Positions 1 through 64,000 of a stretch of 64,000 bases of DNA are shown in pieces. A program made the translations under genes and the position numbers. The DNA comes from Alistipes sp. An66. GTDB lineage: Bacteria; Bacteroidota; Bacteroidia; Bacteroidales; Rikenellaceae. The number at the start of each line of letters is the position of its first letter. Position 1 is the stretch's first letter. The stretch spans positions 310,001 to 374,000 of the forward strand of contig NZ_NFHT01000001.1 of assembly GCF_002161445.1 (NCBI RefSeq), in the 5' to 3' direction. The notes under the pieces were generated by a model. The model was given only the letters and a program-made list of their open reading frames with translations, was not told where the DNA came from and did not search any database.

Positions 1-131
1 TCACGCACCGGCGGAACATCGCCGCGAAGTTGCAGATCCACTCGGCGGCGGGTCTTACGATCTACGCCATCGTGAACAAACTGGTCGAACTCTCCGAAAT
101 CAAGGACACTCTGCCCGAACCACAGCCATGA
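1..131 (+). CDS. LuxR-type response regulator, C-terminal fragment
   Basis: This is the 3' end of a gene that begins before the window. Reading from base 3, the last 42 residues include THRRNIAAKLQI and AGLTIYAIVNKLVEL, which match the recognition helix and last helix of the LuxR/FixJ DNA-binding domain as found in Bacteroidota response regulators. The protein stops a few residues after the HTH, as is usual in this family. The stop codon overlaps the start of the next gene in an ATGA arrangement, so the two are probably cotranscribed. The receiver domain is not visible, so the partner kinase and signal are unknown. Confidence 0.8.
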   Translation, partial: THRRNIAAKLQIHSAAGLTIYAIVNKLVELSEIKDTLPEPQP

Positions 132-1045
132 AACCCGAACCGGACCCTCACAGCCACCATCATCACCATCATCACACCCACACGTTGACCTCGCTGAACC
201 GGGCCTTTCTGTGGGGTATTTCGCTCAATGCGGGCTTCGTGCTCGTGGAGTTCGCCGTGGGACTCTGGTACGGGTCGATGGGCCTTCTCTCCGACGCGGG
301 GCATAACCTCTCGGATGTGGCGAGCCTGTTGCTGGCGATGCTGGCCTTCCGGCTGGCGCAGGCGCACGCGACGCCGCGCTATACCTACGGATACAAGAAG
401 AGCACGGTGCTGATCTCGCTGTTGAATTCGGTGATCCTGCTGATTGCCGTCGGGGTGATCGTCGCCGAGAGCGTCGGGCGGATGCTGCATCCCGAGTCGG
501 TCGTGGGCGGCGCGATTGCGTGGACGGCGGGCATCGGCGTTCTGGTCAACGGATTCACGGCGTGGCTTTTCCTGAAAGACAAGGAGCGGGATCTGAATGT
601 CAAGGGCGCCTATCTGCACATGGCCGCCGATGCGTTGGTATCGGTCGGTGTGTTGGTTTCGGGCGTCGTGATTTCGTGGACGGGATGGACGCTGATCGAC
701 CCGATCGTGGGTCTGGCCGTCGCGGGGGTGATCGTAGCTTCGGTGTGGTCGCTGACGCGTGACAGCCTGCGTCTGTCACTGGACGGAGTGCCTGCGGGCA
801 TCGACATCCCGGAACTGACGCGGCAGATGACCGCCGTCCCGGGAGTGCAGGCGGTCCATCACATCCATGTCTGGGCTTTGAGCACGACGGAGAATGCCCT
901 GACAGCCCATATCGTGCTGGCGGATTTCTCGGAACAGGAGCGGATCAAGCACGATCTGAAAACGCTGTTGCAGGTTTCGGGCATCCCCCATGCGACGCTC
1001 GAATTCGAGACCGAGTCGGAGCATTGTGCCGATTTTTGCGATTGA
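128..1045 (+). CDS. Cation diffusion facilitator (zinc/cadmium exporter, CzcD/ZitB type)
   Basis: A 305-residue inner-membrane antiporter of the CDF family, expected to export Zn2+ and related divalent ions in exchange for protons. The N-terminus has a dense His run (residues 8-18), typical of zinc CDFs. The transport site is visible as paired HxxxD motifs: H59/D63 in SDAGHNLSD (second membrane helix) and H164/D168 in HMAAD (fifth helix). The C-terminal cytoplasmic domain (about 215-305) has the usual dimerisation fold and ends in a Cys/His-rich tail with HCADFCD. It starts inside the stop codon of the upstream LuxR-type gene and is followed by a clear terminator. Metal specificity is inferred from the family. 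Confidence 0.93.
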   Translation: MKPEPDPHSHHHHHHHTHTLTSLNRAFLWGISLNAGFVLVEFAVGLWYGSMGLLSDAGHNLSDVASLLLAMLAFRLAQAHATPRYTYGYKKSTVLISLLNSVILLIAVGVIVAESVGRMLHPESVVGGAIAWTAGIGVLVNGFTAWLFLKDKERDLNVKGAYLHMAADALVSVGVLVSGVVISWTGWTLIDPIVGLAVAGVIVASVWSLTRDSLRLSLDGVPAGIDIPELTRQMTAVPGVQAVHHIHVWALSTTENALTAHIVLADFSEQERIKHDLKTLLQVSGIPHATLEFETESEHCADFCD

Positions 1046-1193
1046 TCGCCTGTTTTTGTCCGGAACTTCGACGTCGGCCGAAATTCCGATCCGAAGAGTT
1101 GGGGTTGCAGTTGTCCGTTTGGAAGAAGGGCACGATCTTTGCGGTTGTAAAAGGGAAGGGTTTCAAGGAGTGAGAGTGACGCAACTTTTGAGT

Positions 1194-1222
1194 ACCGGTC
1201 TGTTTTCAGACCGGTCTTTTTT
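1194..1222 (+). terminator. Rho-independent terminator after the CDF gene
   Basis: A perfect 9-bp stem (ACCGGTCTG / CAGACCGGT) with a TTTT loop is followed by CTTTTTT. It lies between the CDF gene and the convergent yidD. The U tract is only on the plus strand, so it serves the CDF transcript. The 148 bases between the CDF stop and this hairpin hold no gene I can support. Confidence 0.9.
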
Positions 1223-1224
1223 CG

Positions 1225-1485
1225 TTACGGCACGGGATCGTATCCGCTTCCGCCCCAGGGATGGCATTTGGCGAGCCGGCGCAGGGTGAGCCAGAGACCC
1301 TTGACGGGCCCGTATTTGCGCAGAGCTTCGAGTGCGTATTGCGAGCATGTGGGGGTAAACCGGCACGACGGGGGCGTGAGGGGAGAGATGCAGAGCTGGT
1401 AGAACCGCACGAGAAGGATCAGCGGGAAGGCGCAGATCCGTTTACAGACGTTCAGCGACCGTTTCCAGAATTCTGCGGACTGCAT
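1225..1485 (-). CDS. yidD: Membrane protein insertion efficiency factor YidD
   Basis: An 86-residue protein of the YidD (UPF0161/Hcp10) family, a small membrane-associated protein that helps YidC insert proteins into the inner membrane. The family core is seen as [12 protein letters not shown], then [15 protein letters not shown] with its two conserved cysteines, then [12 protein letters not shown] at the C-terminus. The start at 1485 gives the usual family length. It overlaps the end of rnpA by 44 bases, a common rnpA-yidD arrangement. It is the last gene of the minus-strand operon. Confidence 0.95.
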
Positions 1486-1810
1486 GTGAGATGGTTTTTG
1501 CGGGCAGGAGTTCTTTCGAGGAGTAGATGAGCGCGAGGTCGAGGTTGAGCGGAGCGCCTTCGGTGAGCATCTGTTTTTGCAGGCGGTAAGCCTCTTTGGT
1601 CCTGCGGCGCAGGAGGTTTCGTCTGTTGGCCCGTTTGTGGAATTTCTTGGGAACGGAGAAGAGGACTTCGACGCTTCGTTCGGTATCGGGTTCGGCGAAC
1701 CAGACGTACCGGAACGGGAAAATGAATCCACTCTCCCCGGACTCGAAGAGACGGCGTACTGCACCCAGCGAGCGGAGTCTTTCGTTGCGGGGAAGCGAAT
1801 GCGCGGACAT
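1442..1810 (-). CDS. rnpA: Ribonuclease P protein component
   Basis: A 122-residue basic protein that binds the RNase P RNA and helps process tRNA 5' ends. The RNR signature is clear: [18 protein letters not shown] at residues 59-76. The N-terminal RNERLRS-type motif ([18 protein letters not shown]) and the VPKKFHKRA strand-helix also match. In many bacteria rnpA follows rpmH. Here rpmH is about 20 kb away and rnpA sits between hemD and yidD. A long repeat tract separates it from hemD. Confidence 0.96.
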
Positions 1811-1955
1811 GTTGTGGATTTTTGGGTTTTCCGGAGCGTTTGTCTATCCGGTTTCTGTGATTTTCTGTCTGTATCCGGTTTTCAGCACCGGAGGTCTCTT
1901 CTTTTCAACGGGACAGCCGTCTTCTCATTTATACGTTCATCGTTTTCCCTTTTCT

Positions 1956-2196
1956 GCGCCCTTCTCTGCTGCGCCCTTCTCTGCTGTGCCCTTCTCTGCT
2001 GTGCCCTTCTCTGCTGCGCCCTTCACTTCCTGCGCCCTTCTCCTGCGCCCTTCTCCTGTGCCCTTCTCTGCTGCGGCCTTCTCTGCTGCGGCCTTCTCTG
2101 CTGCGCTCTTCTCTGCTGCGCTCTTCTCTGCTGCGGCCTTCACTTCCTGCGCCCTTCTCCTGTGCCCTTCTCCTGTGCCCTTCTCTGCCCCCCCCC
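1956..2196 (-). repeat. Purine-rich tandem repeats with a G9 tract between hemD and rnpA
   Basis: The 417-base gap between hemD and rnpA is filled mostly by imperfect repeats of about 15 bases; on the minus strand the core unit is GCAGCAGAGAAGGGC with 12-base variants such as GGCACAGGAGAA. A higher-order copy is present: the GTGAAG-containing segment occurs twice. A run of nine G (plus strand C, 2188-2196) lies 31 bases after the hemD stop. The tract is open in the same frame as hemD and would encode Ala-Glu-Lys-rich sequence (AAEKG repeats) ending at 1937. I do not call this a gene, but see the findings. Confidence 0.9.
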
Positions 2197-2227
2197 GGTT
2201 TCTCGGTCGGCCGGCTCTGTCCGTCCG

Positions 2228-3088
2228 CTATTTTTCAGTTGCGGAGACGCGGCGTGTCCGGCTTTTTTTGGCCAGTTTGTGCTGCTGCGTGCGGATGAAC
2301 TCCTCCTTACGGGCGTCTGCCACCAACTCCACGGGCTGAATCTCCTCGCCGTTCTGCACCTTCTGGATGAAGAGGTCGATGGCCTTTGCCATGGAGGGAG
2401 CCACGGGGGTCGGGGCATTTGCGAGGACGGTGATCCCGGCGTCGATGGCCGCTTTGAGTGTTCCTTCGCCGAAGACGGCGATGGCGGGGAGTTCCTCGGT
2501 TCCGAACTTCTCGACCAGAGCCTTGACGTCCGAGGGCGAGTAGAGGGCCAGCAGGTCGTATTCGTTCATGTGGACGGCTTCGAGGTCGCTGGCGACCGTG
2601 CGTGCGAGGATGACGGGATCGACGGCGAGTTTGAGTTTGGCGAGGGTTTCGGGCAGCTCGGGCTTGTGGGGCTCGCTCAATGCGAGGAGGAATTTTTCCT
2701 CCTTGTGTTTGATGATGAGCTCGACGAGCGAGGTGAACGAACCGTCGGCGAACGATATCTTGCGTTTGCGGTAAACGATGTATTTTTGGAGATAGAGTGC
2801 CACGGCCTCGGTCTGGCAGATGTATTTCATGGTTTCGGGGACAGTGATCCGGGCCTCTTCGCAGATGTGGAAGAAGCTGTCGACCGTAGTCCGGGAGGTG
2901 AAGATGACAGCCGTGTGGTCGAGAATTTCGACCCGTTGGGCGCGGAACTCTTTCAGGGAGACACCCTCGACCCGGATGAAGGGTTTGTAGGCTACTTCCA
3001 CCTGGTATTTCTGGGAGAGTTCGTAGAACGGAGATTTCTCGATGATCGCGGGCCTCGGCTGCGAAACCAATACACTCTTTACTTTCAA
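2228..3088 (-). CDS. hemD: Uroporphyrinogen-III synthase
   Basis: A 286-residue protein similar to Bacteroidota HemD proteins, which close hydroxymethylbilane into uroporphyrinogen III in haem/tetrapyrrole synthesis. It begins MKVKSVLVSQPRP and has the two-lobed HemD pattern: HTAVIFTSRTTVDSFF in the first lobe and LLALYSPSDVKALVEKF then AIAVFGEGTLKAA in the second. After the fold (about residue 245) is a basic tail (KLAKKSRTRR). Sequence identity in HemD is always low, so the call rests on pattern and on context: in Bacteroidota hemD is often next to DUF4271 and rnpA/yidD. No other haem genes are in the window. Confidence 0.85.
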   Translation of the reverse strand: MKVKSVLVSQPRPAIIEKSPFYELSQKYQVEVAYKPFIRVEGVSLKEFRAQRVEILDHTAVIFTSRTTVDSFFHICEEARITVPETMKYICQTEAVALYLQKYIVYRKRKISFADGSFTSLVELIIKHKEEKFLLALSEPHKPELPETLAKLKLAVDPVILARTVASDLEAVHMNEYDLLALYSPSDVKALVEKFGTEELPAIAVFGEGTLKAAIDAGITVLANAPTPVAPSMAKAIDLFIQKVQNGEEIQPVELVADARKEEFIRTQQHKLAKKSRTRRVSATEK

Positions 3089-3120
3089 CGTTACGGATAT
3101 TTAGGTTTGTTTTCGTTCGG

Positions 3121-4299
3121 TCATCTCGCCGCAAGGAGCCATAATAGGCTGATTGGGAAGATTTCCACGGTGCAAAGGTACAAAAACCAATGCAAAATCG
3201 AAATTTTTTTAGAAATAAAGAGATTCAGGGATTCCTTGAGGTATAAAACGGCCGTAATGATCAATTCTGCGGCGCCGACAAAAAACCATACGCTGCCGGT
3301 TCCGCGCGGACAGAGCGCGAAGAGGAGCAGGGCCGGCGATGCGATGATCACGGCGAGCGAGAAAAAGGTCTGTCGCAACTGTACGAGCTGTGCGATGAAG
3401 GGCTGCGAGAGGGTGACGGCCCCGATGATGCGGACGACTGCGGCCTGGAAGAGGATGACGATGCCCCAGGCGAGGGTTGCGAGCAGACTGAGTGCGAGGA
3501 CGGCTCCGTGGGAGAGGGATCTTCCGAGTCCGGGGGGCATGAGCGAGTCGCCGTATTTGACGACCACGACCCCCATGAAGAGGATTCCGATGGCGGTCGT
3601 GAGATTCAGGAATCGGGCGAATCCGCTGCTGCCGGGTTCTTCGGAGAGCCGTTCTCCGGAGGTTTTGTCGCGGGAGATCCGGTTCAGCAGGCTGCGGATG
3701 TCCCCGAGGTTCCGGTAGAGGAGCGTGGCGTAGGTTGCGGCGAGCAGGAGCACGAAGCCCTGGAATACGGCGTTGTCCGTCAGCGGAGAGCAGAGCGGGC
3801 GTTCGATCCGCTCGGGCTGAATGGTCGCGGAGCACTCTCCGAAGAGTCCCGAGACGGTTGTGTCGCGCCACGGCACCGGTTGCTCTTCCGGGATGTCGAC
3901 GCGGTCCGCCCCGAGTTCTCCGAACGGCAGGCTGCCGGGCCCTCCGGCATACAGGGAATCGACGGTGAAAGCCGTGGAGTCGCCGGCGATCCGCAGGCTG
4001 CCGGCCTCGCGCACGGCCGTCCCGATGCGGATCAGGCCCGTGTCGGCTTGTTCCAGGCCGGCTCTGCCGTGCGTCCGAACCGTTCCGACGCGCTCTTCGG
4101 GCGTATTGCGGTTTTCGGGGACCTCCTTGCTGCGGCCGTTTGCGGCCATGCTGTCTGCGGCCGGTCCCGCAACGGCCGTTGCGGGACTCTCTGCACGGGG
4201 AGTCCCCGCTTCGGCCCGGTTCGCTCCTGCCGCGGCGGACTCCCCGGAGGTCATTCCAACCGGAGCTGCGTTTCCCGTATGTTGCCGGGCGTCGATCAT
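3121..4299 (-). CDS. DUF4271 integral membrane protein
   Basis: A 392-residue protein whose C-terminal part (about 175-392) has six or so membrane helices and the DUF4271 signature ending ILHWFLYLCTVEIFPISLLW. The N-terminal 130 residues are low-complexity, rich in Ala, Gly and Pro, and probably disordered. Function is unknown; the family is found mainly in Bacteroidota and is often beside hemD, as here. Its start overlaps the histidine kinase stop by four bases (ATGA), and hemD begins 32 bases after its stop. Confidence 0.85.
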   Translation of the reverse strand: MIDARQHTGNAAPVGMTSGESAAAGANRAEAGTPRAESPATAVAGPAADSMAANGRSKEVPENRNTPEERVGTVRTHGRAGLEQADTGLIRIGTAVREAGSLRIAGDSTAFTVDSLYAGGPGSLPFGELGADRVDIPEEQPVPWRDTTVSGLFGECSATIQPERIERPLCSPLTDNAVFQGFVLLLAATYATLLYRNLGDIRSLLNRISRDKTSGERLSEEPGSSGFARFLNLTTAIGILFMGVVVVKYGDSLMPPGLGRSLSHGAVLALSLLATLAWGIVILFQAAVVRIIGAVTLSQPFIAQLVQLRQTFFSLAVIIASPALLLFALCPRGTGSVWFFVGAAELIITAVLYLKESLNLFISKKISILHWFLYLCTVEIFPISLLWLLAAR

Positions 4300-5471
4300 C
4301 CGGCGAAGGAGCGTTTGAGGGTGATCCGGATGGTGGTGCCCTTGCCGATTTCGGAGTCGATGACGGCGATCTTACCCTGGTGGTACTCCTCGACGATGCG
4401 GCGCGAGAGGGAGAGTCCGAGACCCCAGCCGCGGGTCTTGGTCGTGAATCCCGGTTCGAAGATGCGTTTCCAGTTGCTTTTGGGAATTCCCTTTCCGGTG
4501 TCCTTGACGTCGATCATCACGTATTTGTCATCCGAGGAGATGCGCACGTCGATGGCTCCGTGTCCCTGCAAGGCGTCGAGCGAGTTCTTCATGAGGTTCT
4601 CCACGACCCACTCGAACAGGGCGGCGTTGATGTTGGCCTGCACCGGGGCGATGGCCAGTCCGTTGTATTCGAGCGTGACGTTGCGCGGGATTCGCTTGCG
4701 GAAGTACATGACCGATTCGCCGACCACCTCGTTGATGTTTTCGGGCGTGAGCGGTGTTTCGGAGCCGATCTTGGAGAATCGGTCGGTGATCTTCATCAGA
4801 TGGGTGAGGTCCTTGTTCATCTCCTCGACGGCCGTCTGGTCGATCTCCTGCGAACGGAGGTACTCGATCCATCCGAGCAGCGAGGAGGTCGGGGTTCCGA
4901 GCTGGTGGGCGGTCTCCTTGGCGAGGCCGATCCATACGCGGTTCTGTTCGTCGTGCTTCGACGACCGGAATGCGATGAATCCCAGGGCGACGAATGCCGT
5001 GATGACGAGGATCTGGATGTATGGGAAGTAGTAAAGCGATTTGAGGAGCGCCGATTTTCCGTAGAAGATCAGGTGGTAGTGTTCCGACGAAAACCGGTAT
5101 CGCACGGGGATGGGCTGGTTTTCGGACATGAACTTGTCGATCTGTTTGCGGAGTCGGTCCGGGTGGTCGATGATCTTCTCGGGGACCAGATGTGAGTTGA
5201 TGACTTCGAGGTTCTCGTTGGTGATGATGAACGGAATGTTGTTTCCGTTGGACATGATGTCCGCGACGAGCGGGTCCTGAATGGTCCCCATGACGTCGCG
5301 GCTGACGCGCTCCATGGCGTGTGCCCAGAGGGCGACGTCATGCTGCTCCTTTCCTTTGAGTTTGCGTGCCATGTCGTTGGTGTAGAGCAGCGACACGGCT
5401 CCGAGCATGACTCCGACGACGATGACGACCAGCCGGTTGCGGAAGGAGAAGGTTCTCGCATGGATTTTCAT
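4296..5471 (-). CDS. Sensor histidine kinase
   Basis: A 391-residue membrane kinase. Two membrane helices (about 13-30 and 151-168) flank a periplasmic sensor region. The cytoplasmic part has the H-box with phospho-acceptor H189 in AKETAHQLGTP, the N-box around N296 (ENLMKNSLDAL), the G1 box DTGKGI at 324-329, an FEPGFTT F-box and the G2 box GWGLGLS at 348-354. The ETAHQLGTP form of the H-box is typical of Bacteroidota kinases. No response regulator is adjacent, so the partner is unknown. It lies between an S41 protease and DUF4271 with spacing that suggests one operon. Confidence 0.93.
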   Translation of the reverse strand: MKIHARTFSFRNRLVVIVVGVMLGAVSLLYTNDMARKLKGKEQHDVALWAHAMERVSRDVMGTIQDPLVADIMSNGNNIPFIITNENLEVINSHLVPEKIIDHPDRLRKQIDKFMSENQPIPVRYRFSSEHYHLIFYGKSALLKSLYYFPYIQILVITAFVALGFIAFRSSKHDEQNRVWIGLAKETAHQLGTPTSSLLGWIEYLRSQEIDQTAVEEMNKDLTHLMKITDRFSKIGSETPLTPENINEVVGESVMYFRKRIPRNVTLEYNGLAIAPVQANINAALFEWVVENLMKNSLDALQGHGAIDVRISSDDKYVMIDVKDTGKGIPKSNWKRIFEPGFTTKTRGWGLGLSLSRRIVEEYHQGKIAVIDSEIGKGTTIRITLKRSFAG

Positions 5472-5480
5472 GGCCGTGAG

Positions 5481-7142
5481 CTATTTTCGGGGCGTATCCT
5501 GCTCCGAGGTGATGCGGGCGTACTCTTCGGGGTTTTCGAGCACGCCGACGGCGCGTGCGACCTCGGCATCGCCGGGCAGCGAGTGCTCGATCACGCCGGC
5601 CTGATAGGCGTGGCGCATGACGATGTCGTTGTTGATCGTCCCGATGACCTGTTCGCGGTAGGTTTCGAGGTTTGTCTGCGTATCGTCCTTCAATTCGGCC
5701 TCGACCTTTTCGAAGCGCGCTTTCAGGTCGTCGAAGAGGTCCTCGTCGGCTGCTTTTTTCAGGGCTTTGAGGGCGCGCCTCGTGTCGGACTCATAGGGGA
5801 CCTTCTTCTCCTTCATGAACTCCGCGAAGTCGGCATAGTCGTCGTCGGAGATCGAGAAGGTGCGGATGTCGATCGCCTGTCCGGGGTTGCGGCGGGTGTA
5901 TTCGTCGCCGAAATCCTCGATGAACCCCATCGCGTAGAGGGTTGCGGCGAAGCGGGAGATGTACTCCGGTTCGGTGCGGATGTCGGGCATGATGCCGCCG
6001 CCGTCGTAGACCTTTCGTCCGGCGCGGGTCGTGAATTCGGAAATCAGCGAGTCGGGGACGGTGCGCACGGATCCCTCCTGCGAATGGGAGTAGTCGATGG
6101 CCTGTATGCAGCGCCCCGAGGGGATGTAATATTTGGCGGTGGTGAGTTTGAGCATGGTGTTGTACCCGAGGGGGCGGGTTGTCTGGACGAGCCCCTTTCC
6201 GAAGCTCCGTTGCCCGATGAGCACGGCGCGGTCGAGGTCCTGCAAGGCGCCGGCGACGATCTCGGCCGCGGATGCGGTGTTCCCGTTGATGAGCACGACG
6301 AGGGGCAGGTCGGGCAGTATGGGCTCGGACCCGGTGCGGAACACCTGCCGGGACTCCTCCGAACGGCCCTTGGTGCTGACGACTTCGGTTCCTTTGGGGA
6401 CGAACATGCCGAGAATCTTGACGGCTTCCTGCATGATGCCTCCACCGTTCGAGCGGTAGTCGAGGATGAGGCCTTTCAGGCTGCCTTCCTGGCGGAGACG
6501 TTCGACGGCGGCCCTCATCTCCTCGTAACACCCTTCGGTAAAGTCGCTGTGGCGGATGTATCCGATCCCATCGGCGGCCCATCCGGCGAAGGGCACGCCG
6601 GGGATTGCGATGCGCTCGCGGCGGATGACGGCGGTCTGCTGCGTTCCGTCGAGGTGCTCGACGGTGACGCGGACCTTGCTGCCGGGCTCTCCTTTGAGCC
6701 TTGACGAAACCTCTTCGGTCGAGAAGCCCTTTGCGTCCTTTCCGTCGATGGAGAGGATCTTGTCTCCGATTTTGAGACCGGCCCGATCGGCCGGCGATCC
6801 TTCGTAGGGCTGTGCGATGCGGACGTAGTCCTCCTTCTGTCGGATGAGAGCGCCGATTCCGCCGTACTTTCCGGTGGTCAGGAGTTCGAAATCCTGCATG
6901 CCCTCCTCGGGGATGTATTCGGTGTAGGGGTCGAGGTCGCTGACCATGCCGGCGGCGGCCCCTTCCATGAGTTTGTCGGGGTCGACCGGATCGACGTAGT
7001 TGAGCGACAGTTCTCGCATCATGTTGACGGTGATCTCCATGTTGCGTCCGAGCCCGAAGTCGTTCCGGGCGGCGAAGATCGTAACGGCGGCGACGGCCAC
7101 GGCAGCCGTTGCCGCGATCAGCGGGCGGTATTTTCTATTCAT
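5481..7142 (-). CDS. C-terminal processing peptidase (S41 family) with PDZ domain
   Basis: A 553-residue periplasmic serine protease of the CtpA/Prc type, which trims or degrades envelope proteins from their C-termini. There is an N-terminal signal anchor (about 7-25), a PDZ domain (about 85-170, with KYGGIGALI and GLKIGDKILSIDG) and the S41 catalytic core, with Ser291 in NTASAAE and Lys316 in SFGKGLVQ forming the Ser-Lys dyad. A C-terminal helical extension of about 170 residues follows. A second S41 protease lies at 54984-56624. It overlaps the upstream gene by 8 bases and is 9 bases from the kinase. Confidence 0.93.
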   Translation of the reverse strand: MNRKYRPLIAATAAVAVAAVTIFAARNDFGLGRNMEITVNMMRELSLNYVDPVDPDKLMEGAAAGMVSDLDPYTEYIPEEGMQDFELLTTGKYGGIGALIRQKEDYVRIAQPYEGSPADRAGLKIGDKILSIDGKDAKGFSTEEVSSRLKGEPGSKVRVTVEHLDGTQQTAVIRRERIAIPGVPFAGWAADGIGYIRHSDFTEGCYEEMRAAVERLRQEGSLKGLILDYRSNGGGIMQEAVKILGMFVPKGTEVVSTKGRSEESRQVFRTGSEPILPDLPLVVLINGNTASAAEIVAGALQDLDRAVLIGQRSFGKGLVQTTRPLGYNTMLKLTTAKYYIPSGRCIQAIDYSHSQEGSVRTVPDSLISEFTTRAGRKVYDGGGIMPDIRTEPEYISRFAATLYAMGFIEDFGDEYTRRNPGQAIDIRTFSISDDDYADFAEFMKEKKVPYESDTRRALKALKKAADEDLFDDLKARFEKVEAELKDDTQTNLETYREQVIGTINNDIVMRHAYQAGVIEHSLPGDAEVARAVGVLENPEEYARITSEQDTPRK

Positions 7143-7608
7143 TGCGTCGAATCATCTCCAAAAAGGAATCGAGCCGGTACTGGACGCGGGCCACACCGCG
7201 GCGTATCCCCTCGATCCGGATCCATTGTCCGTATTGTGAAACAATCAGTTCGTCTTCTCCGAGCATCATGAGTTTCCGGCCCCAGTTGTCGGCGCGGAAG
7301 ACCATCACGCCGTCGTGTTCGCTGCGGAGCGAGAAGCCCTCGGAACGGAAGGCGTTTAGGATCTGTTCGCGGTTGTCGTCGATGTTCCCCTCGACCTGCC
7401 GCACGATGAATCCGAATTTGGGATAGAAGGCGGCGAGCAGGAGGATCACGGCGGGGAGCATCATGCCGCGCGGCGTATGGAACATCACGTAGAGGGTCTC
7501 CGTGACGGTAAGTCTGGCGGTTCCGGCCATCCGGTTGAGGTACATGATCGCTGCACATAGAACGCACAGGGCGCAGAAATATTTTAACGAGCGGATGAAG
7601 TATTTCAT
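7135..7608 (-). CDS. Small membrane protein, conserved hypothetical
   Basis: A 157-residue protein with two predicted membrane helices near the N-terminus (about 9-25 and 48-65) and a cytoplasmic domain of about 90 residues containing VRQVEGNIDDNREQILNAF. I do not recognise the family. The start at 7608 (MKYFIRSLKYF) was chosen over upstream alternatives because the earlier codons encode an Arg/Pro-rich stretch with no membrane character. Its end overlaps the S41 protease start by eight bases, so it is probably the first or an early gene of the operon running to yidD. Confidence 0.75.
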   Translation of the reverse strand: MKYFIRSLKYFCALCVLCAAIMYLNRMAGTARLTVTETLYVMFHTPRGMMLPAVILLLAAFYPKFGFIVRQVEGNIDDNREQILNAFRSEGFSLRSEHDGVMVFRADNWGRKLMMLGEDELIVSQYGQWIRIEGIRRGVARVQYRLDSFLEMIRRNE

Positions 7609-7738
7609 AATTTTCGAGTTTTGTTTTTTCCGATTTGTCCGTGGCGGCCATCCGGTACCCGGATCGACCGTTCTGTTTTTCTTTGCCGGGAGGGGGTTGA
7701 GGCGGGAGTTCCGGCGCTCCATTCACCGCCTTTTGTTC

Positions 7739-8608
7739 TTACGGTTTTTTCGTTATTTCCCCGACGGCCCGGGCGACCTCCTGCATCAGCCACTTGGGGG
7801 TGGACGTTGCGCCGCAGATTCCGACGCTTCCGGTCCCCTCGAACCAGGAGGCTTCGATTTCGTCGGGTTCTTCGACGACGTGGGTCTTCGGGTTGGCGCT
7901 CCGGCACACCTCCGAGAGCACCTTTCCGTTCGAGGACTTGCGTCCGCAGACGAAGATCACGACATCGAACCTTGCGGCGAACTCCGTGAGATGCTGCTCG
8001 CGGTTGGCGACCTGGCGGCAGATCGTATCGTCGATGCGTACCTGCCCGGGGTCTGCGGCACGGCGCTTCATCTCGGTGCCGAGCGCTTCGAAGAGAGCGA
8101 TGCTCTGTGTGGTCTGCGAGAGGAAGTGGATCGGGCGTGCGAAGTCGATTGTCCGGAGATCGTCGGCGTTTTCGATCACGATCGTGGGCTCTTCGACCTG
8201 TCCTGTGAGTCCGACGACTTCGGCATGTCCCCGTTTTCCGAGGATCACGACCTGTCCGCCGACGGGCCCCATCTGTTCGTGGGCCTGCATGACGCGGCGT
8301 TGGAGTCGGGCTACGACCGGGCAGGTGGCATCGATCACGCGGATTCCCAGGCGTTCCGCTTCGGCATAGGTGGTCGGGGGCTCTCCGTGCGCCCGGATGA
8401 GCAGGCGGCCTCCGGCGATTGCGGGCATTTCGTCGTGGGTCACGGTCCGGAGTCCCAGGCGTTCGAGGCGCTGAACCTCGATGCGGTTGTGTACGATGTC
8501 TCCGAGCGAGTGCACGGTCCCGCCTTCGGCGAGGGCCTTTTCGGCCTCCGTGATGGCGCGGACCACACCGAAGCAGAAACCCGATTTATCGTCTATCTCG
8601 ATACGCAT
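7739..8608 (-). CDS. ispH: 4-hydroxy-3-methylbut-2-enyl diphosphate reductase
   Basis: A 289-residue [4Fe-4S] enzyme that makes IPP and DMAPP in the last step of the MEP pathway. The three cluster cysteines are at C12 (GFCFGV), C96 (DATCPVV) and C197 (DTICRQVANR), the same numbering as the E. coli enzyme. The substrate-binding histidines in HSLGDIVHN and IRAHGEPP, the conserved TQTT-like loop (LSQTTQS) and the C-terminal GATSTP motif are present. ispG is elsewhere in the window (44797). It lies 81 bases after cmk and may be in the lysE-cmk transcript. Confidence 0.97.
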   Translation of the reverse strand: MRIEIDDKSGFCFGVVRAITEAEKALAEGGTVHSLGDIVHNRIEVQRLERLGLRTVTHDEMPAIAGGRLLIRAHGEPPTTYAEAERLGIRVIDATCPVVARLQRRVMQAHEQMGPVGGQVVILGKRGHAEVVGLTGQVEEPTIVIENADDLRTIDFARPIHFLSQTTQSIALFEALGTEMKRRAADPGQVRIDDTICRQVANREQHLTEFAARFDVVIFVCGRKSSNGKVLSEVCRSANPKTHVVEEPDEIEASWFEGTGSVGICGATSTPKWLMQEVARAVGEITKKP

Positions 8609-8689
8609 GCGTTTTGTCTTTTTGGGGATCCGTTTCCGGATTTTTCAAGGGGGCTTTGCCTTTCGCCGGCCCCTCTGCCTGCCTGCCCC

Positions 8690-9394
8690 TTACGGGCGGG
8701 CGGTAACTTCGGCAAAGCGCGCCAAAAACCATTCCATCTGCTCTGGGACGGTCATGTGACTGTTGTCCAGCACGATGGCATCCTCGGCCTGACGGAGCGG
8801 CGAGACGGCACGGTTCATGTCGGCCTTGTCCCGTTCGCGGACATTGCGCTCGATCTCATCGAGCGTTACGTCCATGCCTTTCTCTTTCAACTCCTTGTAC
8901 CGGCGTTCGGCCCGGACGGCGGGATCGGCCGTCATGAAGAGTTTCAGTTCGGCATCGGGAAAGACGACCGTTCCGATGTCGCGTCCGTCCATCACCACGC
9001 CGCGTCGCTGCCCCATCTCCTGCTGCATGGCGACGAGTTTCTGCCGCACCTCGGGGATGGCGCTGACGCGGCTCACGCAGTTCGAGACCTCGATCGTGCG
9101 GATCTTTCCCTCGACGAGATCACCGTTGACGTAGATGTCGCTGGCGCCGCGCTCGGGGTTGAATCGGAAGGTGATGGAGATCTCCGGGAGGAGCTTCACG
9201 ACGGCCTCGTCGTCGACGATTCCGGAGCGGATGGCCCCGTGTTCGAGGGCATAGAGGGTCACGGCGCGGTACATGGCGCCGGTGTCGATGAAGATGTAGC
9301 CCAGGCGGGCCGCTATTGCCTTTGCGAAGGTGCTTTTGCCGCAGGACGAGAAGCCGTCGACGGCGATTATGATCTTTTGTTTAGTGTCCGACAT
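8690..9394 (-). CDS. cmk: Cytidylate kinase
   Basis: A 234-residue (d)CMP kinase that phosphorylates CMP and dCMP with ATP. The P-loop is GFSSCGKST at residues 14-22, followed by IFIDTGAMYRAVT; the CMP-specific insert contains GRDIGTVVFPDAELK and the lid region ERRYKELKEKG. A TTG codon 15 bases upstream is in frame, but the ATG at 9394 gives the usual family start. The start overlaps the 3' end of the lysE-like gene by 14 bases. After the stop the coding strand has a short GGCAG repeat. Confidence 0.96.
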   Translation of the reverse strand: MSDTKQKIIIAVDGFSSCGKSTFAKAIAARLGYIFIDTGAMYRAVTLYALEHGAIRSGIVDDEAVVKLLPEISITFRFNPERGASDIYVNGDLVEGKIRTIEVSNCVSRVSAIPEVRQKLVAMQQEMGQRRGVVMDGRDIGTVVFPDAELKLFMTADPAVRAERRYKELKEKGMDVTLDEIERNVRERDKADMNRAVSPLRQAEDAIVLDNSHMTVPEQMEWFLARFAEVTARP

Positions 9395-10058
9395 TCGGGA
9401 ATATGTCAAAAAAAGTGGATAATATGGTGTAGATGCCTAAAATTCCGATGATGAGTCCGGCGACATGGTTTATGGTGAGCATGTGCCGGGGGCGGAAGCG
9501 TCTGCGGAAGAGGTTGATGACGCAGGCGAGGAAGGTCCACCAGGCGGCAGCCCCGCAGAAGAATCCAGCGATGACGAAGATGGCGCGGAAGAAGTCTCCG
9601 ACGGTGTGTTCGGTCATTTCGCCGCTCGAAATCTTGAATACGGCGAAGAAGGCGAGGATGTAGGGGATCACCATGATGAAGTTGGCGATGGTGAGTCCGA
9701 ATATGGATGCGAAGTCCTGCCAGAGGGATGTTTTTCCGGCGCGGTTTCTTCGGATCTGCGGGACGGGGTTCTGTGCGAAAATGAATACGCCGACGATGAC
9801 GACGAAGATTCCGCCGATTACCCGCAGCAGGGTGTTGTACTGCTCGATCTGGGTTTGGAGCATCGAGTAGAAGAACAGGGCGATCATGGCCATGAAGGTG
9901 TCGGCGCATGCGACGCCGATTCCGGATATGATTCCGGAGCGCCTGTTCTTGGAGAGCGTGCGCTGGATGCAGAGCACGGCGACGGGCCCGACGGTGATCG
10001 AGGCTGCGACGCCGACGCAAATGCCGCGGAACAGGGTTTCAACGATATCGAATGCCAT
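9381..10058 (-). CDS. LysE/RhtB-family translocator
   Basis: A 225-residue membrane protein with about six helices, of the LysE superfamily that exports amino acids and related small molecules. The family start is visible as GICVGVAASITVGPVAVLCIQRTL, with the GP motif of the first helix, then SGIGVACADTFMAMIAL in the second. The middle and C-terminal helices (FVVIVGVFIF, FIMVIPYILAFF, HVAGLIIGILGIYTIL) fit. Substrate cannot be read from sequence. The start at 10058 is the family start; an earlier in-frame codon would add 16 residues from the promoter region. It heads a probable lysE-cmk operon. Confidence 0.88.
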   Translation of the reverse strand: MAFDIVETLFRGICVGVAASITVGPVAVLCIQRTLSKNRRSGIISGIGVACADTFMAMIALFFYSMLQTQIEQYNTLLRVIGGIFVVIVGVFIFAQNPVPQIRRNRAGKTSLWQDFASIFGLTIANFIMVIPYILAFFAVFKISSGEMTEHTVGDFFRAIFVIAGFFCGAAAWWTFLACVINLFRRRFRPRHMLTINHVAGLIIGILGIYTILSTFFDIFPNVGH

Positions 10059-10083
10059 ATTGCCGGAGTGCGGGTTTGGATGA

Positions 10084-10091
10084 CAAAGATA
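10084..10091 (-). promoter_or_regulatory. Bacteroidota -7 box upstream of lysE-cmk
   Basis: TATCTTTG on the minus strand matches TAnnTTTG and lies 25 bases before the lysE-like ATG. No convincing TTG is seen at the expected -33 spacing. Confidence 0.6.
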
Positions 10092-10250
10092 CGAAAAAGG
10101 CGGCACATACGGATCATGAAAGATAAAAAAACGGGAATTCTGTCCGGCGTCGGGGTCATACTGTTGATAAAATATCGAAAACTTTGCCGTCCGGGTATAA
10201 TATCATGTTGCGAAACCGGTTATTTTTGCAAAAAATCAAATTCGTGAGGT

Positions 10251-10556
10251 ATGGCAGAGATGAAACAATTCGGCATTGATCTGGAACTGGACGATCAGGT
10301 GGCACAGGGACACTATTCGAATCTGGCCATCATATCGCATTCGACGTCGGAATTCATCATCGACTTTGCAACGGTTCTTCCGGGGGTGCAGAAGGCGCGC
10401 GTCAAGAGTCGGATCATTCTTACGCCGGAACATGCCAAGCGGTTGTTGCGCTCCTTGCAGGACAACATTGTCCGCTACGAGAGCAACGTGGGCAAGATCG
10501 AGATTCCGACTCCGGGTGTGATTCCGGAGACGGGCCCCAAGATGGGCCAGGCCTGA
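10251..10556 (+). CDS. DUF3467 protein
   Basis: A 101-residue soluble protein of the DUF3467 family. The core pattern is YSNLAIISHSTSEFIIDFATVLPG followed by KSRIILTPEHAKRLLRSLQDNI, which matches the two strands and helix of the family. The last 20 residues are Pro/Gly-rich. Function is unknown. It is a single-gene unit between the divergent lysE operon and the convergent folC, and has its own terminator. The sequence around its stop codon is duplicated 26 bases downstream. Confidence 0.88.
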   Translation: MAEMKQFGIDLELDDQVAQGHYSNLAIISHSTSEFIIDFATVLPGVQKARVKSRIILTPEHAKRLLRSLQDNIVRYESNVGKIEIPTPGVIPETGPKMGQA

Positions 10557-10600
10557 CATCGAAGGGGACGGGGCCAGCCTGACATCGAGGGGCCAAACAA
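10551..10600 (+). repeat. Imperfect duplication of the DUF3467 stop-codon region
   Basis: The segment GCCTGACATCGAAGGGG, which contains the stop codon TGA, recurs 26 bases later as GCCTGACATCGAGGGGCC. The intervening bases are G-rich (ACGGGGCCA). The unit is purine-rich on the coding strand. Confidence 0.85.
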
Positions 10601-10606
10601 CGAAAA

Positions 10607-10637
10607 CCCGGAGTCTGAATCCAGGCTCCGGTTTTTT
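10607..10637 (+). terminator. Terminator after DUF3467
   Basis: An inverted repeat CCGGAGTCTG / CAGGCTCCGG (one mismatch) with a short loop is followed by six T. It lies just after the repeated stop region and before the convergent folC. Confidence 0.85.
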
Positions 10638-10655
10638 CATGGCTCGCGCGGATCG

Positions 10656-11945
10656 TCACAACGCCTCGGCAACGACGTAGGTGCTGCCTCCGATGAAGAT
10701 CAGATCCTCGGGACCGGCGAGTTCTCTGGCGCGCGCCAGTGCTTCCGAAACCTGCCCGACAGCATCTCCGTGCAATCCGTAAATGGCGGCTTTGGCGGTC
10801 AGTTCGGCGGCCGGGAGGGCTCGTTCGGATTGTGCCTGCGTGAAGAGATAGTGTGCCTCGTGGGGCAGCAGTGGCAGGATATGCGCCAGATCCTTGTCGC
10901 GGACGAAGCCGATCACGCAGTACAGATTGCGGTGAGGCGTCTGCTTCAACTGTTGGGCGACCCAGGCTATTCCGTGGGCGTTGTGTCCCGTGTCGCAGAT
11001 CGTCAGCGGGGCATCCGCGAGTTTCTGCCAGCGGCCCATCAGCGAGGTGTTGGCCGCGGCTTTTTTCATACCTTCGAGATAGGCTCTCCGGGAGATCGTC
11101 AGGGGCGTCTCCTCGTGGAGGAAGTCGATGGCGGCCGAAGCCGTGACGATGTTGCGGCACTGGTAATCCCCTTGCAGGTCGAGCTCCACGTCGAACGCCT
11201 GTTCGTCGCGGGTTCTGCGGAGCCGGAAATGCTGGTATTCACCCTCCGGGCGGTGCTCCTCGCAGAGGAACTCCCGCTCGGCATAGATCACGCGGGACTT
11301 GTTCGCCGCGGCCGTCTGTTCGAAGACCTCGTTGTAGCGGGCGTCGGCTTCGCCGATGATGACGGGGATGCTTTTCTTGATGATCCCGGCCTTTTCGCGG
11401 GCGATCTTCGGGAGCGTGTCGCCCAACAGTGCGGTGTGTTCGAGTCCGATGTTGGTGATGACGCAGAGGATCGGGACGATGATGTTCGTGGCGTCGAGAC
11501 GTCCTCCGAGTCCGGTTTCGATCACGGCGACCTCGACGTCGCTCTGTGCAAAGTAGTCGAAGGCCATGGCTGCGGTCATTTCGAAGAACGAGAGTTCGAG
11601 TTCGACCATTTTGTCGTGGTGCTTGTCGACGAAGTTGACGACCTTCTGCTTGGGGATCATTTCTCCGTCGACGCGGATCCGTTCGCGGAAGTCGCGCAGA
11701 TGGGGCGACGTGAAGAGTCCGGTCCGATACCCGGCCTGTTGGAGGACCGAAGCGATGATGTGGGCCACGGAGCCTTTGCCGTTGGTTCCGGCGACATGGA
11801 TGGTGAAGAAGTTCCGCTGGGGGTTTCCGATGTGGCGGCAGAATGCGGTGATGCGCTCCAATCCCGGTTTGTATCCCGTAGCGCCCTGGGTTTCGAAGGC
11901 GGGCAGCGACTGGAAGAGGAATTCGAGGGTCTGGGTATAGTTCAT
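10656..11945 (-). CDS. folC: Bifunctional folylpolyglutamate synthase / dihydrofolate synthase
   Basis: A 429-residue Mur-ligase-family enzyme that adds glutamate to dihydropteroate and to folates. The ATP loop GTNGKGSV is at residues 53-60 and the family motif SPHLRDFRERIRVDGE follows; the metal-binding region has TAAMAFDYFAQ and IETGLGGRLDATN, and the C-terminal ligase domain shows ICDTGHNAHG. The start at 11945 (MNYTQTLEFL) is the standard family start. The lnt stop is 12 bases upstream, so lnt-folC form one transcription unit. Confidence 0.96.
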   Translation of the reverse strand: MNYTQTLEFLFQSLPAFETQGATGYKPGLERITAFCRHIGNPQRNFFTIHVAGTNGKGSVAHIIASVLQQAGYRTGLFTSPHLRDFRERIRVDGEMIPKQKVVNFVDKHHDKMVELELSFFEMTAAMAFDYFAQSDVEVAVIETGLGGRLDATNIIVPILCVITNIGLEHTALLGDTLPKIAREKAGIIKKSIPVIIGEADARYNEVFEQTAAANKSRVIYAEREFLCEEHRPEGEYQHFRLRRTRDEQAFDVELDLQGDYQCRNIVTASAAIDFLHEETPLTISRRAYLEGMKKAAANTSLMGRWQKLADAPLTICDTGHNAHGIAWVAQQLKQTPHRNLYCVIGFVRDKDLAHILPLLPHEAHYLFTQAQSERALPAAELTAKAAIYGLHGDAVGQVSEALARARELAGPEDLIFIGGSTYVVAEAL

Positions 11946-11957
11946 GACAAATGGGGT

Positions 11958-13550
11958 TTATTTCACAAGATGGTTCCGTCGTTTGACGCGGTAGGCGACG
12001 AAGTACAGGACGGAGAGCAGCAGGATGTATTCGGCCATGCGGCCCAGATAGTCTCCGTATCGGGTGTAGAAGGTCGTTTCGCTGTGGAGGGGCACCTCCG
12101 CCGTGAGGATGCCGCGCTCCTCCCAACCGAGGGTCTCCCCGATTTGGCCCGTCGCGGATATGAATCCCGACTGACCGGTGTTTGCCGCGCGGGCGATGGC
12201 TCTGCGGTGTTCGATGGCGCGCAGGCGGGAGATCGAGAAGAGGTGCTTGTATCCGGGTGTGTCTCCCCACCATCCGTCGTTCGAGATGATGGCCATGAAT
12301 TGGGCGCCGCGGCGCACGAAGTCGCCGTAGAAGTCGCCGTAGAGTCCTTCGTAGCAGATGGCCGGACCGACGGCCGCGCCGTCATGGGCGAATGCCGTTC
12401 CGTGGAGACCCTTTCCGATCTGTCCGACGACGCCTCCGAGGTCGATGACGAGGAATTTCAGCACCTTGAATACCCACGTCGGGGTGTTCTCCACGCCGAT
12501 CACCAGCCGTCCCTTGTGGTGGAGCTGCATGCGGCCTGCGGAGTCGAGCCCCACGGCGGTGTTGAAGACGTCGTAATACCCTCCGCCGAATCGGTCGGGA
12601 CGGGCTGTTTCGGTCTGTGCGCCGGCGGGATAGGAGCGGATGGTGTTGGCCCCGGCGATGAGCAGGGCGTTGGGGAGGCGGCTGCGGAGCGAGTCGGTCA
12701 GCTCCGCCCAGAAGGCTCCGGGTTCTGCGGCGTCGCCCCAGGGGTATTCGGCCAGGGCCGGTTCGCGGTAGTATCCCGGCACGGCCGTTTCGGGCAGCAG
12801 GACGAACTGCGCATCCTGCGGGACCTGCGCGAGCAGGTCGAGGATATTCCGCTCCTGACGCTCCGTGTCGCCGTGGAATTTGTCGTAGCAGTCGACATTG
12901 GGTTGGATGATGCTGACGCGGACCGTCCCCTCGTCGGGTTGGGTCCAGCAGCTTCGGACGATGAGCGACGCGGCGACGGGCAGGAGGATGACCGCGGCGG
13001 CAGCGTACCGTTTCCGGGGGTTGCGTCGTGCCTTCCAGGCCTCGAAGATCAGGATGTTGGCGATGAGCACCCACAGCGAACCGCCGAAGACGCCCGTGTA
13101 TTCATACCATTGTACGGCCCACACTTCGTGCGAGAAACCGTTTCCGAGGATGAGCCAGGGCCAGGAGAAGTCGCCGACGGTGTACCAGTATTCGGTGGAG
13201 ATCCATGCGGCGGCGAGGGTGACGTATGCGAGGGCCTTGTGCGCCTTTTTCGAGACGGTGTGGAAGAGCATGAAGGCGATCAGGTTCAGGGTCGTCGAAG
13301 CGAGCGTCGCGGCGACGGGGCCGACGGGCGTGGCATACCAGATCCACCACACGGTCAGTACGTTCCAGAGCGCGAAAGCGAGCGCTGCCCACCCGAACAT
13401 GCGCCACCAGTCGCGTCGGGAATCGCCGTAGGAGTCGCTGATCCAGAGCAGGGGGACGAGACCCGCGAAGAGGGTCATTCCCGAAAGCCCGAGCCATCCC
13501 GGAGCAAGGAGAATGGCTGAAAGGATTACCGCTGCAAACCTGCGCAACAT
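11958..13550 (-). CDS. lnt: Apolipoprotein N-acyltransferase
   Basis: A 530-residue inner-membrane enzyme that adds the third acyl chain to the N-terminal cysteine of lipoproteins. The first 200 residues hold about six membrane helices; the periplasmic nitrilase-like domain follows, with the catalytic Glu in LLPETAVPG, the Lys in HHKGRLVIGVE and the Cys in AICYEGLYGDF. The motif VNISNDGWWG is seen as AIISNDGWWGDTPG. A last membrane helix is near the C-terminus. The window contains many lipoproteins that would be its substrates. Its promoter overlaps that of the divergent GH109-like gene. Confidence 0.95.
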   Translation of the reverse strand: MLRRFAAVILSAILLAPGWLGLSGMTLFAGLVPLLWISDSYGDSRRDWWRMFGWAALAFALWNVLTVWWIWYATPVGPVAATLASTTLNLIAFMLFHTVSKKAHKALAYVTLAAAWISTEYWYTVGDFSWPWLILGNGFSHEVWAVQWYEYTGVFGGSLWVLIANILIFEAWKARRNPRKRYAAAAVILLPVAASLIVRSCWTQPDEGTVRVSIIQPNVDCYDKFHGDTERQERNILDLLAQVPQDAQFVLLPETAVPGYYREPALAEYPWGDAAEPGAFWAELTDSLRSRLPNALLIAGANTIRSYPAGAQTETARPDRFGGGYYDVFNTAVGLDSAGRMQLHHKGRLVIGVENTPTWVFKVLKFLVIDLGGVVGQIGKGLHGTAFAHDGAAVGPAICYEGLYGDFYGDFVRRGAQFMAIISNDGWWGDTPGYKHLFSISRLRAIEHRRAIARAANTGQSGFISATGQIGETLGWEERGILTAEVPLHSETTFYTRYGDYLGRMAEYILLLSVLYFVAYRVKRRNHLVK

Positions 13551-13571
13551 GGAAGGAGAATTTTATGAACG

Positions 13572-13601
13572 CAAAAGTAGTCAAACGGGCGCATATTTCA
13601 A
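13572..13601 (-). promoter_or_regulatory. lnt-folC promoter
   Basis: On the minus strand, TTG (13599-13601) and TACTTTTG (13572-13579) are separated by 19 bases, a full match to the Bacteroidota -33/-7 pattern. The lnt ATG is 21 bases downstream of the -7 box. Confidence 0.8.
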
Positions 13602-13610
13602 AATATTTCC

Positions 13611-13618
13611 TACATTTG
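13611..13618 (+). promoter_or_regulatory. -7 box of the GH109-like gene
   Basis: TACATTTG matches TAnnTTTG and lies 28 bases before the ATG at 13647. No good TTG is seen at -33. It sits 10 bases from the divergent lnt -33 element, so the two promoters share a 47-base region. Confidence 0.6.
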
Positions 13619-13646
13619 TCCAGCTATTGACCAAACCGTCTGAAAG

Positions 13647-15044
13647 ATGAAGAAAATCCTTGTATTTTGGAGTTTTGTGGCCGGGACGCTGCTGTTCGCA
13701 GGCTGCGGATCGAAAAGTTGCCGGATGGAGGATGGGATCCTCGTGACGGAGACCCCGGCCCGGGCGGCCGGACAGCGTTCCGTACTGGGCCTGCGGACCG
13801 AACCGCTGGATACGGTTCGGGTGGGATTCATCGGGCTTGGGATGCGGGGCCCGGGAGCCGTGGAGCGGTTCACGCACCTGGAAGGGGTCTCGATCCGTGC
13901 GTTGTGCGACCTCTACCCCGAGCGGGTCGACAGTGCGCAGGCCATCCTGACGCGGCGCGGGCTTCCGGCGGCTGCGGCATACAGCGGCGAGGAGGGCTGG
14001 AAGGAGCTTTGCCGGCGTGCGGACCTCGATCTGGTCTATATCTGCACGCCGTGGCAGCTGCACGTCCCGATGGCGGTCTACGCCATGGAGCAGGGCAAAC
14101 ATGTTGCCGTGGAGGTCCCGGCGGCCACGTCGCTGGAAGAGTGCTGGCAGCTGGTCAACACGGCCGAGCAGACGCAGCGCCACTGCATGATGCTTGAAAA
14201 CTGCGTCTATGACTTCTTCGAACTTACGACGCTGAACATGGCCCGGCAGGGACTTTTCGGCGAGATCCTCCATACCGAGGGAGCCTACATCCACAACTTG
14301 GAACCCTTCTGGGACTACTACCAGGGGAACTGGCGTCTCGACTTCAATCAGAAACACCGGGGCGACGTCTATGCCACGCACGGGCTGGGTCCGGCGTGCC
14401 AGCTGCTCGACATCCACCGTGGCGACCGGATGCGCTATCTGGTTTCGATGGATACGCCGTCGGTCAAGGGCCTTGAAACAGCGCAAGAGAAGATGGGTGC
14501 GGAGACGTTCGCCAACGGGGACCAGACGCTGACGCTGATCAAGACCGAACGGGGCCGGACGATCCTTCTGGAACATAACGTCTATACGCCGCGCCCGTAC
14601 AGTCGGATGTACCAGCTGACCGGCACGAAGGGCTTTGCCAACAAATATCCGGTGGAGGGATATGCCTTCGAGCCGGAGCAGTTGTCGGATGCCGGGGTTC
14701 CGGACCATGAGAATTTGAGTTCGCACAGCTTCGTGTCGGACGAGGTGCGTGCGGCATTGATGGAGCGGTACAAGCATCCGATCACGAAGGAGCTGGAAGC
14801 AACGGCCCGGGAGGTCGGGGGCCACGGCGGCATGGACTTCATCATGGACTACCGGCTGATCTACTGCCTGCGGAACGGTCTGCCGCTGGATCAGGATGTG
14901 TACGATGCGGCGGAATGGTCGTGTATCGGAGCCCTGACGGCCTTGTCTCTCGAACATAACAGTGCCCCGGTTGCGGTTCCGGACTTCACGCGCGGGGACT
15001 GGAACAAGATTCGGGGTTACCGCCATGCCATGGTCGGGGAGTAG
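13647..15044 (+). CDS. GH109-type oxidoreductase-fold glycosidase (alpha-N-acetylgalactosaminidase family)
   Basis: A 465-residue protein of the Gfo/Idh/MocA fold, closest in pattern to glycoside hydrolase family 109, which uses NAD+ to cleave alpha-N-acetylgalactosamine. A lipoprotein signal ends in LLFAGC (Cys21). The dinucleotide motif is GFIGLGMRGPGAVE (about residues 56-69), and family landmarks include YIC-TPWQLH, HVAVEVPAATSLEE, ENCVYDFFELTTLN, HRGDVYATHGLGP and HGGMDFIMDYRL. Lipidation suggests periplasmic or outer-membrane location. It is separated from its neighbours by a promoter and a terminator array. GalNAc specificity is inferred from the family. Confidence 0.9.
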   Translation: MKKILVFWSFVAGTLLFAGCGSKSCRMEDGILVTETPARAAGQRSVLGLRTEPLDTVRVGFIGLGMRGPGAVERFTHLEGVSIRALCDLYPERVDSAQAILTRRGLPAAAAYSGEEGWKELCRRADLDLVYICTPWQLHVPMAVYAMEQGKHVAVEVPAATSLEECWQLVNTAEQTQRHCMMLENCVYDFFELTTLNMARQGLFGEILHTEGAYIHNLEPFWDYYQGNWRLDFNQKHRGDVYATHGLGPACQLLDIHRGDRMRYLVSMDTPSVKGLETAQEKMGAETFANGDQTLTLIKTERGRTILLEHNVYTPRPYSRMYQLTGTKGFANKYPVEGYAFEPEQLSDAGVPDHENLSSHSFVSDEVRAALMERYKHPITKELEATAREVGGHGGMDFIMDYRLIYCLRNGLPLDQDVYDAAEWSCIGALTALSLEHNSAPVAVPDFTRGDWNKIRGYRHAMVGE

Positions 15045-15139
15045 CCGTTGTCTGTTTCCTGGCTTTTGAATCCACGGTCCGGGCCTTTGACGTGTTTAGG
15101 ATTTGCCCTGCCCGGCGGGTGTGCGATTCCCGCCACGGG

Positions 15140-15175
15140 AAAACCGCCTGCAAATTGCTTTGCGGCGGTTTTTCT
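15140..15175 (+). terminator. Terminator hairpin, repeat copy 1
   Basis: CCGCC plus GCAAA pairs with TTTGC plus GGCGG across a TTGC loop, with one bulged base. It is flanked by four A and five T, so it can act in both directions between the GH109-like gene and the convergent tRNA-Thr. Confidence 0.85.
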
Positions 15176-15313
15176 TTGCGTCTCGGGTCTGCGACCTCGG
15201 ACTTTCGAGCCGAATCCGAATTTGACTTCGCTGTGCTCGTCTTCTCTCGGCTGCTTGCCGCAGGGGCGCTTTCGAAAGTCCGCCTCGCTTTCGCGAGTCA
15301 CATTCCGCAACAA

Positions 15314-15348
15314 AAAACCGCCTGCAAATTGCTTTGCGGCGGTTTTTC
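15314..15348. terminator. Terminator hairpin, repeat copy 2
   Basis: The same hairpin as in copy 1, here with six A before and five T after the stem, so it should be functional on both strands. Confidence 0.8.
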
Positions 15349-15485
15349 TTTGCGTCTCGGGTCTGCGGCCTCGGACTTTCGAGCCGAATCCGAATTTGAC
15401 ATCGCTGCGCTCGTCTTCTCTCGGCTGCTTGCCGCAGGGGCGCTTTCGAAAGTCCGCCTCGCTTTCGCGAGTCACGTTCCGCAAC

Positions 15486-15519
15486 AAAAAACCGCCTGCA
15501 AATTGCTTTGCGGCGGTTT
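15486..15519 (-). terminator. Terminator hairpin, repeat copy 3, nearest tRNA-Thr
   Basis: The stem is unchanged but the plus-strand T tract has decayed to TTTCC. The minus-strand tract (six or more T) is intact, so this copy is best placed to end the tRNA-Thr transcript. Confidence 0.8.
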
Positions 15520-15556
15520 CCGTTTGCGTTTCGGGCCTTGCGGCCTCGGACTTTCG

Positions 15557-15628
15557 AGCCGAATCCGAGATTTGAACTCGGGACCCCTTCATTACGAGTG
15601 AAGTGCTCTACCGCTGAGCTAATTCGGC
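15557..15628 (-). tRNA. tRNA-Thr (CGT anticodon)
   Basis: A 72-base cloverleaf without encoded CCA: acceptor stem GCCGAAT / ATTCGGC, D arm GCTC..GAGC, anticodon stem CTTCA / TGAAG with loop CTCGTAA (anticodon CGT, codon ACG), five-base variable loop, T arm CCGAG TTCAAAT CTCGG and discriminator T. All stems are perfectly paired. Its 3' end is reproduced in the adjacent 174-bp repeats. Confidence 0.96.
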
Positions 15629-15782
15629 TTTCAACTGCCCGCAAGAACATCGGTTTTTGTGAACCCTACCGTTCTCTTTGGGACTGCAAATATCTGAAAA
15701 AATTTTTTTCCTCGCAACAATTTTGTGAAAAATCTCGCAATTCTTGTTATATTCGCATGGAAACAGAGTCTTAATTTTTGCT

Positions 15783-16928
15783 ATGATCACTTTTCTGATA
15801 TGTCTGGCGCTGCTCATCGCGGCCTATTTTACCTATGGCCGTTATTTGGAGCGGCTGGTCGGCATCGACCCTTCGGCGACTACGCCCTGCGACCGCCTTT
15901 ATGACGGCGTGGATTACGTTCCGCTTCCGCGCTGGCGGATTTTTCTCATCCAGTTGCTCAATATCGCCGGTCTGGGCCCCATCTTCGGCGCGGTTCTCGG
16001 TGCGGCGTACGGTCCCGTGGCCTTCCTGTGGATCACGCTGGGCGGTATCTTCATGGGTGCCATGCACGACTTCATCTCCGGCGTCATCTCGCTGCGGCAG
16101 GACGGTGCGAGCCTTCCCGAACTGGTGGGGCGCTATCTGGGCCCCGGCGTGAAAATCGTCATGCGCCTGTTTTCCGCAGGGCTGATGATCCTCGTAGGAG
16201 CAGTTTTCCTTTCGCAACCCGCCTCGCTGATCGCCAACCGACTGGATATCCCGTCTCTGGACGTTCCGGCCTTCGGCGGTTTCTCGTGGCTGCTGCTGAT
16301 CGTGCTGGGGGTGATTCTTCTTTATTATATTGCGGCGACGCTGCTGCCGGTCGACAAGATCATCGGCCGGATCTATCCGATTTTCGGCTTTGCCCTGCTG
16401 TTCATGGCGCTCGGGATCCTCTTCGTACTGCTGTTCGACCGGGACTACGTGATCCCGGAGCTGACCTCGCTGCGGAACTGCATTGCCGATGCGCGGAATT
16501 TCCCGATCGTCCCGATGCTCTTCACGACCATTGCCTGCGGCGCGATTTCGGGGTTTCATGCCACACAGTCGCCGCTGATGGCGCGCTGCATGCGCAACGA
16601 ACGGGAGAGCCGCTCGGTCTTCTACGGAGCGATGATCTCCGAGTCGATCATTGCCCTGATCTGGGCGGCGATCGGCATGGCCTTCTGGGGCGGTGTCGAG
16701 GGATTGAACGCCGCGATCGCACAATACGGCGGTCAGGCGGGCGTGATGATCGACGTCATTGCCACGAAGACGCTGGGACCGGTTCTTGCGGGCTTTGTGA
16801 TTTTCGGCGTCGTGGCCTGCGCCGTCACCTCCGGGGATACGGCCTTCCGGTCGGCGCGCCTGATCGTGGCGGACTTCATGGGTGTCGAGCAGCGGACGCT
16901 GCGCAAGCGCATCTATATCTTGTTGTGA
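15783..16928 (+). CDS. Carbon starvation protein CstA family, C-terminally short
   Basis: A 381-residue membrane protein of the CstA/peptide transporter family, proposed to import peptides or pyruvate in starved cells. The family start (YGRYLERLVGID), the PxxRWxIFLIQLLNIAGLGPIFGA segment, FHATQSPLMARC and AVTSGDTAFRSARLIVADF are all seen. The reading frame stops right after RTLRKRIYILL, where I would expect about 90 more residues and two or three further helices in Bacteroidota homologs. No continuation is found in other frames. It could be a natural short form, or a gene that lost its 3' end. The start at 15783 is the first ATG that gives the family N-terminus. Confidence 0.85.
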   Translation: MITFLICLALLIAAYFTYGRYLERLVGIDPSATTPCDRLYDGVDYVPLPRWRIFLIQLLNIAGLGPIFGAVLGAAYGPVAFLWITLGGIFMGAMHDFISGVISLRQDGASLPELVGRYLGPGVKIVMRLFSAGLMILVGAVFLSQPASLIANRLDIPSLDVPAFGGFSWLLLIVLGVILLYYIAATLLPVDKIIGRIYPIFGFALLFMALGILFVLLFDRDYVIPELTSLRNCIADARNFPIVPMLFTTIACGAISGFHATQSPLMARCMRNERESRSVFYGAMISESIIALIWAAIGMAFWGGVEGLNAAIAQYGGQAGVMIDVIATKTLGPVLAGFVIFGVVACAVTSGDTAFRSARLIVADFMGVEQRTLRKRIYILL

Positions 16929-16949
16929 TCTTTAAACTGCGACGCGACG

Positions 16950-17642
16950 ATGCGAAAGGCTGTGCTTGAACCCACTCCGGATCAGACGTTCGAGGTGGTC
17001 GGGGAGGGTCCGTATGATTTTTCCCGGGTGTTGGCCCGGACGCGGCAGATGCAGGCCGAAGGGGATGTCGAAGGAGCCTGCAATGCCCGGTTTCAGGCGT
17101 TCCAGCGCCTTGCGGAACTGATTCCCGAGGATGAGGAGGTGAATCTCGAATGGAACCACCGCAATTCGCGGGCGGCCCTGGAACTGATCCGTGCGTCGGC
17201 CATCGACCACTTCCTGATCAATGATTTCGAACTTTCGGCGGCGCTGTTGGAGATGCTGCTCGAACTCGACCCGGAGGATCATCTGGAAGGGAGCCAGCTG
17301 CTGGCCTTCGACTATCTGGCAATGGGCGAGGAGGAGCTTTTCGACGAGGTCATCAACGACATCTCGGACAAATCCCCGGCGCGGGAGATTCTGCTGCTGT
17401 GGTCGGCCTACCGTCGGGACGGGAAGCTGCCGGCGGGGGAGCTCCAACGCTTCCGGAGCCATTTCGCCCCGTGGTTCGAGGAGTTCACGGCGGCGGAGCA
17501 TCCGGCCGATGAGGCTTACCTGCGGGACATCGAGAGCGAGCATCCGACCCCGGCGGCGCAGGCGCGGGAGCTGTGGCTCCAAACGGAGAACCTGTGGGCT
17601 CTGTGGCCGGTCTTCATCGAGGCGCTGCGTGCGGCCCGTTGA
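16950..17642 (+). CDS. Helical-repeat (TPR-like) protein, hypothetical
   Basis: A 230-residue acidic soluble protein made almost wholly of predicted helices. Pairs of helices such as RQMQAEGDVEGACNARFQAFQRLAEL and FELSAALLEMLLELDPEDHLEGSQLLAFDYL resemble degenerate TPR units, with the DPEDHL turn typical of that fold. I do not recognise a specific family. There is no signal peptide. It begins 21 bases after the CstA-family stop, so it may be cotranscribed. Its stop codon is the first unit of a repeat tract. Confidence 0.7.
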   Translation: MRKAVLEPTPDQTFEVVGEGPYDFSRVLARTRQMQAEGDVEGACNARFQAFQRLAELIPEDEEVNLEWNHRNSRAALELIRASAIDHFLINDFELSAALLEMLLELDPEDHLEGSQLLAFDYLAMGEEELFDEVINDISDKSPAREILLLWSAYRRDGKLPAGELQRFRSHFAPWFEEFTAAEHPADEAYLRDIESEHPTPAAQARELWLQTENLWALWPVFIEALRAAR

Positions 17643-17758
17643 GAGAGGGGCGTTGAAAGGGGGCCCGTTGAGAGGGGGAGCCGTTGAGAGAGGGGGGGGC
17701 TGAAAGAGGGCTTGTTGAGGATGGGTGTTGAGAGAGGGTGCTGGGCGTAACTTGTTGA
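17638..17758 (+). repeat. Stop-codon-derived G-rich repeats after the TPR-like gene
   Basis: A unit like GTTGAGAGAGGGG, of 13-16 bases, recurs at 17638, 17652, 17667, 17683, about 17699, 17714 and 17727, and a GTTGA again at 17754. The first copy contains the gene's own TGA stop. The tract is purine-rich on the coding strand and has a G8 run at 17692-17699. Together with 70 further bases it fills the gap before the sulfatase. Confidence 0.88.
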
Positions 17759-17830
17759 GAACAGACACGGTCCGTCGGCTCCGGGGGCAGAATTTTGAAC
17801 TGATAATAGACAACCATAATTTCGAAAGCC

Positions 17831-19378
17831 ATGAAAACCAACACTTGCTGTTTGCTGGCGGCACTGCCGGCTGCGGCTCTTTTTCAGGGTTGCGGCGACG
17901 GACCCCGACCTGCTGCGGGGACTCGTCCGAACGTGATCTTCATTTATGCCGACGATCTGGGAATCGGTGATTTGAGCTGCTATGGGGCGACGAAGATCTC
18001 GACTCCGAATATCGATCGGCTGGCTGCGCAGGGCCGGCGATTCACGAACGCATACGCCACCTCGGCGACGAGTACGCCGTCGCGCTTCGGGCTGCTGACG
18101 GGCATGTATCCGTGGCGGCAGCAGAATACGGGCATTGCTCCGGGCAACTCCGAACTGATCATCGATACGGCGTGCCATACGCTGGCCGATGCGCTCCACA
18201 GCGTGGGTTATGCGACGGGGGCCGTGGGGAAATGGCACCTGGGGCTGGGTCCGGCCGGAGGTACGGATTTCAACGCCGAGATCCGTCCGGGAGCGCGCGA
18301 CATCGGCTTCGACTATGAGTTCCTGATTCCGGCGACGGTGGACCGTGTTCCGTGCGTTTTTGTCGAGGACGGGCATGTGGTCGGTCTGGATCCTGCGGAC
18401 CCGATCACGGTGAGCTACGACCACAAGGTAGGCGACTGGCCGACGGGAGAGGAGAATCCCGAACTGGTGACGCTGAAACCGAGCCAGGGGCACAACAATA
18501 CGATCGTCAACGGCATTCCGCGCATCGGCTGGATGACGGGCGGGCGTTCGGCGCTGTGGGTCGACGAGAACATCGCCGACACGATCACGGCAAAGGCCGT
18601 GCGCTTCATCGCGCAGCACCGGGACGAACCCTTCTTCCTCTATATGGGGACGCAGGACGTGCACGTTCCGCGCGTTCCGCACCCGCGTTTTGCGGGCAAG
18701 AGCGGATTGGGGACCCGTGGCGACGTGATCCTGCAACTCGACTGGACGATCGGCGAGGTGATGCGGACGCTGGACTGCCTGGGGATTGCCGACAATACGC
18801 TCTTCATCTTCACGTCGGACAACGGGGCGGTGATCGACGACGGCTATCAGGACCGGGCGCTCGAACTGCTGAACGGCCATACGCCGATGGGCATCTACCG
18901 GGGCGGGAAATACAGCCTTTACGAAGCCGGGACGCGGGTTCCGTTCATCGTGCGCTGGCCGGCCCGCGTACGGCCGGGCGAACAGCCGGCGCTCTTTTCG
19001 CAGATCGACGTCTACCGTTCGCTGGCTTCGCTGACGGGGGCCGAACTTCCCGCGACGGCGGCTCCCGACAGCCGGGACTGCCTCCCGGAACTGCTCGGCG
19101 AACGTCAGAACGACCGGGAGTACGTCGTGCAGCAGAATCTGAACAACACGCTGGCGATCCTGTCCGGGCCGTGGAAGTATCTGGAACCGAGCGACGGCCC
19201 GGCTCTGGAATTCTGGACGAAGACCGAACTGGGCAACGCTCCGGAGCCGCAACTGTATGATTTGAGCGCCGATCCGCGTGAACGGAACAATGTGGCGGCC
19301 GAGCATCCCGACGTGGTTGCCGAACTGTCGGCTCTGCTGGCGGAGGTTCGCGGCGCCGTGGCTTCGACGGTGAAATAA
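17831..19378 (+). CDS. Sulfatase (S1 family), lipoprotein, Ser-type active site
   Basis: A 515-residue alkaline-phosphatase-fold sulfatase that removes sulfate esters, probably from glycans. A lipoprotein signal ends in ALFQGC (Cys21). Metal ligands are visible in IFIYADDLGIGDLSC, the active-site motif is S81-T-P-S-R in ATSATSTPSR, and GKWHLGLG and FIFTSDNGAVID follow. Because the key residue is Ser rather than Cys, activation to formylglycine needs an anaerobic radical-SAM maturase (anSME), which is not in the window. No SusCD pair is nearby. Substrate is unknown. Confidence 0.93.
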   Translation: MKTNTCCLLAALPAAALFQGCGDGPRPAAGTRPNVIFIYADDLGIGDLSCYGATKISTPNIDRLAAQGRRFTNAYATSATSTPSRFGLLTGMYPWRQQNTGIAPGNSELIIDTACHTLADALHSVGYATGAVGKWHLGLGPAGGTDFNAEIRPGARDIGFDYEFLIPATVDRVPCVFVEDGHVVGLDPADPITVSYDHKVGDWPTGEENPELVTLKPSQGHNNTIVNGIPRIGWMTGGRSALWVDENIADTITAKAVRFIAQHRDEPFFLYMGTQDVHVPRVPHPRFAGKSGLGTRGDVILQLDWTIGEVMRTLDCLGIADNTLFIFTSDNGAVIDDGYQDRALELLNGHTPMGIYRGGKYSLYEAGTRVPFIVRWPARVRPGEQPALFSQIDVYRSLASLTGAELPATAAPDSRDCLPELLGERQNDREYVVQQNLNNTLAILSGPWKYLEPSDGPALEFWTKTELGNAPEPQLYDLSADPRERNNVAAEHPDVVAELSALLAEVRGAVASTVK

Positions 19379-19471
19379 CCGTTTCGGTGCGGGGCGCCCG
19401 GAGCGGGTGCGATCGGAGCGGGAGCAATCGAACAACAACCGGGCACCGTTCCGCCCGTGCTCTGGAAACGG

Positions 19472-19505
19472 ACACCCCTGCCGCCATCGGCGACAGGGGT
19501 GTTTT
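19472..19505 (+). terminator. Terminator between sulfatase and tdk
   Basis: ACACCCCTG and CAGGGGTGT form a 9-bp stem, extended by CCG/CGG pairs, followed by TTTT. The 90 bases before it after the sulfatase stop are G-rich on the coding strand and contain the segment CGGAGCGGG twice. Confidence 0.8.
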
Positions 19506-19538
19506 CGTGCGGGAGGACTCCGCTTCCGCCTTTGCGGG

Positions 19539-20123
19539 CTACTTTCCCTGCTTTTTCTCTGCCAGCCGCAACTCCCGGAAACAGTGGCGGCAGATGGGCT
19601 CGTAGCTGTCCTGTGCGCCGAGCATGACCTGCTTTTCGTCGGCCGTCAGGCGGTGCGAGTGGTGTGCGAGGTTGCCGCAGCGGACGCAGATGGCGTGGAC
19701 CTTCGTGACGTACTCGGCCGTGGCCATGAGGGCTGGCATCGGGCCGAAGGGCTTGCCGGTGTAATCCATGTCGAGCCCGGCGACGATGACGCGGACGCCG
19801 CTGTCGGCCAGCTGCCGGCAGACATCCACGATGCTGTCGTCGAAGAACTGGGCTTCGTCGATGCCCACGACATCGACGTCGGAGGTCATCAGCAGGATGT
19901 TCTGGGGCGACTCCACGGGGGTCGAGCGGATGGCGTTGGCATCGTGCGAGACGACCTCCTCCTCGGAGTAGCGGACGTCGATCCGGGGTTTGAAGATTTC
20001 GACCCGTTGGTGGGCGAACTGTGCTCTTTTCAGCCGACGGATCAGCTCTTCGGTCTTTCCGGAGAACATGGATCCGCAGACTACTTCGATCCAGCCCTTT
20101 CGGCTGGCGTTTTCGAGAAACAT
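19539..20123 (-). CDS. tdk: Thymidine kinase
   Basis: A 194-residue type II thymidine kinase that phosphorylates thymidine with ATP in nucleoside salvage. The P-loop is [11 protein letters not shown] (residues 17-27), the DE box is IDEAQFF, and the lasso loop and zinc site are seen as [14 protein letters not shown] and ICRHCFRE. The start at 20123 gives the typical family length. deoC, also in the window, serves related salvage chemistry but is not linked. Confidence 0.96.
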
Positions 20124-20218
20124 GGATTTTTCGGGGTTTTGAAAACGTTGTCTATGGAGATCCGGCGGCCCTCACGGACCGGCCGGATCGTGTCGGTGCG
20201 TATGGATCTGCGTTTCGG

Positions 20219-21544
20219 CTATTTACGGACGTCACATTCGTCGATGCGTTCGATGCGGGCGCCGAGGGCATTGAGCCGCAGGTCAATATCCTTGTATCCG
20301 CGGTCGATCTGGTCGATGTTCTGAATGGTGGAGACTCCGTCGGCGGACATGGCGGCGATCAGCAGGGCGACGCCGGCCCGGATGTCGGGCGAGGTCATGC
20401 GCGTGGCGCGCAGGTTGATGCGGTGGTCGTGCCCGATGACCGTGGCGCGGTGGGGGTCGCAGAGGATGATCTGGGCTCCCATGTCGATGAGTTTGTCGAC
20501 GAAGAAGAGACGGCTTTCGAACATCTTCTGGTGGATCAGCACGGCGCCTTTGGCCTGTGTGGCGACGACGAGGAAGATCGACAGCAGGTCGGGCGTCAGT
20601 CCCGGCCAGGGGGCGTCGGCGATGGTCATGATCGAGCCGTCGAGGAAGGTTTCGATGCTGTAATGGTCCTGCTGGGGGATGCAGATGTCGTCTCCGCGCT
20701 GCTCGAACCGGATGCCCATGCGGGCGAACTGGGCGGGGATGATGCCGAGGTTTTCGTAGGAGACGTTGCGGATGGTCAGTTCGGATCGGTTCATGGCGGC
20801 CATGCCGATGAAGCTGCCGACCTCGATCATGTCGGGCAGCAGGGTGTGTTCCGTACCGCCGAGGGCGTCGACGCCCTCGATGGTGAGGAGGTTCGAGGCG
20901 ATTCCGGAGATCCGGGCGCCCATGCGGTTGAGCATGCGGCACAGCTGCTGCACATAGGGTTCGCAGGCTGCGTTGTAGATGGTGGTGGTTCCGCGGGCCA
21001 TGACGGCAGCCATGACGATGTTGGCGGTACCGGTCACCGAGGCCTCGTCGAGGAGCATGTAGGTTCCTTTGAGCTCCTTGCCCTCGACCATGAAGAATTC
21101 GTCGGCGATGTCGAAGTTGAATCTGGCTCCGAGTTTCTGGAATCCGAGGAAGTGGGTGTCGAGCCGCCGACGTCCGATCTTGTCTCCGCCGGGTTTGGGG
21201 ATGTATCCGACGCCGAAGCGGGCCAGCATCGGTCCGATGAGCATGACGGATCCGCGCAGGCGGGTGCAGCGGTTCCGGTAATCGTCGGTTTGGAGGTATT
21301 CGAAGTCGATGTCGCGGGCCTGGAAGGCGTAGGTGTCGTCGGCGAGCTGTTCGACGATGACGCCCATGCGCCGGAGGAGTTCGATGAGCTGCATCACGTC
21401 GAGGATCCGGGGGATGTTCCGGACGACGACGCGCTGCGGGGTGAGGAGTGTGGCGCAGAGGATTTGCAGGGCTTCGTTTTTGGCGCCCTGCGGGGTGATC
21501 GAACCGTGGAGGCGGTGTCCTCCTTCGACTTTGAATATAGCCAT
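20219..21544 (-). CDS. murA: UDP-N-acetylglucosamine 1-carboxyvinyltransferase, Asp-type active site
   Basis: A 441-residue enzyme for the first committed step of peptidoglycan synthesis, transfer of enolpyruvate from PEP to UDP-GlcNAc. The N-terminal GGHRLHGSITPQGAKNEAL and the LRGSVMLIGPMLARFG stretch fit MurA. The flexible loop reads KPGGDKIGRRRLDTH: position 121 is Asp where most MurA enzymes have the catalytic Cys (Cys115 in E. coli) that fosfomycin alkylates. The Cys in NAACEP is a different conserved region. The Asp form is known to be active but fosfomycin-insensitive in other bacteria. Confidence 0.95.
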   Translation of the reverse strand: MAIFKVEGGHRLHGSITPQGAKNEALQILCATLLTPQRVVVRNIPRILDVMQLIELLRRMGVIVEQLADDTYAFQARDIDFEYLQTDDYRNRCTRLRGSVMLIGPMLARFGVGYIPKPGGDKIGRRRLDTHFLGFQKLGARFNFDIADEFFMVEGKELKGTYMLLDEASVTGTANIVMAAVMARGTTTIYNAACEPYVQQLCRMLNRMGARISGIASNLLTIEGVDALGGTEHTLLPDMIEVGSFIGMAAMNRSELTIRNVSYENLGIIPAQFARMGIRFEQRGDDICIPQQDHYSIETFLDGSIMTIADAPWPGLTPDLLSIFLVVATQAKGAVLIHQKMFESRLFFVDKLIDMGAQIILCDPHRATVIGHDHRINLRATRMTSPDIRAGVALLIAAMSADGVSTIQNIDQIDRGYKDIDLRLNALGARIERIDECDVRK

Positions 21545-21630
21545 TTCGGATGTTGGTTAGGGGTTGCGGAGCGCTGTTTCCGCCGGTCGGGCCGGGTATT
21601 CCGGCCTCTTCGGCGGGGCGACTCTTCCTA

Positions 21631-21638
21631 CAAAGATA
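21631..21638 (-). promoter_or_regulatory. -7 box upstream of murA
   Basis: TATCTTTG on the minus strand, 86 bases before the murA ATG. No TTG at the -33 spacing. It is divergent from the rpmH promoter. Confidence 0.5.
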
Positions 21639-21691
21639 ATAGGATTTCGGGCTTTTTCCCGGGGAATTCGAAATATTTTCGTGAAAAATTT

Positions 21692-21720
21692 TTGCGGATC
21701 GTTTTTTTGTTGTACTTTTG
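21692..21720 (+). promoter_or_regulatory. rpmH promoter
   Basis: TTG at 21692-21694 and TACTTTTG at 21713-21720 are separated by 18 bases, close to the Bacteroidota consensus. The rpmH ATG is 41 bases downstream of the -7 box. Confidence 0.8.
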
Positions 21721-21761
21721 CAATCCGTAAAAATGTCAGAAACAACAAAAAACAGATAGCT

Positions 21762-21929
21762 ATGGCAATGAAGAGAACTTACCAGCCTTCGCGTCGCAAG
21801 CGGATCAACAAGCACGGTTTCCGTGCTCGCATGGCTACGGCCAACGGACGCAAGGTGCTGGCAGCACGCCGCGCAAAGGGCCGCAAGAAGCTGACCGTAT
21901 CGGACGAGTCGACGTTCAAATACGCATAG
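21762..21929 (+). CDS. rpmH: 50S ribosomal protein L34
   Basis: A 55-residue basic ribosomal protein. The family sequence is unmistakable: [37 protein letters not shown]. The start at 21762 ([10 protein letters not shown]) adds two residues to the more usual MKRTYQ start six bases later; either is possible. It is not linked to rnpA/yidD here and is monocistronic with its own promoter. Confidence 0.97.
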
Positions 21930-22014
21930 TTTGTTGCAGACAGAGAGCGACAGGCCGGTTCCGCGGGGAGCTGGCCTTTTTTGATTTTTCCGAATTTTGC
22001 AGGGAATCTGAATC

Positions 22015-23058
22015 ATGAAAACCGGACTTTCGACCGAACGACTTGTTTTGCGCCCGTGGCGTGAAGGGGATGCGGAGTCTCTTTTCGAACTGGCGCGGGA
22101 TCCGCAGGTGGGTCCCGCTGCGGGTTGGCCGCCGCACCGGAGCGTTGCGGAGAGCGGCGAGGTGATCCGTACGATCTTTTCGGCTCCGGAGACCTACGCC
22201 GTCGTGTTGCGCGGGACGGATCGTCCCGTCGGATGCGTGGGGCTGCTGTTCGGGGCGTCGGCTCACTTCCCGATCGGAGCCTCGGAGGCCGAGGCGGGCT
22301 ACTGGGTCGGTACCGACTGGCGGGGCCGGGGACTGATTCCCGAAGCACTGGGCGGGCTCTCGCGGCGAGCGTTCGGGGAGTTGGGGCTTACGGCGCTGTG
22401 GGGCTGTTGCTTTGTCGGGAACCGAGCGTCGCGGCGGGTGATGGAGAAGTGCGGTTTCCGCTATGTGCGGAGCGAAGCGAAGCTGCCCGTCTGCCCCGAC
22501 GGATCGCAACATGCCGGAGAAGTCCTGTGCCTGACGCGCGAAGCGTGGCGGGAATCGCGGGGCATTTCCCTGCTCCGGGCCTCGGAGTCCGACATCCCGC
22601 TGCTCCGGCGACTGGCCGGCGAGGCCTTTCCGGCCACCTACCGCGAGATCCTGACCCCGGCGCAGCTCGACTACATGATGGCATGGATGTACTCCGAGGA
22701 GAGCCTCCGCGGGCAGTTCCGGGACGGCCATGTCTTCTACCTTGCGTTCCGGAACGGCGTTCCGTGCGGTTACGTGTCGGTTGAGCGGCAGGGCGAGCGG
22801 CTGTTCCATTTGCAGAAGATCTATGTCCTGCCCGGCTGCCAGGGTTCCGGCGTGGGGCGGGCTTTGTTCCGGCAGGCCGTGGAGCATGTCCGCGGGGAGT
22901 GCCCGGGCGCCTGCCGCATGGAACTCAACGTCAACCGCTCGAACCGGGCGGTGCACTTCTACGAACGGATGGGCATGCGTCGCCTGCGCGAAGGGGATTT
23001 CCCGATCGGCGGGGGCTTCTATATGAACGACTACATCATGGGGCTGGACCTCGGATAG
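22015..23058 (+). CDS. Tandem-domain GNAT acetyltransferase
   Basis: A 347-residue protein with two acetyltransferase domains. Residues 1-165 resemble the RimJ/RimL type (STERLVLRPWREGDAESLFELA at the start, YWVGTDWRGRGLIPEAL at the acetyl-CoA site, FVGNRASRRVMEKCGF near the end). Residues 180-347 are a standard GNAT domain (LQKIYVLPGCQGSGVGRALF at the acetyl-CoA loop, ELNVNRSNRAVHFYERMGM). Both CoA-binding loops look intact. The substrates are unknown. It could target ribosomal or other protein N-termini through the first domain, but this is inference. Confidence 0.88.
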   Translation: MKTGLSTERLVLRPWREGDAESLFELARDPQVGPAAGWPPHRSVAESGEVIRTIFSAPETYAVVLRGTDRPVGCVGLLFGASAHFPIGASEAEAGYWVGTDWRGRGLIPEALGGLSRRAFGELGLTALWGCCFVGNRASRRVMEKCGFRYVRSEAKLPVCPDGSQHAGEVLCLTREAWRESRGISLLRASESDIPLLRRLAGEAFPATYREILTPAQLDYMMAWMYSEESLRGQFRDGHVFYLAFRNGVPCGYVSVERQGERLFHLQKIYVLPGCQGSGVGRALFRQAVEHVRGECPGACRMELNVNRSNRAVHFYERMGMRRLREGDFPIGGGFYMNDYIMGLDLG

Positions 23059-23089
23059 CCGGGGCAGAGACAGCGGCCTATTCATGCGA

Positions 23090-23123
23090 AAGAGGGCGGG
23101 GACCGATCTCCCCGCCCTCTTCC
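23090..23123. terminator. Bidirectional terminator between GNAT and lipoprotein genes
   Basis: A 13-bp stem GAGGGCGGGGA.. / ..TCCCCGCCCTC with a CCGA loop lies 33 bases after the GNAT stop, in the gap to the convergent lipoprotein gene. T tracts are weak on both sides (TTCC on plus, TTTCGC on minus). Confidence 0.75.
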
Positions 23124-23142
23124 GTATCTTGCGGACTCCCGG

Positions 23143-23502
23143 TTATTGCCGGGTGTAGGTGTCTCCGTCGAAGATGAGTGTATTTCCGCTGACGCTGGCC
23201 GACGCGGAGTAGACGTCGCCGTCGGAGTAGTACTGGGTCAGAATCGAGCCGTTGTAGGTATAGGTCCCGGTGTAGGTGTCGGAGTCGGATCCCAGCGATC
23301 CGGTGTAGGTTGCCGTTTCGATAAAGGATCCGTTGGCATTGAGGACCAACGTGATCACTTCGTAGGAGCTGTAACAGGCCCACGTGCCGACAATGGCCGG
23401 GTCGATCTTCTTCTTGTCATCGTCGTCGTCCTTGCACGAGGTGAAGTTGCACAGACTGGCTGCTGCAACGAACATCAGCAGAAAGAGTTTGAATTGTTTC
23501 AT
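23143..23502 (-). CDS. Small lipocalin-like lipoprotein
   Basis: A 119-residue lipoprotein. The signal peptide MKQFKLFLLMFVAAASL ends in the lipobox-like FTSC, followed by an acidic and lysine stretch (KDDDDDKKK), a pattern common for surface-exposed Bacteroidota lipoproteins. The rest is short beta strands starting with IVGTWACYS, as in the lipocalin-like DUF families, with Thr/Tyr-rich strands (TYTGTYTYNGS). Function unknown. A TAATTTTG box at 23533-23540 on the minus strand is a likely -7 element. Confidence 0.8.
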   Translation of the reverse strand: MKQFKLFLLMFVAAASLCNFTSCKDDDDDKKKIDPAIVGTWACYSSYEVITLVLNANGSFIETATYTGSLGSDSDTYTGTYTYNGSILTQYYSDGDVYSASASVSGNTLIFDGDTYTRQ

Positions 23503-23601
23503 GTCGTTTGGGTTTTTTATGGTTTGCAGATACAAAATTAATCGGCCGCAGGGAATCGTCCGAAGGCTGCGTGTCGAGGAATATTGACGCAAACGTGGAT
23601 T

Positions 23602-23877
23602 TTATTGACGTTCGGAATCGTCATTCCGGCTGTTTTCTCGGGGCTCGTGCGGCGTTGTTGCGGTTGGTATCTCTTTTTCGAGGGAGCTGCGGTAGTACTG
23701 GAAGAAGTCGTGGTGCAGGGCCTCCGAGATGCGCAGTAACATTTCGGTATCGATGCTTTGCCGCTTGAAGATGTCGTAGATGTTGGTTCGTTCGCAGAAT
23801 AGTTTCTTGGCGAGCCAACTCACCGAACGCTCCTGCCTGCGGAACTCCTTTTCGATCAAATTTCCGATGTGTATCAT
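23602..23877 (-). CDS. Small helix-turn-helix DNA-binding protein
   Basis: A 91-residue protein with an XRE-like HTH: IGNLIEKEFRRQERSVSWLAKKL, then FCERTNIYDIFKRQSIDTEMLLRISEALHHDFF. The tail of 20 residues is polar and probably disordered. The start at 23877 was chosen because the HTH begins directly after it; an open frame continues upstream to 24021 but encodes Cys/Arg-rich sequence without pattern. The ATG lies at the edge of a hairpin described separately. Such small regulators in Bacteroidota are often of unknown target. Confidence 0.75.
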   Translation of the reverse strand: MIHIGNLIEKEFRRQERSVSWLAKKLFCERTNIYDIFKRQSIDTEMLLRISEALHHDFFQYYRSSLEKEIPTATTPHEPRENSRNDDSERQ

Positions 23878-23927
23878 ACCTCTGCCGACGAAAAAAGCGC
23901 GGGATTCAAAGCCCACGTCAGAGGTAT
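23876..23927 (-). promoter_or_regulatory. Structured 5' leader: terminator-like hairpin inside an RBS-sequestering stem
   Basis: In the mRNA sense, ATACCTCTG (23927-23919) is perfectly complementary to CAGAGGTAT (23884-23876), whose last two bases belong to the ATG of the HTH gene. Between them an inner stem CGTGGG / CCCGCG (23917-23912 and 23903-23898, one G-U pair, 8-base loop) is followed by C and six T. The inner hairpin looks like an intrinsic terminator, and the outer stem would hide the purine-rich AGAGG before the start codon. The two cannot use shared bases in full at the same time near the base, so a switch is possible. Inference from pairing only. Confidence 0.5.
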
Positions 23928-24092
23928 TGGACGACCTTGTAATGGGACAAAGGAAATGCCCGCGCCGGAAACGGCACAAGCACCAACCCTCATTCTCCAT
24001 TACAATCGTGAAAGTGTCCAATTTTCTGACGTAAGAAGAAAAGCCGATGCGCTTTGGTTCAATCTGTCGACGGCCCGTCTGAACCGTCCGTA

Positions 24093-24123
24093 CAAAGATA
24101 ATGGATATATTTCAAAGAATCAA
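24093..24123 (-). promoter_or_regulatory. Promoter upstream of the HTH gene leader
   Basis: On the minus strand TTG (about 24121-24123) and TATCTTTG (24093-24100) are separated by 20 bases. The transcript would start near 24086 and carry a leader of about 210 bases before the HTH ATG. Other than the hairpin, I see nothing coding in 23878-24210. Confidence 0.7.
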
Positions 24124-24213
24124 TTGCCCGGATTCGGAATTGGCTCCGTTTATCCGGGTCCGGTCCGGTCGGTGACGGCCGGGGATTCATGACGTGGGAC
24201 GCACCGAAAGGAA

Positions 24214-24252
24214 AAAAGGGTGTCTGCGGTTGCCGGACACCCTCTTTTGTGT
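24214..24252. terminator. Hairpin near the DUF4924 3' region
   Basis: GGGTGTCTGCGG and CCGGACACCC pair with a TTG loop; the stem is preceded by AAAAAA and followed by CTCTTTTG, so it can work on both strands. It is about 235 bases beyond the DUF4924 stop and is the likely end of that transcript, with the purine-rich repeats lying between. Confidence 0.75.
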
Positions 24253-24259
24253 TTCGAAG

Positions 24260-24475
24260 TATTGTTTTTGATCTCCTCTTTCCTTCCTTTCCTTCCTCTC
24301 CTCTCTTCCTTTCTTCTCCTCTGCCCTCTCTCCCTCCGGTTTGTGCTTCCGGGGACGCTTCATCCTATCTATCCTCTCTCTCTTTTTTCTCACTCACACA
24401 CTCTCTTTCTCTCTTTCTCTCTTTCTCCCTTTCCCTTTTCTCCCCTCTCTCCCCTCTCTCTCTCTTCCCCCCCCC
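24260..24475 (-). repeat. GA-rich low-complexity tract with G9 after DUF4924
   Basis: On the minus strand, six bases after the DUF4924 stop there is a run of nine G (24467-24475), then more than 150 bases of GAGAGAGGGG- and GAGAAAGA-type repeats, continuing as AGGAAG repeats. It is almost purely purine on the coding strand. Confidence 0.9.
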
Positions 24476-24480
24476 ACCGG

Positions 24481-25047
24481 CTATGCCTCCGGGTCGTTTT
24501 TGAAGAGGTCGATTTCACCGCGCTCGACCTTCCCGTAAAGATCGGCCAACTCGGCAATCACCGGTGAGATGAATTCCAGCGTATCGGTGACGGCCGACTT
24601 GTCGCCTTCGCCCTTGATGCGGTAGAGCATGGCGGCGTAGAGCGCCCGGAAACAGAGCTCGGTGTCGCTCATGCCGGGATTCCCGATCACGGCGCGCAGA
24701 CGGGGCAGTTCGGGTTCGAGCCGCGCGAACGTACGGCGGTAGTGTTCGCCGACCGGCAGCTTCATCAATTGGAGGTGCAGGTCGTGCAGGTCCTGAATCA
24801 GGTGCAGCGTGTGTTCAAGATGTCCTTTTTCCTCTTTGCCCTCCTGTTGGAGCAGGTTGGCCAGATCGAGGTACCAGAGCAGGAAGATGTGTTTCTGCTC
24901 TTCGGCGATGTCCTTGCGGGGGGCGATCAGCGTCGAGAAGATCGCCTCGGGACTGAATTGCAGAGCGCGCAGCAAATCTTCCAGCTGCCACAGGTAAAGG
25001 ATATATTCGGCGATATTTTCGCGCCGTTTGGCTTTGGCAATGTCCAT
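24481..25047 (-). CDS. DUF4924 family protein
   Basis: A 188-residue all-helical soluble protein. The start MDIAKAKRRENIAEYILYLWQLEDLLRAL is characteristic of DUF4924, a Bacteroidota family of unknown function, and the middle (HLHLIQDLHDLHLQLM) and end (FISPVIAELADLYGKVERGEIDLF) also fit. It lies 134 bases after the PiT transporter gene on the same strand and may be cotranscribed, although a G9-containing spacer separates them. Confidence 0.88.
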   Translation of the reverse strand: MDIAKAKRRENIAEYILYLWQLEDLLRALQFSPEAIFSTLIAPRKDIAEEQKHIFLLWYLDLANLLQQEGKEEKGHLEHTLHLIQDLHDLHLQLMKLPVGEHYRRTFARLEPELPRLRAVIGNPGMSDTELCFRALYAAMLYRIKGEGDKSAVTDTLEFISPVIAELADLYGKVERGEIDLFKNDPEA

Positions 25048-25054
25048 TTTTCTT

Positions 25055-25163
25055 TGAACCTCTGTTTTCTTGAATATCCGGCGCCCCGGCGTCTTCTTCC
25101 ATCTCCATCTTTCCTCCCTACCACGCAGGTCCGGCGTTCCGGCGGCTCCCTGTCGTCCCCCCC
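25055..25163 (-). repeat. Purine-rich spacer with G9 tract after the PiT gene
   Basis: Nineteen bases after the PiT stop (minus strand) there is a run of nine G (25155-25163), followed by a GC-rich part and then GGAGGAAAGATGGAGATGG-type sequence. Less repetitive than the other tracts, but with the same order of stop codon, G9 and purines. Confidence 0.7.
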
Positions 25164-25181
25164 CCGGCCCCTCTCCGCCCG

Positions 25182-27407
25182 CTATTTGATCCAGGTCTTG
25201 GGCCCCGGGCGGTGTTTGAGGAAGTATTGCTGCGATTTGAGCAGGTTGCGCGATTGGAGCACCATGTTCTTGGTCTCGGTCAGGATCGTCAGGTAGAGCA
25301 TCGAAGCCTTGGTGTTCGAACGGGCCTCGTTGATGCGCGTGAGCTCCGACTTGATGGCCTCGGCGATCGACTCGAAGAGCTGGTCGCGCATCGTGAGGAC
25401 GGTTTCGATCTCGGAGAAGTCTCCCTCGCGCAGCATCTGGTTGATGCGCCGGTAGATCGACTCCACGTCGTCGTTGATCGACATCAGGTCGCGGGTCTGC
25501 TCCATCGAGAGCCCTTCGTGGTTGTTGTCGATGTGCTCGAAGGCCGGACGTGTGATGTGCATCAGCGCCTTGGTCATCTCGTTGAGGTAGTCGACGACCT
25601 GCACGTAGTAGTGGGCGGTGTTGACATCCTCGCCCTGGAGTTTTTTGAGCGTCGGCAGCAGGGAGTATTTGCGCTCCCGGGAGTGGTAGAAGAGGTCGTT
25701 CGACTCCTTGACCATGTCGCGCAGGACCTTGCGGTTCTCCTTGAATACGGCGATCAGCGTGCGGTCGTAGATCTTGGTGGCGGACTCCATCGTTGTGCAT
25801 ACCTCGTCGCGCAGGTCGGCGATGATGTCGTCGTTGGTTTTGGCCTGCTGCCGGGCGGCGGGGCTCTCCTTGTCCTTTTTGAGGAAGTTGCTGTGGACGA
25901 GCATCCAGCCGCAGAGCAGGGTGATGACGATGAAGGCGGGGGTTCCGCCGTAGATGAGCGCGAATCCGACGATCAGGGCGATGAAGAAACCGCCGAGTGC
26001 GGTGATGAACCATCCGGCGACGACGGTCATCACGCCGGAGATGCGGTACACGGCGCTCTCGCGGCCCCAGGCGCGGTCTGCGAGCGACGAACCCATGGCG
26101 ACCATGAAGCAGACGTAGGTGGTCGACAGGGGGAGTTTGAGCGAGGTGGCCATGGCGATCAGCAGGGCCGAAGTCGTGAGGTTGACCGTTGCGCGGATCA
26201 TGTCGTAGGGGGCTCCGCTGTGCTCGACGTCCTCGTATTCGAACCGTTTGGAGATCGCCTCGCGGATTCTCGGGGGGACGATTCGCTCCACGCCGGCGTT
26301 GATGTTGATGGCGGCGCGCACGATCGTTCGGGAGAAGAGCGACGAGCCGTACTGCTCCTGTCCGTCGTCTCCCTGGGCCGAGAGCGAAAGTTCGGTTTCG
26401 GTGACATGCATGGCCTTCTTCGAGGTCCAGAGCGTGAGGATCATCATGGCTCCGGCGGCGAGCAGGATCAGGAAGTTCGCGGGGACATTCTCGTTGAGGG
26501 CCTCCATGAGCATTCCGGCATCGCCCGAGTGTCGGGCGATGGAGAAGGCATCGAACCCGGCGACGGGAACGCCGATGAAGTTCACGAGGTCGTTACCGGC
26601 GAATGCGAGGGCCAGGGCGAAGGTTCCCGAGAGGATGGTGATGCGCAGGATGTTGATCTTGAACCGCTGGATGAAGAAGAGCGCCAGCGAGCAGACAACC
26701 CAGCAGATGAAGATGGCCAGCAGGAGGTTGTGGTCGATCCAACGGATGAAGTCATGCCCGGCGAGAATGGATTTCAGCCCCTTGAATACGGCGAAGTAGA
26801 TGATCGACGTGAGGGATGCTCCGCACCAGAGCGAACCGTAACGGCGGAATACGACCGTGTATCGGAACGAGAAGATGACCCGGGAGATGTACATGACGAC
26901 GGTACCGCAGGTGAAGGCAATGACCACCGAGAGGAGGATTGCCGAGACGATACCCATGGCCCTCGACGTGTTGATGTATTGTCCGAGCGAAGCGATACCC
27001 TGTTCGGGATCGTTGGAGATCTTGTAGATCGAGACGGCGATGGCCGATCCGAGCAGGCAGAAGATGAGCGAGACGGTCGTCGACGTGGGGAGGCCCCAGG
27101 AGTTGTAGAGGTCGAGGAGGATGACGTTTGCGAACATGACGCCCAGATAGAGCATCATCACCTCGTGGAAGGTGAAGAGCCCGGGGTTGAACATGCCGCT
27201 GCGTGCGACCTCCATCATGCCGCTCGACGTCACGACGCCGACGATGATGCCGAGCGAGGCGACCAGGAGGATGACTTTCATCGAGGCGGCCTTGGAGCCG
27301 ATGGCGGAGTTCAGAAAGTTGACCGCATCGTTCGTGACGCCGACGAAAAGTCCGGAGATGGCGAGAATTCCAAGGATACCGACAATGAAGGTGTAGATTT
27401 CACTCAT
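25182..27407 (-). CDS. Inorganic phosphate transporter PiT fused to a PhoU-like (DUF47) domain
   Basis: A 741-residue protein. The first 520 residues are a PiT-type phosphate:cation symporter, with the duplicated family motifs GVTNDAVNFLNSAIGSKAAS near the N-terminus and FAGNDLVNFIGVPVAGFDA in the middle, plus WGLPTSTTVSLIF and LKLPLSTTYVCFMVAMGSSLADRAWG. The last 210 residues are helical and resemble the PhoU/DUF47 proteins that regulate PiT, here covalently linked (LRDMVKESNDLFYHSRERKYS, MTKALMHITRPAFEHIDNNH). The start at 27407 (MSEIYTF) is preferred over one 30 bases upstream. PiT-PhoU fusion is usual in Bacteroidales. Confidence 0.93.
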   Translation of the reverse strand: MSEIYTFIVGILGILAISGLFVGVTNDAVNFLNSAIGSKAASMKVILLVASLGIIVGVVTSSGMMEVARSGMFNPGLFTFHEVMMLYLGVMFANVILLDLYNSWGLPTSTTVSLIFCLLGSAIAVSIYKISNDPEQGIASLGQYINTSRAMGIVSAILLSVVIAFTCGTVVMYISRVIFSFRYTVVFRRYGSLWCGASLTSIIYFAVFKGLKSILAGHDFIRWIDHNLLLAIFICWVVCSLALFFIQRFKINILRITILSGTFALALAFAGNDLVNFIGVPVAGFDAFSIARHSGDAGMLMEALNENVPANFLILLAAGAMMILTLWTSKKAMHVTETELSLSAQGDDGQEQYGSSLFSRTIVRAAININAGVERIVPPRIREAISKRFEYEDVEHSGAPYDMIRATVNLTTSALLIAMATSLKLPLSTTYVCFMVAMGSSLADRAWGRESAVYRISGVMTVVAGWFITALGGFFIALIVGFALIYGGTPAFIVITLLCGWMLVHSNFLKKDKESPAARQQAKTNDDIIADLRDEVCTTMESATKIYDRTLIAVFKENRKVLRDMVKESNDLFYHSRERKYSLLPTLKKLQGEDVNTAHYYVQVVDYLNEMTKALMHITRPAFEHIDNNHEGLSMEQTRDLMSINDDVESIYRRINQMLREGDFSEIETVLTMRDQLFESIAEAIKSELTRINEARSNTKASMLYLTILTETKNMVLQSRNLLKSQQYFLKHRPGPKTWIK

Positions 27408-27434
27408 ACTCGGATGTTCTGTGCAAATTGTGAA

Positions 27435-27442
27435 CAAATTTA
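27435..27442 (-). promoter_or_regulatory. -7 box of the PiT gene
   Basis: TAAATTTG on the minus strand matches TAnnTTTG and lies 27 bases before the PiT ATG. No TTG at -33. The surrounding 80 bases are AT-rich, unlike most of the window. Confidence 0.55.
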
Positions 27443-27570
27443 CTTGATTTTTCGCTATATAACGGATTTGACACGGATTGTTAACATTAATTTAACGTGG
27501 CATTGTCCGGAATGTTGTTCCGCGGGGAGCTCCGGGGCCTTTCCCCGGGACCTCCGGGCGGACAAACGAG

Positions 27571-27601
27571 GAGACGGGCCGCCGGAGAGGCGGCCCGTCT
27601 C
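27571..27601 (-). terminator. Strong hairpin after the EF-G paralog
   Basis: GAGACGGGCCGCC and GGCGGCCCGTCTC form a 13-bp perfect stem with a five-base loop, 26 bases after the EF-G2 stop. The sequence after it on the minus strand (CTCGTTTGTCC) has only a weak T tract, so termination efficiency is uncertain. Confidence 0.7.
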
Positions 27602-27627
27602 GGGATCGGTTCGGTTGTTCGGCGGGG

Positions 27628-29784
27628 TTACTCCTCGTCGGTGTCGGTGTATGCTTTGAGGAGTTTGTCCTGCACGTCGGCGGGCACCTGCTCATAAGAG
27701 GAGAACTTCATGGTGTAGGTGGCCGAGCCGGAGGTCAGCGACGAGAGGGTCGTGGAGTATCGGTAGAGTTCGGCCAGCGGCACGAGGGCGTTGAGGCGGT
27801 CGAAACCCTTGTCGGACTCCATGCCGGCGATCATGGCGCGGCGGTTCTGCAAGTCGCTCATCACGGCGCCCATGTACTCGCTCGGGACGAGGACCTCGAC
27901 GTTGTAGATCGGCTCCATGATCTTGGGACCTGCGTTGCGGAAGGCCTCCTTGAAGGCGTTCCGTGCGGCGAGTTTGAACGAGATTTCGTTCGAATCCACC
28001 GGGTGCATCTTACCGTCGTAGATCACCACGCGGATGTCGCGGGCGTAGGAACCCGTGAGCGGCCCTTCGTTCATCTTCTCCATGATACCTTTGAGGATGG
28101 CGGGCATGAAGCGTGCGTCGATGGCTCCGCCGACGATCGCCGAGTAGAATTGGAGTTTTCCGCCCCACGCCAGATCGTACTCCTCCTTGGTCTTGACGTT
28201 GACCACCATGTCGCCCTTTCCGGGGACCTTGTAGTTCTTCGGTTCGGGAATTCCCTCGTAGTAGGGTTCGATGATCATGTGCACCTCGCCGAACTGCCCG
28301 GCGCCTCCCGACTGCTTCTTGTGGCGGTAGTCGGCCTGCGCGACCTTCGTGATGGTCTCACGGTAGGGGATCCGCGGGGCGATGTACTCGTAGGAGAGTT
28401 TGTTCTCCTTTTCGATCCGCGAGCGGAGGATGTTCAGATGGTGTTCGCCCTGGCCCTGGATAATGGTCTGTTTCAGCTCCTTGGAGTATTCGACCAGAAT
28501 CGTCGGGTCCTCGAACTTGGCATCGTTGAGCAACTTGCCGAGCTTCTCCTCGTCGCTCTGCTCCCTGCACTTGACGGCGGCGCGGTAGCGGGGTTCGGGG
28601 AAGACGATCGGTTCGATCGTCACGAGGTTCGAGGCGGCGGCGAGCGTATCGTTCGTGCGCGTGCCTTTGAGTTTCACCGTGCAGCCGATGTCACCAGCGG
28701 AGAGTTCCGTAACCTTGATGCGGTTCTTTCCGGCGACGGCGAAGAGTTGCGAGAGCTTCTCCTTGTTTCCGGTGCGGGTGTTGACGAGCTCGGTACCCTC
28801 GGCGATCTTGCCGCGGATGACGCGGAAGTAGGAGATTTCGCCGATGTGCTGCTCGACCTGGCTCTTGAAGACGAACGCCACGGCGGGAGCCGTTTCGTCG
28901 GCGGTGATCTCCTCGCCCTCGGTCGAGAGGAATGCGGGGGCTTTCAGCGGGCCCGGAGCGACGTTGATGATGAACTCCATGAGTCGTTTGGTTCCGATGT
29001 CGCGTTTTCCGCTGGCGCAGAAGATGGGCATCACCTCGCGTTTCGAGACGCCGATTTTGAGTCCGGCGCGGATGTCGTCCTGCGTGAGGGTTCCCTTGTC
29101 GAAATAGAGTTCCATGAGGGCCTCGTCGTGCTCGGCGGCCATTTCGACGAGCTCCTTGTTCAGTTCCGTGGCCTTCTCCATCTCTTCGGCGGGGATTTCG
29201 AGCTCTTCGCGGTGTCCGTCGTTGTCCTTGAATCGGTACATTTTCATGAGCAGGACGTCGATGAAGGCGTTGAATTCGGGACCCTGGTTGACGGGATACT
29301 GCACGATGACGGGTTTCACGCGCGAGGCGGCCTTGATGGAGTCGAACGTGGCCTCGAAGCTGGCCTTGTCGGCATCGAGCTGGTTGATGACGCCGATGAC
29401 GGGTTTTTGGAGCAGGCGGGCGTAGCGGGCCTGGATTTCGCTGCCGACCTCCCATCCGTTCTGGGCGTTGAAGAGGAATACCCCGATGTCGCCGACTTTG
29501 AATGCGGAGAAGAGGCTTCCGCAGAAGTCATCCGATCCCGGGCAGTCGATGATGTTGAGTTTTCGGTCCATGAATTCGGTGAAGAGGATCGTGGAATAGA
29601 TCGAGCGTTTGTATTCGTGCTCGATATCCGTGTTGTCCGAGAGCGTGTTGTTGGTCTCGATACTACCCCTGCGGTCGATGACTTTCCCCTCGTAAGCCAT
29701 CGCTTCGGCAAGGGTAGTTTTACCCGTGCCGGGGGCACCGATGAGGACGATGTTCTTGATCTCTTTGGCTGAATAGTTTTTCAT
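27628..29784 (-). CDS. Elongation factor G paralog with degenerate GTPase motifs (EF-G2 type)
   Basis: A 718-residue five-domain EF-G. The P-loop GAPGTGKT (16-23) is intact. Other GTPase motifs are altered: the switch I region reads EYKRSIYS (about 57-64) instead of a RGIT-type motif, G3 reads D80-C-P-G-S-D-D-F87 so the catalytic His of DTPGH is Ser84, and G4 is NQLD (134-137) instead of NKxD. Domains III-V look complete (QGQGEHHLNILRSRI, GAGQFGEVHMIIEP, PIYNVEVLVPSEYMGAVMSDLQNRRA). An EF-G paralog lacking GTPase activity has been reported in Bacteroides thetaiotaomicron; this protein fits that type. It is monocistronic with its own promoter. Confidence 0.93.
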   Translation of the reverse strand: MKNYSAKEIKNIVLIGAPGTGKTTLAEAMAYEGKVIDRRGSIETNNTLSDNTDIEHEYKRSIYSTILFTEFMDRKLNIIDCPGSDDFCGSLFSAFKVGDIGVFLFNAQNGWEVGSEIQARYARLLQKPVIGVINQLDADKASFEATFDSIKAASRVKPVIVQYPVNQGPEFNAFIDVLLMKMYRFKDNDGHREELEIPAEEMEKATELNKELVEMAAEHDEALMELYFDKGTLTQDDIRAGLKIGVSKREVMPIFCASGKRDIGTKRLMEFIINVAPGPLKAPAFLSTEGEEITADETAPAVAFVFKSQVEQHIGEISYFRVIRGKIAEGTELVNTRTGNKEKLSQLFAVAGKNRIKVTELSAGDIGCTVKLKGTRTNDTLAAASNLVTIEPIVFPEPRYRAAVKCREQSDEEKLGKLLNDAKFEDPTILVEYSKELKQTIIQGQGEHHLNILRSRIEKENKLSYEYIAPRIPYRETITKVAQADYRHKKQSGGAGQFGEVHMIIEPYYEGIPEPKNYKVPGKGDMVVNVKTKEEYDLAWGGKLQFYSAIVGGAIDARFMPAILKGIMEKMNEGPLTGSYARDIRVVIYDGKMHPVDSNEISFKLAARNAFKEAFRNAGPKIMEPIYNVEVLVPSEYMGAVMSDLQNRRAMIAGMESDKGFDRLNALVPLAELYRYSTTLSSLTSGSATYTMKFSSYEQVPADVQDKLLKAYTDTDEE

Positions 29785-29866
29785 ATTCCGAATAGTTTTA
29801 GGTATTTTGTTTCGTTTTGGGCGGCATTTGGACGGGCGGGATCCTCTCCCGTTTTTTGCGCGACTA

Positions 29867-29895
29867 TAAATATACGAAATAATCGGGAAAAACAA
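29867..29895 (-). promoter_or_regulatory. Promoter of the EF-G paralog
   Basis: On the minus strand TTG (29893-29895) and TATATTTA (29867-29874) are 18 bases apart. The last base of the -7 box is A rather than G. The leader to the ATG at 29784 would be about 75 bases. Confidence 0.6.
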
Positions 29896-29903
29896 CCCCC
29901 GGG

Positions 29904-29936
29904 ACGAAAAAATCGCCCTCAGGAGGCGATTTTTCG
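29904..29936 (-). terminator. Terminator overlapping the DUF418 stop codon
   Basis: AAAAATCGCC and GGCGATTTTTT form a stem whose loop (about TCCTGAG) contains the TGA stop of the DUF418 gene. The hairpin therefore lies partly within the coding sequence. The T tract is on the minus strand 3' side, and the A tract would also serve the plus strand. Confidence 0.85.
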
Positions 29937-31082
29937 ATTCAGGAAGGGAATATCGAGCCAGGTCAGGCGTTTCCAGATCCACTCCACGGGACCGTGAGAG
30001 AATCTCCGGAGCCAGAACCGCGAGAACTGATACTGGACGATGACGATCCCCGCGCCGATGAGCAGTCCGTAGACCATTCCGACCTTGCAGTAGAGGCCGG
30101 CGCCCCAGTGGTAGAAGATCGCCGTTCCGAGGATGGATTGCAGGAGGTAGTTCGTCAGGCTCATGCGCCCGATGGCCGCGAGGGGTCCGACGGCCCGTCG
30201 GAAGCCTGCGGAGGCGTACCACAGCAGGACGACCGCGGATACGAGCGCCATCGTCTGGGCGAGGTTGTACCATGCGTTGGTCATCACGCGCAATGGGCTG
30301 CCCGCTGCACCGTACCCGGGGAAGAGCACGGCGGCGATGAGGAGTCCTGCGACGAGGATCCGGCCCCAGATGCGGCGGTTTCCGGGCTCGTCGTAGAAGA
30401 GCCTCCGTCGTCCCAGCAGCAGTCCGAGGAGGAACATGGCGAGGGTCTGCGTGATGCGGCCGTTGTCGAGATACCAGGCCAGGGTGACGGGCTGCCCGTA
30501 TCGGAGGCTTGCGAGCAACGCTTCGGGCAGATTTCCGCCGGTGTAGGCCGGGTTTGCGGCGGCGCTCCACGGTTCGGGGTCGACGTAGAGGTTCCCGCCG
30601 CCGCAGAGTTGGAAGAGTTCGAGGGGTTGCAGCGCGAAGAGGGCGAATGCGCCCCAGAGCCAGCGGGTCGGGAGCCGGGCGAAGAGCGGGAGCGAGAGTC
30701 CCAGCAAAGCGTAGAGAACCAGCACGTCGCCGTTGTAGAAGGCCGTGTTGACGAATCCGATGAGCAGCAGCAGGAGCATGCGCCAGCGGAACCGACGGGA
30801 GAAATCATACCCGCGCTGTGCCTGGTTGTCGTTCTGGATGTAGAAACTCAACCCGAAGAGCAGGGCGAAGATGGTGTACATTTTCCCGGCGAGGAGCCAC
30901 CATACGAAGCGTTCGACGGGCTCCTCCCAACCGTCGACGAGGGCCCTGTCGAACGGGATTCCGGACCAGTAGAGGTTGAAGTGCTCGCAGGCGTGGATGA
31001 GGATGATTCCGGCCACGGCGATTCCCCGCAGGGAGTCCGCCACCTGAATCCGGGCGTTCGGCAATCCGGTCGACCGATACAT
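29919..31082 (-). CDS. DUF418 membrane protein
   Basis: A 387-residue integral membrane protein with 9-10 helices. It starts with ARIQVADSLRGIAVAGIILIH, the acyltransferase-3-like start shared by DUF418 proteins, and the C-terminal DUF418 region has AIGRMSLTNYLLQSILGTAIFYHWGAGL. The role of this family is unknown; a function in transport or envelope modification has been suggested for relatives. It follows the SGNH hydrolase gene by six bases and ends the M24-SGNH-DUF418 unit. Confidence 0.9.
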   Translation of the reverse strand: MYRSTGLPNARIQVADSLRGIAVAGIILIHACEHFNLYWSGIPFDRALVDGWEEPVERFVWWLLAGKMYTIFALLFGLSFYIQNDNQAQRGYDFSRRFRWRMLLLLLIGFVNTAFYNGDVLVLYALLGLSLPLFARLPTRWLWGAFALFALQPLELFQLCGGGNLYVDPEPWSAAANPAYTGGNLPEALLASLRYGQPVTLAWYLDNGRITQTLAMFLLGLLLGRRRLFYDEPGNRRIWGRILVAGLLIAAVLFPGYGAAGSPLRVMTNAWYNLAQTMALVSAVVLLWYASAGFRRAVGPLAAIGRMSLTNYLLQSILGTAIFYHWGAGLYCKVGMVYGLLIGAGIVIVQYQFSRFWLRRFSHGPVEWIWKRLTWLDIPFLNRKIAS

Positions 31083-31088
31083 GATCCG

Positions 31089-31766
31089 CTACCGGGTTTC
31101 GCTCCGGTACGGAGCCAGTACGGGCATGATGACCTTTTCCATGACGTCATACCCGGCCCGTGTGGGGTGTACTCCGTCGTAGGTGTATTCGGGGCGCAGC
31201 GACCCGTCTTCGGCGGCCAGTGCCGGATGGTAGTCCACCCATCCGATCCCGCGTTCTTCGGCATACTTCCGGACCCGGTCGTTGAGGTCCCGGATCTTTC
31301 CGGGGACGTCCGTCACTTCGGGGCGCCAGTGATACGCCCCGGCGGGGAGTACCGAGCAGAGGATCGGGCGGATTCCGGCGGCGAGGGCCAGCTCGGCCAT
31401 CGAGACGATGTTTTCGACGATGTGTTCGGTGTCGATCGGTCCGTTGTTGAGGGCCAGATCGTTGGTTCCGGCGAGGATCACCACGGCTTTCGGACGGAGG
31501 TTGATGACGTCGGCGCGGAACCGGCAGAGCATCTGCGAGGAGACCTGCCCGCCGATTCCGCGGCAGGCGAAGTTGTTGTCGGTGAAGAACTCCGGATGGG
31601 CGTCGTCCCAGCCGTCGGTGATCGAATTTCCCATGAAGACGACGTCGGGAGCCTTTTCGAGAAGCGCATTGGCTTCGGCATAGCGGCCGTAATTGGCCCA
31701 GTCCCGGGGTTGTGCCGCGGCGAGCAGCGGCAGCGCCGCAAAAAGTGTGAAGAGGATCTTTTTCAT
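31089..31766 (-). CDS. Secreted SGNH/GDSL hydrolase
   Basis: A 225-residue esterase of the SGNH fold with a cleavable signal peptide (MKKILFTLFAALPLLAAAQ). The catalytic blocks are GNSITDG (block I, Ser), GIGGQVSS (block II), LAGTNDLA (block III) and DGVHPT (block V, Asp-His). It most resembles the acetylhydrolase/lysophospholipase L1 branch, often sugar acetyl esterases in Bacteroidota; the substrate is unknown. The start at 31766 gives the signal peptide. It lies between M24 peptidase and DUF418 with short spacing. Confidence 0.9.
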   Translation of the reverse strand: MKKILFTLFAALPLLAAAQPRDWANYGRYAEANALLEKAPDVVFMGNSITDGWDDAHPEFFTDNNFACRGIGGQVSSQMLCRFRADVINLRPKAVVILAGTNDLALNNGPIDTEHIVENIVSMAELALAAGIRPILCSVLPAGAYHWRPEVTDVPGKIRDLNDRVRKYAEERGIGWVDYHPALAAEDGSLRPEYTYDGVHPTRAGYDVMEKVIMPVLAPYRSETR

Positions 31767-31812
31767 GTGCAGATGTCGGGTTTTTCGTTGAGCGGGAGGT
31801 GTCGGGAGCGGA

Positions 31813-33204
31813 TTATCGTCCGACGACGGCTTCCAGTTCCCCGACCGTCGCGGGGATCCGGCGGTCACCGAGGATGCGGCTTCCGGTTTCGGTCACGAGG
31901 ATGTCGTCCTCGATGCGGATTCCGCCGAAATCGCGGTAGGTGTCGAGTGCGTCGTAGTTGACGATTCCCGTGTAGAGGCCTTCGGCGCGGCACTTGTCGA
32001 TCAGCGCCGGGATGAAGTAGAGTCCGGGCTCGTCGGTCAGGACCGTTCCGGGTTCGAGGCGCCAGGCGGCGCGGTAGATGCAGGTTCCGGACTGTGCGGC
32101 GCGTTCAGCGATCGTTGCGAAGTCGAACGACCGTTCGCCCATGGCCTCGCAGTCGTGGACATCCATGCCGAGTCCGTGTCCGAGACCGTGGGGCATGAAC
32201 ATCGTCATGGCTCCGGCGGCCACGGCGTCGGCCGGGGATCCTTTCAGCAGGCCCAGTGCGACGAGTCCTTCGGCGAGGACCATGTAGGCGGCGTTGTGCA
32301 CTTCGGTGTACATCATGTGGGGCTTGACGATGCGGGCCACGTGGTCGTGGGCCGCGAGGACGATCTCATAGATCTCCTTTTGTTTCTGGGTGAAGCGTCC
32401 GCTGACGGGGTAGGTGCGCGTGTGGTCCGAGCAATATCCTTCGAGGCTTTCGCCGCCGGCGTCGCACAACAGCAGCCGGCCCTCCTCCAGCACGCCTTCG
32501 GCGTTGAGGTTGTGGAGCGTTTCGCCGTGCTGCGAGACGATCGAGGGGAACGACACGCCCTGTCCGCACGACTTGGCCACCCCTTCGATGGCGCCGGCGA
32601 TTTCGCGTTCGATGATTCCCGGGCGGCACATCTTCATGGCCAGCGTGTGCATGTCGTATCCGATGCGGAAGGCGCGTTCCAGGGCTTCGATCTCCTCGGC
32701 GCTCTTCTTTTCGCGCATCTCGGCGACGGCGAACATCTGGTCCACGGACTTGTAGTCGTGCAGTGCGGCGGGCTTGATTCCGAGGAGGTCCGACAACAGG
32801 AGTTTCGTTTCGCCGCGGTAGGGGGGCAGGTAGTGGACCTTGCGGCCGAGGGCGACGGCCTTGCGGACGCGGTCGGCGAGTCCGGCCAGGGGGAAGGTCG
32901 CCGTGATGCCGACTTCGGCGCCCATTTCGCGGAGTGTGGGCTGGGGACCGGTCCAGATGATGTCCTCGACGGTGAAGTCGTCGCCGTAGAGGGCCTCTTC
33001 GCCGGAGTCGGCGTCGATGAGACCGACAATCGAGGGGACGTTCAGTCCGAAGTAGTAGCGGAACGAGGAGTCCTGGCGGAAATAGTAGGCGTTGTTGGGA
33101 TAGTTGTTGGGCGAGAGCGGGTTTCCGGGCAGCAGGATGATGCCGTTTCCGATTTTGGTGCGCAGCTCGCGGCGTCGTGCGACGTAGGTTTTTGCAGGGA
33201 ACAT
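31813..33204 (-). CDS. Aminopeptidase P family protein (M24)
   Basis: A 463-residue metallopeptidase that would remove N-terminal residues before proline. The N-terminal creatinase-like domain starts with YVARRRELRTKIGNGIILLPGN. The pita-bread catalytic domain has the metal ligands in LLCDAGGESLEGYCSDHTRT (two Asp), PHGLGHGLGMDVHD (His), VLTDEPGLYFIP (Glu) and GIRIEDDILVT (Glu). No signal peptide, so cytoplasmic. A TATCTTTG box at 33224-33231 (minus strand) lies 19 bases before the ATG. Confidence 0.94.
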   Translation of the reverse strand: MFPAKTYVARRRELRTKIGNGIILLPGNPLSPNNYPNNAYYFRQDSSFRYYFGLNVPSIVGLIDADSGEEALYGDDFTVEDIIWTGPQPTLREMGAEVGITATFPLAGLADRVRKAVALGRKVHYLPPYRGETKLLLSDLLGIKPAALHDYKSVDQMFAVAEMREKKSAEEIEALERAFRIGYDMHTLAMKMCRPGIIEREIAGAIEGVAKSCGQGVSFPSIVSQHGETLHNLNAEGVLEEGRLLLCDAGGESLEGYCSDHTRTYPVSGRFTQKQKEIYEIVLAAHDHVARIVKPHMMYTEVHNAAYMVLAEGLVALGLLKGSPADAVAAGAMTMFMPHGLGHGLGMDVHDCEAMGERSFDFATIAERAAQSGTCIYRAAWRLEPGTVLTDEPGLYFIPALIDKCRAEGLYTGIVNYDALDTYRDFGGIRIEDDILVTETGSRILGDRRIPATVGELEAVVGR

Positions 33205-33223
33205 AATGTGTACGGGTTTTCCA

Positions 33224-33231
33224 CAAAGATA
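33224..33231 (-). promoter_or_regulatory. -7 box of the M24-SGNH-DUF418 unit
   Basis: TATCTTTG on the minus strand, 19 bases before the M24 ATG. No TTG at -33. Confidence 0.6.
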
Positions 33232-33312
33232 CGAAAAGTCGCCTGCAAAACGACGGACCCGCGTGAAATTTTTGTCGGAAGCCGTTCCGCATCCCGGGAA
33301 ACGGGGCCGGGA

Positions 33313-34347
33313 TTACTCTTCGGATGGTGTTTCGGAACAGAAGTCGATGCAGGCGCCTGCCCCGTCGACCCGGACCTCGACCTCGCGGCCCATGTAGAGG
33401 GCGAGGTTGGGATCCTCATGCCCGGCAGCAACTCCGAAGACGACGGGAATGCCCAGCTCCCGGACATACGGCGCGATGACGGCTTCGGCATCGGGCACCC
33501 CGAACTTGTCGCATCCGATCGTCTTCGAGAGGTGTCCGACGAGCACGGCCCGGACCTTCCGGAGCGTTCCGTTGCGTTCGAGGCTCTGCATCATGCGGTC
33601 GATGCGGTAGGCGAACTCCCCGATCTCCTCGATGAAGAGGATCGTCGGCGTTGCGGCGTCGAGGGCTTCGGGCGTGCCGTTCGCGGCGCAGAGCACCGTC
33701 AGGTTCCCGCCGGCCAGCCGTCCGCGGGCTGTGCCGGGGCAGTTCAGCGGGTGGGGTTCCGCCTCGATGCGGCGAGTCTCGCCGAAGAGCGCCTGGCGGA
33801 GCGATTCGGCCGAGATGTCCCGCTCGTCCGGCTCCCGCTCCTTTTCATCGATCCGGAATCCCGAGGGCATCGGGCCGTGGATGCTTTCGATGCCCATCCG
33901 GCGCAGGACGAGGTGCAGCGTGGTGATGTCGCTGAACCCCACGATCCATTTGGGATTCTCACGCAGCCCCGCGAGATCCACGAGCGGGAGCAGCCGGACC
34001 GAACCGTAGCCGCCGCGGCAGGCGATGACGGCCTTCACCGACGGGTCGTCGATCATGCGTTGGAGGTCGTCGGCACGCTGGCGGTCGGTTCCGGCGAAAT
34101 AGGGCTCTTCGCGGTTGGCGCAGAACGCCCCGAAGCGGACGTGAAGCCCCCAGGCTTCGATCCGTTCCCGGATGCGGGCGGTGTCGATCTTCTTGTGGAG
34201 CTTGCCGGCTGGCGAAACGAGTCCCACCGTATCTCCGGTGCGGAGGTAGGGCGGGCGGATGAAGTCGGGCGAGTCGGCGGTCCGGGTTTCGGCCCGCAGT
34301 CCGGCGGCCAGTAGCAGGAGCAGAAGTGTCGGGATCAGTCGTTTCAT
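33313..34347 (-). CDS. LD-carboxypeptidase (S66 family), secreted
   Basis: A 344-residue serine peptidase that removes the terminal D-Ala from peptidoglycan tetrapeptides during recycling. It has a signal peptide (RLIPTLLLLLLAAGLRA), the family start DTVGLVSPAGKL, the GGYGS segment (ACRGGYGSVRLLP), the nucleophile Ser in IVGFSDITTLH, the Glu region (FIEEIGEFAYRID) and the His in FGVAAGHEDPN. Most LdcA proteins are cytoplasmic, so the export signal is worth noting. Its start overlaps the MFS stop by four bases. Confidence 0.93.
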   Translation of the reverse strand: MKRLIPTLLLLLLAAGLRAETRTADSPDFIRPPYLRTGDTVGLVSPAGKLHKKIDTARIRERIEAWGLHVRFGAFCANREEPYFAGTDRQRADDLQRMIDDPSVKAVIACRGGYGSVRLLPLVDLAGLRENPKWIVGFSDITTLHLVLRRMGIESIHGPMPSGFRIDEKEREPDERDISAESLRQALFGETRRIEAEPHPLNCPGTARGRLAGGNLTVLCAANGTPEALDAATPTILFIEEIGEFAYRIDRMMQSLERNGTLRKVRAVLVGHLSKTIGCDKFGVPDAEAVIAPYVRELGIPVVFGVAAGHEDPNLALYMGREVEVRVDGAGACIDFCSETPSEE

Positions 34348-35759
34348 TTCGATTTCCGGGTTTTTCGGGCCAGCCCTTCGGGCAGGGGCAGCGAGATGCG
34401 TGCGAAACTGATGACGGCGGCGGCGACGGCGAAACCTCCGGCGATGGTCAGCGCCGCGTGGGTGCTGTTCTGCGGCACGAAGTGGAAGAGCATGGCCATC
34501 AGGGCCGCGCCGGTCGTCTGCCCGACGAGCCGGGCCGTAGCCAGCATGCCGCTGGCCGAGCCGCTCCGTGTGGGCGGCGCCGAGGCGATCAGGATGCTGT
34601 TGTTCGGTGACTGGAAGAGTCCGAATCCGGCGCCGCAGAGCACCAGCCGCCAGATGATGTCGAAGTCGGTCGGATGCTCGGGCAGCGCTGCGAGCAGGAA
34701 GAGTCCGGCAGCCATGGCCGTGAGTCCGGTTCCGCCGAGCACGCCGGCGTGGATGCGCTCCACGAGCATGCCGGCAGCGGGGGCGACGACCATGATGACG
34801 GCGGGCCAGGCGGTGAGCAGCAGCCCGGTCTGCACGTCGTCGTATCCGCAGGCGTGTTGCAGGAAGAAGGGCAGGGCGACCATGGCGAGCATCTGGGCGA
34901 GGAACGAGCAGATCGACGTGAGGACCGAGACGGCGAAGATCGGGATGCGCAGCAGGTCGAACGGCAGGATGGGATAGGTCTCGCGAAGCTGGGTGCGGAT
35001 GAAGAAGAACCCGACGATGAGCAGGGCGGCGATTCCGACCGAGAGGATCCGGGGGTCGAGACCGTGGGAGAAGCCTTCGACGGAGCCCATGAGCAGGCCG
35101 AAGGTCAGGGCGTTCATCAGAGCATCCCGCCAGTCGAAGCGGTGTCTGCGGTCCTTGACGGGATTTTCGGGGAGGAATCGGAGGCTGATTCCCAGGGCCG
35201 CGAGTCCGATGGGGATGTTGACGGCGAAGAGCCAGGGCCAGTCGGCGACGGAAAGGATTCCGGCGGCGAGTGTGGGTCCGGCGACCGACGACACGGCGAC
35301 GACCGTGGCGTTGATTCCCATGCCGCGTCCGAGCTGCGCCTTGGGGTAGATGAAGCGGATGAGGGTGGTGTTCACGGAGGTGATGGCCGCGGCGCCGAAT
35401 CCCTGCATGACGCGGGTCAGGACGAGTGTCTGGAACGATCCGGAGAGGGCGCAGCCGACGGACGCCACGGTGAAGAGCATCAGACCGCCGATGTAGACCT
35501 TGCGGCATCCGATGACGTCGCCGAGGGCGGAGAACGAGAGCAGCGAGACCATGATGGCGAGCTGGTAGGCGTTGACGATCCAGATCGAGTCGGCGGCGGA
35601 GATGCCGAGCCGGGCGCCGATGGTGGGGAGCGCGACGTTTGCGATGGTGCCGTCGATGACCGAGAGGGAGACGCCGAAAGCTACGGCGAGGATGGCGCCC
35701 AGACGTCGGGGCATCGGAACGCCGTCCGCAGGTCCGGATATGTTCGGATAGGGATGCAT
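34344..35759 (-). CDS. MFS drug-type exporter, DHA2 (14-TM) family
   Basis: A 471-residue membrane transporter. The conserved early segment LSVIDGTIANVALPTIGARLG with WIVNAYQLA is typical of the EmrB/QacA branch, and motif A is seen as GDVIGCRKVYIGG and motif C as AVSSVAGPTLAAGIL. The hydrophobic profile suits 14 helices. Substrates of such exporters range from drugs to bile acids and cannot be told from sequence. It overlaps the LD-carboxypeptidase gene. Its -7 box lies only six bases before the ATG, so the mRNA may be nearly leaderless. Confidence 0.9.
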   Translation of the reverse strand: MHPYPNISGPADGVPMPRRLGAILAVAFGVSLSVIDGTIANVALPTIGARLGISAADSIWIVNAYQLAIMVSLLSFSALGDVIGCRKVYIGGLMLFTVASVGCALSGSFQTLVLTRVMQGFGAAAITSVNTTLIRFIYPKAQLGRGMGINATVVAVSSVAGPTLAAGILSVADWPWLFAVNIPIGLAALGISLRFLPENPVKDRRHRFDWRDALMNALTFGLLMGSVEGFSHGLDPRILSVGIAALLIVGFFFIRTQLRETYPILPFDLLRIPIFAVSVLTSICSFLAQMLAMVALPFFLQHACGYDDVQTGLLLTAWPAVIMVVAPAAGMLVERIHAGVLGGTGLTAMAAGLFLLAALPEHPTDFDIIWRLVLCGAGFGLFQSPNNSILIASAPPTRSGSASGMLATARLVGQTTGAALMAMLFHFVPQNSTHAALTIAGGFAVAAAVISFARISLPLPEGLARKTRKSK

Positions 35760-35765
35760 CGACCG

Positions 35766-35773
35766 CAAAGGTA
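35766..35773 (-). promoter_or_regulatory. -7 box of the MFS-LD-carboxypeptidase unit
   Basis: TACCTTTG on the minus strand ends six bases before the ATG at 35759. With the usual start-site distance, transcription would begin at or next to the start codon. Confidence 0.6.
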
Positions 35774-35838
35774 CGAATAAAATAGGGTTGCTGTTCGCCG
35801 ATTGGCTTCGGGCGCGCTTTTTCCGTGCGGTTTCCCCG

Positions 35839-37083
35839 CTATTCGGCATCGACGAATTTGTAGAGTTGGTCGCCGCGTCGGATGATGCCGGGGGTGCGGA
35901 TGGCGCAGAGTTCGCCCTGGGCTACGGTCTCGCAGGGATTGCCGTCGGGACCGTGGAGCTCGGCGAGCGTCTGCTCGGCGACGCCGGTCGTGGCACCGAG
36001 GAAGAAGATCGCATCGCCGACGCTGACCGGCGACGCCTCGACGGCTACCTCGGCGACGGAGAGTTTCTTGTAGAAGTTCACCACCTTGCCGACATAGACC
36101 TTGCGCCGGGTGGCCGAAGATCCGTAGGCGGGGCTGTGCTCGACGACGGGGCGTCCGGCGTAGTATCCCTCCCAGAATCCGCGGTTGAAGACCTCGCGGA
36201 GCCGCTCTTTCAGTCCGGCGGCCAGCTCCGGGGTGTACTCCCCGGCCTCCAGGGCTTTCAGGGCTTCGTCGTAGCACGATACCACGCGCTTCACGTATTC
36301 GGCGCCGCGGGCGCGACCCTCGATTTTCAGGACCCGGACCCCGGCCGCCACCATCTTGTCCAGGAAGTCGATCGTGCAGAGATCCTTCGGCGAGAGGACG
36401 TAGCGTCCGTCGATGTCGAGCTGCGCGCCGGTCTCCTTGTCGGAGACGGTGTATTTGCGGCGGCACAACTGGCGGCAGGCGCCGCGGTTGGCCGAACAGC
36501 CGGTTTCATAGAGCGAGAGGTAGCATTTCCCGGAGATCGACATGCAGAGTGCTCCGTGAGCGAACATTTCGATCTCGACCAGTTCGCCGCGCGGTCCGCG
36601 GATCTGCTCCGCCTCGATCCTGCGGTGGATCTCGGCGACCTGTCCGAGCGAGAGCTCCCGGGCCAGCACTACCGTGTCGGCCCATTGGGCGTAGAAGCGC
36701 ACGGCTTCGGAGTTCGAGATGTTGCATTGGGTCGAGATGTGGACCTCCTGCCCGATCTGCCGGGCATAGCGGATGGCGGCCATGTCCGAGGCGATGACGG
36801 CGTCGACCCCGGCCTTCCGGGCGCGGTCGATGACGGCGTGCAGGTCGCCGATCTCCTCCTCGTAGACGATCGTGTTGACCGTCAGATAGGCCTTTACGCC
36901 GGCGCGGTGGGCTTTTTCGACGATGCGTCCGAGGTCTTCGAACGAGAAGTTCGCGGCCGACGCCGAGCGCATGTTGAGCTTTCCGACTCCGAAGTAGACG
37001 GCGTCGGCTCCGGCCTGGATGGCCGCGGCCAGTGATTCGTACGACCCCACGGGGGCCATGATCTCGATGTCGGAACGCTTCAT
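35839..37083 (-). CDS. U32 family peptidase-like protein (RNA hydroxylation type)
   Basis: A 414-residue protein of the U32 collagenase-like family. The TIM-barrel start IEIMAPVGSYESLAAAIQAGADAVYFGV, the signature EMFAHGALCMSISGKCYLS with GCSANRGACRQLCRRKY, and the C-terminal beta domain are present. The conserved cysteines (CMS, C-Y, C-R-Q-L-C) suggest an Fe-S site. Relatives such as RlhA and TrhP hydroxylate rRNA or tRNA rather than act as proteases, so RNA modification is the more likely role. It begins 7 bases after the prenyl synthase stop. Confidence 0.92.
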   Translation of the reverse strand: MKRSDIEIMAPVGSYESLAAAIQAGADAVYFGVGKLNMRSASAANFSFEDLGRIVEKAHRAGVKAYLTVNTIVYEEEIGDLHAVIDRARKAGVDAVIASDMAAIRYARQIGQEVHISTQCNISNSEAVRFYAQWADTVVLARELSLGQVAEIHRRIEAEQIRGPRGELVEIEMFAHGALCMSISGKCYLSLYETGCSANRGACRQLCRRKYTVSDKETGAQLDIDGRYVLSPKDLCTIDFLDKMVAAGVRVLKIEGRARGAEYVKRVVSCYDEALKALEAGEYTPELAAGLKERLREVFNRGFWEGYYAGRPVVEHSPAYGSSATRRKVYVGKVVNFYKKLSVAEVAVEASPVSVGDAIFFLGATTGVAEQTLAELHGPDGNPCETVAQGELCAIRTPGIIRRGDQLYKFVDAE

Positions 37084-37090
37084 GAGGGAA

Positions 37091-38062
37091 TCAGTGTTTG
37101 CGGTCCATCAGCCCGGCGGCGAAGTCGCGCATCCGTTTCGTGCGTTCGGGTCCGGCCGAGAGGGTGTCGAGGATTGCGAGCGCGCGTTCGAAACGCAGCG
37201 AGATCTGCTGTTCGGTAAGCCGGGGGATGTCCAGCCGGTCGTAGATCGCCTTCACGGCCGCGATTTTCTCCGTGTCGGAGAGCGTCGGGTCGCGGTGGGC
37301 GTTCCGCAGCACTTCGCGCGTGGCTTCGTCGGCGTGGCTCATGGCCGTGATCATCAGGTAGGTTTTCTTGCCTTCGAGGATGTCCCCGCCGATTGCCTTT
37401 CCGAGGCGTTCGTCGCCGTAGCTGTCGAGCAGGTCGTCCTGCAACTGGAAGGCCAGTCCCAACTCGACGGCGAAGCGGCGGAGTTTGCGGCAATCCTCCT
37501 CGGAGGCGCCGCCCAGCATGGCTCCGATAACGACGGACCCGGCCAGCAGGACCGAGGTTTTGAGTTCGATCATGTGCATGTATTCGACGACGGAGACTTT
37601 TGCCTTCTGTTCGAAATCCATGTCGTACTGTTGTCCTTCGCAGACTTCGAGGGCCATGGTGTTGAATGTGGTCAGGACCTGGGGCAGATGCTGCGGGGCG
37701 ATGGCGTTCAGCAGCCGGTATGCGCAGATGAGCATGGCATCGCCCGAAAGGATGGCGACGTTCTGTCCCCATTTGGCGAATACCGAGGGTTTTCCGCGGC
37801 GCATGGCGGCGTTGTCCATGATGTCGTCGTGCAGCAGGGTGAAGTTGTGGAACATCTCGACGGCCGCGGCTGCGGGCAGGGCGCGCTGCATATCGTCGGA
37901 GAAGATGCCGCAGGCGAGCATCAGCAGCATGGGGCGGAGCCGTTTTCCGCCGCCGGCGAGCGAATACCCGATGGGTGCGTAGAGGAGTTCGGGCTCGGCC
38001 GGGAATTCGGTCTGGGCCAGATAATTTTCGATGATTTGGAGCAGCTGGTCGTTGTTTTGCAT
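37091..38062 (-). CDS. Trans-polyprenyl diphosphate synthase
   Basis: A 323-residue class I prenyl synthase that joins IPP units, the product of the MEP pathway genes seen elsewhere in the window. The first Asp-rich motif is LLHDDIMDNAAMRRGK (D79-D80-x-x-D83) and the second is QLQDDLLDSYGDE, with GGKRLRP for IPP binding. Chain length (farnesyl/geranylgeranyl or longer) cannot be assigned with confidence. The start at 38062 (MQNNDQLLQ) is chosen over an earlier codon lying in the promoter region. Confidence 0.93.
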   Translation of the reverse strand: MQNNDQLLQIIENYLAQTEFPAEPELLYAPIGYSLAGGGKRLRPMLLMLACGIFSDDMQRALPAAAAVEMFHNFTLLHDDIMDNAAMRRGKPSVFAKWGQNVAILSGDAMLICAYRLLNAIAPQHLPQVLTTFNTMALEVCEGQQYDMDFEQKAKVSVVEYMHMIELKTSVLLAGSVVIGAMLGGASEEDCRKLRRFAVELGLAFQLQDDLLDSYGDERLGKAIGGDILEGKKTYLMITAMSHADEATREVLRNAHRDPTLSDTEKIAAVKAIYDRLDIPRLTEQQISLRFERALAILDTLSAGPERTKRMRDFAAGLMDRKH

Positions 38063-38095
38063 GGTTCGGAGGTGTTTTTCGACGGAAAACCGACC

Positions 38096-38103
38096 CAAAA
38101 TTA
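38096..38103 (-). promoter_or_regulatory. -7 box of the prenyl synthase-U32 unit
   Basis: TAATTTTG on the minus strand, 33 bases before the prenyl synthase ATG, divergent from the ROK kinase promoter. No TTG at -33. Confidence 0.5.
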
Positions 38104-38113
38104 GAAAAAAACT

Positions 38114-38143
38114 TTGGAGTGGCCGAATTTTCGCTTAACTTTG
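38114..38143 (+). promoter_or_regulatory. Promoter of the ROK kinase gene
   Basis: TTG at 38114-38116 and TAACTTTG at 38136-38143 are separated by 19 bases, a full match to the Bacteroidota consensus. The ATG is 44 bases downstream of the -7 box. Confidence 0.8.
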
Positions 38144-38187
38144 AAAGGATAAAATCGACATTGAACCTACTTAATCTGAATATTGCT

Positions 38188-39192
38188 ATGAAAAAACTCG
38201 CGATCGGGGTGGATATCGGCGGCATCAATACCGCGTTCGGCCTCGTGGATGAAAACGGCGATCTGTATGCCGAATCGGTCATTTCGACCAAGAAGTACCC
38301 CTACGTGGACGACTATCCGGCCTATGTGGAGGATCTCTGCGACTCGATGAAGGCGCTGGCCCAGAGCGTCTCGTTCGACTACGAACTGATGGGTATCGGC
38401 ATCGGGGCGCCGAATGCGAACTACCACAAGGGGACGGTCGAGACGCCGGCGAATCTGTGGCGTTTCAGGGAGAGCGATACGGACCGGAATCCCGAGCGGC
38501 GTCTTTTCCGCCTGGCGGAGGACATCTCGCAACGCTTCGACGGCCAGAAGGTGCTCGTGACGAACGATGCGAATGCGGCGACCATCGGCGAGATGATCTA
38601 CGGAAATGCCAAGGGCATGAAGGATTTCGTGATGATCACGCTCGGTACGGGTCTCGGTTCGGGATTCGTGGCCAACGGCGAGATGATCTACGGGCACGAC
38701 GGTTTCGCGGGCGAGTTCGGCCACGTGATCGTCGAGCACAACGGTCGTGAGTGCGGCTGCGGCCGCCGGGGCTGTCTGGAAACCTACGTTTCGGCAACGG
38801 GCATCAAACGCACGGCCTTCGAGCTGATGGCGACGATGACCGCCCCGAGCAAACTGCGCGACATTGCGTTCAGCGACCTCGACGCTTCGATGATCTCGGC
38901 CGCCGCCGAGCAGGGCGATCCCCTTGCGAAGGAGGCCTTCCGCCTGACGGGCGAGATGCTGGGCCGTGCGCTTGCCGATGTGGTCACGGTGACCTCTCCG
39001 GAGGCGATTTTCCTCTTCGGCGGGCTTTCGAAGGCCGGGAAGCTGCTCTTCGATCCCACGCAGTGGTACATGGAGGAGAACATGCTGTTTGTCTTCAAGA
39101 ACAAGGTGAAACTGCTCCCGAGCGGTATCCAGGGCAAGAATGCCGCCATCCTCGGCGCCTCGGCCCTGATCTGGCAGGAGCAGTCGAAATAA
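38188..39192 (+). CDS. ROK family sugar kinase (glucokinase type)
   Basis: A 334-residue cytoplasmic kinase of the ROK family. The phosphate-binding loop is IGVDIGGINTAFGL at the N-terminus, the substrate region has GAPNANYHKGTVETPANL, the catalytic Asp is in VTNDANAATIGE, and GTGLGSGFVANGEMIYG follows. The ROK zinc motif is complete (HVIVEH, then ECGCGRRGCLE). Glucose or N-acetyl-hexosamine could be the substrate; glucokinase is the likeliest role as Bacteroidota use ROK enzymes for this. A terminator separates it from the SGNH gene. Confidence 0.92.
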   Translation: MKKLAIGVDIGGINTAFGLVDENGDLYAESVISTKKYPYVDDYPAYVEDLCDSMKALAQSVSFDYELMGIGIGAPNANYHKGTVETPANLWRFRESDTDRNPERRLFRLAEDISQRFDGQKVLVTNDANAATIGEMIYGNAKGMKDFVMITLGTGLGSGFVANGEMIYGHDGFAGEFGHVIVEHNGRECGCGRRGCLETYVSATGIKRTAFELMATMTAPSKLRDIAFSDLDASMISAAAEQGDPLAKEAFRLTGEMLGRALADVVTVTSPEAIFLFGGLSKAGKLLFDPTQWYMEENMLFVFKNKVKLLPSGIQGKNAAILGASALIWQEQSK

Positions 39193-39216
39193 ACTCCGGG
39201 CGACCGGTTTTTCCAC

Positions 39217-39245
39217 GGGCGAAGTTTCCGAACTTCGCCCTTTTT
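39217..39245 (+). terminator. Terminator after the ROK kinase
   Basis: GGGCGAAGTT and AACTTCGCCC form a perfect 10-bp stem with a TCCG loop followed by five T. The SGNH gene begins 25 bases later, so it is either expressed by read-through or from a weak promoter overlapping this region; I see no clear TAnnTTTG box in between. Confidence 0.9.
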
Positions 39246-39269
39246 GAAAACTACTGATACCCAAAACCT

Positions 39270-40343
39270 ATGAAAAGACTGATTGTTTTGGCGGCCGCAC
39301 TGATGGCGTTCTGCACGGTCGCCGCCCAGATGCGCTTCGTGGATGCCACGGAGCTTACGCTGATCGGCAAGGCGCTGCCGACCTCGCATCCCTACCATCG
39401 GATCGACACGACGCGCTACAAGGGTTTCACGAAGTCCGAGAACCAGCAGATCCGCTGTTCGGCGGGCCTGGCCGTGGTCTTCCGGACCAATACCACGCGT
39501 CTCGACCTGCTGCCGGTCTACACCTCGTTCGTCTATGGCGGGGCGAGTACGCCGCGGGTCGCTTCGGAGGGGTTCGACCTCTACATCCGCCGCGACGGCG
39601 AGTGGGTCTATGCCTCGTCGCTGGCTCCCGGGAAGCGCGGCCGGGCCTTCACGCTGATCGGCGAGATGGATGATGCGGAGAAGGAGTGCCTGCTCTACCT
39701 TCCGAATTACAGCGAGCTGCTGTCGTTGCAGATCGGTGTGGACGAAGGGGCGCGGATCGAAGCGATGGAGAATCCCTTCCGGCACAAGATCGTGATCTTC
39801 GGGTCGAGTTTCACGCACGGCGTGAGCACGAGCCGTGCGGGGATGAGCTACCCGATGCAGATCGAGCGCAATACGGGGCTCTATTTTTGCAGCATCGCAT
39901 GCAGCGGGAACTGCAAACTCCAACCCTATTTTGCGGATTATCTGGGGGATGTGAAGGATGCGGATGCGATTGTTTTCGACGGATTTTCGAATCCGGATGC
40001 GAAGATGATCCGCGAACGGCTGCTGCCGTTCATTGCGCGGATCCGTGCGAAGCTGCCCTCGACGCCGCTGATTTTCGTGCAGACGATCTACCGCGAAAGC
40101 GGAAACTTCAATCTCGGCAGCCGTTCCCGTGAGGAGGCGAAGCAGGCTGCGGCCCGCGAGATGATGGCGAAGGCGATGGAGGAGTTCGACAACGTCTACT
40201 TCATCGACAAGGCGAATCTGACGGGTACGGACCATGTGACGTCGGCCGACGGGACGCATCCCTCGGATCTGGGTTACTGGCGCTGGGCGCAGAATCTGCA
40301 ACCCGAGTTGTTGAAGGTACTCCGCAAATGCGGGATTCGCTGA
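39270..40343 (+). CDS. Secreted SGNH hydrolase with N-terminal GxDLY domain
   Basis: A 357-residue exported esterase. A signal peptide (RLIVLAAALMAFCTVAAQ) is followed by a beta-sandwich domain containing GFDLYIRRDGEWVY, the GxDLY motif of the domain that precedes many Bacteroidota SGNH hydrolases. The catalytic domain (about 165-357) has GSSFTHGVS for the nucleophile Ser and DGTHPSDLGYWRWA for the Asp-His pair. Likely a carbohydrate esterase of the periplasm; the substrate is unknown. The sequence around its stop codon recurs downstream as an 8-base repeat. Confidence 0.9.
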   Translation: MKRLIVLAAALMAFCTVAAQMRFVDATELTLIGKALPTSHPYHRIDTTRYKGFTKSENQQIRCSAGLAVVFRTNTTRLDLLPVYTSFVYGGASTPRVASEGFDLYIRRDGEWVYASSLAPGKRGRAFTLIGEMDDAEKECLLYLPNYSELLSLQIGVDEGARIEAMENPFRHKIVIFGSSFTHGVSTSRAGMSYPMQIERNTGLYFCSIACSGNCKLQPYFADYLGDVKDADAIVFDGFSNPDAKMIRERLLPFIARIRAKLPSTPLIFVQTIYRESGNFNLGSRSREEAKQAAAREMMAKAMEEFDNVYFIDKANLTGTDHVTSADGTHPSDLGYWRWAQNLQPELLKVLRKCGIR

Positions 40344-40410
40344 TCGGGTGATTTGCGGCTTTGCCGGGCCGGCTTCGTTGAACTGTCGGCATTCCGGTTC
40401 TCGGAACCTG

Positions 40411-40434
40411 CTGATCCGCTGATCCGCTGATCCG
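40411..40434 (+). repeat. 8-bp tandem repeat resembling the upstream stop region
   Basis: CTGATCCG occurs three times with period 8. The same core, CGCTGATC, spans the TGA stop of the SGNH gene at 40339-40346. Confidence 0.85.
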
Positions 40435-40459
40435 GGACTCCGGAAGTCCGCTTCCTGCG

Positions 40460-40497
40460 AAAAAATCCCTGCAACAATCTTGTTGCAGGGATTTTTT
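40460..40497. terminator. Bidirectional terminator
   Basis: AATCCCTGCAACA and TGTTGCAGGGATT form a perfect stem of 13 bp, extended by A-T pairs to about 17, with a very short loop. A and T runs on either side let it end both the SGNH transcript and the convergent minus-strand transcript. Confidence 0.93.
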
Positions 40498-40506
40498 CGG
40501 CCTTTT

Positions 40507-40640
40507 CCGGTTTCGATTTCTCCCGGTGTGGCGCTCTCCCGGTTTCGATTTCTCCCGGTGTGGCGCTCTCCCGGTCCCGTTCTCTCCCGGTGTTGTGCTC
40601 TCCCAGTCCCTGTCTCTCGGCGTGGCCTTCTCCCCCCCCC
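40507..40640 (-). repeat. 32-bp tandem repeats and G9 tract after the coiled-coil gene
   Basis: The repeat start CCGG (last copy CCAG) is at 40507, 40539, 40571 and 40603, so the period is 32 bases; the first two units are nearly identical and later ones diverge. On the minus strand the unit is rich in GGGAGA. A run of nine G (40632-40640) lies three bases after the stop of the coiled-coil gene. There are no spacers, so it is not a CRISPR array. Confidence 0.92.
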
Positions 40641-40643
40641 GGG

Positions 40644-41579
40644 TTATTTCATGACGATCTGGTTGCTGCCGATCAGACGGCCTTCGGAGTAGAGCTCGAT
40701 CGTGTAGGTCCCGGCCGCAAATCCCGTCGAGTTGAAGAAGATGCCCACTTCGAGGTCCTGGTTCTGGTAGTCGATCTCACGCATGGCCGAGTAACTCAAC
40801 CGTTCGCCTTCGAACTCGAAGGTCGGCATCGCTTCGGTGGTCAGCACATAGCCGTCGGGCGATGTGATGCGCACGTAGATGGCCCTGTTTCCGGGCGTTG
40901 CAAGCTCGTTGGCCGAGAGCACGAAGTCCACGCGCAGCCGCGATGCGTTCTTCACCCGCGATACGGAGTTCCCGCGGTCGTTGAGCGCCGCCAGCCGGAT
41001 GTCGCGGGCCCGGAGCACGGATCCGACCTTGACCTTGTTGTCGAGTTCGGCGGCCTTCTCCTCGGCCATTTCGGCCCGGAGTTTGGCCGTGGAGATCTCC
41101 TTGCGGTATCCGACGTTCTCCTTGATGAGCTGTTTGTTGAGCGTGTTGAGCGAGTCGATCTGCCGGACGTATCCCTTCATGATGGAGCGCAGGGTCCCGA
41201 CCTCCTTTTCGTACTGCTTGATCTTGGCGAGGTTCCACGAACGCTCCTTTTTGAGCCGGGTCATCAGCGAGTCGGCGCGTTCACGTTCGATGTCGAGTCC
41301 CCGGGAGATCGAGTCGTTCGTGATTTGGAGGTTGTCGTAGTCGTTCATCAGGCGGCCGAGATCGTTCTGGATCGAGTCGCGGTCGGCCTGCAAGAGTTCG
41401 TTGTCGATCATCTGCTGGCGGTGGATGCTGAAATAGAGCGCCGAGATCGCCACGAGGATGACCGAGAGGATGATGATGACGATGCGGTATCCGCGGATGG
41501 ATTTTCCGGCGTCGGGCTGCGGCGTCATGTAGTCGTCGTCTTCGAATTCCGAGGGGTCGTATCCCTGTCTGTTTTCCAT
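40644..41579 (-). CDS. Membrane-anchored coiled-coil protein, hypothetical
   Basis: A 311-residue protein with an acidic N-terminal stretch, one membrane helix (about 31-51, YRIVIIILSVILVAISALYF), a long coiled coil (about 55-190, with heptads such as RERADSLMTRLKKERSWNL and KLRAEMAEEKAAELDNKV) and a C-terminal beta-rich domain (about 195-311, RVDFVLSANELATPGNRAIYV, FFNSTGFAAGTYTIELYSEG). The topology suggests a periplasmic coiled coil and head. I do not recognise a named family; similar proteins seem common in Bacteroidota. Function unknown. Confidence 0.78.
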   Translation of the reverse strand: MENRQGYDPSEFEDDDYMTPQPDAGKSIRGYRIVIIILSVILVAISALYFSIHRQQMIDNELLQADRDSIQNDLGRLMNDYDNLQITNDSISRGLDIERERADSLMTRLKKERSWNLAKIKQYEKEVGTLRSIMKGYVRQIDSLNTLNKQLIKENVGYRKEISTAKLRAEMAEEKAAELDNKVKVGSVLRARDIRLAALNDRGNSVSRVKNASRLRVDFVLSANELATPGNRAIYVRITSPDGYVLTTEAMPTFEFEGERLSYSAMREIDYQNQDLEVGIFFNSTGFAAGTYTIELYSEGRLIGSNQIVMK

Positions 41580-41673
41580 AGAAGGTTCGTTTTGGCGGTG
41601 CGGGGGCCGCATCGGTGCGGATTCCGGGACCTGTTGCTCCGGGGCCGCCGGTCCGTTCGCCTCCGACCGGGGT

Positions 41674-41691
41674 TATCTTTGGGCAAAGATA
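41674..41691. promoter_or_regulatory. Palindrome formed of two facing -7 boxes
   Basis: TATCTTTGGGCAAAGATA is a perfect inverted repeat apart from its two central bases. The minus-strand box (41684-41691) is well placed, 104 bases before the coiled-coil gene ATG. The plus-strand box (41674-41681) would drive antisense RNA into the DUF3108 gene. No good TTG is seen for either. Confidence 0.55.
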
Positions 41692-41776
41692 GTGAAAAAT
41701 ATGGAATCCGGAATCCGGCGGGGTTCGTTTCGGGCCTGCTTTCCGGTCCGGGATGCCCCGTCCGCCTCCGGATAGG

Positions 41777-42586
41777 CTACCGGATAAGGCTTTCGAGGGG
41801 GTATTTCAGACCCTTGTACTTCGAGATGTAGGCCTGAATGCTGCCCACCTTGACCGGGGATTCGATGTAGAGCGGGATTTTGTTGCGGTCGTCGGAGATC
41901 CAGAGCGTGAAGATCGTGCCGTCGGTGAAGGAGTATCCCTCGGTGGTCCCGAGCTGGCATTCGAATTTCAGGGTTTTGAATTTTCCCACGTTGCGGATCT
42001 TCTTGTTCTCGCGTCCGAGGTAGCGGTAGTGCAGGATCTTGATGGTGTCTTGCAGGACCATTTGCAGGGTGCCGGGCTCGCGGGTGTCGAAATCTTCGGC
42101 TTCGGCCGTCCGCAGGTTGAAGAAGAGCGAGATGGCATCCATGCTTTCGCTGGTCAGCGGAATATCCTTCTCCTGGAAGGGCCGTTTGCGGCTTTGCCAG
42201 CGGGTGTGGACCGTGGAGTCGGGCCAGTTGTAGGTGTATTGGCTCTGGAAGGTGTAGTCGCCTTCGTGGAGGTCGCTGACGAAGCGGACCGGGCGCAGCG
42301 ATGCGGTGTCGATCCAGACGGTGTAGATGTCTTCGAGGTTGTAGAACCAGCGGTAGGTGGGCAGCGTGCGTCCGATGCCGACAACCTTGTAGAAGGTCTT
42401 GCCGTTGCTCCGATCCTCGGAGGTGCGGACCTCGACGGTTCCCATTTCCGTGTTGGGGAACATCTTGGCCTTGTAGCTTACGCGGTAGTAGAGCTCTTCG
42501 CCCGGGTGGTAGAGTTGTGCGGCGAGGGGCGCGGCGGCCGTCAGCAGCAGTATGGTGAACAGAAATCGTTTCATCTTCGAGCGCAT
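41777..42586 (-). CDS. DUF3108 family exported protein
   Basis: A 269-residue protein with a signal peptide (MKRFLFTILLLTAAAPLAAQ) and a beta-rich DUF3108 domain. Landmarks are LYHPGEELYYRVSYKAKMFP at the start, VGIGRTLPTYRWFYNLEDIYTVWID in the middle and TIFTLWISDDRNKIPLYIESPVKVG at the end. The family is periplasmic and of unknown function. The first ATG (42586) and one four codons later (42574) are both possible; the latter gives a more standard signal peptide. It follows recG by 48 bases and may be in its transcript. Confidence 0.87.
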   Translation of the reverse strand: MRSKMKRFLFTILLLTAAAPLAAQLYHPGEELYYRVSYKAKMFPNTEMGTVEVRTSEDRSNGKTFYKVVGIGRTLPTYRWFYNLEDIYTVWIDTASLRPVRFVSDLHEGDYTFQSQYTYNWPDSTVHTRWQSRKRPFQEKDIPLTSESMDAISLFFNLRTAEAEDFDTREPGTLQMVLQDTIKILHYRYLGRENKKIRNVGKFKTLKFECQLGTTEGYSFTDGTIFTLWISDDRNKIPLYIESPVKVGSIQAYISKYKGLKYPLESLIR

Positions 42587-42634
42587 GTTTTTAAGGGTTA
42601 ACGTTTTTTCCGCGATGAATATTTTGTGTCGGAT

Positions 42635-44740
42635 TTACGAAATGCGGGAGAAGTCGATCTCCTCGCGTCCCGAGTAGCGGCGTCGCAGGGCTTCCAATCC
42701 GCGGTTTTCGGGTTTTGCGAGTTTCGGGTCTTTGGAGAGGAGCCCGGCGGCGGCTTCGCGCGAGACGGTGAGGATCTGCACGTCGGCCGTGGGACTTGCG
42801 ATCTTCAAATCGAATGCCATGCCGCTTTGGAGCGTGCCGTTGATGTCTCCGGCACCGCGGAGTTTGAGGTCGAGTTCGGCGAGGCGGAATCCGTCGTTCG
42901 TCTCGCACATGGCGTCGAGGCGTGCGCGGGATTCGCGCGAGAGCTTCTCGCCCGACATGAGGATGCAGTAGGACTGTTCGCCGCCGCGTCCCACGCGCCC
43001 GCGCAGCTGGTGGAGTTGCGAGAGTCCGAAACGCTCGGCGGATTCGATGACCATGACCGTGGCATTCGGGACATCGACGCCGACCTCGATGACGGAGGTT
43101 GCGACGAGGATCTGTGCCTCGCCCTCCTTGAACTGCCGCATGGACTCCTCCTTGTCGGCGGGCTTCATCTTGCCGTGGCAGATCGCCGTGACGTACTGCG
43201 GCAGGGGGAAGTCGCGCGAGATGGCTTCATATCCGTCCGTGAGGTCCTTGTAGTCCATCGCTTCGGACTCCTTGATGAGCGGGTAGACGACGTAGACCTG
43301 ACGTCCCTTGGCGATCTCCTGCCGCATGAATCCGAAGAGTTTGAGTCGTGCGGCGTCGGTGTAGTGGAAGGTCTTGATCGGGCGGCGTCCGGGCGGGAGT
43401 TCGTCGATCACCGAGACGTCGAGGTCGCCGTAGAGGGTCATGGCCAGCGTGCGGGGGATCGGCGTGGCGGTCATCACGAGGATGTGTGGCGGCTGTGCGT
43501 TTTTGGTCCAGAGTCGGGCGCGCTGCTCGACGCCGAATCGGTGCTGCTCGTCGATGACGACGAATCCGAGGTTCGCGAACTGCACGCGGTCCTCGATCAG
43601 TGCATGGGTGCCGATCAGGATGTCGACCTCTCCCGCGGCGATTCCTTCGAGGGCTTCGCGACGCTCCCGGGCCTTCGATGCGCCGGTGAGGATGGCGACC
43701 CGCACCGGCATTCCGCCGAGCATCTTGCAAATGGTCGCAAAGTGCTGGCGGGCGAGGATCTCCGTGGGGGCCATCATGCAGGCCTGGTATCCGTTGTCGA
43801 CGGCCAGCAGCATCGACATCAGCGCTACGAGGGTCTTGCCGCTGCCGACGTCGCCCTGCAACAGGCGGTTCATCTGGAATCCCGAGACGGTGTCCTTGCG
43901 GATCTCGCGGATCACGCGCTTCTGGGCTCCGGTGAGCGGAAAGGGGAGTTTTTCGTTGTAGAAGGTGTTGAAGACGCCGCCGACCTTCGGGAAGAGGAAT
44001 CCGTCGCTCTTCGAGAGCCGGGCGGTGCGGCGCTGCTGGATGTTGAGCTGCACGCCTAACAGTTCGTCGAATTTCAGCCGGTACTGCGCCTGCCGGAGCA
44101 TCTCCTGCGTCTGGGGGAAGTGGATGTTGTAGAGCGCTTCGCGCAGGGGGATCAGCCCGTATTGCGCGCGGAGCGCATCGGGCAGGGGATCCGCAATGCG
44201 GTCGCGGGCCAGCGCCCATGCATTGCAGACGATCTGGTAGAAACCCTTTGCTCCGAGGACGCTGCCCAGCCGTTCGGTCGAGGGGTAGATGCCCTGCATG
44301 CCGCTTTCGGTCTTGCGCGAGAGGGCCTGTTCGATGGTTTCCAGTTCGGGGTGGGCGATGGATAGTTCGCCGCGGAAGAAGTTCGGGCGTCCGAAGACGA
44401 GGTACTCGCGTCCGACCTCGACCTTTTTTTCGATCCACTTGATCCCCTGGAACCAGATGAGCTCGGCCGCACCTGACGGGTCCTGTACCTGAACCGAGAA
44501 GCGCCGTTTGCGTCCGACGCCGGCGTAGGAGACGCCCGTCACGCGGGCGCGGAACTGGACGTAGGAGAGTTGGGATGCTTCGGTGATCTCCGCGATGCGG
44601 TAGATGCGTGTGCGGTCGATGTACCGGAACGGGTAGTGGGAGAGCAGGTCGCCTACGGTACGGATGCCCAGCTCCCTTTCGAGGAGCCGGGCACGGGCCT
44701 CGCCGACGCCGGGGACGTATTTGATATCGTTGTCGAGCAT
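42635..44740 (-). CDS. recG: ATP-dependent DNA helicase RecG
   Basis: A 701-residue helicase that remodels stalled replication forks and recombination intermediates. The wedge domain near the N-terminus has helix-hairpin-helix-like YVPGVGEARARLLERELGI; helicase motif I is LLQGDVGSGKTLVALMS, motif II is the RecG-type DEQH (VIDEQHRFGVEQR), motif III is MTATPIPRTLAMTLYGD and motif VI is QLRGRVGRGGEQSYC. The start at 44740 gives the standard MLDNDIKYV family start. A -7 box lies 11 bases upstream. Confidence 0.96.
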   Translation of the reverse strand: MLDNDIKYVPGVGEARARLLERELGIRTVGDLLSHYPFRYIDRTRIYRIAEITEASQLSYVQFRARVTGVSYAGVGRKRRFSVQVQDPSGAAELIWFQGIKWIEKKVEVGREYLVFGRPNFFRGELSIAHPELETIEQALSRKTESGMQGIYPSTERLGSVLGAKGFYQIVCNAWALARDRIADPLPDALRAQYGLIPLREALYNIHFPQTQEMLRQAQYRLKFDELLGVQLNIQQRRTARLSKSDGFLFPKVGGVFNTFYNEKLPFPLTGAQKRVIREIRKDTVSGFQMNRLLQGDVGSGKTLVALMSMLLAVDNGYQACMMAPTEILARQHFATICKMLGGMPVRVAILTGASKARERREALEGIAAGEVDILIGTHALIEDRVQFANLGFVVIDEQHRFGVEQRARLWTKNAQPPHILVMTATPIPRTLAMTLYGDLDVSVIDELPPGRRPIKTFHYTDAARLKLFGFMRQEIAKGRQVYVVYPLIKESEAMDYKDLTDGYEAISRDFPLPQYVTAICHGKMKPADKEESMRQFKEGEAQILVATSVIEVGVDVPNATVMVIESAERFGLSQLHQLRGRVGRGGEQSYCILMSGEKLSRESRARLDAMCETNDGFRLAELDLKLRGAGDINGTLQSGMAFDLKIASPTADVQILTVSREAAAGLLSKDPKLAKPENRGLEALRRRYSGREEIDFSRIS

Positions 44741-44751
44741 CTCCACGGAGA

Positions 44752-44779
44752 CAAAGATAGGAAAATTTGCGTATCTTTG
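44752..44779. promoter_or_regulatory. Divergent recG / ispG promoter region
   Basis: Two TATCTTTG boxes face away from each other: minus strand at 44752-44759 for recG and plus strand at 44772-44779 for ispG. The ATGs are 11 and 17 bases beyond the boxes, so both leaders are very short. No TTG is found at -33 for either box; each would have its -33 region inside the other promoter or gene. Confidence 0.65.
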
Positions 44780-44796
44780 TAGAAAACTGTGCGAAA

Positions 44797-46305
44797 ATGG
44801 ATTTGACGAGATACGTGCGCCGTGCGACCTGCGAGGTCCGCATCGGGCGCGAGACGATCGGCGGCGCACACCCGGTGGCCGTGCAGTCGATGACCAATAC
44901 GGATACGAACGACACGGCGGCGAGCGTTGCCCAGATCGAACGCATCGACCGGGCCGGCGGGCGGATCGTGCGCCTGACGGCCCAGGGGCGGCGCGAGGGT
45001 GAGAATCTGGCGAATATCGTCCGGCAGCTGCGGGCCGACGGCTTCGCGACGGCCGTCGTGGCCGACATCCACTTCGTCCCGGAGGTGGCCTCCGTCGCGG
45101 CGCAATACGTCGACAAGGTGCGGATCAATCCCGGCAACTACCGCAACGACCACGGGGAGTTCGAGTCGCTGATCGAACAGTGCCGCCGACGGGGCGTCGC
45201 CCTGCGCATCGGGGTCAACCACGGGTCGCTCGCAAAACGGGTCTTCGACCGCTGGGGCGATACGCCCGAGGGGATGGTCGTCTCGGCGATGGAGTTTTTG
45301 CGGATTTGCCGGGATCGGGATTTCGACCAGGTGGTCGTCTCGATGAAGTCGAGCAACACGCGGGTGATGGTCGCGGCCTACCGGCTGCTGGTCGCGGCGA
45401 TGGATGCCGAGGGGATGCGCTACCCGATCCACCTCGGGGTCACCGAAGCCGGCAACGGGCTCGAAGGGCGCGTGAAGAGTGCCGTGGGGATCGGGGCGCT
45501 GCTGGCCGACGGCATCGGCGACACGATCCGCGTGTCGCTCACCGAGGCGCCCGAGAATGAGATTCCCGTGGCGCGGATGCTCGTCGAACACTTCGCCTCG
45601 CGTCCCGGCGTGTTCGAGGTCCGGCATCCCGAACGCTACTCCCCGACCGAATACCGGCGCCGTTCGCACGTCACCGGCACGGTGACGCACGACGAACCGC
45701 ACGACGGATTCCTCGTTCTGGAAGCCGTCTCGGGTAACCCGACGGCCGAACTGCGCGCAGCGATCCTGAACCTCGACACGCCCGACCGCCCGGTCGTCGT
45801 GAAGCGCCGCTACGGGGATGCCTCGCTGGAAGCCGTGGCCGTGAAGGCGGCGGCCGACCTGGGGCCGCTACTGCTGGACGGACTGGCTGACGGCATCTGG
45901 ATCGACGCTCCGACCCACTCCGCGGCGGCGATCCGCGACGTGGAACTGATGATCCTGCAAGCGGCGCGCGTGCGCTTTTCGCATACCGAATACATCGCCT
46001 GCCCCTCGTGCGGGCGGACGCTCTACGACATCGAGAAGACGCTCGCCGACATCAAGGCGCGCACGTCGCACCTGAAAAACCTCCGCATCGGCGTCATGGG
46101 CTGCATCGTGAACGGCCCGGGCGAGATGGCCGACGCCGACTACGGCTACGTGGGTGCGGGCCCGGGGCGCATCACGCTCTACAAGGGCCGCGAGGTGATC
46201 GTGCGCAACATTCCGCAGGAGGAGGCCCTCGACCGGCTCATCGCGCTGATCCGCGAGAACGGCGACTGGGTCGATGCCCCGGGCGACATGCCTTCCCGAT
46301 CCTGA
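44797..46305 (+). CDS. ispG: 4-hydroxy-3-methylbut-2-enyl diphosphate synthase (flavodoxin/ferredoxin)
   Basis: A 502-residue [4Fe-4S] enzyme for the penultimate step of the MEP pathway. The TIM barrel starts with IGGAHPVAVQSMTNTDTNDTAA; VADIHFVPEVA, VRINPGN and RIGVNHGSL follow. The C-terminal cluster domain has CPSCGRTL and GCIVNGPGE, giving the three cluster cysteines. It is longer than the E. coli form (about 370) because of a domain between barrel and cluster domain, as in chlamydial and plant types, although I recall many Bacteroidota versions as longer still. ispH is also in the window. Confidence 0.95.
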   Translation: MDLTRYVRRATCEVRIGRETIGGAHPVAVQSMTNTDTNDTAASVAQIERIDRAGGRIVRLTAQGRREGENLANIVRQLRADGFATAVVADIHFVPEVASVAAQYVDKVRINPGNYRNDHGEFESLIEQCRRRGVALRIGVNHGSLAKRVFDRWGDTPEGMVVSAMEFLRICRDRDFDQVVVSMKSSNTRVMVAAYRLLVAAMDAEGMRYPIHLGVTEAGNGLEGRVKSAVGIGALLADGIGDTIRVSLTEAPENEIPVARMLVEHFASRPGVFEVRHPERYSPTEYRRRSHVTGTVTHDEPHDGFLVLEAVSGNPTAELRAAILNLDTPDRPVVVKRRYGDASLEAVAVKAAADLGPLLLDGLADGIWIDAPTHSAAAIRDVELMILQAARVRFSHTEYIACPSCGRTLYDIEKTLADIKARTSHLKNLRIGVMGCIVNGPGEMADADYGYVGAGPGRITLYKGREVIVRNIPQEEALDRLIALIRENGDWVDAPGDMPSRS

Positions 46306-46341
46306 AATCTTCTGTTCCCGACCGTACCGTTCTTCCCGAAC

Positions 46342-46944
46342 ATGACCCTTCTACCCCTTGCCTACCTCCCTTCGGTGTCGTATTTTGTGCACCTGCTCCG
46401 CGGCGGCTGTGTCGTGGACCTCGGGGAACACTTCGTGAAGCGCTCCGAGCGCAACCGGACGCGGATCCTGGCCACCGACGGCGTGATGGAACTGACGGCC
46501 CACGTCTGTCACGCCAACCGCCCGCGTCAGCCCATGCGCGACGTGCGCCTCGACTATTCGAAACGCTGGCAGCACCAGCATTGGGGAGCATTGGTGGCCT
46601 CCTACCGTTCGTCGCCCTATTTCGACTACTATGCCGAACGCTTCGAACCCTTCTACCGCCGGGAGTACGGTTTTCTGGTCGACTACAACCTCGGGTTGCT
46701 GGAAACGTTGTGCACGCTGGCGAAGATCCCCATGCCGCAACTCTCCGAGTCTTATGTCGACCCGCGCCCCGGGGATCTCGACCTGCGACCCAAACACCCG
46801 AAGGGCCCGGCATTCGTTGCCGAGCCCTATTTCCAGGTTTTTTCCGACCGTTTGCCCTTTGCGGCTAATTTGTCGTTTGCGGATTTGCTGTTCGCGGAAG
46901 GCCCGGCGTCCGTTTCGGTTTTAGGACGTTGCCGACTCGAATAA
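46342..46944 (+). CDS. WbqC-family protein
   Basis: A 200-residue protein of the WbqC-like family, found near polysaccharide or lipid genes, with no firmly known reaction. Family landmarks are LAYLPSVSYFVHLLRGG near the start, VDLGEHFVKRSERNRTRILA, TAHVCHANRPRQPMRDVRLDYSKRWQHQHW and the final FSDRLPFAANLSFADLLFAEGP. It follows ispG by 36 bases and may share its transcript. Its last 80 bases overlap, on the opposite strand, the end of the GH2-like gene. Confidence 0.87.
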   Translation: MTLLPLAYLPSVSYFVHLLRGGCVVDLGEHFVKRSERNRTRILATDGVMELTAHVCHANRPRQPMRDVRLDYSKRWQHQHWGALVASYRSSPYFDYYAERFEPFYRREYGFLVDYNLGLLETLCTLAKIPMPQLSESYVDPRPGDLDLRPKHPKGPAFVAEPYFQVFSDRLPFAANLSFADLLFAEGPASVSVLGRCRLE

Positions 46945-48898
46945 TGACGCTGTCGCGCAGCTCCCCGGCCGCGGCCCTCACGAGGAAGGTCCCCTTCACA
47001 TCCACCGAATCCGTGCGGTACTGACAGGGTGCGTATTCGGTGACGGCGACCGTGTCGGCCCCGACGGTCAGCAGCGGCATGCCGGCCGAGGAGTAGATCC
47101 GGAAGAGCTGCTTCTCCGAATCCCGGAGCCGGCGGCGTTTGTCGACGATGTGCAGAGTCGGTGCGTCGCGGTTCCACATCGCCTTGTAGAGGTAGAAGGC
47201 ATCCTTGCATTCACGACGGTTGAGGGTGACGAGCCCCGATCCGTTCACGCCGTAGGCCCGGCGGGCGGAACCGTAGTCGAACAGGTTCTCGATCCATATG
47301 CCCCAGAAGAGCGAGTCGTTCTGCAAATTGCGGGCATACTCCTCGTGGAAGAGGGTCTGTTTCTCTTCGGGCAGCCAGTTCGAGCGGGGTTCGGACTGTG
47401 TCGTGTAACTCTTGTGTCCGAGGAATCCGGGGCCTCCGTAGCTGACGCCCGACCGCAGGTGGGACCAGTTCTTTTGCAACTGGTCGCGCCAGACGATCAC
47501 GTCGTCGGTCGATCCGTGCTGCCAGCCGACGTTCTGTTTCCAGACGATGAGGTCGGTGATGAAGTTCAGGGCTCCGTCCTGATCGCTGCACGCGACGGTC
47601 GGGCGCGAAGGGTCCATCGTGCGGGCCGTGTCGTTCAGACGGCGGATGTAGGGCGTGACGTCGTCGCCGCGCATCCAGAGTTGCGAGAAGATGCCCCACA
47701 TGACCACCGAGGGGTGGTTGATGTGCTGGGCGATGATCTCCCGCAGTTGCTGTATGCCGTTCTCCTCGAAGGCCGTCGTGGCGAAGTAGGCCATGTCGCC
47801 CAGGAAGGGTGCCCGGTGCAGCGGCGCATCGATCCATACGAGCAGTCCCTGTTCGTCGCAGCGTTCGTAGAGGTATTGTCCGTGGGGGACGACGGCCGAA
47901 CGGATGGCATTGGCGCCGATCGTGCGGACGAATCCCAGATCGGTGTCGCAGTCTTCGGCCGTCGGGGTGCCGCCCGAGAGGGCGTTGTCGTGGTGGAGCA
48001 CCACGCCGTGCAGGGGGATCCGTTCTCCGTTGATCGTGAGACCTTCGGCCGTGCTGACGCCGATCGTACGGAATCCCGTGCGGACGGTCACACGGTCCGT
48101 GATGCTGTCTTCGCCGATGGCGGCCGTGACGGTGTAGAGCGCCGGATGTTCGGGGCTCCACAGCTCGGGGTTCTCCACCGCGAAGGGGATCAAGACGGGT
48201 TTTTCGTCGATCCGGGTTTTCTGGCGTTTGGTGAAGACCCGGCGTCCGTCCGGGGCGGTGATTTCGAGGTTGAGCATGCAGGTGTTTTCGCCCTTCGAGG
48301 TGAGGTGCACCTCGATTTCGCCTTCGGCGCTTTCGTCGGAGAGCGTGCGCGTGTGCACCAGTACGCCGTCCGATCCGAGGTAGAGGGGCGATATGGCGGT
48401 TCGTTCGGTGACGATGAGTTCGGCCTCGCGGTAGATTCCGCCGTAGAGGTTCATGTCGGTGGAGGTGGGGAGCACGTCGTCGCGCGAACTGTTGTTGACC
48501 GTCACGAGCAGGGCGTTGTCCGTTCCGAAGCGGATCTTGTCCGTGACTTCGAACGTGAAGGCCGTGCCACCTCCGCGGTGGGACCCGACGTGGCTGCCGT
48601 TGACGAAGACGTCGGCGACGGACTGCACGCCGTAGAACTTCACGAAGAAGCGTTTGTCGGCCCATTCGACGGGGACGTACATGCCGTTCTGGTAGTTTCC
48701 CGTGGTTTCGAGCCAGTAGCCCTGTGCCAGCGGGTCGGTGTTCCAGCTGTGGGGCAGGGTGATGTGGCGGGCGTTGTCGGAGGTGCGTTCCGACTTGAAG
48801 AAGAACCGCCAGCCTTCGTTGAGCGGGAATACTTCGCGGGCCGACAGGACGGTCGGGAGCAGCGAGCAGAGAAGCAGGAACAGAATGTGTCGTTTCAT
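46865..48898 (-). CDS. Glycoside hydrolase family 2-like protein with altered acid/base site
   Basis: A 677-residue exported protein with signal peptide (LFLLLCSLLPTVLSA). It has the GH2 sugar-binding jelly roll (DKRFFVKFYGVQSVADVFVNGSHVG), an Ig-like domain (VENPELWSPEHPALYTV) and a TIM barrel (HHDNALSGGTP, YLYERCDEQGLLVWID). Strand 4 ends NHPSVVMWGIFSQLW, where GH2 enzymes usually have Asn-Glu with Glu as acid/base; here it is Ser-Gln. The likely nucleophile Glu remains in FHEEYARN. It may be a weak or inactive enzyme, or use another acid. The last 26 residues overlap the convergent WbqC gene. Confidence 0.88.
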   Translation of the reverse strand: MKRHILFLLLCSLLPTVLSAREVFPLNEGWRFFFKSERTSDNARHITLPHSWNTDPLAQGYWLETTGNYQNGMYVPVEWADKRFFVKFYGVQSVADVFVNGSHVGSHRGGGTAFTFEVTDKIRFGTDNALLVTVNNSSRDDVLPTSTDMNLYGGIYREAELIVTERTAISPLYLGSDGVLVHTRTLSDESAEGEIEVHLTSKGENTCMLNLEITAPDGRRVFTKRQKTRIDEKPVLIPFAVENPELWSPEHPALYTVTAAIGEDSITDRVTVRTGFRTIGVSTAEGLTINGERIPLHGVVLHHDNALSGGTPTAEDCDTDLGFVRTIGANAIRSAVVPHGQYLYERCDEQGLLVWIDAPLHRAPFLGDMAYFATTAFEENGIQQLREIIAQHINHPSVVMWGIFSQLWMRGDDVTPYIRRLNDTARTMDPSRPTVACSDQDGALNFITDLIVWKQNVGWQHGSTDDVIVWRDQLQKNWSHLRSGVSYGGPGFLGHKSYTTQSEPRSNWLPEEKQTLFHEEYARNLQNDSLFWGIWIENLFDYGSARRAYGVNGSGLVTLNRRECKDAFYLYKAMWNRDAPTLHIVDKRRRLRDSEKQLFRIYSSAGMPLLTVGADTVAVTEYAPCQYRTDSVDVKGTFLVRAAAGELRDSVIIRVGNVLKPKRTPGLPRTANPQTTN

Positions 48899-48926
48899 GG
48901 CGCGGTGTTGTTTCGACGGATCTGCA

Positions 48927-48934
48927 CAAAGATA
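48927..48934 (-). promoter_or_regulatory. -7 box of the GH2-like gene
   Basis: TATCTTTG on the minus strand, 28 bases before the ATG at 48898. No TTG at -33. Confidence 0.6.
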
Positions 48935-49032
48935 CGAATTTTCGCGATAAGTTTGTTGCCGGAACCGACGCACAAATTTTTCGTATTTCGCCGGGATGTA
49001 TTATATTTGATACGCGGAAACGAATCCCGAAG

Positions 49033-49245
49033 ATGGACTGCCAGGATGAAATAATCCATATCTCGAAAAGGATCAGGGAGTTGCGTAAGGAGCGGCGGCT
49101 GACGGTTCAGGAGCTGGCCTATCGATGCGACATGGAGCGTTCGAATTTGAGCCGCATCGAGGCGGGCCGTGCGAACCTGACGCTGCGGACCCTGTGCACG
49201 ATCTGCAACGCCCTGGGCGTGACGCTGCGCGAGGTGGTCCGCTGA
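49033..49245 (+). CDS. Small XRE-family transcriptional regulator
   Basis: A 70-residue protein consisting of little more than one Cro/C1-type HTH: ISKRIRELRKERRLTVQELAYRCDMERSNLSRIEAGRANLTLRTLCTICNALGVTLREVV. The recognition helix (RSNLSRIEAG) is canonical. No effector domain. It stands alone between the GH2-like gene on the opposite strand and the cvpA operon; whether it regulates either is not known. Confidence 0.9.
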   Translation: MDCQDEIIHISKRIRELRKERRLTVQELAYRCDMERSNLSRIEAGRANLTLRTLCTICNALGVTLREVVR

Positions 49246-49272
49246 CGGACGCGCCGCTCCGCAGTAGCTTTT

Positions 49273-49303
49273 TTGGGACGTTCGGGTAAAATTCGTATCT
49301 TTA
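49273..49303 (+). promoter_or_regulatory. Promoter of the cvpA-rsgA-trmH-aminotransferase operon
   Basis: TTG at 49273-49275 and TATCTTTA at 49296-49303 are separated by 20 bases; the last base of the -7 box departs from consensus. Transcription would start near 49310, which supports a start codon after that point for cvpA. Confidence 0.7.
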
Positions 49304-49326
49304 CGACCCGATTAGAAACGAATATT

Positions 49327-49875
49327 TTGAACATTGTCGATCTGATTGTCTGTCTGATTCTGGCGCTGGCCGTATGGAACGGCTGGCGGCAGGGGCTCAT
49401 CGTGCAGGTCTGCTCGCTGGCGGGCATCGTCGCGGGGATCTGGCTGGCGGCGCGTTTCGGCGCCGAGGTCGGGTCGTGGCTCCGCCTCGATGAGGAGGTT
49501 GCCGCCGCCGGAGGGTTCGTCACGGTGCTGGTGGCCGTGGTGCTGGTTGTGGCCGTTGCCGCACGACTGCTCCGCAAGCTGTTCCATTTTGCGGGCTTCG
49601 GCATTGCGGACATCGTGCTGGGCGTCGCGGTCTCGGTCGTGAAGTACCTGCTGGTGTTGAGCGTGCTCGTGGCAGCCTTCGACCGGCTCAATGCCGATTA
49701 TACGCTGGCGGACCGGCAGACGATCGGACAGTCGCGGAGCTACGGACCGCTGCTGCGGCTCTCCGAAATGCTTCCTCCGCTGCTGGAAGAGGTGAGCGAC
49801 CGCCTTCCCCGGACGGACGCCGCGGCGGCAACCGAAGCGCCCGGGGCGGAAAAAACGGACGAAAACGATGGATAA
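49327..49875 (+). CDS. CvpA family membrane protein
   Basis: A 182-residue protein with about four membrane helices, of the CvpA/colicin V production family. The family start is seen as NIVDLIVCLILALAVWNGWRQGLIVQVCSLAGIVAGIW, and a C-terminal hydrophobic region LGVAVSVVKYLLVLSVLVAAFDRLN follows. I propose TTG at 49327 as start, because it matches the family's MNIxD start and lies after the promoter; an upstream in-frame codon at 49273 lies inside the promoter. The role is unclear (membrane homeostasis). It overlaps rsgA by eight bases. Confidence 0.85.
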   Translation: MNIVDLIVCLILALAVWNGWRQGLIVQVCSLAGIVAGIWLAARFGAEVGSWLRLDEEVAAAGGFVTVLVAVVLVVAVAARLLRKLFHFAGFGIADIVLGVAVSVVKYLLVLSVLVAAFDRLNADYTLADRQTIGQSRSYGPLLRLSEMLPPLLEEVSDRLPRTDAAAATEAPGAEKTDENDG

Positions 49876-50794
49876 ACGATTTGCGGGTACGGTGGTCCGC
49901 GCAACGGGCAGTTGGTACGACGTCGTGGCGGAGGACGGTACGGCGATGCGTTGCCGGATCCGGGGGCGGCTGCGCCTGAAAGGGGTCCGTTCGACGAATC
50001 CGGTGGTCGTGGGCGACGTCGTGGAGTGCGAGACGGGGGATGCCGACGGCGAAGGGGTGATCGTGGAGATCCGCCCGCGCCGCAACTATGTCATCCGCCG
50101 GGCCTCGAACCTCTCGAAGGAGTCGCACATCATCGCCTCGAACATCGACCGGGCGCTGCTGATGGTGTCGCTGCGGGCTCCGGAGACACCCACGGAGTTC
50201 GTGGACCGCTTTCTGGTGACGTGCGAGGCCTACAAGGTCCCGGTGACGATTCTGCTCTCGAAGATCGACTTGCAGGATCCGGAGGCCGTCGGGGCTTTCC
50301 GTGCGGTGTACGAAGGGGCCGGCTACGAGGTCTTGGAGACCTCGGTCGTCGAAAACCGGGGCGTGGAGGAGGTCCGCACGCTGCTGACCGGACATACGAC
50401 CCTCGTTTCGGGGAATTCGGGCGTCGGGAAATCGACGCTCATCCAGGCCATCGACCCGACGCTGGACATCCGCACGGGCGAGATCTCCGAGAGCCACCAC
50501 AAGGGGCGCCATACGACGACCTTCTCGACGATGTATCCTTTGCAGGAGGGCGGTGCGGTGATCGACACGCCGGGGATCAAGGGTTTCGGGCTGATCGACA
50601 TCGACGACGCCGAACTGTGGCACTACTTCCCGGAGATGATGCGCACGGCGCCGGGGTGCCGCTTCTACAACTGTACGCACACCCACGAACCGGGCTGTGC
50701 GGTGGTCGAAGCCGTGAAGGCCGGGGAGATCGCCTGGCCGCGCTACGAAAGTTATCTGAAAATCCTCGACGAAGATGAGAAGTACCGCAAGTAA
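49868..50794 (+). CDS. rsgA: Ribosome small subunit-dependent GTPase RsgA
   Basis: A 308-residue circularly permuted GTPase that helps mature the 30S subunit. An OB-fold (about 1-75, GTVVRATGSWYDVVAEDG) is followed by the GTPase motifs in permuted order: G4 LLSKIDL, G1 GNSGVGKSTL and G3 DTPGIKGFG. The C-terminal zinc site is FYNCTHTHEPGCAV with the usual Cys/His set. It sits in a short operon with cvpA upstream and trmH downstream, with overlapping ends on both sides. Confidence 0.96.
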   Translation: MDKRFAGTVVRATGSWYDVVAEDGTAMRCRIRGRLRLKGVRSTNPVVVGDVVECETGDADGEGVIVEIRPRRNYVIRRASNLSKESHIIASNIDRALLMVSLRAPETPTEFVDRFLVTCEAYKVPVTILLSKIDLQDPEAVGAFRAVYEGAGYEVLETSVVENRGVEEVRTLLTGHTTLVSGNSGVGKSTLIQAIDPTLDIRTGEISESHHKGRHTTTFSTMYPLQEGGAVIDTPGIKGFGLIDIDDAELWHYFPEMMRTAPGCRFYNCTHTHEPGCAVVEAVKAGEIAWPRYESYLKILDEDEKYRK

Positions 50795-51500
50795 CGATAC
50801 GACGCCGCGTTCCGACGCCCTGTTCGGTGCGGAGGCGGGACCGTCTGCCGCGCGGATTGCCTGCCTGGCGGAGTTCATGACGGCGGAGCGTTACGGCGTG
50901 CTGCGGGGGAGCGTGGCCATGCGCACGCGCTACATGACGGTGCTGGCCGAGAACATCTACCACGGTCAGAATGCCGCGGCGCTGATCCGCCATTGCGACG
51001 CCTTCGGGGTGCAGGAGATGCACACCGTGGAGACGCTGTGCCGTTTCGAGCCGAATCCCGTGATTGCGCGGGGTTCGGAGCGGTGGGTCGACGTGCACCG
51101 CCACGCCTCGACGGCGGAGGCCGTTGCGGAGTTGCGACGCCGGGGTTACCGGATCGTGGCCACCACGCCCCACCGCGAGGATGCGACGCCCGAGACCTTC
51201 GACGTGACGAAAGGTCCCTTCGCGCTGGTCTTCGGAACCGAACATGCGGGGATCTCGGACGAGGCGATCGCCGCGGCGGACGAATTCCTGCGCATCCCGA
51301 TGTGCGGGCTGGTCGAGAGTCTGAACGTCTCGGCCTCGGCGGCGATCCTCATTTACCAGCTCTCCGAACGGGTGCGCCGCACGGTCGACGGATGGCGGAT
51401 GACGGAGGCGGAGCAGGCCGAACTGATGGAGCGCTGGATGCGGCGCAGCGTGAAGGATGCCGACGCGATCCTGCAACGGCGCTTCGGCGGGCGGGAATAA
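50775..51500 (+). CDS. TrmH/SpoU family RNA 2'-O-methyltransferase
   Basis: A 241-residue SPOUT methyltransferase. The knot region shows the three SpoU motifs: motif 1 around AENIYHGQNAAALIRHCDAFGV, motif 2 LVFGTEHAGIS and motif 3 IPMCGLVESLNVSASAAILIY. Members methylate tRNA G18 or other ribose positions; TrmH is the best guess from motif form and the C-terminal helical extension. It overlaps the rsgA end by 20 bases, so cotranslation is likely. Confidence 0.92.
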   Translation: MRSTASNDTTPRSDALFGAEAGPSAARIACLAEFMTAERYGVLRGSVAMRTRYMTVLAENIYHGQNAAALIRHCDAFGVQEMHTVETLCRFEPNPVIARGSERWVDVHRHASTAEAVAELRRRGYRIVATTPHREDATPETFDVTKGPFALVFGTEHAGISDEAIAAADEFLRIPMCGLVESLNVSASAAILIYQLSERVRRTVDGWRMTEAEQAELMERWMRRSVKDADAILQRRFGGRE

Positions 51501-51520
51501 ATCCGGAAACAGAAAAATCC

Positions 51521-52720
51521 ATGAATACGATCCTGCGAAAACAGTTTCTGGCCCATGTGGCCCAGACTTCTCCTTCGCCCATGCTGGTGGAGGTTGCCCG
51601 GGGCGAGGGCTCGTTTTTCTATACGCCCGAAGGGAAACGTTACTACGACCTGGTGGCGGGTGTTTCGGTGAGCAACGTCGGGCATGCGAATCCGGCGGTG
51701 GTACGGGCCGTTCAGGAGCAGGCGGCGCGCTACATGCACGTGATGGTCTACGGCGAGCTGGTCGAGACGCCGCAGGTGGCCTATGCGGCGAAGATCGCCT
51801 CGTTGCTGCCGGCGCCGCTCGAAAGCGTCTATTTCGTCAATTCGGGGACCGAGGCGGTCGAGGGGGCGCTGAAACTGGCCAAACGCTTCACCGGACGCAC
51901 CGGGATGATCTCCATGCGGCGGGCCTACCACGGTTCGACACACGGTGCGATGAGCATGATGGGGGCTCCGGAGGGCGAGGAGTGGAAGGGGGCGTTCCGT
52001 CCGCTGCTGCCCGACGTGCAGGCGATCGAGTTCAACGATTTCGCGCAGCTGGACCGCATCACGCGCCGCACGGCGTGCGTGCTGACCGAGCCGGTGCAGG
52101 GCGAGGCGGGGGTGCGTCCTCCGCAGCCGGGCTACCTCGAAGCGCTCCGGAAGCGGTGCGACGAAACGGGTGCGCTGCTGATCTTCGATGAGATCCAGAC
52201 CGGTCTGGGCCGGACGGGCGAGATGTTTGCGATGCAGAAGTACGGCGTCGTGCCCGACATCGTCTGCCTGGCGAAGGCCTTCGGCGGAGGGATGCCGCTC
52301 GGGGCCTTCGTGTCGCGCCACGAGGTGATGGATACCTTGCAGCACGACCCCGTGCTGGGACATATCACGACCTTCGGCGGCCATCCGGTCTGCTGTGCGG
52401 CGGGACTGGCTGCGCTCGACTACCTGCTGGACAACGGCGTGGTCGGGACGGTCGAGGCGAAGGGTGCGCTCTACGAAACGTTGTTGCGGGACCATCCCGC
52501 CGTGCGCGAAATCCGCCGCAGCGGACTGCTGTTAGCCGTGGAGCTGGGAACGTCGGAGCGGCTCTACCGGATCATGGAGCTCTTCAAGGAGGCGGGGATT
52601 TTGAGCGACTGGTTCCTCTTCTGCGATACGGCGTTCCGGATCTCGCCGCCGCTGACGATCTCCGAGGAGGAGGTGCGCGACAGTGCGGCTCTCATCCGCG
52701 AATGCCTCGACCGGTTGTAG
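51521..52720 (+). CDS. Class III PLP-dependent aminotransferase
   Basis: A 399-residue enzyme of the class III (acetylornithine/ornithine/4-aminobutyrate) aminotransferase group. PLP landmarks are VNSGTEAVEGALKLAK, RAYHGSTHGAMS, LTEPVQGEAGVRPP, IFDEIQTGLGRTG (Asp) and the Schiff-base Lys in CLAKAFGGGMPLGA. HITTFGGHPVCCAAG and the final RISPPLTISEEEV also fit. Substrate is not certain: no arginine genes are adjacent. It is the last gene of the cvpA operon, 20 bases after trmH. Confidence 0.9.
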   Translation: MNTILRKQFLAHVAQTSPSPMLVEVARGEGSFFYTPEGKRYYDLVAGVSVSNVGHANPAVVRAVQEQAARYMHVMVYGELVETPQVAYAAKIASLLPAPLESVYFVNSGTEAVEGALKLAKRFTGRTGMISMRRAYHGSTHGAMSMMGAPEGEEWKGAFRPLLPDVQAIEFNDFAQLDRITRRTACVLTEPVQGEAGVRPPQPGYLEALRKRCDETGALLIFDEIQTGLGRTGEMFAMQKYGVVPDIVCLAKAFGGGMPLGAFVSRHEVMDTLQHDPVLGHITTFGGHPVCCAAGLAALDYLLDNGVVGTVEAKGALYETLLRDHPAVREIRRSGLLLAVELGTSERLYRIMELFKEAGILSDWFLFCDTAFRISPPLTISEEEVRDSAALIRECLDRL

Positions 52721-52770
52721 GCCGGGAAACGGACCGGGGAACGGACCGGGGAACGGACCGGGGAACCGGG
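52721..52770 (+). repeat. 12-bp G-rich tandem repeats after the aminotransferase
   Basis: ACGGACCGGGGA occurs three times in exact tandem (52729-52764), with degenerate copies on either side. It begins right after the stop codon. The G3-G4 runs with 8-base spacers could form a G-quadruplex in the mRNA. Confidence 0.9.
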
Positions 52771-52787
52771 CGGACTGGAAACAACGA

Positions 52788-52820
52788 AAAGAGACCTCCT
52801 GCGGGGGGTCTCTTTTTTTT
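52788..52820 (+). terminator. Terminator after the aminotransferase
   Basis: AGAGACC and GGTCTCT pair, with further G-C pairing inside, and are followed by eight T. A run of A on the 5' side is short, so it mainly serves the plus strand. Confidence 0.88.
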
Positions 52821-52850
52821 CTCCTTCTCTCTCCTTCTCTCTCCTTCTCT
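52821..52850 (-). repeat. 10-bp GA-rich tandem repeats after nfo
   Basis: CTCCTTCTCT on the plus strand occurs three times exactly. On the minus strand it is AGAGAAGGAG, 12 bases after the nfo stop. It lies directly against the plus-strand terminator of the convergent gene. Confidence 0.9.
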
Positions 52851-52862
52851 CCGGGCCTGCGC

Positions 52863-53711
52863 CTATGCCTCCTCGGCAAAGGCTTTGAGCCGGGCGATCT
52901 CCTCGGGCCAGCGGGTCTCGTCGGGGGTTTCGAGGATCAGCGGAATGGCGTCGAAACGCGGGTCGCGGGCGATGTATCGGAAACATTCGATGCCGATCAT
53001 TCCCTCGCCCAGCGGCGTGTGGCGGTCGACGCGGCTGCCGAGGATCTTCATCGCATCGTTCAGGTGCATGCCTTTCAGGTAGCGGAATCCCACGACGCGG
53101 TCCAGCTCGGCAAAGGTGGCGTCGCACGCCTCGGCGGTGCGCAGGTCGTAGCCGGCGGCGAAGGCGTGGCAGGTGTCGATGCAGACCCCGACGCGGGACT
53201 TGTCCTCCACGCGGTCGATCAGATAGCGGAGGTGTTCGAAGCGGAATCCGAGGTTGGAGCCCTGCCCGGCGGTATTCTCGATGACGGCCGTGACGCCGCG
53301 GGTCTGTTCGAGTGCGAGGTTGATCGATTCGGCGATGCGGTCGAGGCTCTCCTCCTCGGAGATCTGTTTCAGGTGGCTCCCGGGGTGGAAGTTCAGACGG
53401 TCGAGCCCGAGGAGTTCGCAGCGTTTCATTTCGTCGATGAAGGCCTCGCGCGACTTTTCCAACCCCTCCGCATCGGGATGTCCGAGGTTGATCAGGTAGG
53501 AGTCGTGGGGCAGGATCTGTGCGGCGGTGTAGCCGCATTCGTCGCAGGCGCGGCGGAAGGCGTCGATTTCGGCGGCCGTCAGGGGTTTGGCCATCCATTG
53601 GCGCTGGTTCTTGGTGAAGAGGGCGAATCCGTCGGCCCCGATGGCGCGGGCATTCCGGGGTGCGTTGTCGACCCCGCCCGATGCGCTGACATGTGCTCCG
53701 AAGTATTTCAT
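52863..53711 (-). CDS. nfo: Endonuclease IV
   Basis: A 282-residue zinc enzyme that cuts DNA at abasic sites during base excision repair. TIM-barrel landmarks include [16 protein letters not shown] at the start, [72 protein letters not shown] and PLILETP. The metal-binding His, Glu and Asp of the three zinc sites appear intact. It is monocistronic with a likely -7 box at 53740-53747. Confidence 0.97.
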
Positions 53712-53739
53712 GGCGTTCGATGTTTCGTGTTGTTTCGGA

Positions 53740-53776
53740 CAAAGTTAAGGATTTTGTAAATAAATTCATAACTTTG
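53740..53776. promoter_or_regulatory. Divergent nfo / DUF3078 promoter region
   Basis: TAACTTTG occurs on the minus strand at 53740-53747 (28 bases before nfo) and on the plus strand at 53769-53776 (32 bases before DUF3078). The same octamer is used in both directions. No TTG at the right spacing for either. Confidence 0.6.
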
Positions 53777-53808
53777 CATTCGTGGAATATTAAAGCCTTG
53801 AACCCGCC

Positions 53809-54984
53809 ATGAAACGTCTCCATACGCTGCTTGCAGCTCTTATCCTGCTGGTCTCGGGTCTTCCGGCCGCAGCCCAGATCTCGATCGACGAGGTCAAGGC
53901 CGAACCGCAGGACGTGAAGTTCCGCGACGAACTGAAATCCACCTCCGTGGACGTGGACTATTTCAGCCTGGCGCGCTACAAGGCCGAACGGGCCGCCATC
54001 CGCAGGGAGCGCAACGATCTGGAAATCGGCACCGGGTTGCAGGGGACGCTGACATCGTACAACGACCCGTGGATCTCCGTGTCGGGCGGTGACAACTCCA
54101 TCGCGCTGGTTGCGACGTTCAACCTGCGTCACCTCTTCAAGAAAAACCTCTTCTCGATCGAGACGAAGTTCTCGGCCAAGATCGGCTACAACCGCATGAA
54201 GGTCGAGACGACGGACTCCGAGAGCGGCGAGACGGTCAGCAACGGCGTCTGGTTCAAGAATCAGGACGAACTGCTCTTCTGGGTGAACCCGGCCTTCACG
54301 CTGGCCAAGAACTGGACCTACGGTTCGACATTCCAGTTCCGGAGCCAGTTCGTCAACGGCTACAAGTCGCGTACGGAACAGGAGCGCGAGCATCTGAAAA
54401 GCACCTTCCTGTCGCCGGGTTACCTCGACATCTCGCTGGGTCTGACCTACAAGAGCCCTCATCCGAAGTTCCCGATCGCGGTGAACATCTCTCCGGTGGC
54501 CATGAGTGCGGTGTTCGTGGAGAGTGCGACCATCCGTAACAACAGCTGGGACAGCAACAAGCCGGGCTGGGAATCCTACGGTCTGGCCTCGGCGGAGGAG
54601 ACGTCGAAATACGAGGGCGGTTCGTCCGTGGAGATCAACTTCGACCGCACGTTCGGCAAGACGGGCTACCTGCGTTACCGCACGACGCTCTTCTCGTTCT
54701 ACGGTTGGATCACCGACATCGGCAAGCCGAACAAGATCCGCGACTATTCCGATTACGAGAACGCCTATGCGGAGTGGGAGGCTGCGGGTAAGGATCCGAA
54801 GACCAAACCGTGGCTTCCGATCCACCCGACGGTTCGCTGGACGAATACGCTCGACATCAAGGCGACGAAATTCATCACCACGACGGTGAGCTTCCAGCTC
54901 TATTACAACCGGGCGCAGAACGTCGATGTCCAGACCCAGACGCTGTTGAGCGTCGGTCTTACCTATACCTTCAAGAACAAGTGA
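53809..54984 (+). CDS. DUF3078 outer-membrane beta-barrel-like protein
   Basis: A 391-residue exported protein with signal peptide (LHTLLAALILLVSGLPAAAQ). The rest is alternating beta strands with aromatic residues, such as GLQGTLTSYNDPWISVSGGD, SLGLTYKSPHPKFPIAVNI and the final LLSVGLTYTFKNK, which fits an outer-membrane barrel with a C-terminal Phe-containing strand. DUF3078 is a Bacteroidota family of unknown function. The S41 protease gene begins inside its stop codon (TGATG), so both are translated from one mRNA. Confidence 0.88.
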   Translation: MKRLHTLLAALILLVSGLPAAAQISIDEVKAEPQDVKFRDELKSTSVDVDYFSLARYKAERAAIRRERNDLEIGTGLQGTLTSYNDPWISVSGGDNSIALVATFNLRHLFKKNLFSIETKFSAKIGYNRMKVETTDSESGETVSNGVWFKNQDELLFWVNPAFTLAKNWTYGSTFQFRSQFVNGYKSRTEQEREHLKSTFLSPGYLDISLGLTYKSPHPKFPIAVNISPVAMSAVFVESATIRNNSWDSNKPGWESYGLASAEETSKYEGGSSVEINFDRTFGKTGYLRYRTTLFSFYGWITDIGKPNKIRDYSDYENAYAEWEAAGKDPKTKPWLPIHPTVRWTNTLDIKATKFITTTVSFQLYYNRAQNVDVQTQTLLSVGLTYTFKNK

Positions 54985-56624
54985 TGTACCGCAATTCGAA
55001 ACAAGCGATTCTTTTCCCGCTGCTGCTGGCGGCGGGTGTGGCGGCGGGACTGCTGCTCGGGCACTATCTGGGCCGCAACACCACGGCTTCGCAGCTCAAA
55101 GGCGTGCTCGACCGCATGACACTTCCCACCAACAAACTCACCTATACGCTCTCGCTGATCGAGAACGAGTATGTCGATTCGGTGTCAATGGATTCGTTGT
55201 CGGAACATGTCATTCCGCTGCTGGTACGCGAGCTCGATCCGCATTCGGTCTACATCCCGGCCTCGGAGATGGCCGAATTGAACGAACCCCTCGAAGGGGA
55301 GTTCGACGGCATCGGCGTGGTCTTCAACATGGCTACCGATACGGTGATCGTGCTGAATGTCATCCCGCAGGGCCCGAGCGACAAGGCGGGCGTGAAGGCC
55401 GGGGACCGGATCATCGAGATCGACGATTCGCTGGTCGCCGGGCGCCAGATCCCGCAGAACCGCATCGTGCGGCTCCTGCGTGGCCCCCGTGATTCGAAGG
55501 TGCGGCTGGGCATCGAGCGGCAGGGCATCTCCGGTCTGGTCGACTTCGAGGTGGTGCGGGGCGTGATTCCGATCAAGAGCGTCGAGTCTGCGTTCCGGAT
55601 CGTCGACAGCATCGGCTACATCAAACTCGGCCAGTTCGCCCGGACGACCCACGAGGAGATCCGCCAGGCATTGGCGCGGTTGCGGGCCGAAGGGGTCACG
55701 AAACTGATCTTCGACCTGCGGGGCAATTCGGGCGGTTTCCTCGATCAGGCGATCGGCGTGGCCAACGAGTTCCTGCACGACGGTCAGCTGATCGTCTATA
55801 CGGAGGACCGGCAGCACAGACAGTTGCGCGAATATGCCGACGGCACGGGTTCGGCCCGGGAGATGGAGGTCGCCGTGCTGATCGACGAGGCGAGCGCCTC
55901 GTCGAGCGAGATCCTGGCCGGAGCGTTGCAGGACAACGACCGGGGGACGATCGTCGGCCGCCGTTCGTTCGGCAAGGGGCTCGTGCAGCGTCAGATTCCG
56001 TACAGCGACGGCTCGGCCCTGCGCCTGACGACTGCGCGCTACTATACCCCCACGGGCCGCTCGATCCAGAAACCCTATACGATCGGCGACGACGAGAGCT
56101 ATGAGGAGGATCTTATCAACCGCTACCGCAACAACGAGTTTTTCTCGGCGGACAGCATCCATTTCGCCGATTCGCTCAAACGGGTGACCCCCGGCGGGAA
56201 GGTGGTCTACGGCGGGGGCGGGATCATGCCCGACGTCTTCGTCCCGGCCGATACGACCGACGTGACGCCCTACTTCATCGAGGTCGTGGGCCGGAATATT
56301 CTCTACCGCTATACGATCGAGTATGCCGACCGTCACCGCGACGCCTTGAATGCCGTGCAGACGCTCGACGAGTTGGAGGCGCTGCTCGACAGCGACCGCA
56401 CGCTGGTGGATGATTTCATCCGCTATGCGGCGCGGAAGGGCGTTGCTCCGCGCTACGGCGACATAGCCCGTTCGCGCAAACTGATCGAAGCGCAGCTGCG
56501 GGCCTATATCGGTCGGAATACGGCCCTGGAAGACAACGGATTCTATGCGAACATCTATCCCGTGGACAACGTGATCATGCGGGCGATCGGGATTTTGAAG
56601 GGAGAGGAGGCAAGCCATGATTAA
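54984..56624 (+). CDS. C-terminal processing peptidase (S41 family), second copy
   Basis: A 546-residue periplasmic protease with an N-terminal signal anchor (ILFPLLLAAGVAAGLLLG), a PDZ domain (about 100-190, GEFDGIGVVF, VKAGDRIIEID) and the S41 core. The Ser306 region reads DEASASSSEI and Lys331 lies in RRSFGKGLVQ. The C-terminal part (GGGGIMPDVFVP onward) matches the Bacteroidota long form. It is about as long as the paralog at 5481 but lies in a different context, coupled to an outer-membrane barrel gene. Confidence 0.93.
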   Translation: MYRNSKQAILFPLLLAAGVAAGLLLGHYLGRNTTASQLKGVLDRMTLPTNKLTYTLSLIENEYVDSVSMDSLSEHVIPLLVRELDPHSVYIPASEMAELNEPLEGEFDGIGVVFNMATDTVIVLNVIPQGPSDKAGVKAGDRIIEIDDSLVAGRQIPQNRIVRLLRGPRDSKVRLGIERQGISGLVDFEVVRGVIPIKSVESAFRIVDSIGYIKLGQFARTTHEEIRQALARLRAEGVTKLIFDLRGNSGGFLDQAIGVANEFLHDGQLIVYTEDRQHRQLREYADGTGSAREMEVAVLIDEASASSSEILAGALQDNDRGTIVGRRSFGKGLVQRQIPYSDGSALRLTTARYYTPTGRSIQKPYTIGDDESYEEDLINRYRNNEFFSADSIHFADSLKRVTPGGKVVYGGGGIMPDVFVPADTTDVTPYFIEVVGRNILYRYTIEYADRHRDALNAVQTLDELEALLDSDRTLVDDFIRYAARKGVAPRYGDIARSRKLIEAQLRAYIGRNTALEDNGFYANIYPVDNVIMRAIGILKGEEASHD

Positions 56625-56910
56625 ACGACTGATCGGCTTTCTGGTAACCGTGGCGGTGCTTGCCGTCGTGGTTCTGACGGTGTTGCACCGCGACCGTTTC
56701 CGCACGATGCTGCGCATCGGCGAGCCCTCGGAACAGCCAGTGGTCCCGCGGGACACGCTTCCGGCTTCCGCACCGACGGAGCAGACTCTTCCGGATGCTG
56801 CCGACGGGCAGGCTCCCGGTTTCGCCGGGGATCGTACCCCGGTTGCCGCTCCGGTTCCGGGCGATTCGCTCTCTGTTGCGGCATCCGAGACTCCGGACAC
56901 GCTTTCGTAA
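56617..56910 (+). CDS. Small single-pass membrane protein, hypothetical
   Basis: A 97-residue protein with one membrane helix (about 5-22, LIGFLVTVAVLAVVVLTVL) and a periplasmic tail rich in Pro, Ala, Ser and Asp that looks disordered. It overlaps the end of the S41 protease by eight bases. I do not recognise it. It may be an accessory to the protease, but that is only suggested by position. Confidence 0.65.
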   Translation: MIKRLIGFLVTVAVLAVVVLTVLHRDRFRTMLRIGEPSEQPVVPRDTLPASAPTEQTLPDAADGQAPGFAGDRTPVAAPVPGDSLSVAASETPDTLS

Positions 56911-56943
56911 TCCGGCGGAATTTACCTATATATAATATAAGGA

Positions 56944-56978
56944 AGGCGGCAACCTGTGAAAGGTCGCCGCCCTTTTTG
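56944..56978 (+). terminator. Terminator of the DUF3078-S41 operon
   Basis: GGCGGC and GCCGCC with inner ACCT/AGGT pairing form a stem of about 11 bp with one mismatch, followed by CTTTTTG. It lies between the operon and the convergent deoC. Confidence 0.9.
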
Positions 56979-56994
56979 TGCGATCCGGATTCCG

Positions 56995-57876
56995 TCAATA
57001 GTATTTGATCGGCGAGCCTTCGATGGCCGAGAGGATGTTGTTCGCGGCGGACGAGGCCCCGATCCGGAACAGATCGGTCGTGATCCACTCCTTGCCGAGG
57101 ATCTCCTCGACGATCGTATAGTAGAGGGCGGCATCCTCCGGCGTGCGGACTCCGCCTGCGGCCTTGAATCCCACTTTGCGTCCGGTCTTCGTGTAGTAGT
57201 CCCGGATGGCCTGGCACATCACGACGGCGGCTTCGGGCGTTGCCGCCACATCGATCTTGCCCGTGGAGGTCTTGACGAAATCGGCCCCTGCGAACATCGA
57301 CAGCAGCGAAGCCTTGCGGATCAGTTCGGGGGTTTTCAAGGCTCCGGATTCGATGATCACTTTCAGCACGATGTCGCTGTCCATCTCCGAACGGATCACC
57401 TCGACCTCATTGGCCGCCTCGTCGTATTCGCCTGTGAGCATGTGTCCGACGTTCATCACGATGTCGATCTCGTCGGCTCCGTTCTCCACAGCCATGGCGA
57501 CTTCCAGCGCCTTGACTTCGAGGAACGTCTGTGCGGCCGGGAATCCGCCTGCGACGCTCGTGATCCGCATCGGGGTCCCGTCGACGGCCACCCCTACCGT
57601 ATCGACGAATGCCGGATAGATGCAGATGGAGGCAACATTGGGAATGTGCGGGTATTTTTCATAGAATTCGACGGCCTTGCGGGCGAATTCCGTGACGGAC
57701 GTTACGGAGTCGTTGCACGACAGGGTCGTGAGGTCGATGGCCGAGTAGCAGAACTTGTAGACTTCGGCGTTGTGGTTGCGGGCTTCGGCGATTTTGCGGA
57801 TGCGGGCCACTTCGTCGTCCACTTGTGCGGGGCTTGCTGCCGGCGCATACTCTTTCAGGTGGTTGGCGTATTCCAT
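56995..57876 (-). CDS. deoC: Deoxyribose-phosphate aldolase
   Basis: A 293-residue class I aldolase that splits 2-deoxyribose 5-phosphate into glyceraldehyde 3-phosphate and acetaldehyde. The Schiff-base Lys lies in GADFVKTSTGK, the second active-site Lys in VGFKAAGGVRT, and the Asp-containing GADEIDIVMNVG is intact. SICIYPAFVDTV is the substrate-binding region. The length is that of the longer family branch found in Bacteroidota. It has a full promoter next to the terminator of the OmpA-like gene. Confidence 0.96.
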   Translation of the reverse strand: MEYANHLKEYAPAASPAQVDDEVARIRKIAEARNHNAEVYKFCYSAIDLTTLSCNDSVTSVTEFARKAVEFYEKYPHIPNVASICIYPAFVDTVGVAVDGTPMRITSVAGGFPAAQTFLEVKALEVAMAVENGADEIDIVMNVGHMLTGEYDEAANEVEVIRSEMDSDIVLKVIIESGALKTPELIRKASLLSMFAGADFVKTSTGKIDVAATPEAAVVMCQAIRDYYTKTGRKVGFKAAGGVRTPEDAALYYTIVEEILGKEWITTDLFRIGASSAANNILSAIEGSPIKYY

Positions 57877-57892
57877 ACTTTGCGGTTTTGTA

Positions 57893-57922
57893 CAAAAATA
57901 GGAAAATTATTCGATCCGGCAA
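57893..57922 (-). promoter_or_regulatory. deoC promoter
   Basis: On the minus strand TTG (57920-57922) and TATTTTTG (57893-57900) are 19 bases apart. The ATG is 16 bases after the -7 box. The -33 element touches the terminator of the upstream gene. Confidence 0.8.
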
Positions 57923-57959
57923 AAAAAAGTCCGGACCCGTGTCGGGGTCCGGACTTTTT
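57922..57959 (-). terminator. Terminator of the OmpA-like lipoprotein gene
   Basis: AAAGTCCGGACCC and GGGTCCGGACTTT form a 13-bp perfect stem, followed on the minus strand by six or more T. It lies 15 bases after the stop codon at 57974, and the A run on the other side makes it bidirectional. Confidence 0.93.
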
Positions 57960-57973
57960 AAGATCGAGATCGC

Positions 57974-59704
57974 TTATTTGAGCGCTTTCAGGTTGACGTC
58001 CTTCTCGGCTTTCTGTGCCAGTTCGGGATTCTTCGAAACGGCGCTCTTCAACTGTGCCTCTGCGGTTTTCAGATCACCCTCCTTGGCGGCGATCACGGCG
58101 CGCAGGTAGTCAGCCTCTGCGGAGTTGTCCTTTGCGATGGCCTTCTTGGCACCTGCGAGGTCGTTCGACTGGATCAGGGCAATCGCCTCGTTGTATCCGG
58201 TCAGGCCCTTTGCAGCGGCTTTGTAGTCGCCCTCGGCGGCAGCCATGGCGGCCTTCGACTCGGCGTCGGCAGCTGCGGCGTACTTCTTGGCCTCGGCGGT
58301 GTTTCCGTTTGCGAGGTTGGCCAGCAGGAGGTTCTTGTTCAGCTCTTTCGAGGAGTCGAGCTTGGCAGCCTTCTCGAAGGATGCCAAAGCGGCTTCCTTG
58401 TCGCCGGCTTCGGTCTGTGCGACACCGAGGTTGTTCCAGATGCGTGCATCGTTGTACTTCTTCGATGCGGCGGTGAGGATCTCAACCTGCTCTGCGGGGG
58501 TCTTGGCGAGAACCTGTGCAGCGTAGAGGTAGTGCTCGGCGGTCAGTTCGCCACCGTTGCGGTAAGCCTCCATGATCTCGGTGTCGGTCAGGCCCTGGAG
58601 ATCGGTGCTGTTGACGATCTGCGAGCGGCGGAGTTCGGGAAGAATCTCCTTTTTCAGCTCCTCGAATACCGACGACATGTTCTTGATCTCGGCCTCACGC
58701 TCTGCGGGCGAGTTGTAGAGGCTCAACACCTGGAGAATGAGGTTCTTGTCCTGGATGTTGGATTTCTCGACGAGCTCCTTGAAGCCATCCCAGTCCTCAC
58801 CGTATGCAGCGGCGTCGATTTCCAGTCCTGCGTCCTTGAGGAGTTTGGCAACGACCTTCTGTCCGGACTCGCTGCGAGCCTTCGAGAGTTTGTCGTTGAA
58901 CTTCACGGGGCCATCGGGCGAAGCGTAACCCTTCACGGCGATGTTCTGGGTAGCGCGGTCGTTGTCGAGGTTCTTGTCAACGTTGGCCTTGAAGGCGTCG
59001 AGGTTGGCGTTCTTCTCGTTCTTCTTGGTTACGACCGACGAGTTGATGGCGTAGAGCAGATCAGTCTTGTCCACGACGGTGGTAACCTTCTTGTAGTCGT
59101 TGGGCATCTGCTCCATCAGATCGCCGTATTTGAGATCCTTCTGGAGGGTATTCAGACCGTAAGCGACGGTGAGCCCGAACTCTTTTGCGAGTGCAGCCTT
59201 TGCAGCCTCGTCATTTCCGGCGAGTACGGCAGCCTCCTCCTTGGTGGGGATTGCCCCGGTGTTGAGGTTCACGAGCGTGAACTCCTTGCACTTGCCCGAC
59301 GGGCACTTGATCTCGGCGCGGAGCTGCAATTCGCACTGATCCATACGGGGGTCATAGGGGAATTCGACATGCTGGTTGAAGTTTCCGCCGTTGACCTTGT
59401 CCACTACGGCGTAGTTTTCGTCGACTTTGGAACCCTGATAGTATTTGGTCGTACCGGCTACTTCGCCGCCTTCGAATACGATCACGGGCGTAACCTTGAT
59501 GACGGCCTTTTTGTTGAAATACTCCTGCGGGAAGGTGACATTGATGTCAGCGGCCACGATGCCGTTGTTCAGCGTCAGGATTTCGGGGGTTACCGTCAAT
59601 TTGACATCTTCCCGGTTCTGAGCCATCTTTTTGAAGCAGTTACAACTCGAAAATGCCAGAGCGGCAGCTACGAGCACAACGCTCAATTTCATGATGTTTT
59701 TCAT
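57974..59704 (-). CDS. Lipoprotein with OmpA-like and TPR-like regions
   Basis: A 576-residue lipoprotein (signal MKNIMKLSVVLVAAALAFSSC). The N-terminal 130 residues form a beta domain (KLTVTPEILTLNNGIVAADINVTFP). The middle has an OmpA-like core, IAVKGYASPDGPVKFNDKLSKARSESGQKVV, matching the peptidoglycan-binding motif NxxLSxxRA. The last 200 residues are helical, with TPR-like units (NDARIWNNLGVAQTEAGDKEAALASFEKAAKL). Rich in Ala and Lys with a restricted codon set, it looks highly expressed. The role is probably structural, linking outer membrane and peptidoglycan. It is monocistronic with a leader of about 200 bases. Confidence 0.85.
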   Translation of the reverse strand: MKNIMKLSVVLVAAALAFSSCNCFKKMAQNREDVKLTVTPEILTLNNGIVAADINVTFPQEYFNKKAVIKVTPVIVFEGGEVAGTTKYYQGSKVDENYAVVDKVNGGNFNQHVEFPYDPRMDQCELQLRAEIKCPSGKCKEFTLVNLNTGAIPTKEEAAVLAGNDEAAKAALAKEFGLTVAYGLNTLQKDLKYGDLMEQMPNDYKKVTTVVDKTDLLYAINSSVVTKKNEKNANLDAFKANVDKNLDNDRATQNIAVKGYASPDGPVKFNDKLSKARSESGQKVVAKLLKDAGLEIDAAAYGEDWDGFKELVEKSNIQDKNLILQVLSLYNSPAEREAEIKNMSSVFEELKKEILPELRRSQIVNSTDLQGLTDTEIMEAYRNGGELTAEHYLYAAQVLAKTPAEQVEILTAASKKYNDARIWNNLGVAQTEAGDKEAALASFEKAAKLDSSKELNKNLLLANLANGNTAEAKKYAAAADAESKAAMAAAEGDYKAAAKGLTGYNEAIALIQSNDLAGAKKAIAKDNSAEADYLRAVIAAKEGDLKTAEAQLKSAVSKNPELAQKAEKDVNLKALK

Positions 59705-59759
59705 AGTTCAGGTAAAATTAAGTGTTTATTTTTATATTGTTTGCCTTTTTGCCTATTCC

Positions 59760-59870
59760 CAATACTTCCGTTCTTCCTCTCTTCTCCTTACTTCTTGTTC
59801 CGTCTCCACTCTTCCGTCTCCCACTTGTTCCGTCTCCGCTCTCCCGTCTCCACTCTTCTCACCCCCCCCC
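59760..59870 (-). repeat. Purine-rich repeats with G9 in the leader of the OmpA-like gene
   Basis: On the plus strand CTTGTTCCGTCTCC starts at 59794 and 59824 (period 30), with related CTTCCGT and CTCTTC segments around it and nine C at 59862-59870. On the minus strand it is GGAGACGGAACAAG-type repeat after G9. It lies 135 bases after the pnp stop but also downstream of the promoter at 59914, so it is part of the 5' leader of the OmpA-like mRNA. Confidence 0.88.
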
Positions 59871-59913
59871 TTGTTGTTCTGCCATACCCCGGAGATATGG
59901 CCACAGAACAACG

Positions 59914-59944
59914 CAAATATAGGAAAGTATTGTAAATTATGCAA
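59914..59944 (-). promoter_or_regulatory. Promoter of the OmpA-like lipoprotein gene
   Basis: On the minus strand TTG (59942-59944) and TATATTTG (59914-59921) are separated by 20 bases. The ATG is 209 bases downstream, giving a long leader that includes the G9 repeat tract. Confidence 0.8.
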
Positions 59945-60004
59945 AATTTCGGACGGAAAATGCGAATAAATTTCCCGCCCGAAATCCTGCATCAACAAAT
60001 GCTT

Positions 60005-62230
60005 TTATTCCTCCTTGCGATCGTGCCGTTCGCGGTGCTCACGCCGTTCTCCCCGCTCGGGTCTCGGACGCCGCTCACGCTCGACATATCCTTCGGGCTT
60101 CGGCAACAGAGCCTTGCGCGAAAGTTTCAGCTTGTTTGTCTTGGGATCCAGCCCGATGAGCTTGACATCGATCTCGTCCCCCTCTTTGAGCCCGGTCTCC
60201 TCCATGGTCTCGAAGCGCTTGTAGTCGATCTCCGAGATGTGGAGCAGGGCGTCCTTTCCGGGCATGATCTCGACGAATGCGCCGAATGCGACGATCGAAC
60301 GGATCTTTCCGTGATAGGTTTCGCCGACCTCGGGAATGGCCACAATGGCCTTGATGCGGGCCAGAGCGCCGTCGAGGGCCTCCTTGTCGACACCGAAGAT
60401 GTCGACGATACCCTTGTTGTCGACCTCGGTGATGGTGATGGTTGTGTTGGTGGTCTTCTGAATGTCCTGAATGACCTTTCCGCCGGGGCCGATCACCGGA
60501 CCGATCATATCCTGCGGGATGGTGATCTGAACGATGCGCGGTACGCAGGGCTTGTAGTCGGCACGCGGTTCGGCGATGCACTCGGTGATCTTGCCGAGGA
60601 TGTGCATGCGGCCCTGACGTGCCTGCTCCAATGCAGCTGCGAGCACCTCGTAGGAGAGTCCGTCGACCTTGATGTCCATCTGCGTGGCGGTGATGCCGTC
60701 CTTCGTGCCGGTCACCTTGAAGTCCATGTCTCCGAGGTGGTCCTCATCTCCGAGGATGTCGGAGAGCACGGCCCACTTGCCGGTTGCGGAGTCGGAGATC
60801 AGCCCCATGGCGATACCCGATACGGGTTTCTTGATCTTCACGCCGGCGTCCATCAGGGCGAGGGTTCCGGCGCAGACGGTTGCCATCGACGAGGAGCCGT
60901 TGGATTCGAGGATGTCCGATACGACGCGCACGGCGTAGGGGTTCTCCTCGCCCAGCGGGATCATGGGTTTCAGGGCGCGCCATGCGAGGTGTCCGTGTCC
61001 GATCTCACGGCGCGAGAGACCGCGTGCGGCCTTTGCCTCGCCGGTGGAGAAGGGCGGGAAGTTGTAGTGGAGCACGAACTGCTCGGTGCCCTGTACGAGG
61101 ACTTCGTCCTTGACCTTCTCGTCGAGTTTCGTTCCGAGGGTTACGGTTGCCAGGGCCTGGGTTTCACCGCGGGTGAAGATGGCCGAACCGTGTGCTGCGG
61201 GCAGATAGCCGACCTCGCACCAGATGGGACGGATCTCGTCCGTGCGGCGGCCGTCGAGACGCTTGCCCTCGTCGAGGATCATGTTGCGCATGGCCTTCTT
61301 CTGGACGTCATCGTGGAAGTACTTGTGGATCAGGGGGGCCTTTTCGACGAGCTCCTCCTCGGTGTAGCGCGATGCGAACTCGGCTTCGAGGGCGTTGAAG
61401 AGATCCTCGCGCTCGTGCTTCATCGTGCCGCTCGTGGCGATGGCGTAGGCCTTGTCGTAGAGCTCGCGGATGATCGTCTGGCGGAGCTCCTCGTCGTTGA
61501 CCTCGTGGCAGTAGGTGCGTTTCACGTCCTTGCCGAGCTCCTTGGAGAGCTCGATCTGCACGGCGCAGTGCTTCTTGATCTCCTCGTGTGCGAACTTGAT
61601 GGCCCCGAGCATGACCTCCTCGGAGACCTCCTTCATCTCACCCTCGACCATGAGGATGTTGTCGATGGTACCTCCGACCATGATGTCGAGGTCGCATTCG
61701 GGCATCTCGGAGAAGTTGGGGTTGATGGCGTACTGCCCGTTCTTGCGTACGACGCGGACCTCGGAGATGGGACCTCCGAAGGGGATGTCCGACACGGCGA
61801 GCGCAGCCGATGCGGCCAGGCCGGCCAGAGCATCGGGCTGAATGTCCTTGTCTGCCGAGATGAGGTTCACGGTGACGTATACCTCGGCGTGGTAGTCTGC
61901 GGGGAACAGGGGCCGGAGTGCGCGGTCGATGAGGCGGGCGACGAGGATCTCACTGTCGTTTGCCTTTCCTTCGCGCTTCATGAAGCCTCCGGGGTAGCGG
62001 CCGCATGCGGCGTACTTCTCCTTGTATTCGACCTGGAGGGGCATGAAATCGGTGTCGGGTTTTGCATCCTTTGCGGCCACGACGGTTGCGAGCAGCATCG
62101 TGTCGCCCATCTTGACGACCACGGCGCCGTCGGCCTGTTTGGCCAGCTTGCCCGTTTCGATCTCGATCTGGCGACCGTCGGCCAGGGTGATGATCTTGCG
62201 GACTGCGTTGTACAGCTTCTTTTCTTCCAT
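60005..62230 (-). CDS. pnp: Polyribonucleotide nucleotidyltransferase (PNPase)
   Basis: A 741-residue 3'-5' phosphorolytic exoribonuclease. Two RNase PH domains are present, the first with [17 protein letters not shown] and the second with [24 protein letters not shown], then [31 protein letters not shown] and [15 protein letters not shown] that carry the active-site residues. A KH domain ([21 protein letters not shown]) and an S1 domain ([33 protein letters not shown]) follow. The tail is Arg/Glu/His-rich. The start at 62230 is the family start. It lies downstream of rpsO, the classical rpsO-pnp order. Confidence 0.97.
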
Positions 62231-62276
62231 AAATTTTAACCTATGATGTTTCGATTGTTCGTTGCAAGAAAATGAA

Positions 62277-62299
62277 GGCAATCCCACGCGGGAATTGCC
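62277..62299 (-). terminator. rpsO-pnp intergenic hairpin
   Basis: GGCAATTCCC and GGGATTGCC pair with a GCGT loop and one bulge, followed on the minus strand by TTCATTTTC. The weak T tract suggests partial termination, allowing read-through to pnp; in E. coli the rpsO-pnp gap holds an attenuating terminator and an RNase III site. Function here is inference. Confidence 0.6.
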
Positions 62300-62317
62300 C
62301 TCATTCTTTCCTCGGGA

Positions 62318-62590
62318 TTACTTGCGGAGGTTGAGCGTCTTGACGATGGCGCGGTAGCGCTCGATGTCGACCTCCTTGAGGTATTCCAGCAACTGGCGGC
62401 GCTTACCGACCAGGCGGAGCAGAGCCCGCTGCGTACCGAAGTCGTGCTTGTTGCTTTTGAGGTGTTCAGTAAGGTGGTTGATACGGTACGAAAACAACGC
62501 GATCTGGCTCTCGGGAGAACCGGTGTCGGTGTTAGACTTGCCGTACTGGCCAAAAAGCTCCTGCTTTTTTTCAGCTGTTAAATAAGCCAT
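62318..62590 (-). CDS. rpsO: 30S ribosomal protein S15
   Basis: A 90-residue ribosomal protein that binds 16S rRNA in the platform. The family sequence is clear: YGKSNTDTGSPESQIALFSYRINHL, then HLKSNKHDFGTQRALLRLVGKRRQLLEYL. The usual E. coli start pattern is retained in full length. A TACCTTTG box at 62662-62669 (minus strand) is a probable -7 element, leaving a leader of about 65 bases, where autoregulatory structure is common in other bacteria. Confidence 0.97.
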   Translation of the reverse strand: MAYLTAEKKQELFGQYGKSNTDTGSPESQIALFSYRINHLTEHLKSNKHDFGTQRALLRLVGKRRQLLEYLKEVDIERYRAIVKTLNLRK

Positions 62591-62661
62591 TGTGTAAAAG
62601 TTTATTTAAGTTCCACTCTACGACGCATCCCCCTTACCGTGGATAACGCCAGAGCGTTCGG

Positions 62662-62669
62662 CAAAGGTA
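62662..62669 (-). promoter_or_regulatory. -7 box of rpsO-pnp
   Basis: TACCTTTG on the minus strand, 71 bases before the rpsO ATG. No TTG at the -33 spacing. Confidence 0.55.
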
Positions 62670-62753
62670 CGAATATAATTAGGATTTAGGAATGAAAAGT
62701 TAAAAATTCTTTGTCTTTTGGGTAGAAAAATGAAAAGTTCGCGCGAAAAATCG

Positions 62754-62761
62754 TATTTTTG
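62754..62761 (+). promoter_or_regulatory. -7 box of apbE
   Basis: TATTTTTG lies 11 bases before the ATG at 62773, implying a very short leader. No TTG at -33. Confidence 0.55.
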
Positions 62762-62772
62762 TGCTTAAACGC

Positions 62773-63792
62773 ATGAAAATTATGGGAAAAAGAAGCATCT
62801 CCGGTCTTGTTGCCGCAGCCGCGGCGGTTCTGTTCGCGGGGTGTGCGGAGCGTCCGGAATATACGACCGTCGACGGGGTGATGCTCGGAACGACGCTGCA
62901 CGTGGTGGCGGACGTGCGGAACACCACGCCGCAGGAACTCTATCGGGCGATCATGGATCTCGACCGGGAGGCGAAGGCTTCGATGTCGATTTTCGACGAG
63001 GGGTCTTTGTTGAGCCGGCTGAACCGCAACGAAACGGATTCGGTCGACCGGCATATCGCCTTCAACCTGCACCTTGCGGACAGCATCGGGGCGTTGAGCG
63101 ACGGGCGCTACGACGTGACGGTCAAGCCGCTGGTCGAGGCGTGGGGCTTCGCCGGGAAACAGGCCGAGGCGCACCCGAATCTCGATTCGCTCCTCACCTT
63201 CGTGGGGCGCGACAAGGTGCACATCGAAAACGGCCGTCTGGTCAAGGCGGACCCGCGCGTGCAGCTGGATTTCAACTCCGTGGCAAAGGGCTATACGGTG
63301 GACCTGCTGGCCGGTCTGGTCGAGGGTTTCGGCGCCGGGAACTACATCGTCGACATCGGCGGCGAGGTGCGCTGCCGGGGCGTAAACCGCCAGGGCAATC
63401 CGTGGCGGATCGGGGTCGAGACCCCCTTCGACGGGAACATGAGCGACGGCGACTACCTCCAACGCCGGATCCGCCTCACCGAGGGCGGCCTTGCCACTTC
63501 GGGCAACTACCGGCGCTTCTACCTCGATGCCGACGGCAACAAGGTGGCCCATACGCTCGATCCGCGGACGGGGCGCAGCGTGCTGTCGCGGCTGCTGTCG
63601 GTGACGGTCGTGGCTCCGACGTGCGCCGAGGCCGATGCGCTGGGGACGATGTTCCTGGCCATGGGGGCCGATGATGCGCGGGCGGCCGTCGACCGGATGC
63701 CCGGGGTGAAGGTCTACTTCATCCTTGCGGGTGACGGCGATGCGTATGAAGAGTATGTCTCCCCGGCGATGCAGCCGTTGATCATGAAGTGA
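62773..63792 (+). CDS. apbE: FAD:protein FMN transferase, lipoprotein
   Basis: A 339-residue ApbE enzyme that attaches FMN covalently to Thr residues of proteins such as NqrB/NqrC or RnfG. The signal peptide ends in the lipobox LFAGC, so it is periplasmic and lipid-anchored. Landmarks are TVDGVMLGTTLHVV at the start, MSIFDEGSLLSRLNRN, GRYDVTVKPLVEAWGF, LDFNSVAKGYTVD, YIVDIGGEVRCRG, ATSGNYRRFY and HTLDPRTGR. The start could also be the ATG at 62782. Its target flavoproteins are not in the window. Confidence 0.95.
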   Translation: MKIMGKRSISGLVAAAAAVLFAGCAERPEYTTVDGVMLGTTLHVVADVRNTTPQELYRAIMDLDREAKASMSIFDEGSLLSRLNRNETDSVDRHIAFNLHLADSIGALSDGRYDVTVKPLVEAWGFAGKQAEAHPNLDSLLTFVGRDKVHIENGRLVKADPRVQLDFNSVAKGYTVDLLAGLVEGFGAGNYIVDIGGEVRCRGVNRQGNPWRIGVETPFDGNMSDGDYLQRRIRLTEGGLATSGNYRRFYLDADGNKVAHTLDPRTGRSVLSRLLSVTVVAPTCAEADALGTMFLAMGADDARAAVDRMPGVKVYFILAGDGDAYEEYVSPAMQPLIMK

Positions 63793-63797
63793 AAAAT

Positions 63798-64000
63798 ATG
63801 AAAACCGCAATTCTTCTCTACAATCCCCGTTCCGGACGGGGACGGATTGCCCGGAATGTCGAACGTATCGACGCCATCTTCCGCTCGTGCGGCTATGAGA
63901 TCGTTCCGCAGGTGATCGACTTCGATGCCAATCCGTTCGACGGACACGAGACGATCGACCTGATGGTCGTCGCGGGCGGCGACGGGACGGTCAATTTCGC
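63798..64000 (+). CDS. Diacylglycerol kinase-family lipid kinase, N-terminal fragment
   Basis: The first 67 residues of a DAGK catalytic-domain protein (YegS/DgkB type); the gene continues beyond the window. It starts KTAILLYNPRSGRGRIARNVERI, typical of the family, and the ATP-binding motif VVAGGDGTVNF is the last thing seen. It begins five bases after the apbE stop, so the two are probably cotranscribed. Substrate (diacylglycerol, sphingoid or other lipid) cannot be told. Confidence 0.9.
   Translation, partial: MKTAILLYNPRSGRGRIARNVERIDAIFRSCGYEIVPQVIDFDANPFDGHETIDLMVVAGGDGTVNF

Follow-up and report, generated by a model that had tools for sequence, protein, structure and literature searches.

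A conserved structured RNA of Bacteroidia 5' leaders, one copy of which precedes a small HTH gene of Alistipes

The leader of a small HTH gene in Alistipes sp. An66 contains a member of an RNA family without an Rfam match, a conserved 5'-leader RNA of the Bacteroidia. The gene lies in a stretch of 64,000 nucleotides (contig NZ_NFHT01000001.1, positions 310,001 to 374,000; hereafter the window, whose coordinates are used throughout), and positions 24055-23891 of its minus strand are almost certainly one copy of a dispersed, conserved structured RNA of ~165 nt. The Bacteroidota are a dominant phylum of the gut, and few of their regulatory RNAs are understood. Should the leader prove regulatory, its occurrence in 153 of 180 genomes sampled from the genus, many copies of it standing before surface proteins, would make it a major layer of control over what is displayed to host and phage. 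Its covariation supplies exact compensatory mutations, and the tie to a single small HTH family makes for a simple model operon.

The HTH leader and its covarying architecture

An earlier note on this DNA, made from the letters and a list of open reading frames, had proposed a promoter at 24093-24123 with a leader of about 210 bases. Both were found: TTG-20 nt-TATCTTTG reads as a good Bacteroidetes promoter, and ~209 nt separate the predicted transcription start, near 24086, from the HTH ATG at 23877 (minus strand). The gene is indeed preceded by a conserved structured leader that has a promoter of its own as well as a terminator-like hairpin and U-run, and related leaders covary strongly. The parts of the locus are the following.

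24093..24123, minus: promoter, TTG (24123-24121), 20 nt and the -7 element TATCTTTG (24100-24093), from the sequence
24069..24088, minus: 5' hairpin GACGGUUC-AGAC-GGGCCGUC near the predicted transcript start, from the fold
23891..24055, minus: conserved structured RNA element, ~165 nt, matched by the whole covariance model
24040..24055, minus: 5' hairpin S:S2, AAAGC-GCAUCG-GCUUU, from the alignment of 103 copies
24025..24032, minus: P1 5' strand ACGUCAGA, partner 23922-23915, from the same alignment
24016..24021, minus: P2 5' strand UUGGAC, partner 23932-23927, from the same alignment
23997..24005, minus: P3 5' strand UUGUAAUGG, partner 23945-23937, from the same alignment
23972..23984, minus: P4 5' strand (A), from the same alignment and the A:B covariation
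23955..23967, minus: P4 3' strand (B), from complementarity tests
23937..23945, minus: P3 3' strand CCAUUACAA, from the 103-copy alignment
23927..23932, minus: P2 3' strand GUCCAA, from the 103-copy alignment
23915..23922, minus: P1 3' strand UCUGACGU, overlapping part of the 9-bp stem of the earlier note, from the 103-copy alignment
23891..23917, minus: terminator-like hairpin CGUGGG (23917-23912)/CCCGCG (23903-23898), then C and U6 (23896-23891), that is D:C and the U-run, from the sequence
23876..23927, minus: 9-bp inverted repeat AUACCUCUG (23927-23919)/CAGAGGUAU (23884-23876), from the sequence
23602..23877, minus: small HTH gene, 91 aa, Cro/C1-like by the weak Pfam matches of its relatives
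23143..23502, minus: small lipoprotein gene (Lipocalin_4), next after the HTH gene

Folding of the whole leader gave -89.9 kcal/mol (z = -5.0), and none of 200 shuffles was as stable. The nine perfect pairs between 23927-23919 and 23884-23876, which take in AGAGG and the first two bases of the AUG, are present in the sequence, as is the nested hairpin at 23917-23891 followed by C and six U. The minimum-energy fold, far more stable than the shuffles, does without the 9-bp stem: forcing it gave -80.1 instead of -88.4 kcal/mol, a cost of 8.3, and its pair probability was 0. A long hairpin at 24032-23915, missed earlier, takes the 5' arm of this stem into another helix. By chance, a perfect 9-bp repeat turned up in 4 of 2000 sequences when the 3' 85 nt were shuffled and in 65 of 2000 when the whole leader was; it is thus locally unlikely and yet unremarkable across the 227-nt stretch. 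When orthologous HTH leaders were compared, the leader structure covaried and the stem was absent, CAGAGGUAU being missing before the start codon in those of the closest HTH leaders that were examined at the 3' end; the repeat has thus been kept neither as an RNA switch nor as a DNA operator for the HTH protein, the two roles suggested for it. Since the stem is not conserved and is energetically disfavoured, its competition with the terminator, as the note had imagined it, is not the switch, and the alternative pairs that do covary sit elsewhere (5' strand S, with S2 or T as partner, and P4 strand B, which has A or C). The suggestion of a possible sensing domain within 23930-24085 was reasonable, as most of the conserved domain falls there.

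The window element scored 149.3 bits (E 2.1e-28) with the covariance model R1 and 140.3 bits with the broader model R2. The aligned copies have in common the 5' hairpin AAAGCGCAUCGGCUUU and a long arm whose strands vary but stay complementary; their apical hairpin is conserved, and another hairpin, with a U-run, lies at the 3' end. RNAalifold found two-sided changes at 18 of the 34 predicted pairs in the first alignment of copies. Across 103 model-aligned copies 92.1% of pair cells were paired and 43 of 45 pairs had two-sided changes, with a covariation score of 0.649 against 0.07-0.09 for slid structures. All five pairs of the S:S2 hairpin showed two-sided changes (88% of cells paired over the 103 sequences), as did all pairs of P1 (8/8; 98.4%), P2 (7/7; 99.7%) and P3 (10/10; 92%), the 5' strand of P3 being variable in sequence and conserved in pairing. 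The weakest helix is the 3' (terminator-like) hairpin P5, in which 68% of cells pair when all aligned copies are counted and which pairs poorly outside Alistipes. Conserved internal-loop nucleotides sit in this covarying frame. Summed over helices P1-P4, G-U cells far outnumbered A-C cells (294 vs 42), which favours an RNA made from this strand over a DNA element. A peptide encoded by the conserved arm (the ...LDTF...SSNT... frame of two copies) was considered and rejected, since the indels between copies are not multiples of three.

Two further features lie upstream of the leader promoter. One is a G/A-rich low-complexity stretch of ~250 nt (GAGAGAAAGAG..., 24230-24480), between the end of the upstream gene (24481) and the promoter region; the other is a strong intrinsic-terminator-like hairpin on the minus strand (GGGTGTCCGG...GACACCC-TTTTTT, 24210-24245), which probably ends the upstream phosphate-transporter operon ahead of the leader promoter.

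Distribution, genomic position and downstream genes

A nucleotide search with the window leader found a second copy in its own genome and, in the genus, 23 copies spread over 11 of 81 genomes, 10 of them among the matches listed in one genome. Model R1 matched 153 of 180 Alistipes genomes (66 of the 70 good ones), 17 of 22 genera in the family sample, and 75 of 295 genomes, or 54 of 184 genera, in the order sample; R2 matched 42 of 156 genera in the class sample. Copy numbers from these group searches are lower bounds, a limited number of candidates having been scored per genome. At E 0.01 there were 22 matches in the genome of the window itself. Two of these are antisense echoes of palindromic copies and the weakest few are doubtful, and the genome carries roughly 18-20 copies.

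An exact 22-mer of the low-GC type has hosts that include Alistipes, Bacteroides nordii, B. congonensis, Dysgonomonas, Odoribacter and Candidatus Symbiothrix. Several metagenome-assembled genomes of Candidatus Symbiothrix and Dysgonamonadaceae hold many exact matches each (L174, L186, L205, L236 and others), often near contig ends, as if beside long repetitive genes. The same type of 22-mer led to one copy in a contig of a viral collection (IMGVR_UViG_3300029995_000342; L291:12313-12486); a blastn search of the window leader against phages gave no match.

The element normally stands as a 5' leader, a reading of its position in which we have high confidence. Among 155 loci the next gene was co-directional in 131, opposite in 20 and absent in four, at a median distance of 54 nt from the element (mostly 40-75), and the upstream gene lay on either strand (78/67). 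In 129 of 153 family members the promoter motif TAnnTTTG stood no more than 140 nt 5' of the element, vs 3 of 149 control stretches. Short distance to a co-directional gene and a place downstream of a promoter are what a leader shows, and these data suggest that the element probably regulates the downstream gene in cis. Gene calls followed a simple longest-ORF rule and may be wrong in single cases.

The downstream genes have no single function in common. A simple hydrophobicity criterion classed 92 of the 117 next genes as signal-like or exported, vs 67 of 199 other ORFs of the same loci, and the Pfam domains of the next genes include sorting-tail, BspA-type LRR, Sel1, WG-repeat, BACON and similar ones; several Alistipes copies stand before Sel1/TPR genes. 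Elsewhere in the class, outside Bacteroidales, copies lie directly before N6/N4 DNA methylases (L346, L347), one of them with a type III modification-subunit domain, and another copy in the class precedes a response regulator gene. A Flavo-1 RNA of Rfam (63 bits, L340:248-323) was seen ~380 nt upstream of one copy.

The HTH family, defined by alignment A4, was present in 27 of 180 genomes of the genus; its members have weak Cro/C1-type Pfam matches, and the protein had no match in the PDB at E 0.01. Directly upstream of the HTH gene the RNA model matched at 28 of 30 loci, some of them with leaders beyond the reach of nucleotide search, and distant HTH homologues in two other families are also preceded by the RNA (E 1.6e-5; the last is marginal, at E 0.015). 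At many orthologous loci a signal-peptide or lipoprotein gene follows ~80-150 nt further on. The HTH protein was rejected as a trans-regulator of the whole RNA family, the gene being found in 27 and the RNA in 153 of the same 180 genomes.

Alternative pairings and candidate mechanisms

Alternative pairs were tested in three strata by comparing the complementarity within each sequence with that to shuffled and nearest-relative partners. Because the sequences are related, the shuffle z-scores given here overstate significance, and the nearest-neighbour t is only 2.5-4.8 for most alternative pairs. The P4 strands A and B covary, and B (GCGUGGGC, the P4 3' strand) was also complementary to C (UCCCACGC, the strand ahead of the U-run), more so than shuffles in each of the three strata (z 3.4-7.2) and more so than nearest relatives (t = 3.9); in the window, GCGCGGG of B (23965-23959) is complementary to CCCGCGC of C (23903-23897). 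C can besides pair with a GGGAC-like segment (E) further downstream, significantly in the two low-GC strata (z 5.8-5.9) and not in the high-GC Alistipes stratum, the group of the window, and its local hairpin with D covaries in that high-GC stratum (z 5.9) and weakly elsewhere. At the other end, the 5' strand S covaries both with S2, in the hairpin, and with T (CGCUUU) at the 3' end; the U-run may serve as 3' strand of an S:T helix instead. B:C would be a pseudoknot with P1-P3, and a forced pseudoknot-free version in the window was 21 kcal/mol worse. The partners are mutually exclusive, as a switch requires, though the tests correct only in part for phylogeny.

The mechanism we favour, with a confidence that stops somewhat short of even, is an attenuator-type switch in which strand exchange would set read-through at the U-run. 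The features that bear on attenuation are the hairpin and U-run of the window, a D:C hairpin that is strong only in high-GC Alistipes, and the competing B:C and S:T pairs that covary. The S:S2/S:T and A:B/B:C alternatives would be the switch states that set transcription past the U-run into the gene, with a short terminated RNA of ~200 nt as the default product, and in the window the switch would govern the HTH-lipoprotein operon. The signal could come from a ribosome at a mini-ORF, from a protein that binds P4, or from a metabolite; the first of these, by a weaker argument, might supply or tune it in many leaders. A wider and more tentative proposal is that the element represents a new class of multi-state leader RNAs in much of the Bacteroidia, with many copies in some genomes, in which strand exchange read at the U-run would jointly control accessory surface-protein, restriction-modification and HTH genes, coupled to a mini-ORF in many leaders and present as stand-alone sRNA genes in some Alistipes.

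The stand-alone copies bear on the most serious competitor, a discrete trans-acting sRNA with promoter and terminator, acting for example by protein binding through the conserved P4, the downstream gene being reached by read-through and its position being secondary. A few Alistipes genomes (G071, G111, G115, G195, G199) have many copies without a following gene, so that cis control is not universal; sRNA-like copies of this kind were recorded at L025-L031, L043, L046, L116, L117, L164-L167 and L170. Homology among them often spans from -22 to -28 (promoter) to +163 to +170 (U-run), so that promoter, RNA and U-run can act as one unit, and in these genomes the RNA looks like a free sRNA of ~175 nt. 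Many copies per genome and an S:T covariation that joins 5' and 3' ends, as in a free RNA, point the same way. An sRNA has difficulty, however, in explaining the fixed spacing of 40-75 nt to a co-directional gene and the enrichment of secreted proteins, and at HTH loci the pair of RNA and gene is retained across genera; we consider it a rather unlikely account of the family.

A narrower version of attenuation would make a start-stop mini-ORF the sensor of a ribosome-coupled attenuator, by the logic of tetQ in Bacteroides, whose leader peptide is ~3 residues long. Such a mini-ORF was present in 87 of 138 leaders vs 29 (maximum 41) in dinucleotide shuffles. Its position is conserved, the ATG lying mostly 20-33 nt after the TTTG of the -7 element; in leaders of the GYYTATG type (nearly all GCCTATG) an in-frame stop follows within three codons in 62 of 68, and TAA, TAG and TGA are all used, at variable distance. 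About a third of the tested leaders lack it, however, including the window copy, in which the 5' hairpin 24069..24088 occupies its place (similar short 5' hairpins were seen by eye in other high-GC Alistipes copies), with 0-2 sense codons there is little to sense, and no codon is conserved; this sensor is improbable. Less probable again is a metabolite riboswitch with P1-P4 as aptamer and C and the U-run as expression platform: the conserved internal-loop nucleotides in a covarying frame and the competing pairs near the U-run would suit it, but the copies are unusually many, their targets unrelated, and the helix long and near-continuous with few conserved unpaired nucleotides. An element acting as DNA (a REP/MITE repeat family, an integron attC-like hairpin or an operator) might be expected from palindromic, dispersed copies with weak antisense model matches, but the excess of G-U over A-C in P1-P4 on the transcribed strand, arms that differ and yet covary, and the promoter and gene spacing make it very improbable. 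The REP/MITE repeat was rejected, with arms that vary and covary and G-U at 294 vs A-C at 42 in P1-P4.

Relation to known systems

In the scanned sets (Alistipes, Bacteroidales and wider Bacteroidia) Rfam 15 gave no hit over the element even at E values of up to 0.5-5, and literature searches on structured RNAs and on tetQ leaders turned up no account of it, with HMP2_4205 as a possible exception. Type III toxin-antitoxin leaders have the order promoter, structured RNA, terminator and gene, which is common to both; here, by contrast, there are no tandem RNA repeats and the downstream genes are not of one nuclease family. We know of no homologous long hairpin in the leader of tetQ. In Bacteroides this gene is reported to be subject to translational attenuation, with a leader RNA structure that controls the downstream gene (PMC5418344); the attenuator of CTnDOT resembles the present element in this control, and differs in belonging to a single antibiotic-resistance operon.

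HMP2_4205 is a 132-bp palindromic Bacteroidetes candidate with a predicted terminator, often found near TPR genes, from a microbiome survey (Fremin and Bhatt, 2021; PMC8040213). The likeness lies in the palindrome, the phylum, the terminator and the TPR genes, several Alistipes copies here preceding Sel1/TPR genes. The parts of its description that were compared, a length and one association, say nothing of cis geometry, of a mini-ORF, of an HTH link or of alternative pairing; by this description only, the two could be the same RNA. FopS and GibS of Bacteroides are likewise multi-copy Bacteroidales RNAs with canonical promoters (PMC11697453). FopS, a free sRNA of ~65-70 nt with an R1' seed that base-pairs with susC mRNAs, was rejected as the same RNA on account of its length (~165 nt here) and its different described seed and consensus (PMC11697453).

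DUF805 and DUF805b (Rfam RF03081, RF02914) are cis-regulatory motifs, separate from the element and shorter, which lie between element and gene in one locus: a DUF805b match below threshold and a DUF805 match stand there in tandem (L064:1700-1858), after the element and before a membrane-protein gene. DUF805b-like matches were also seen at two other loci (L145, L148).
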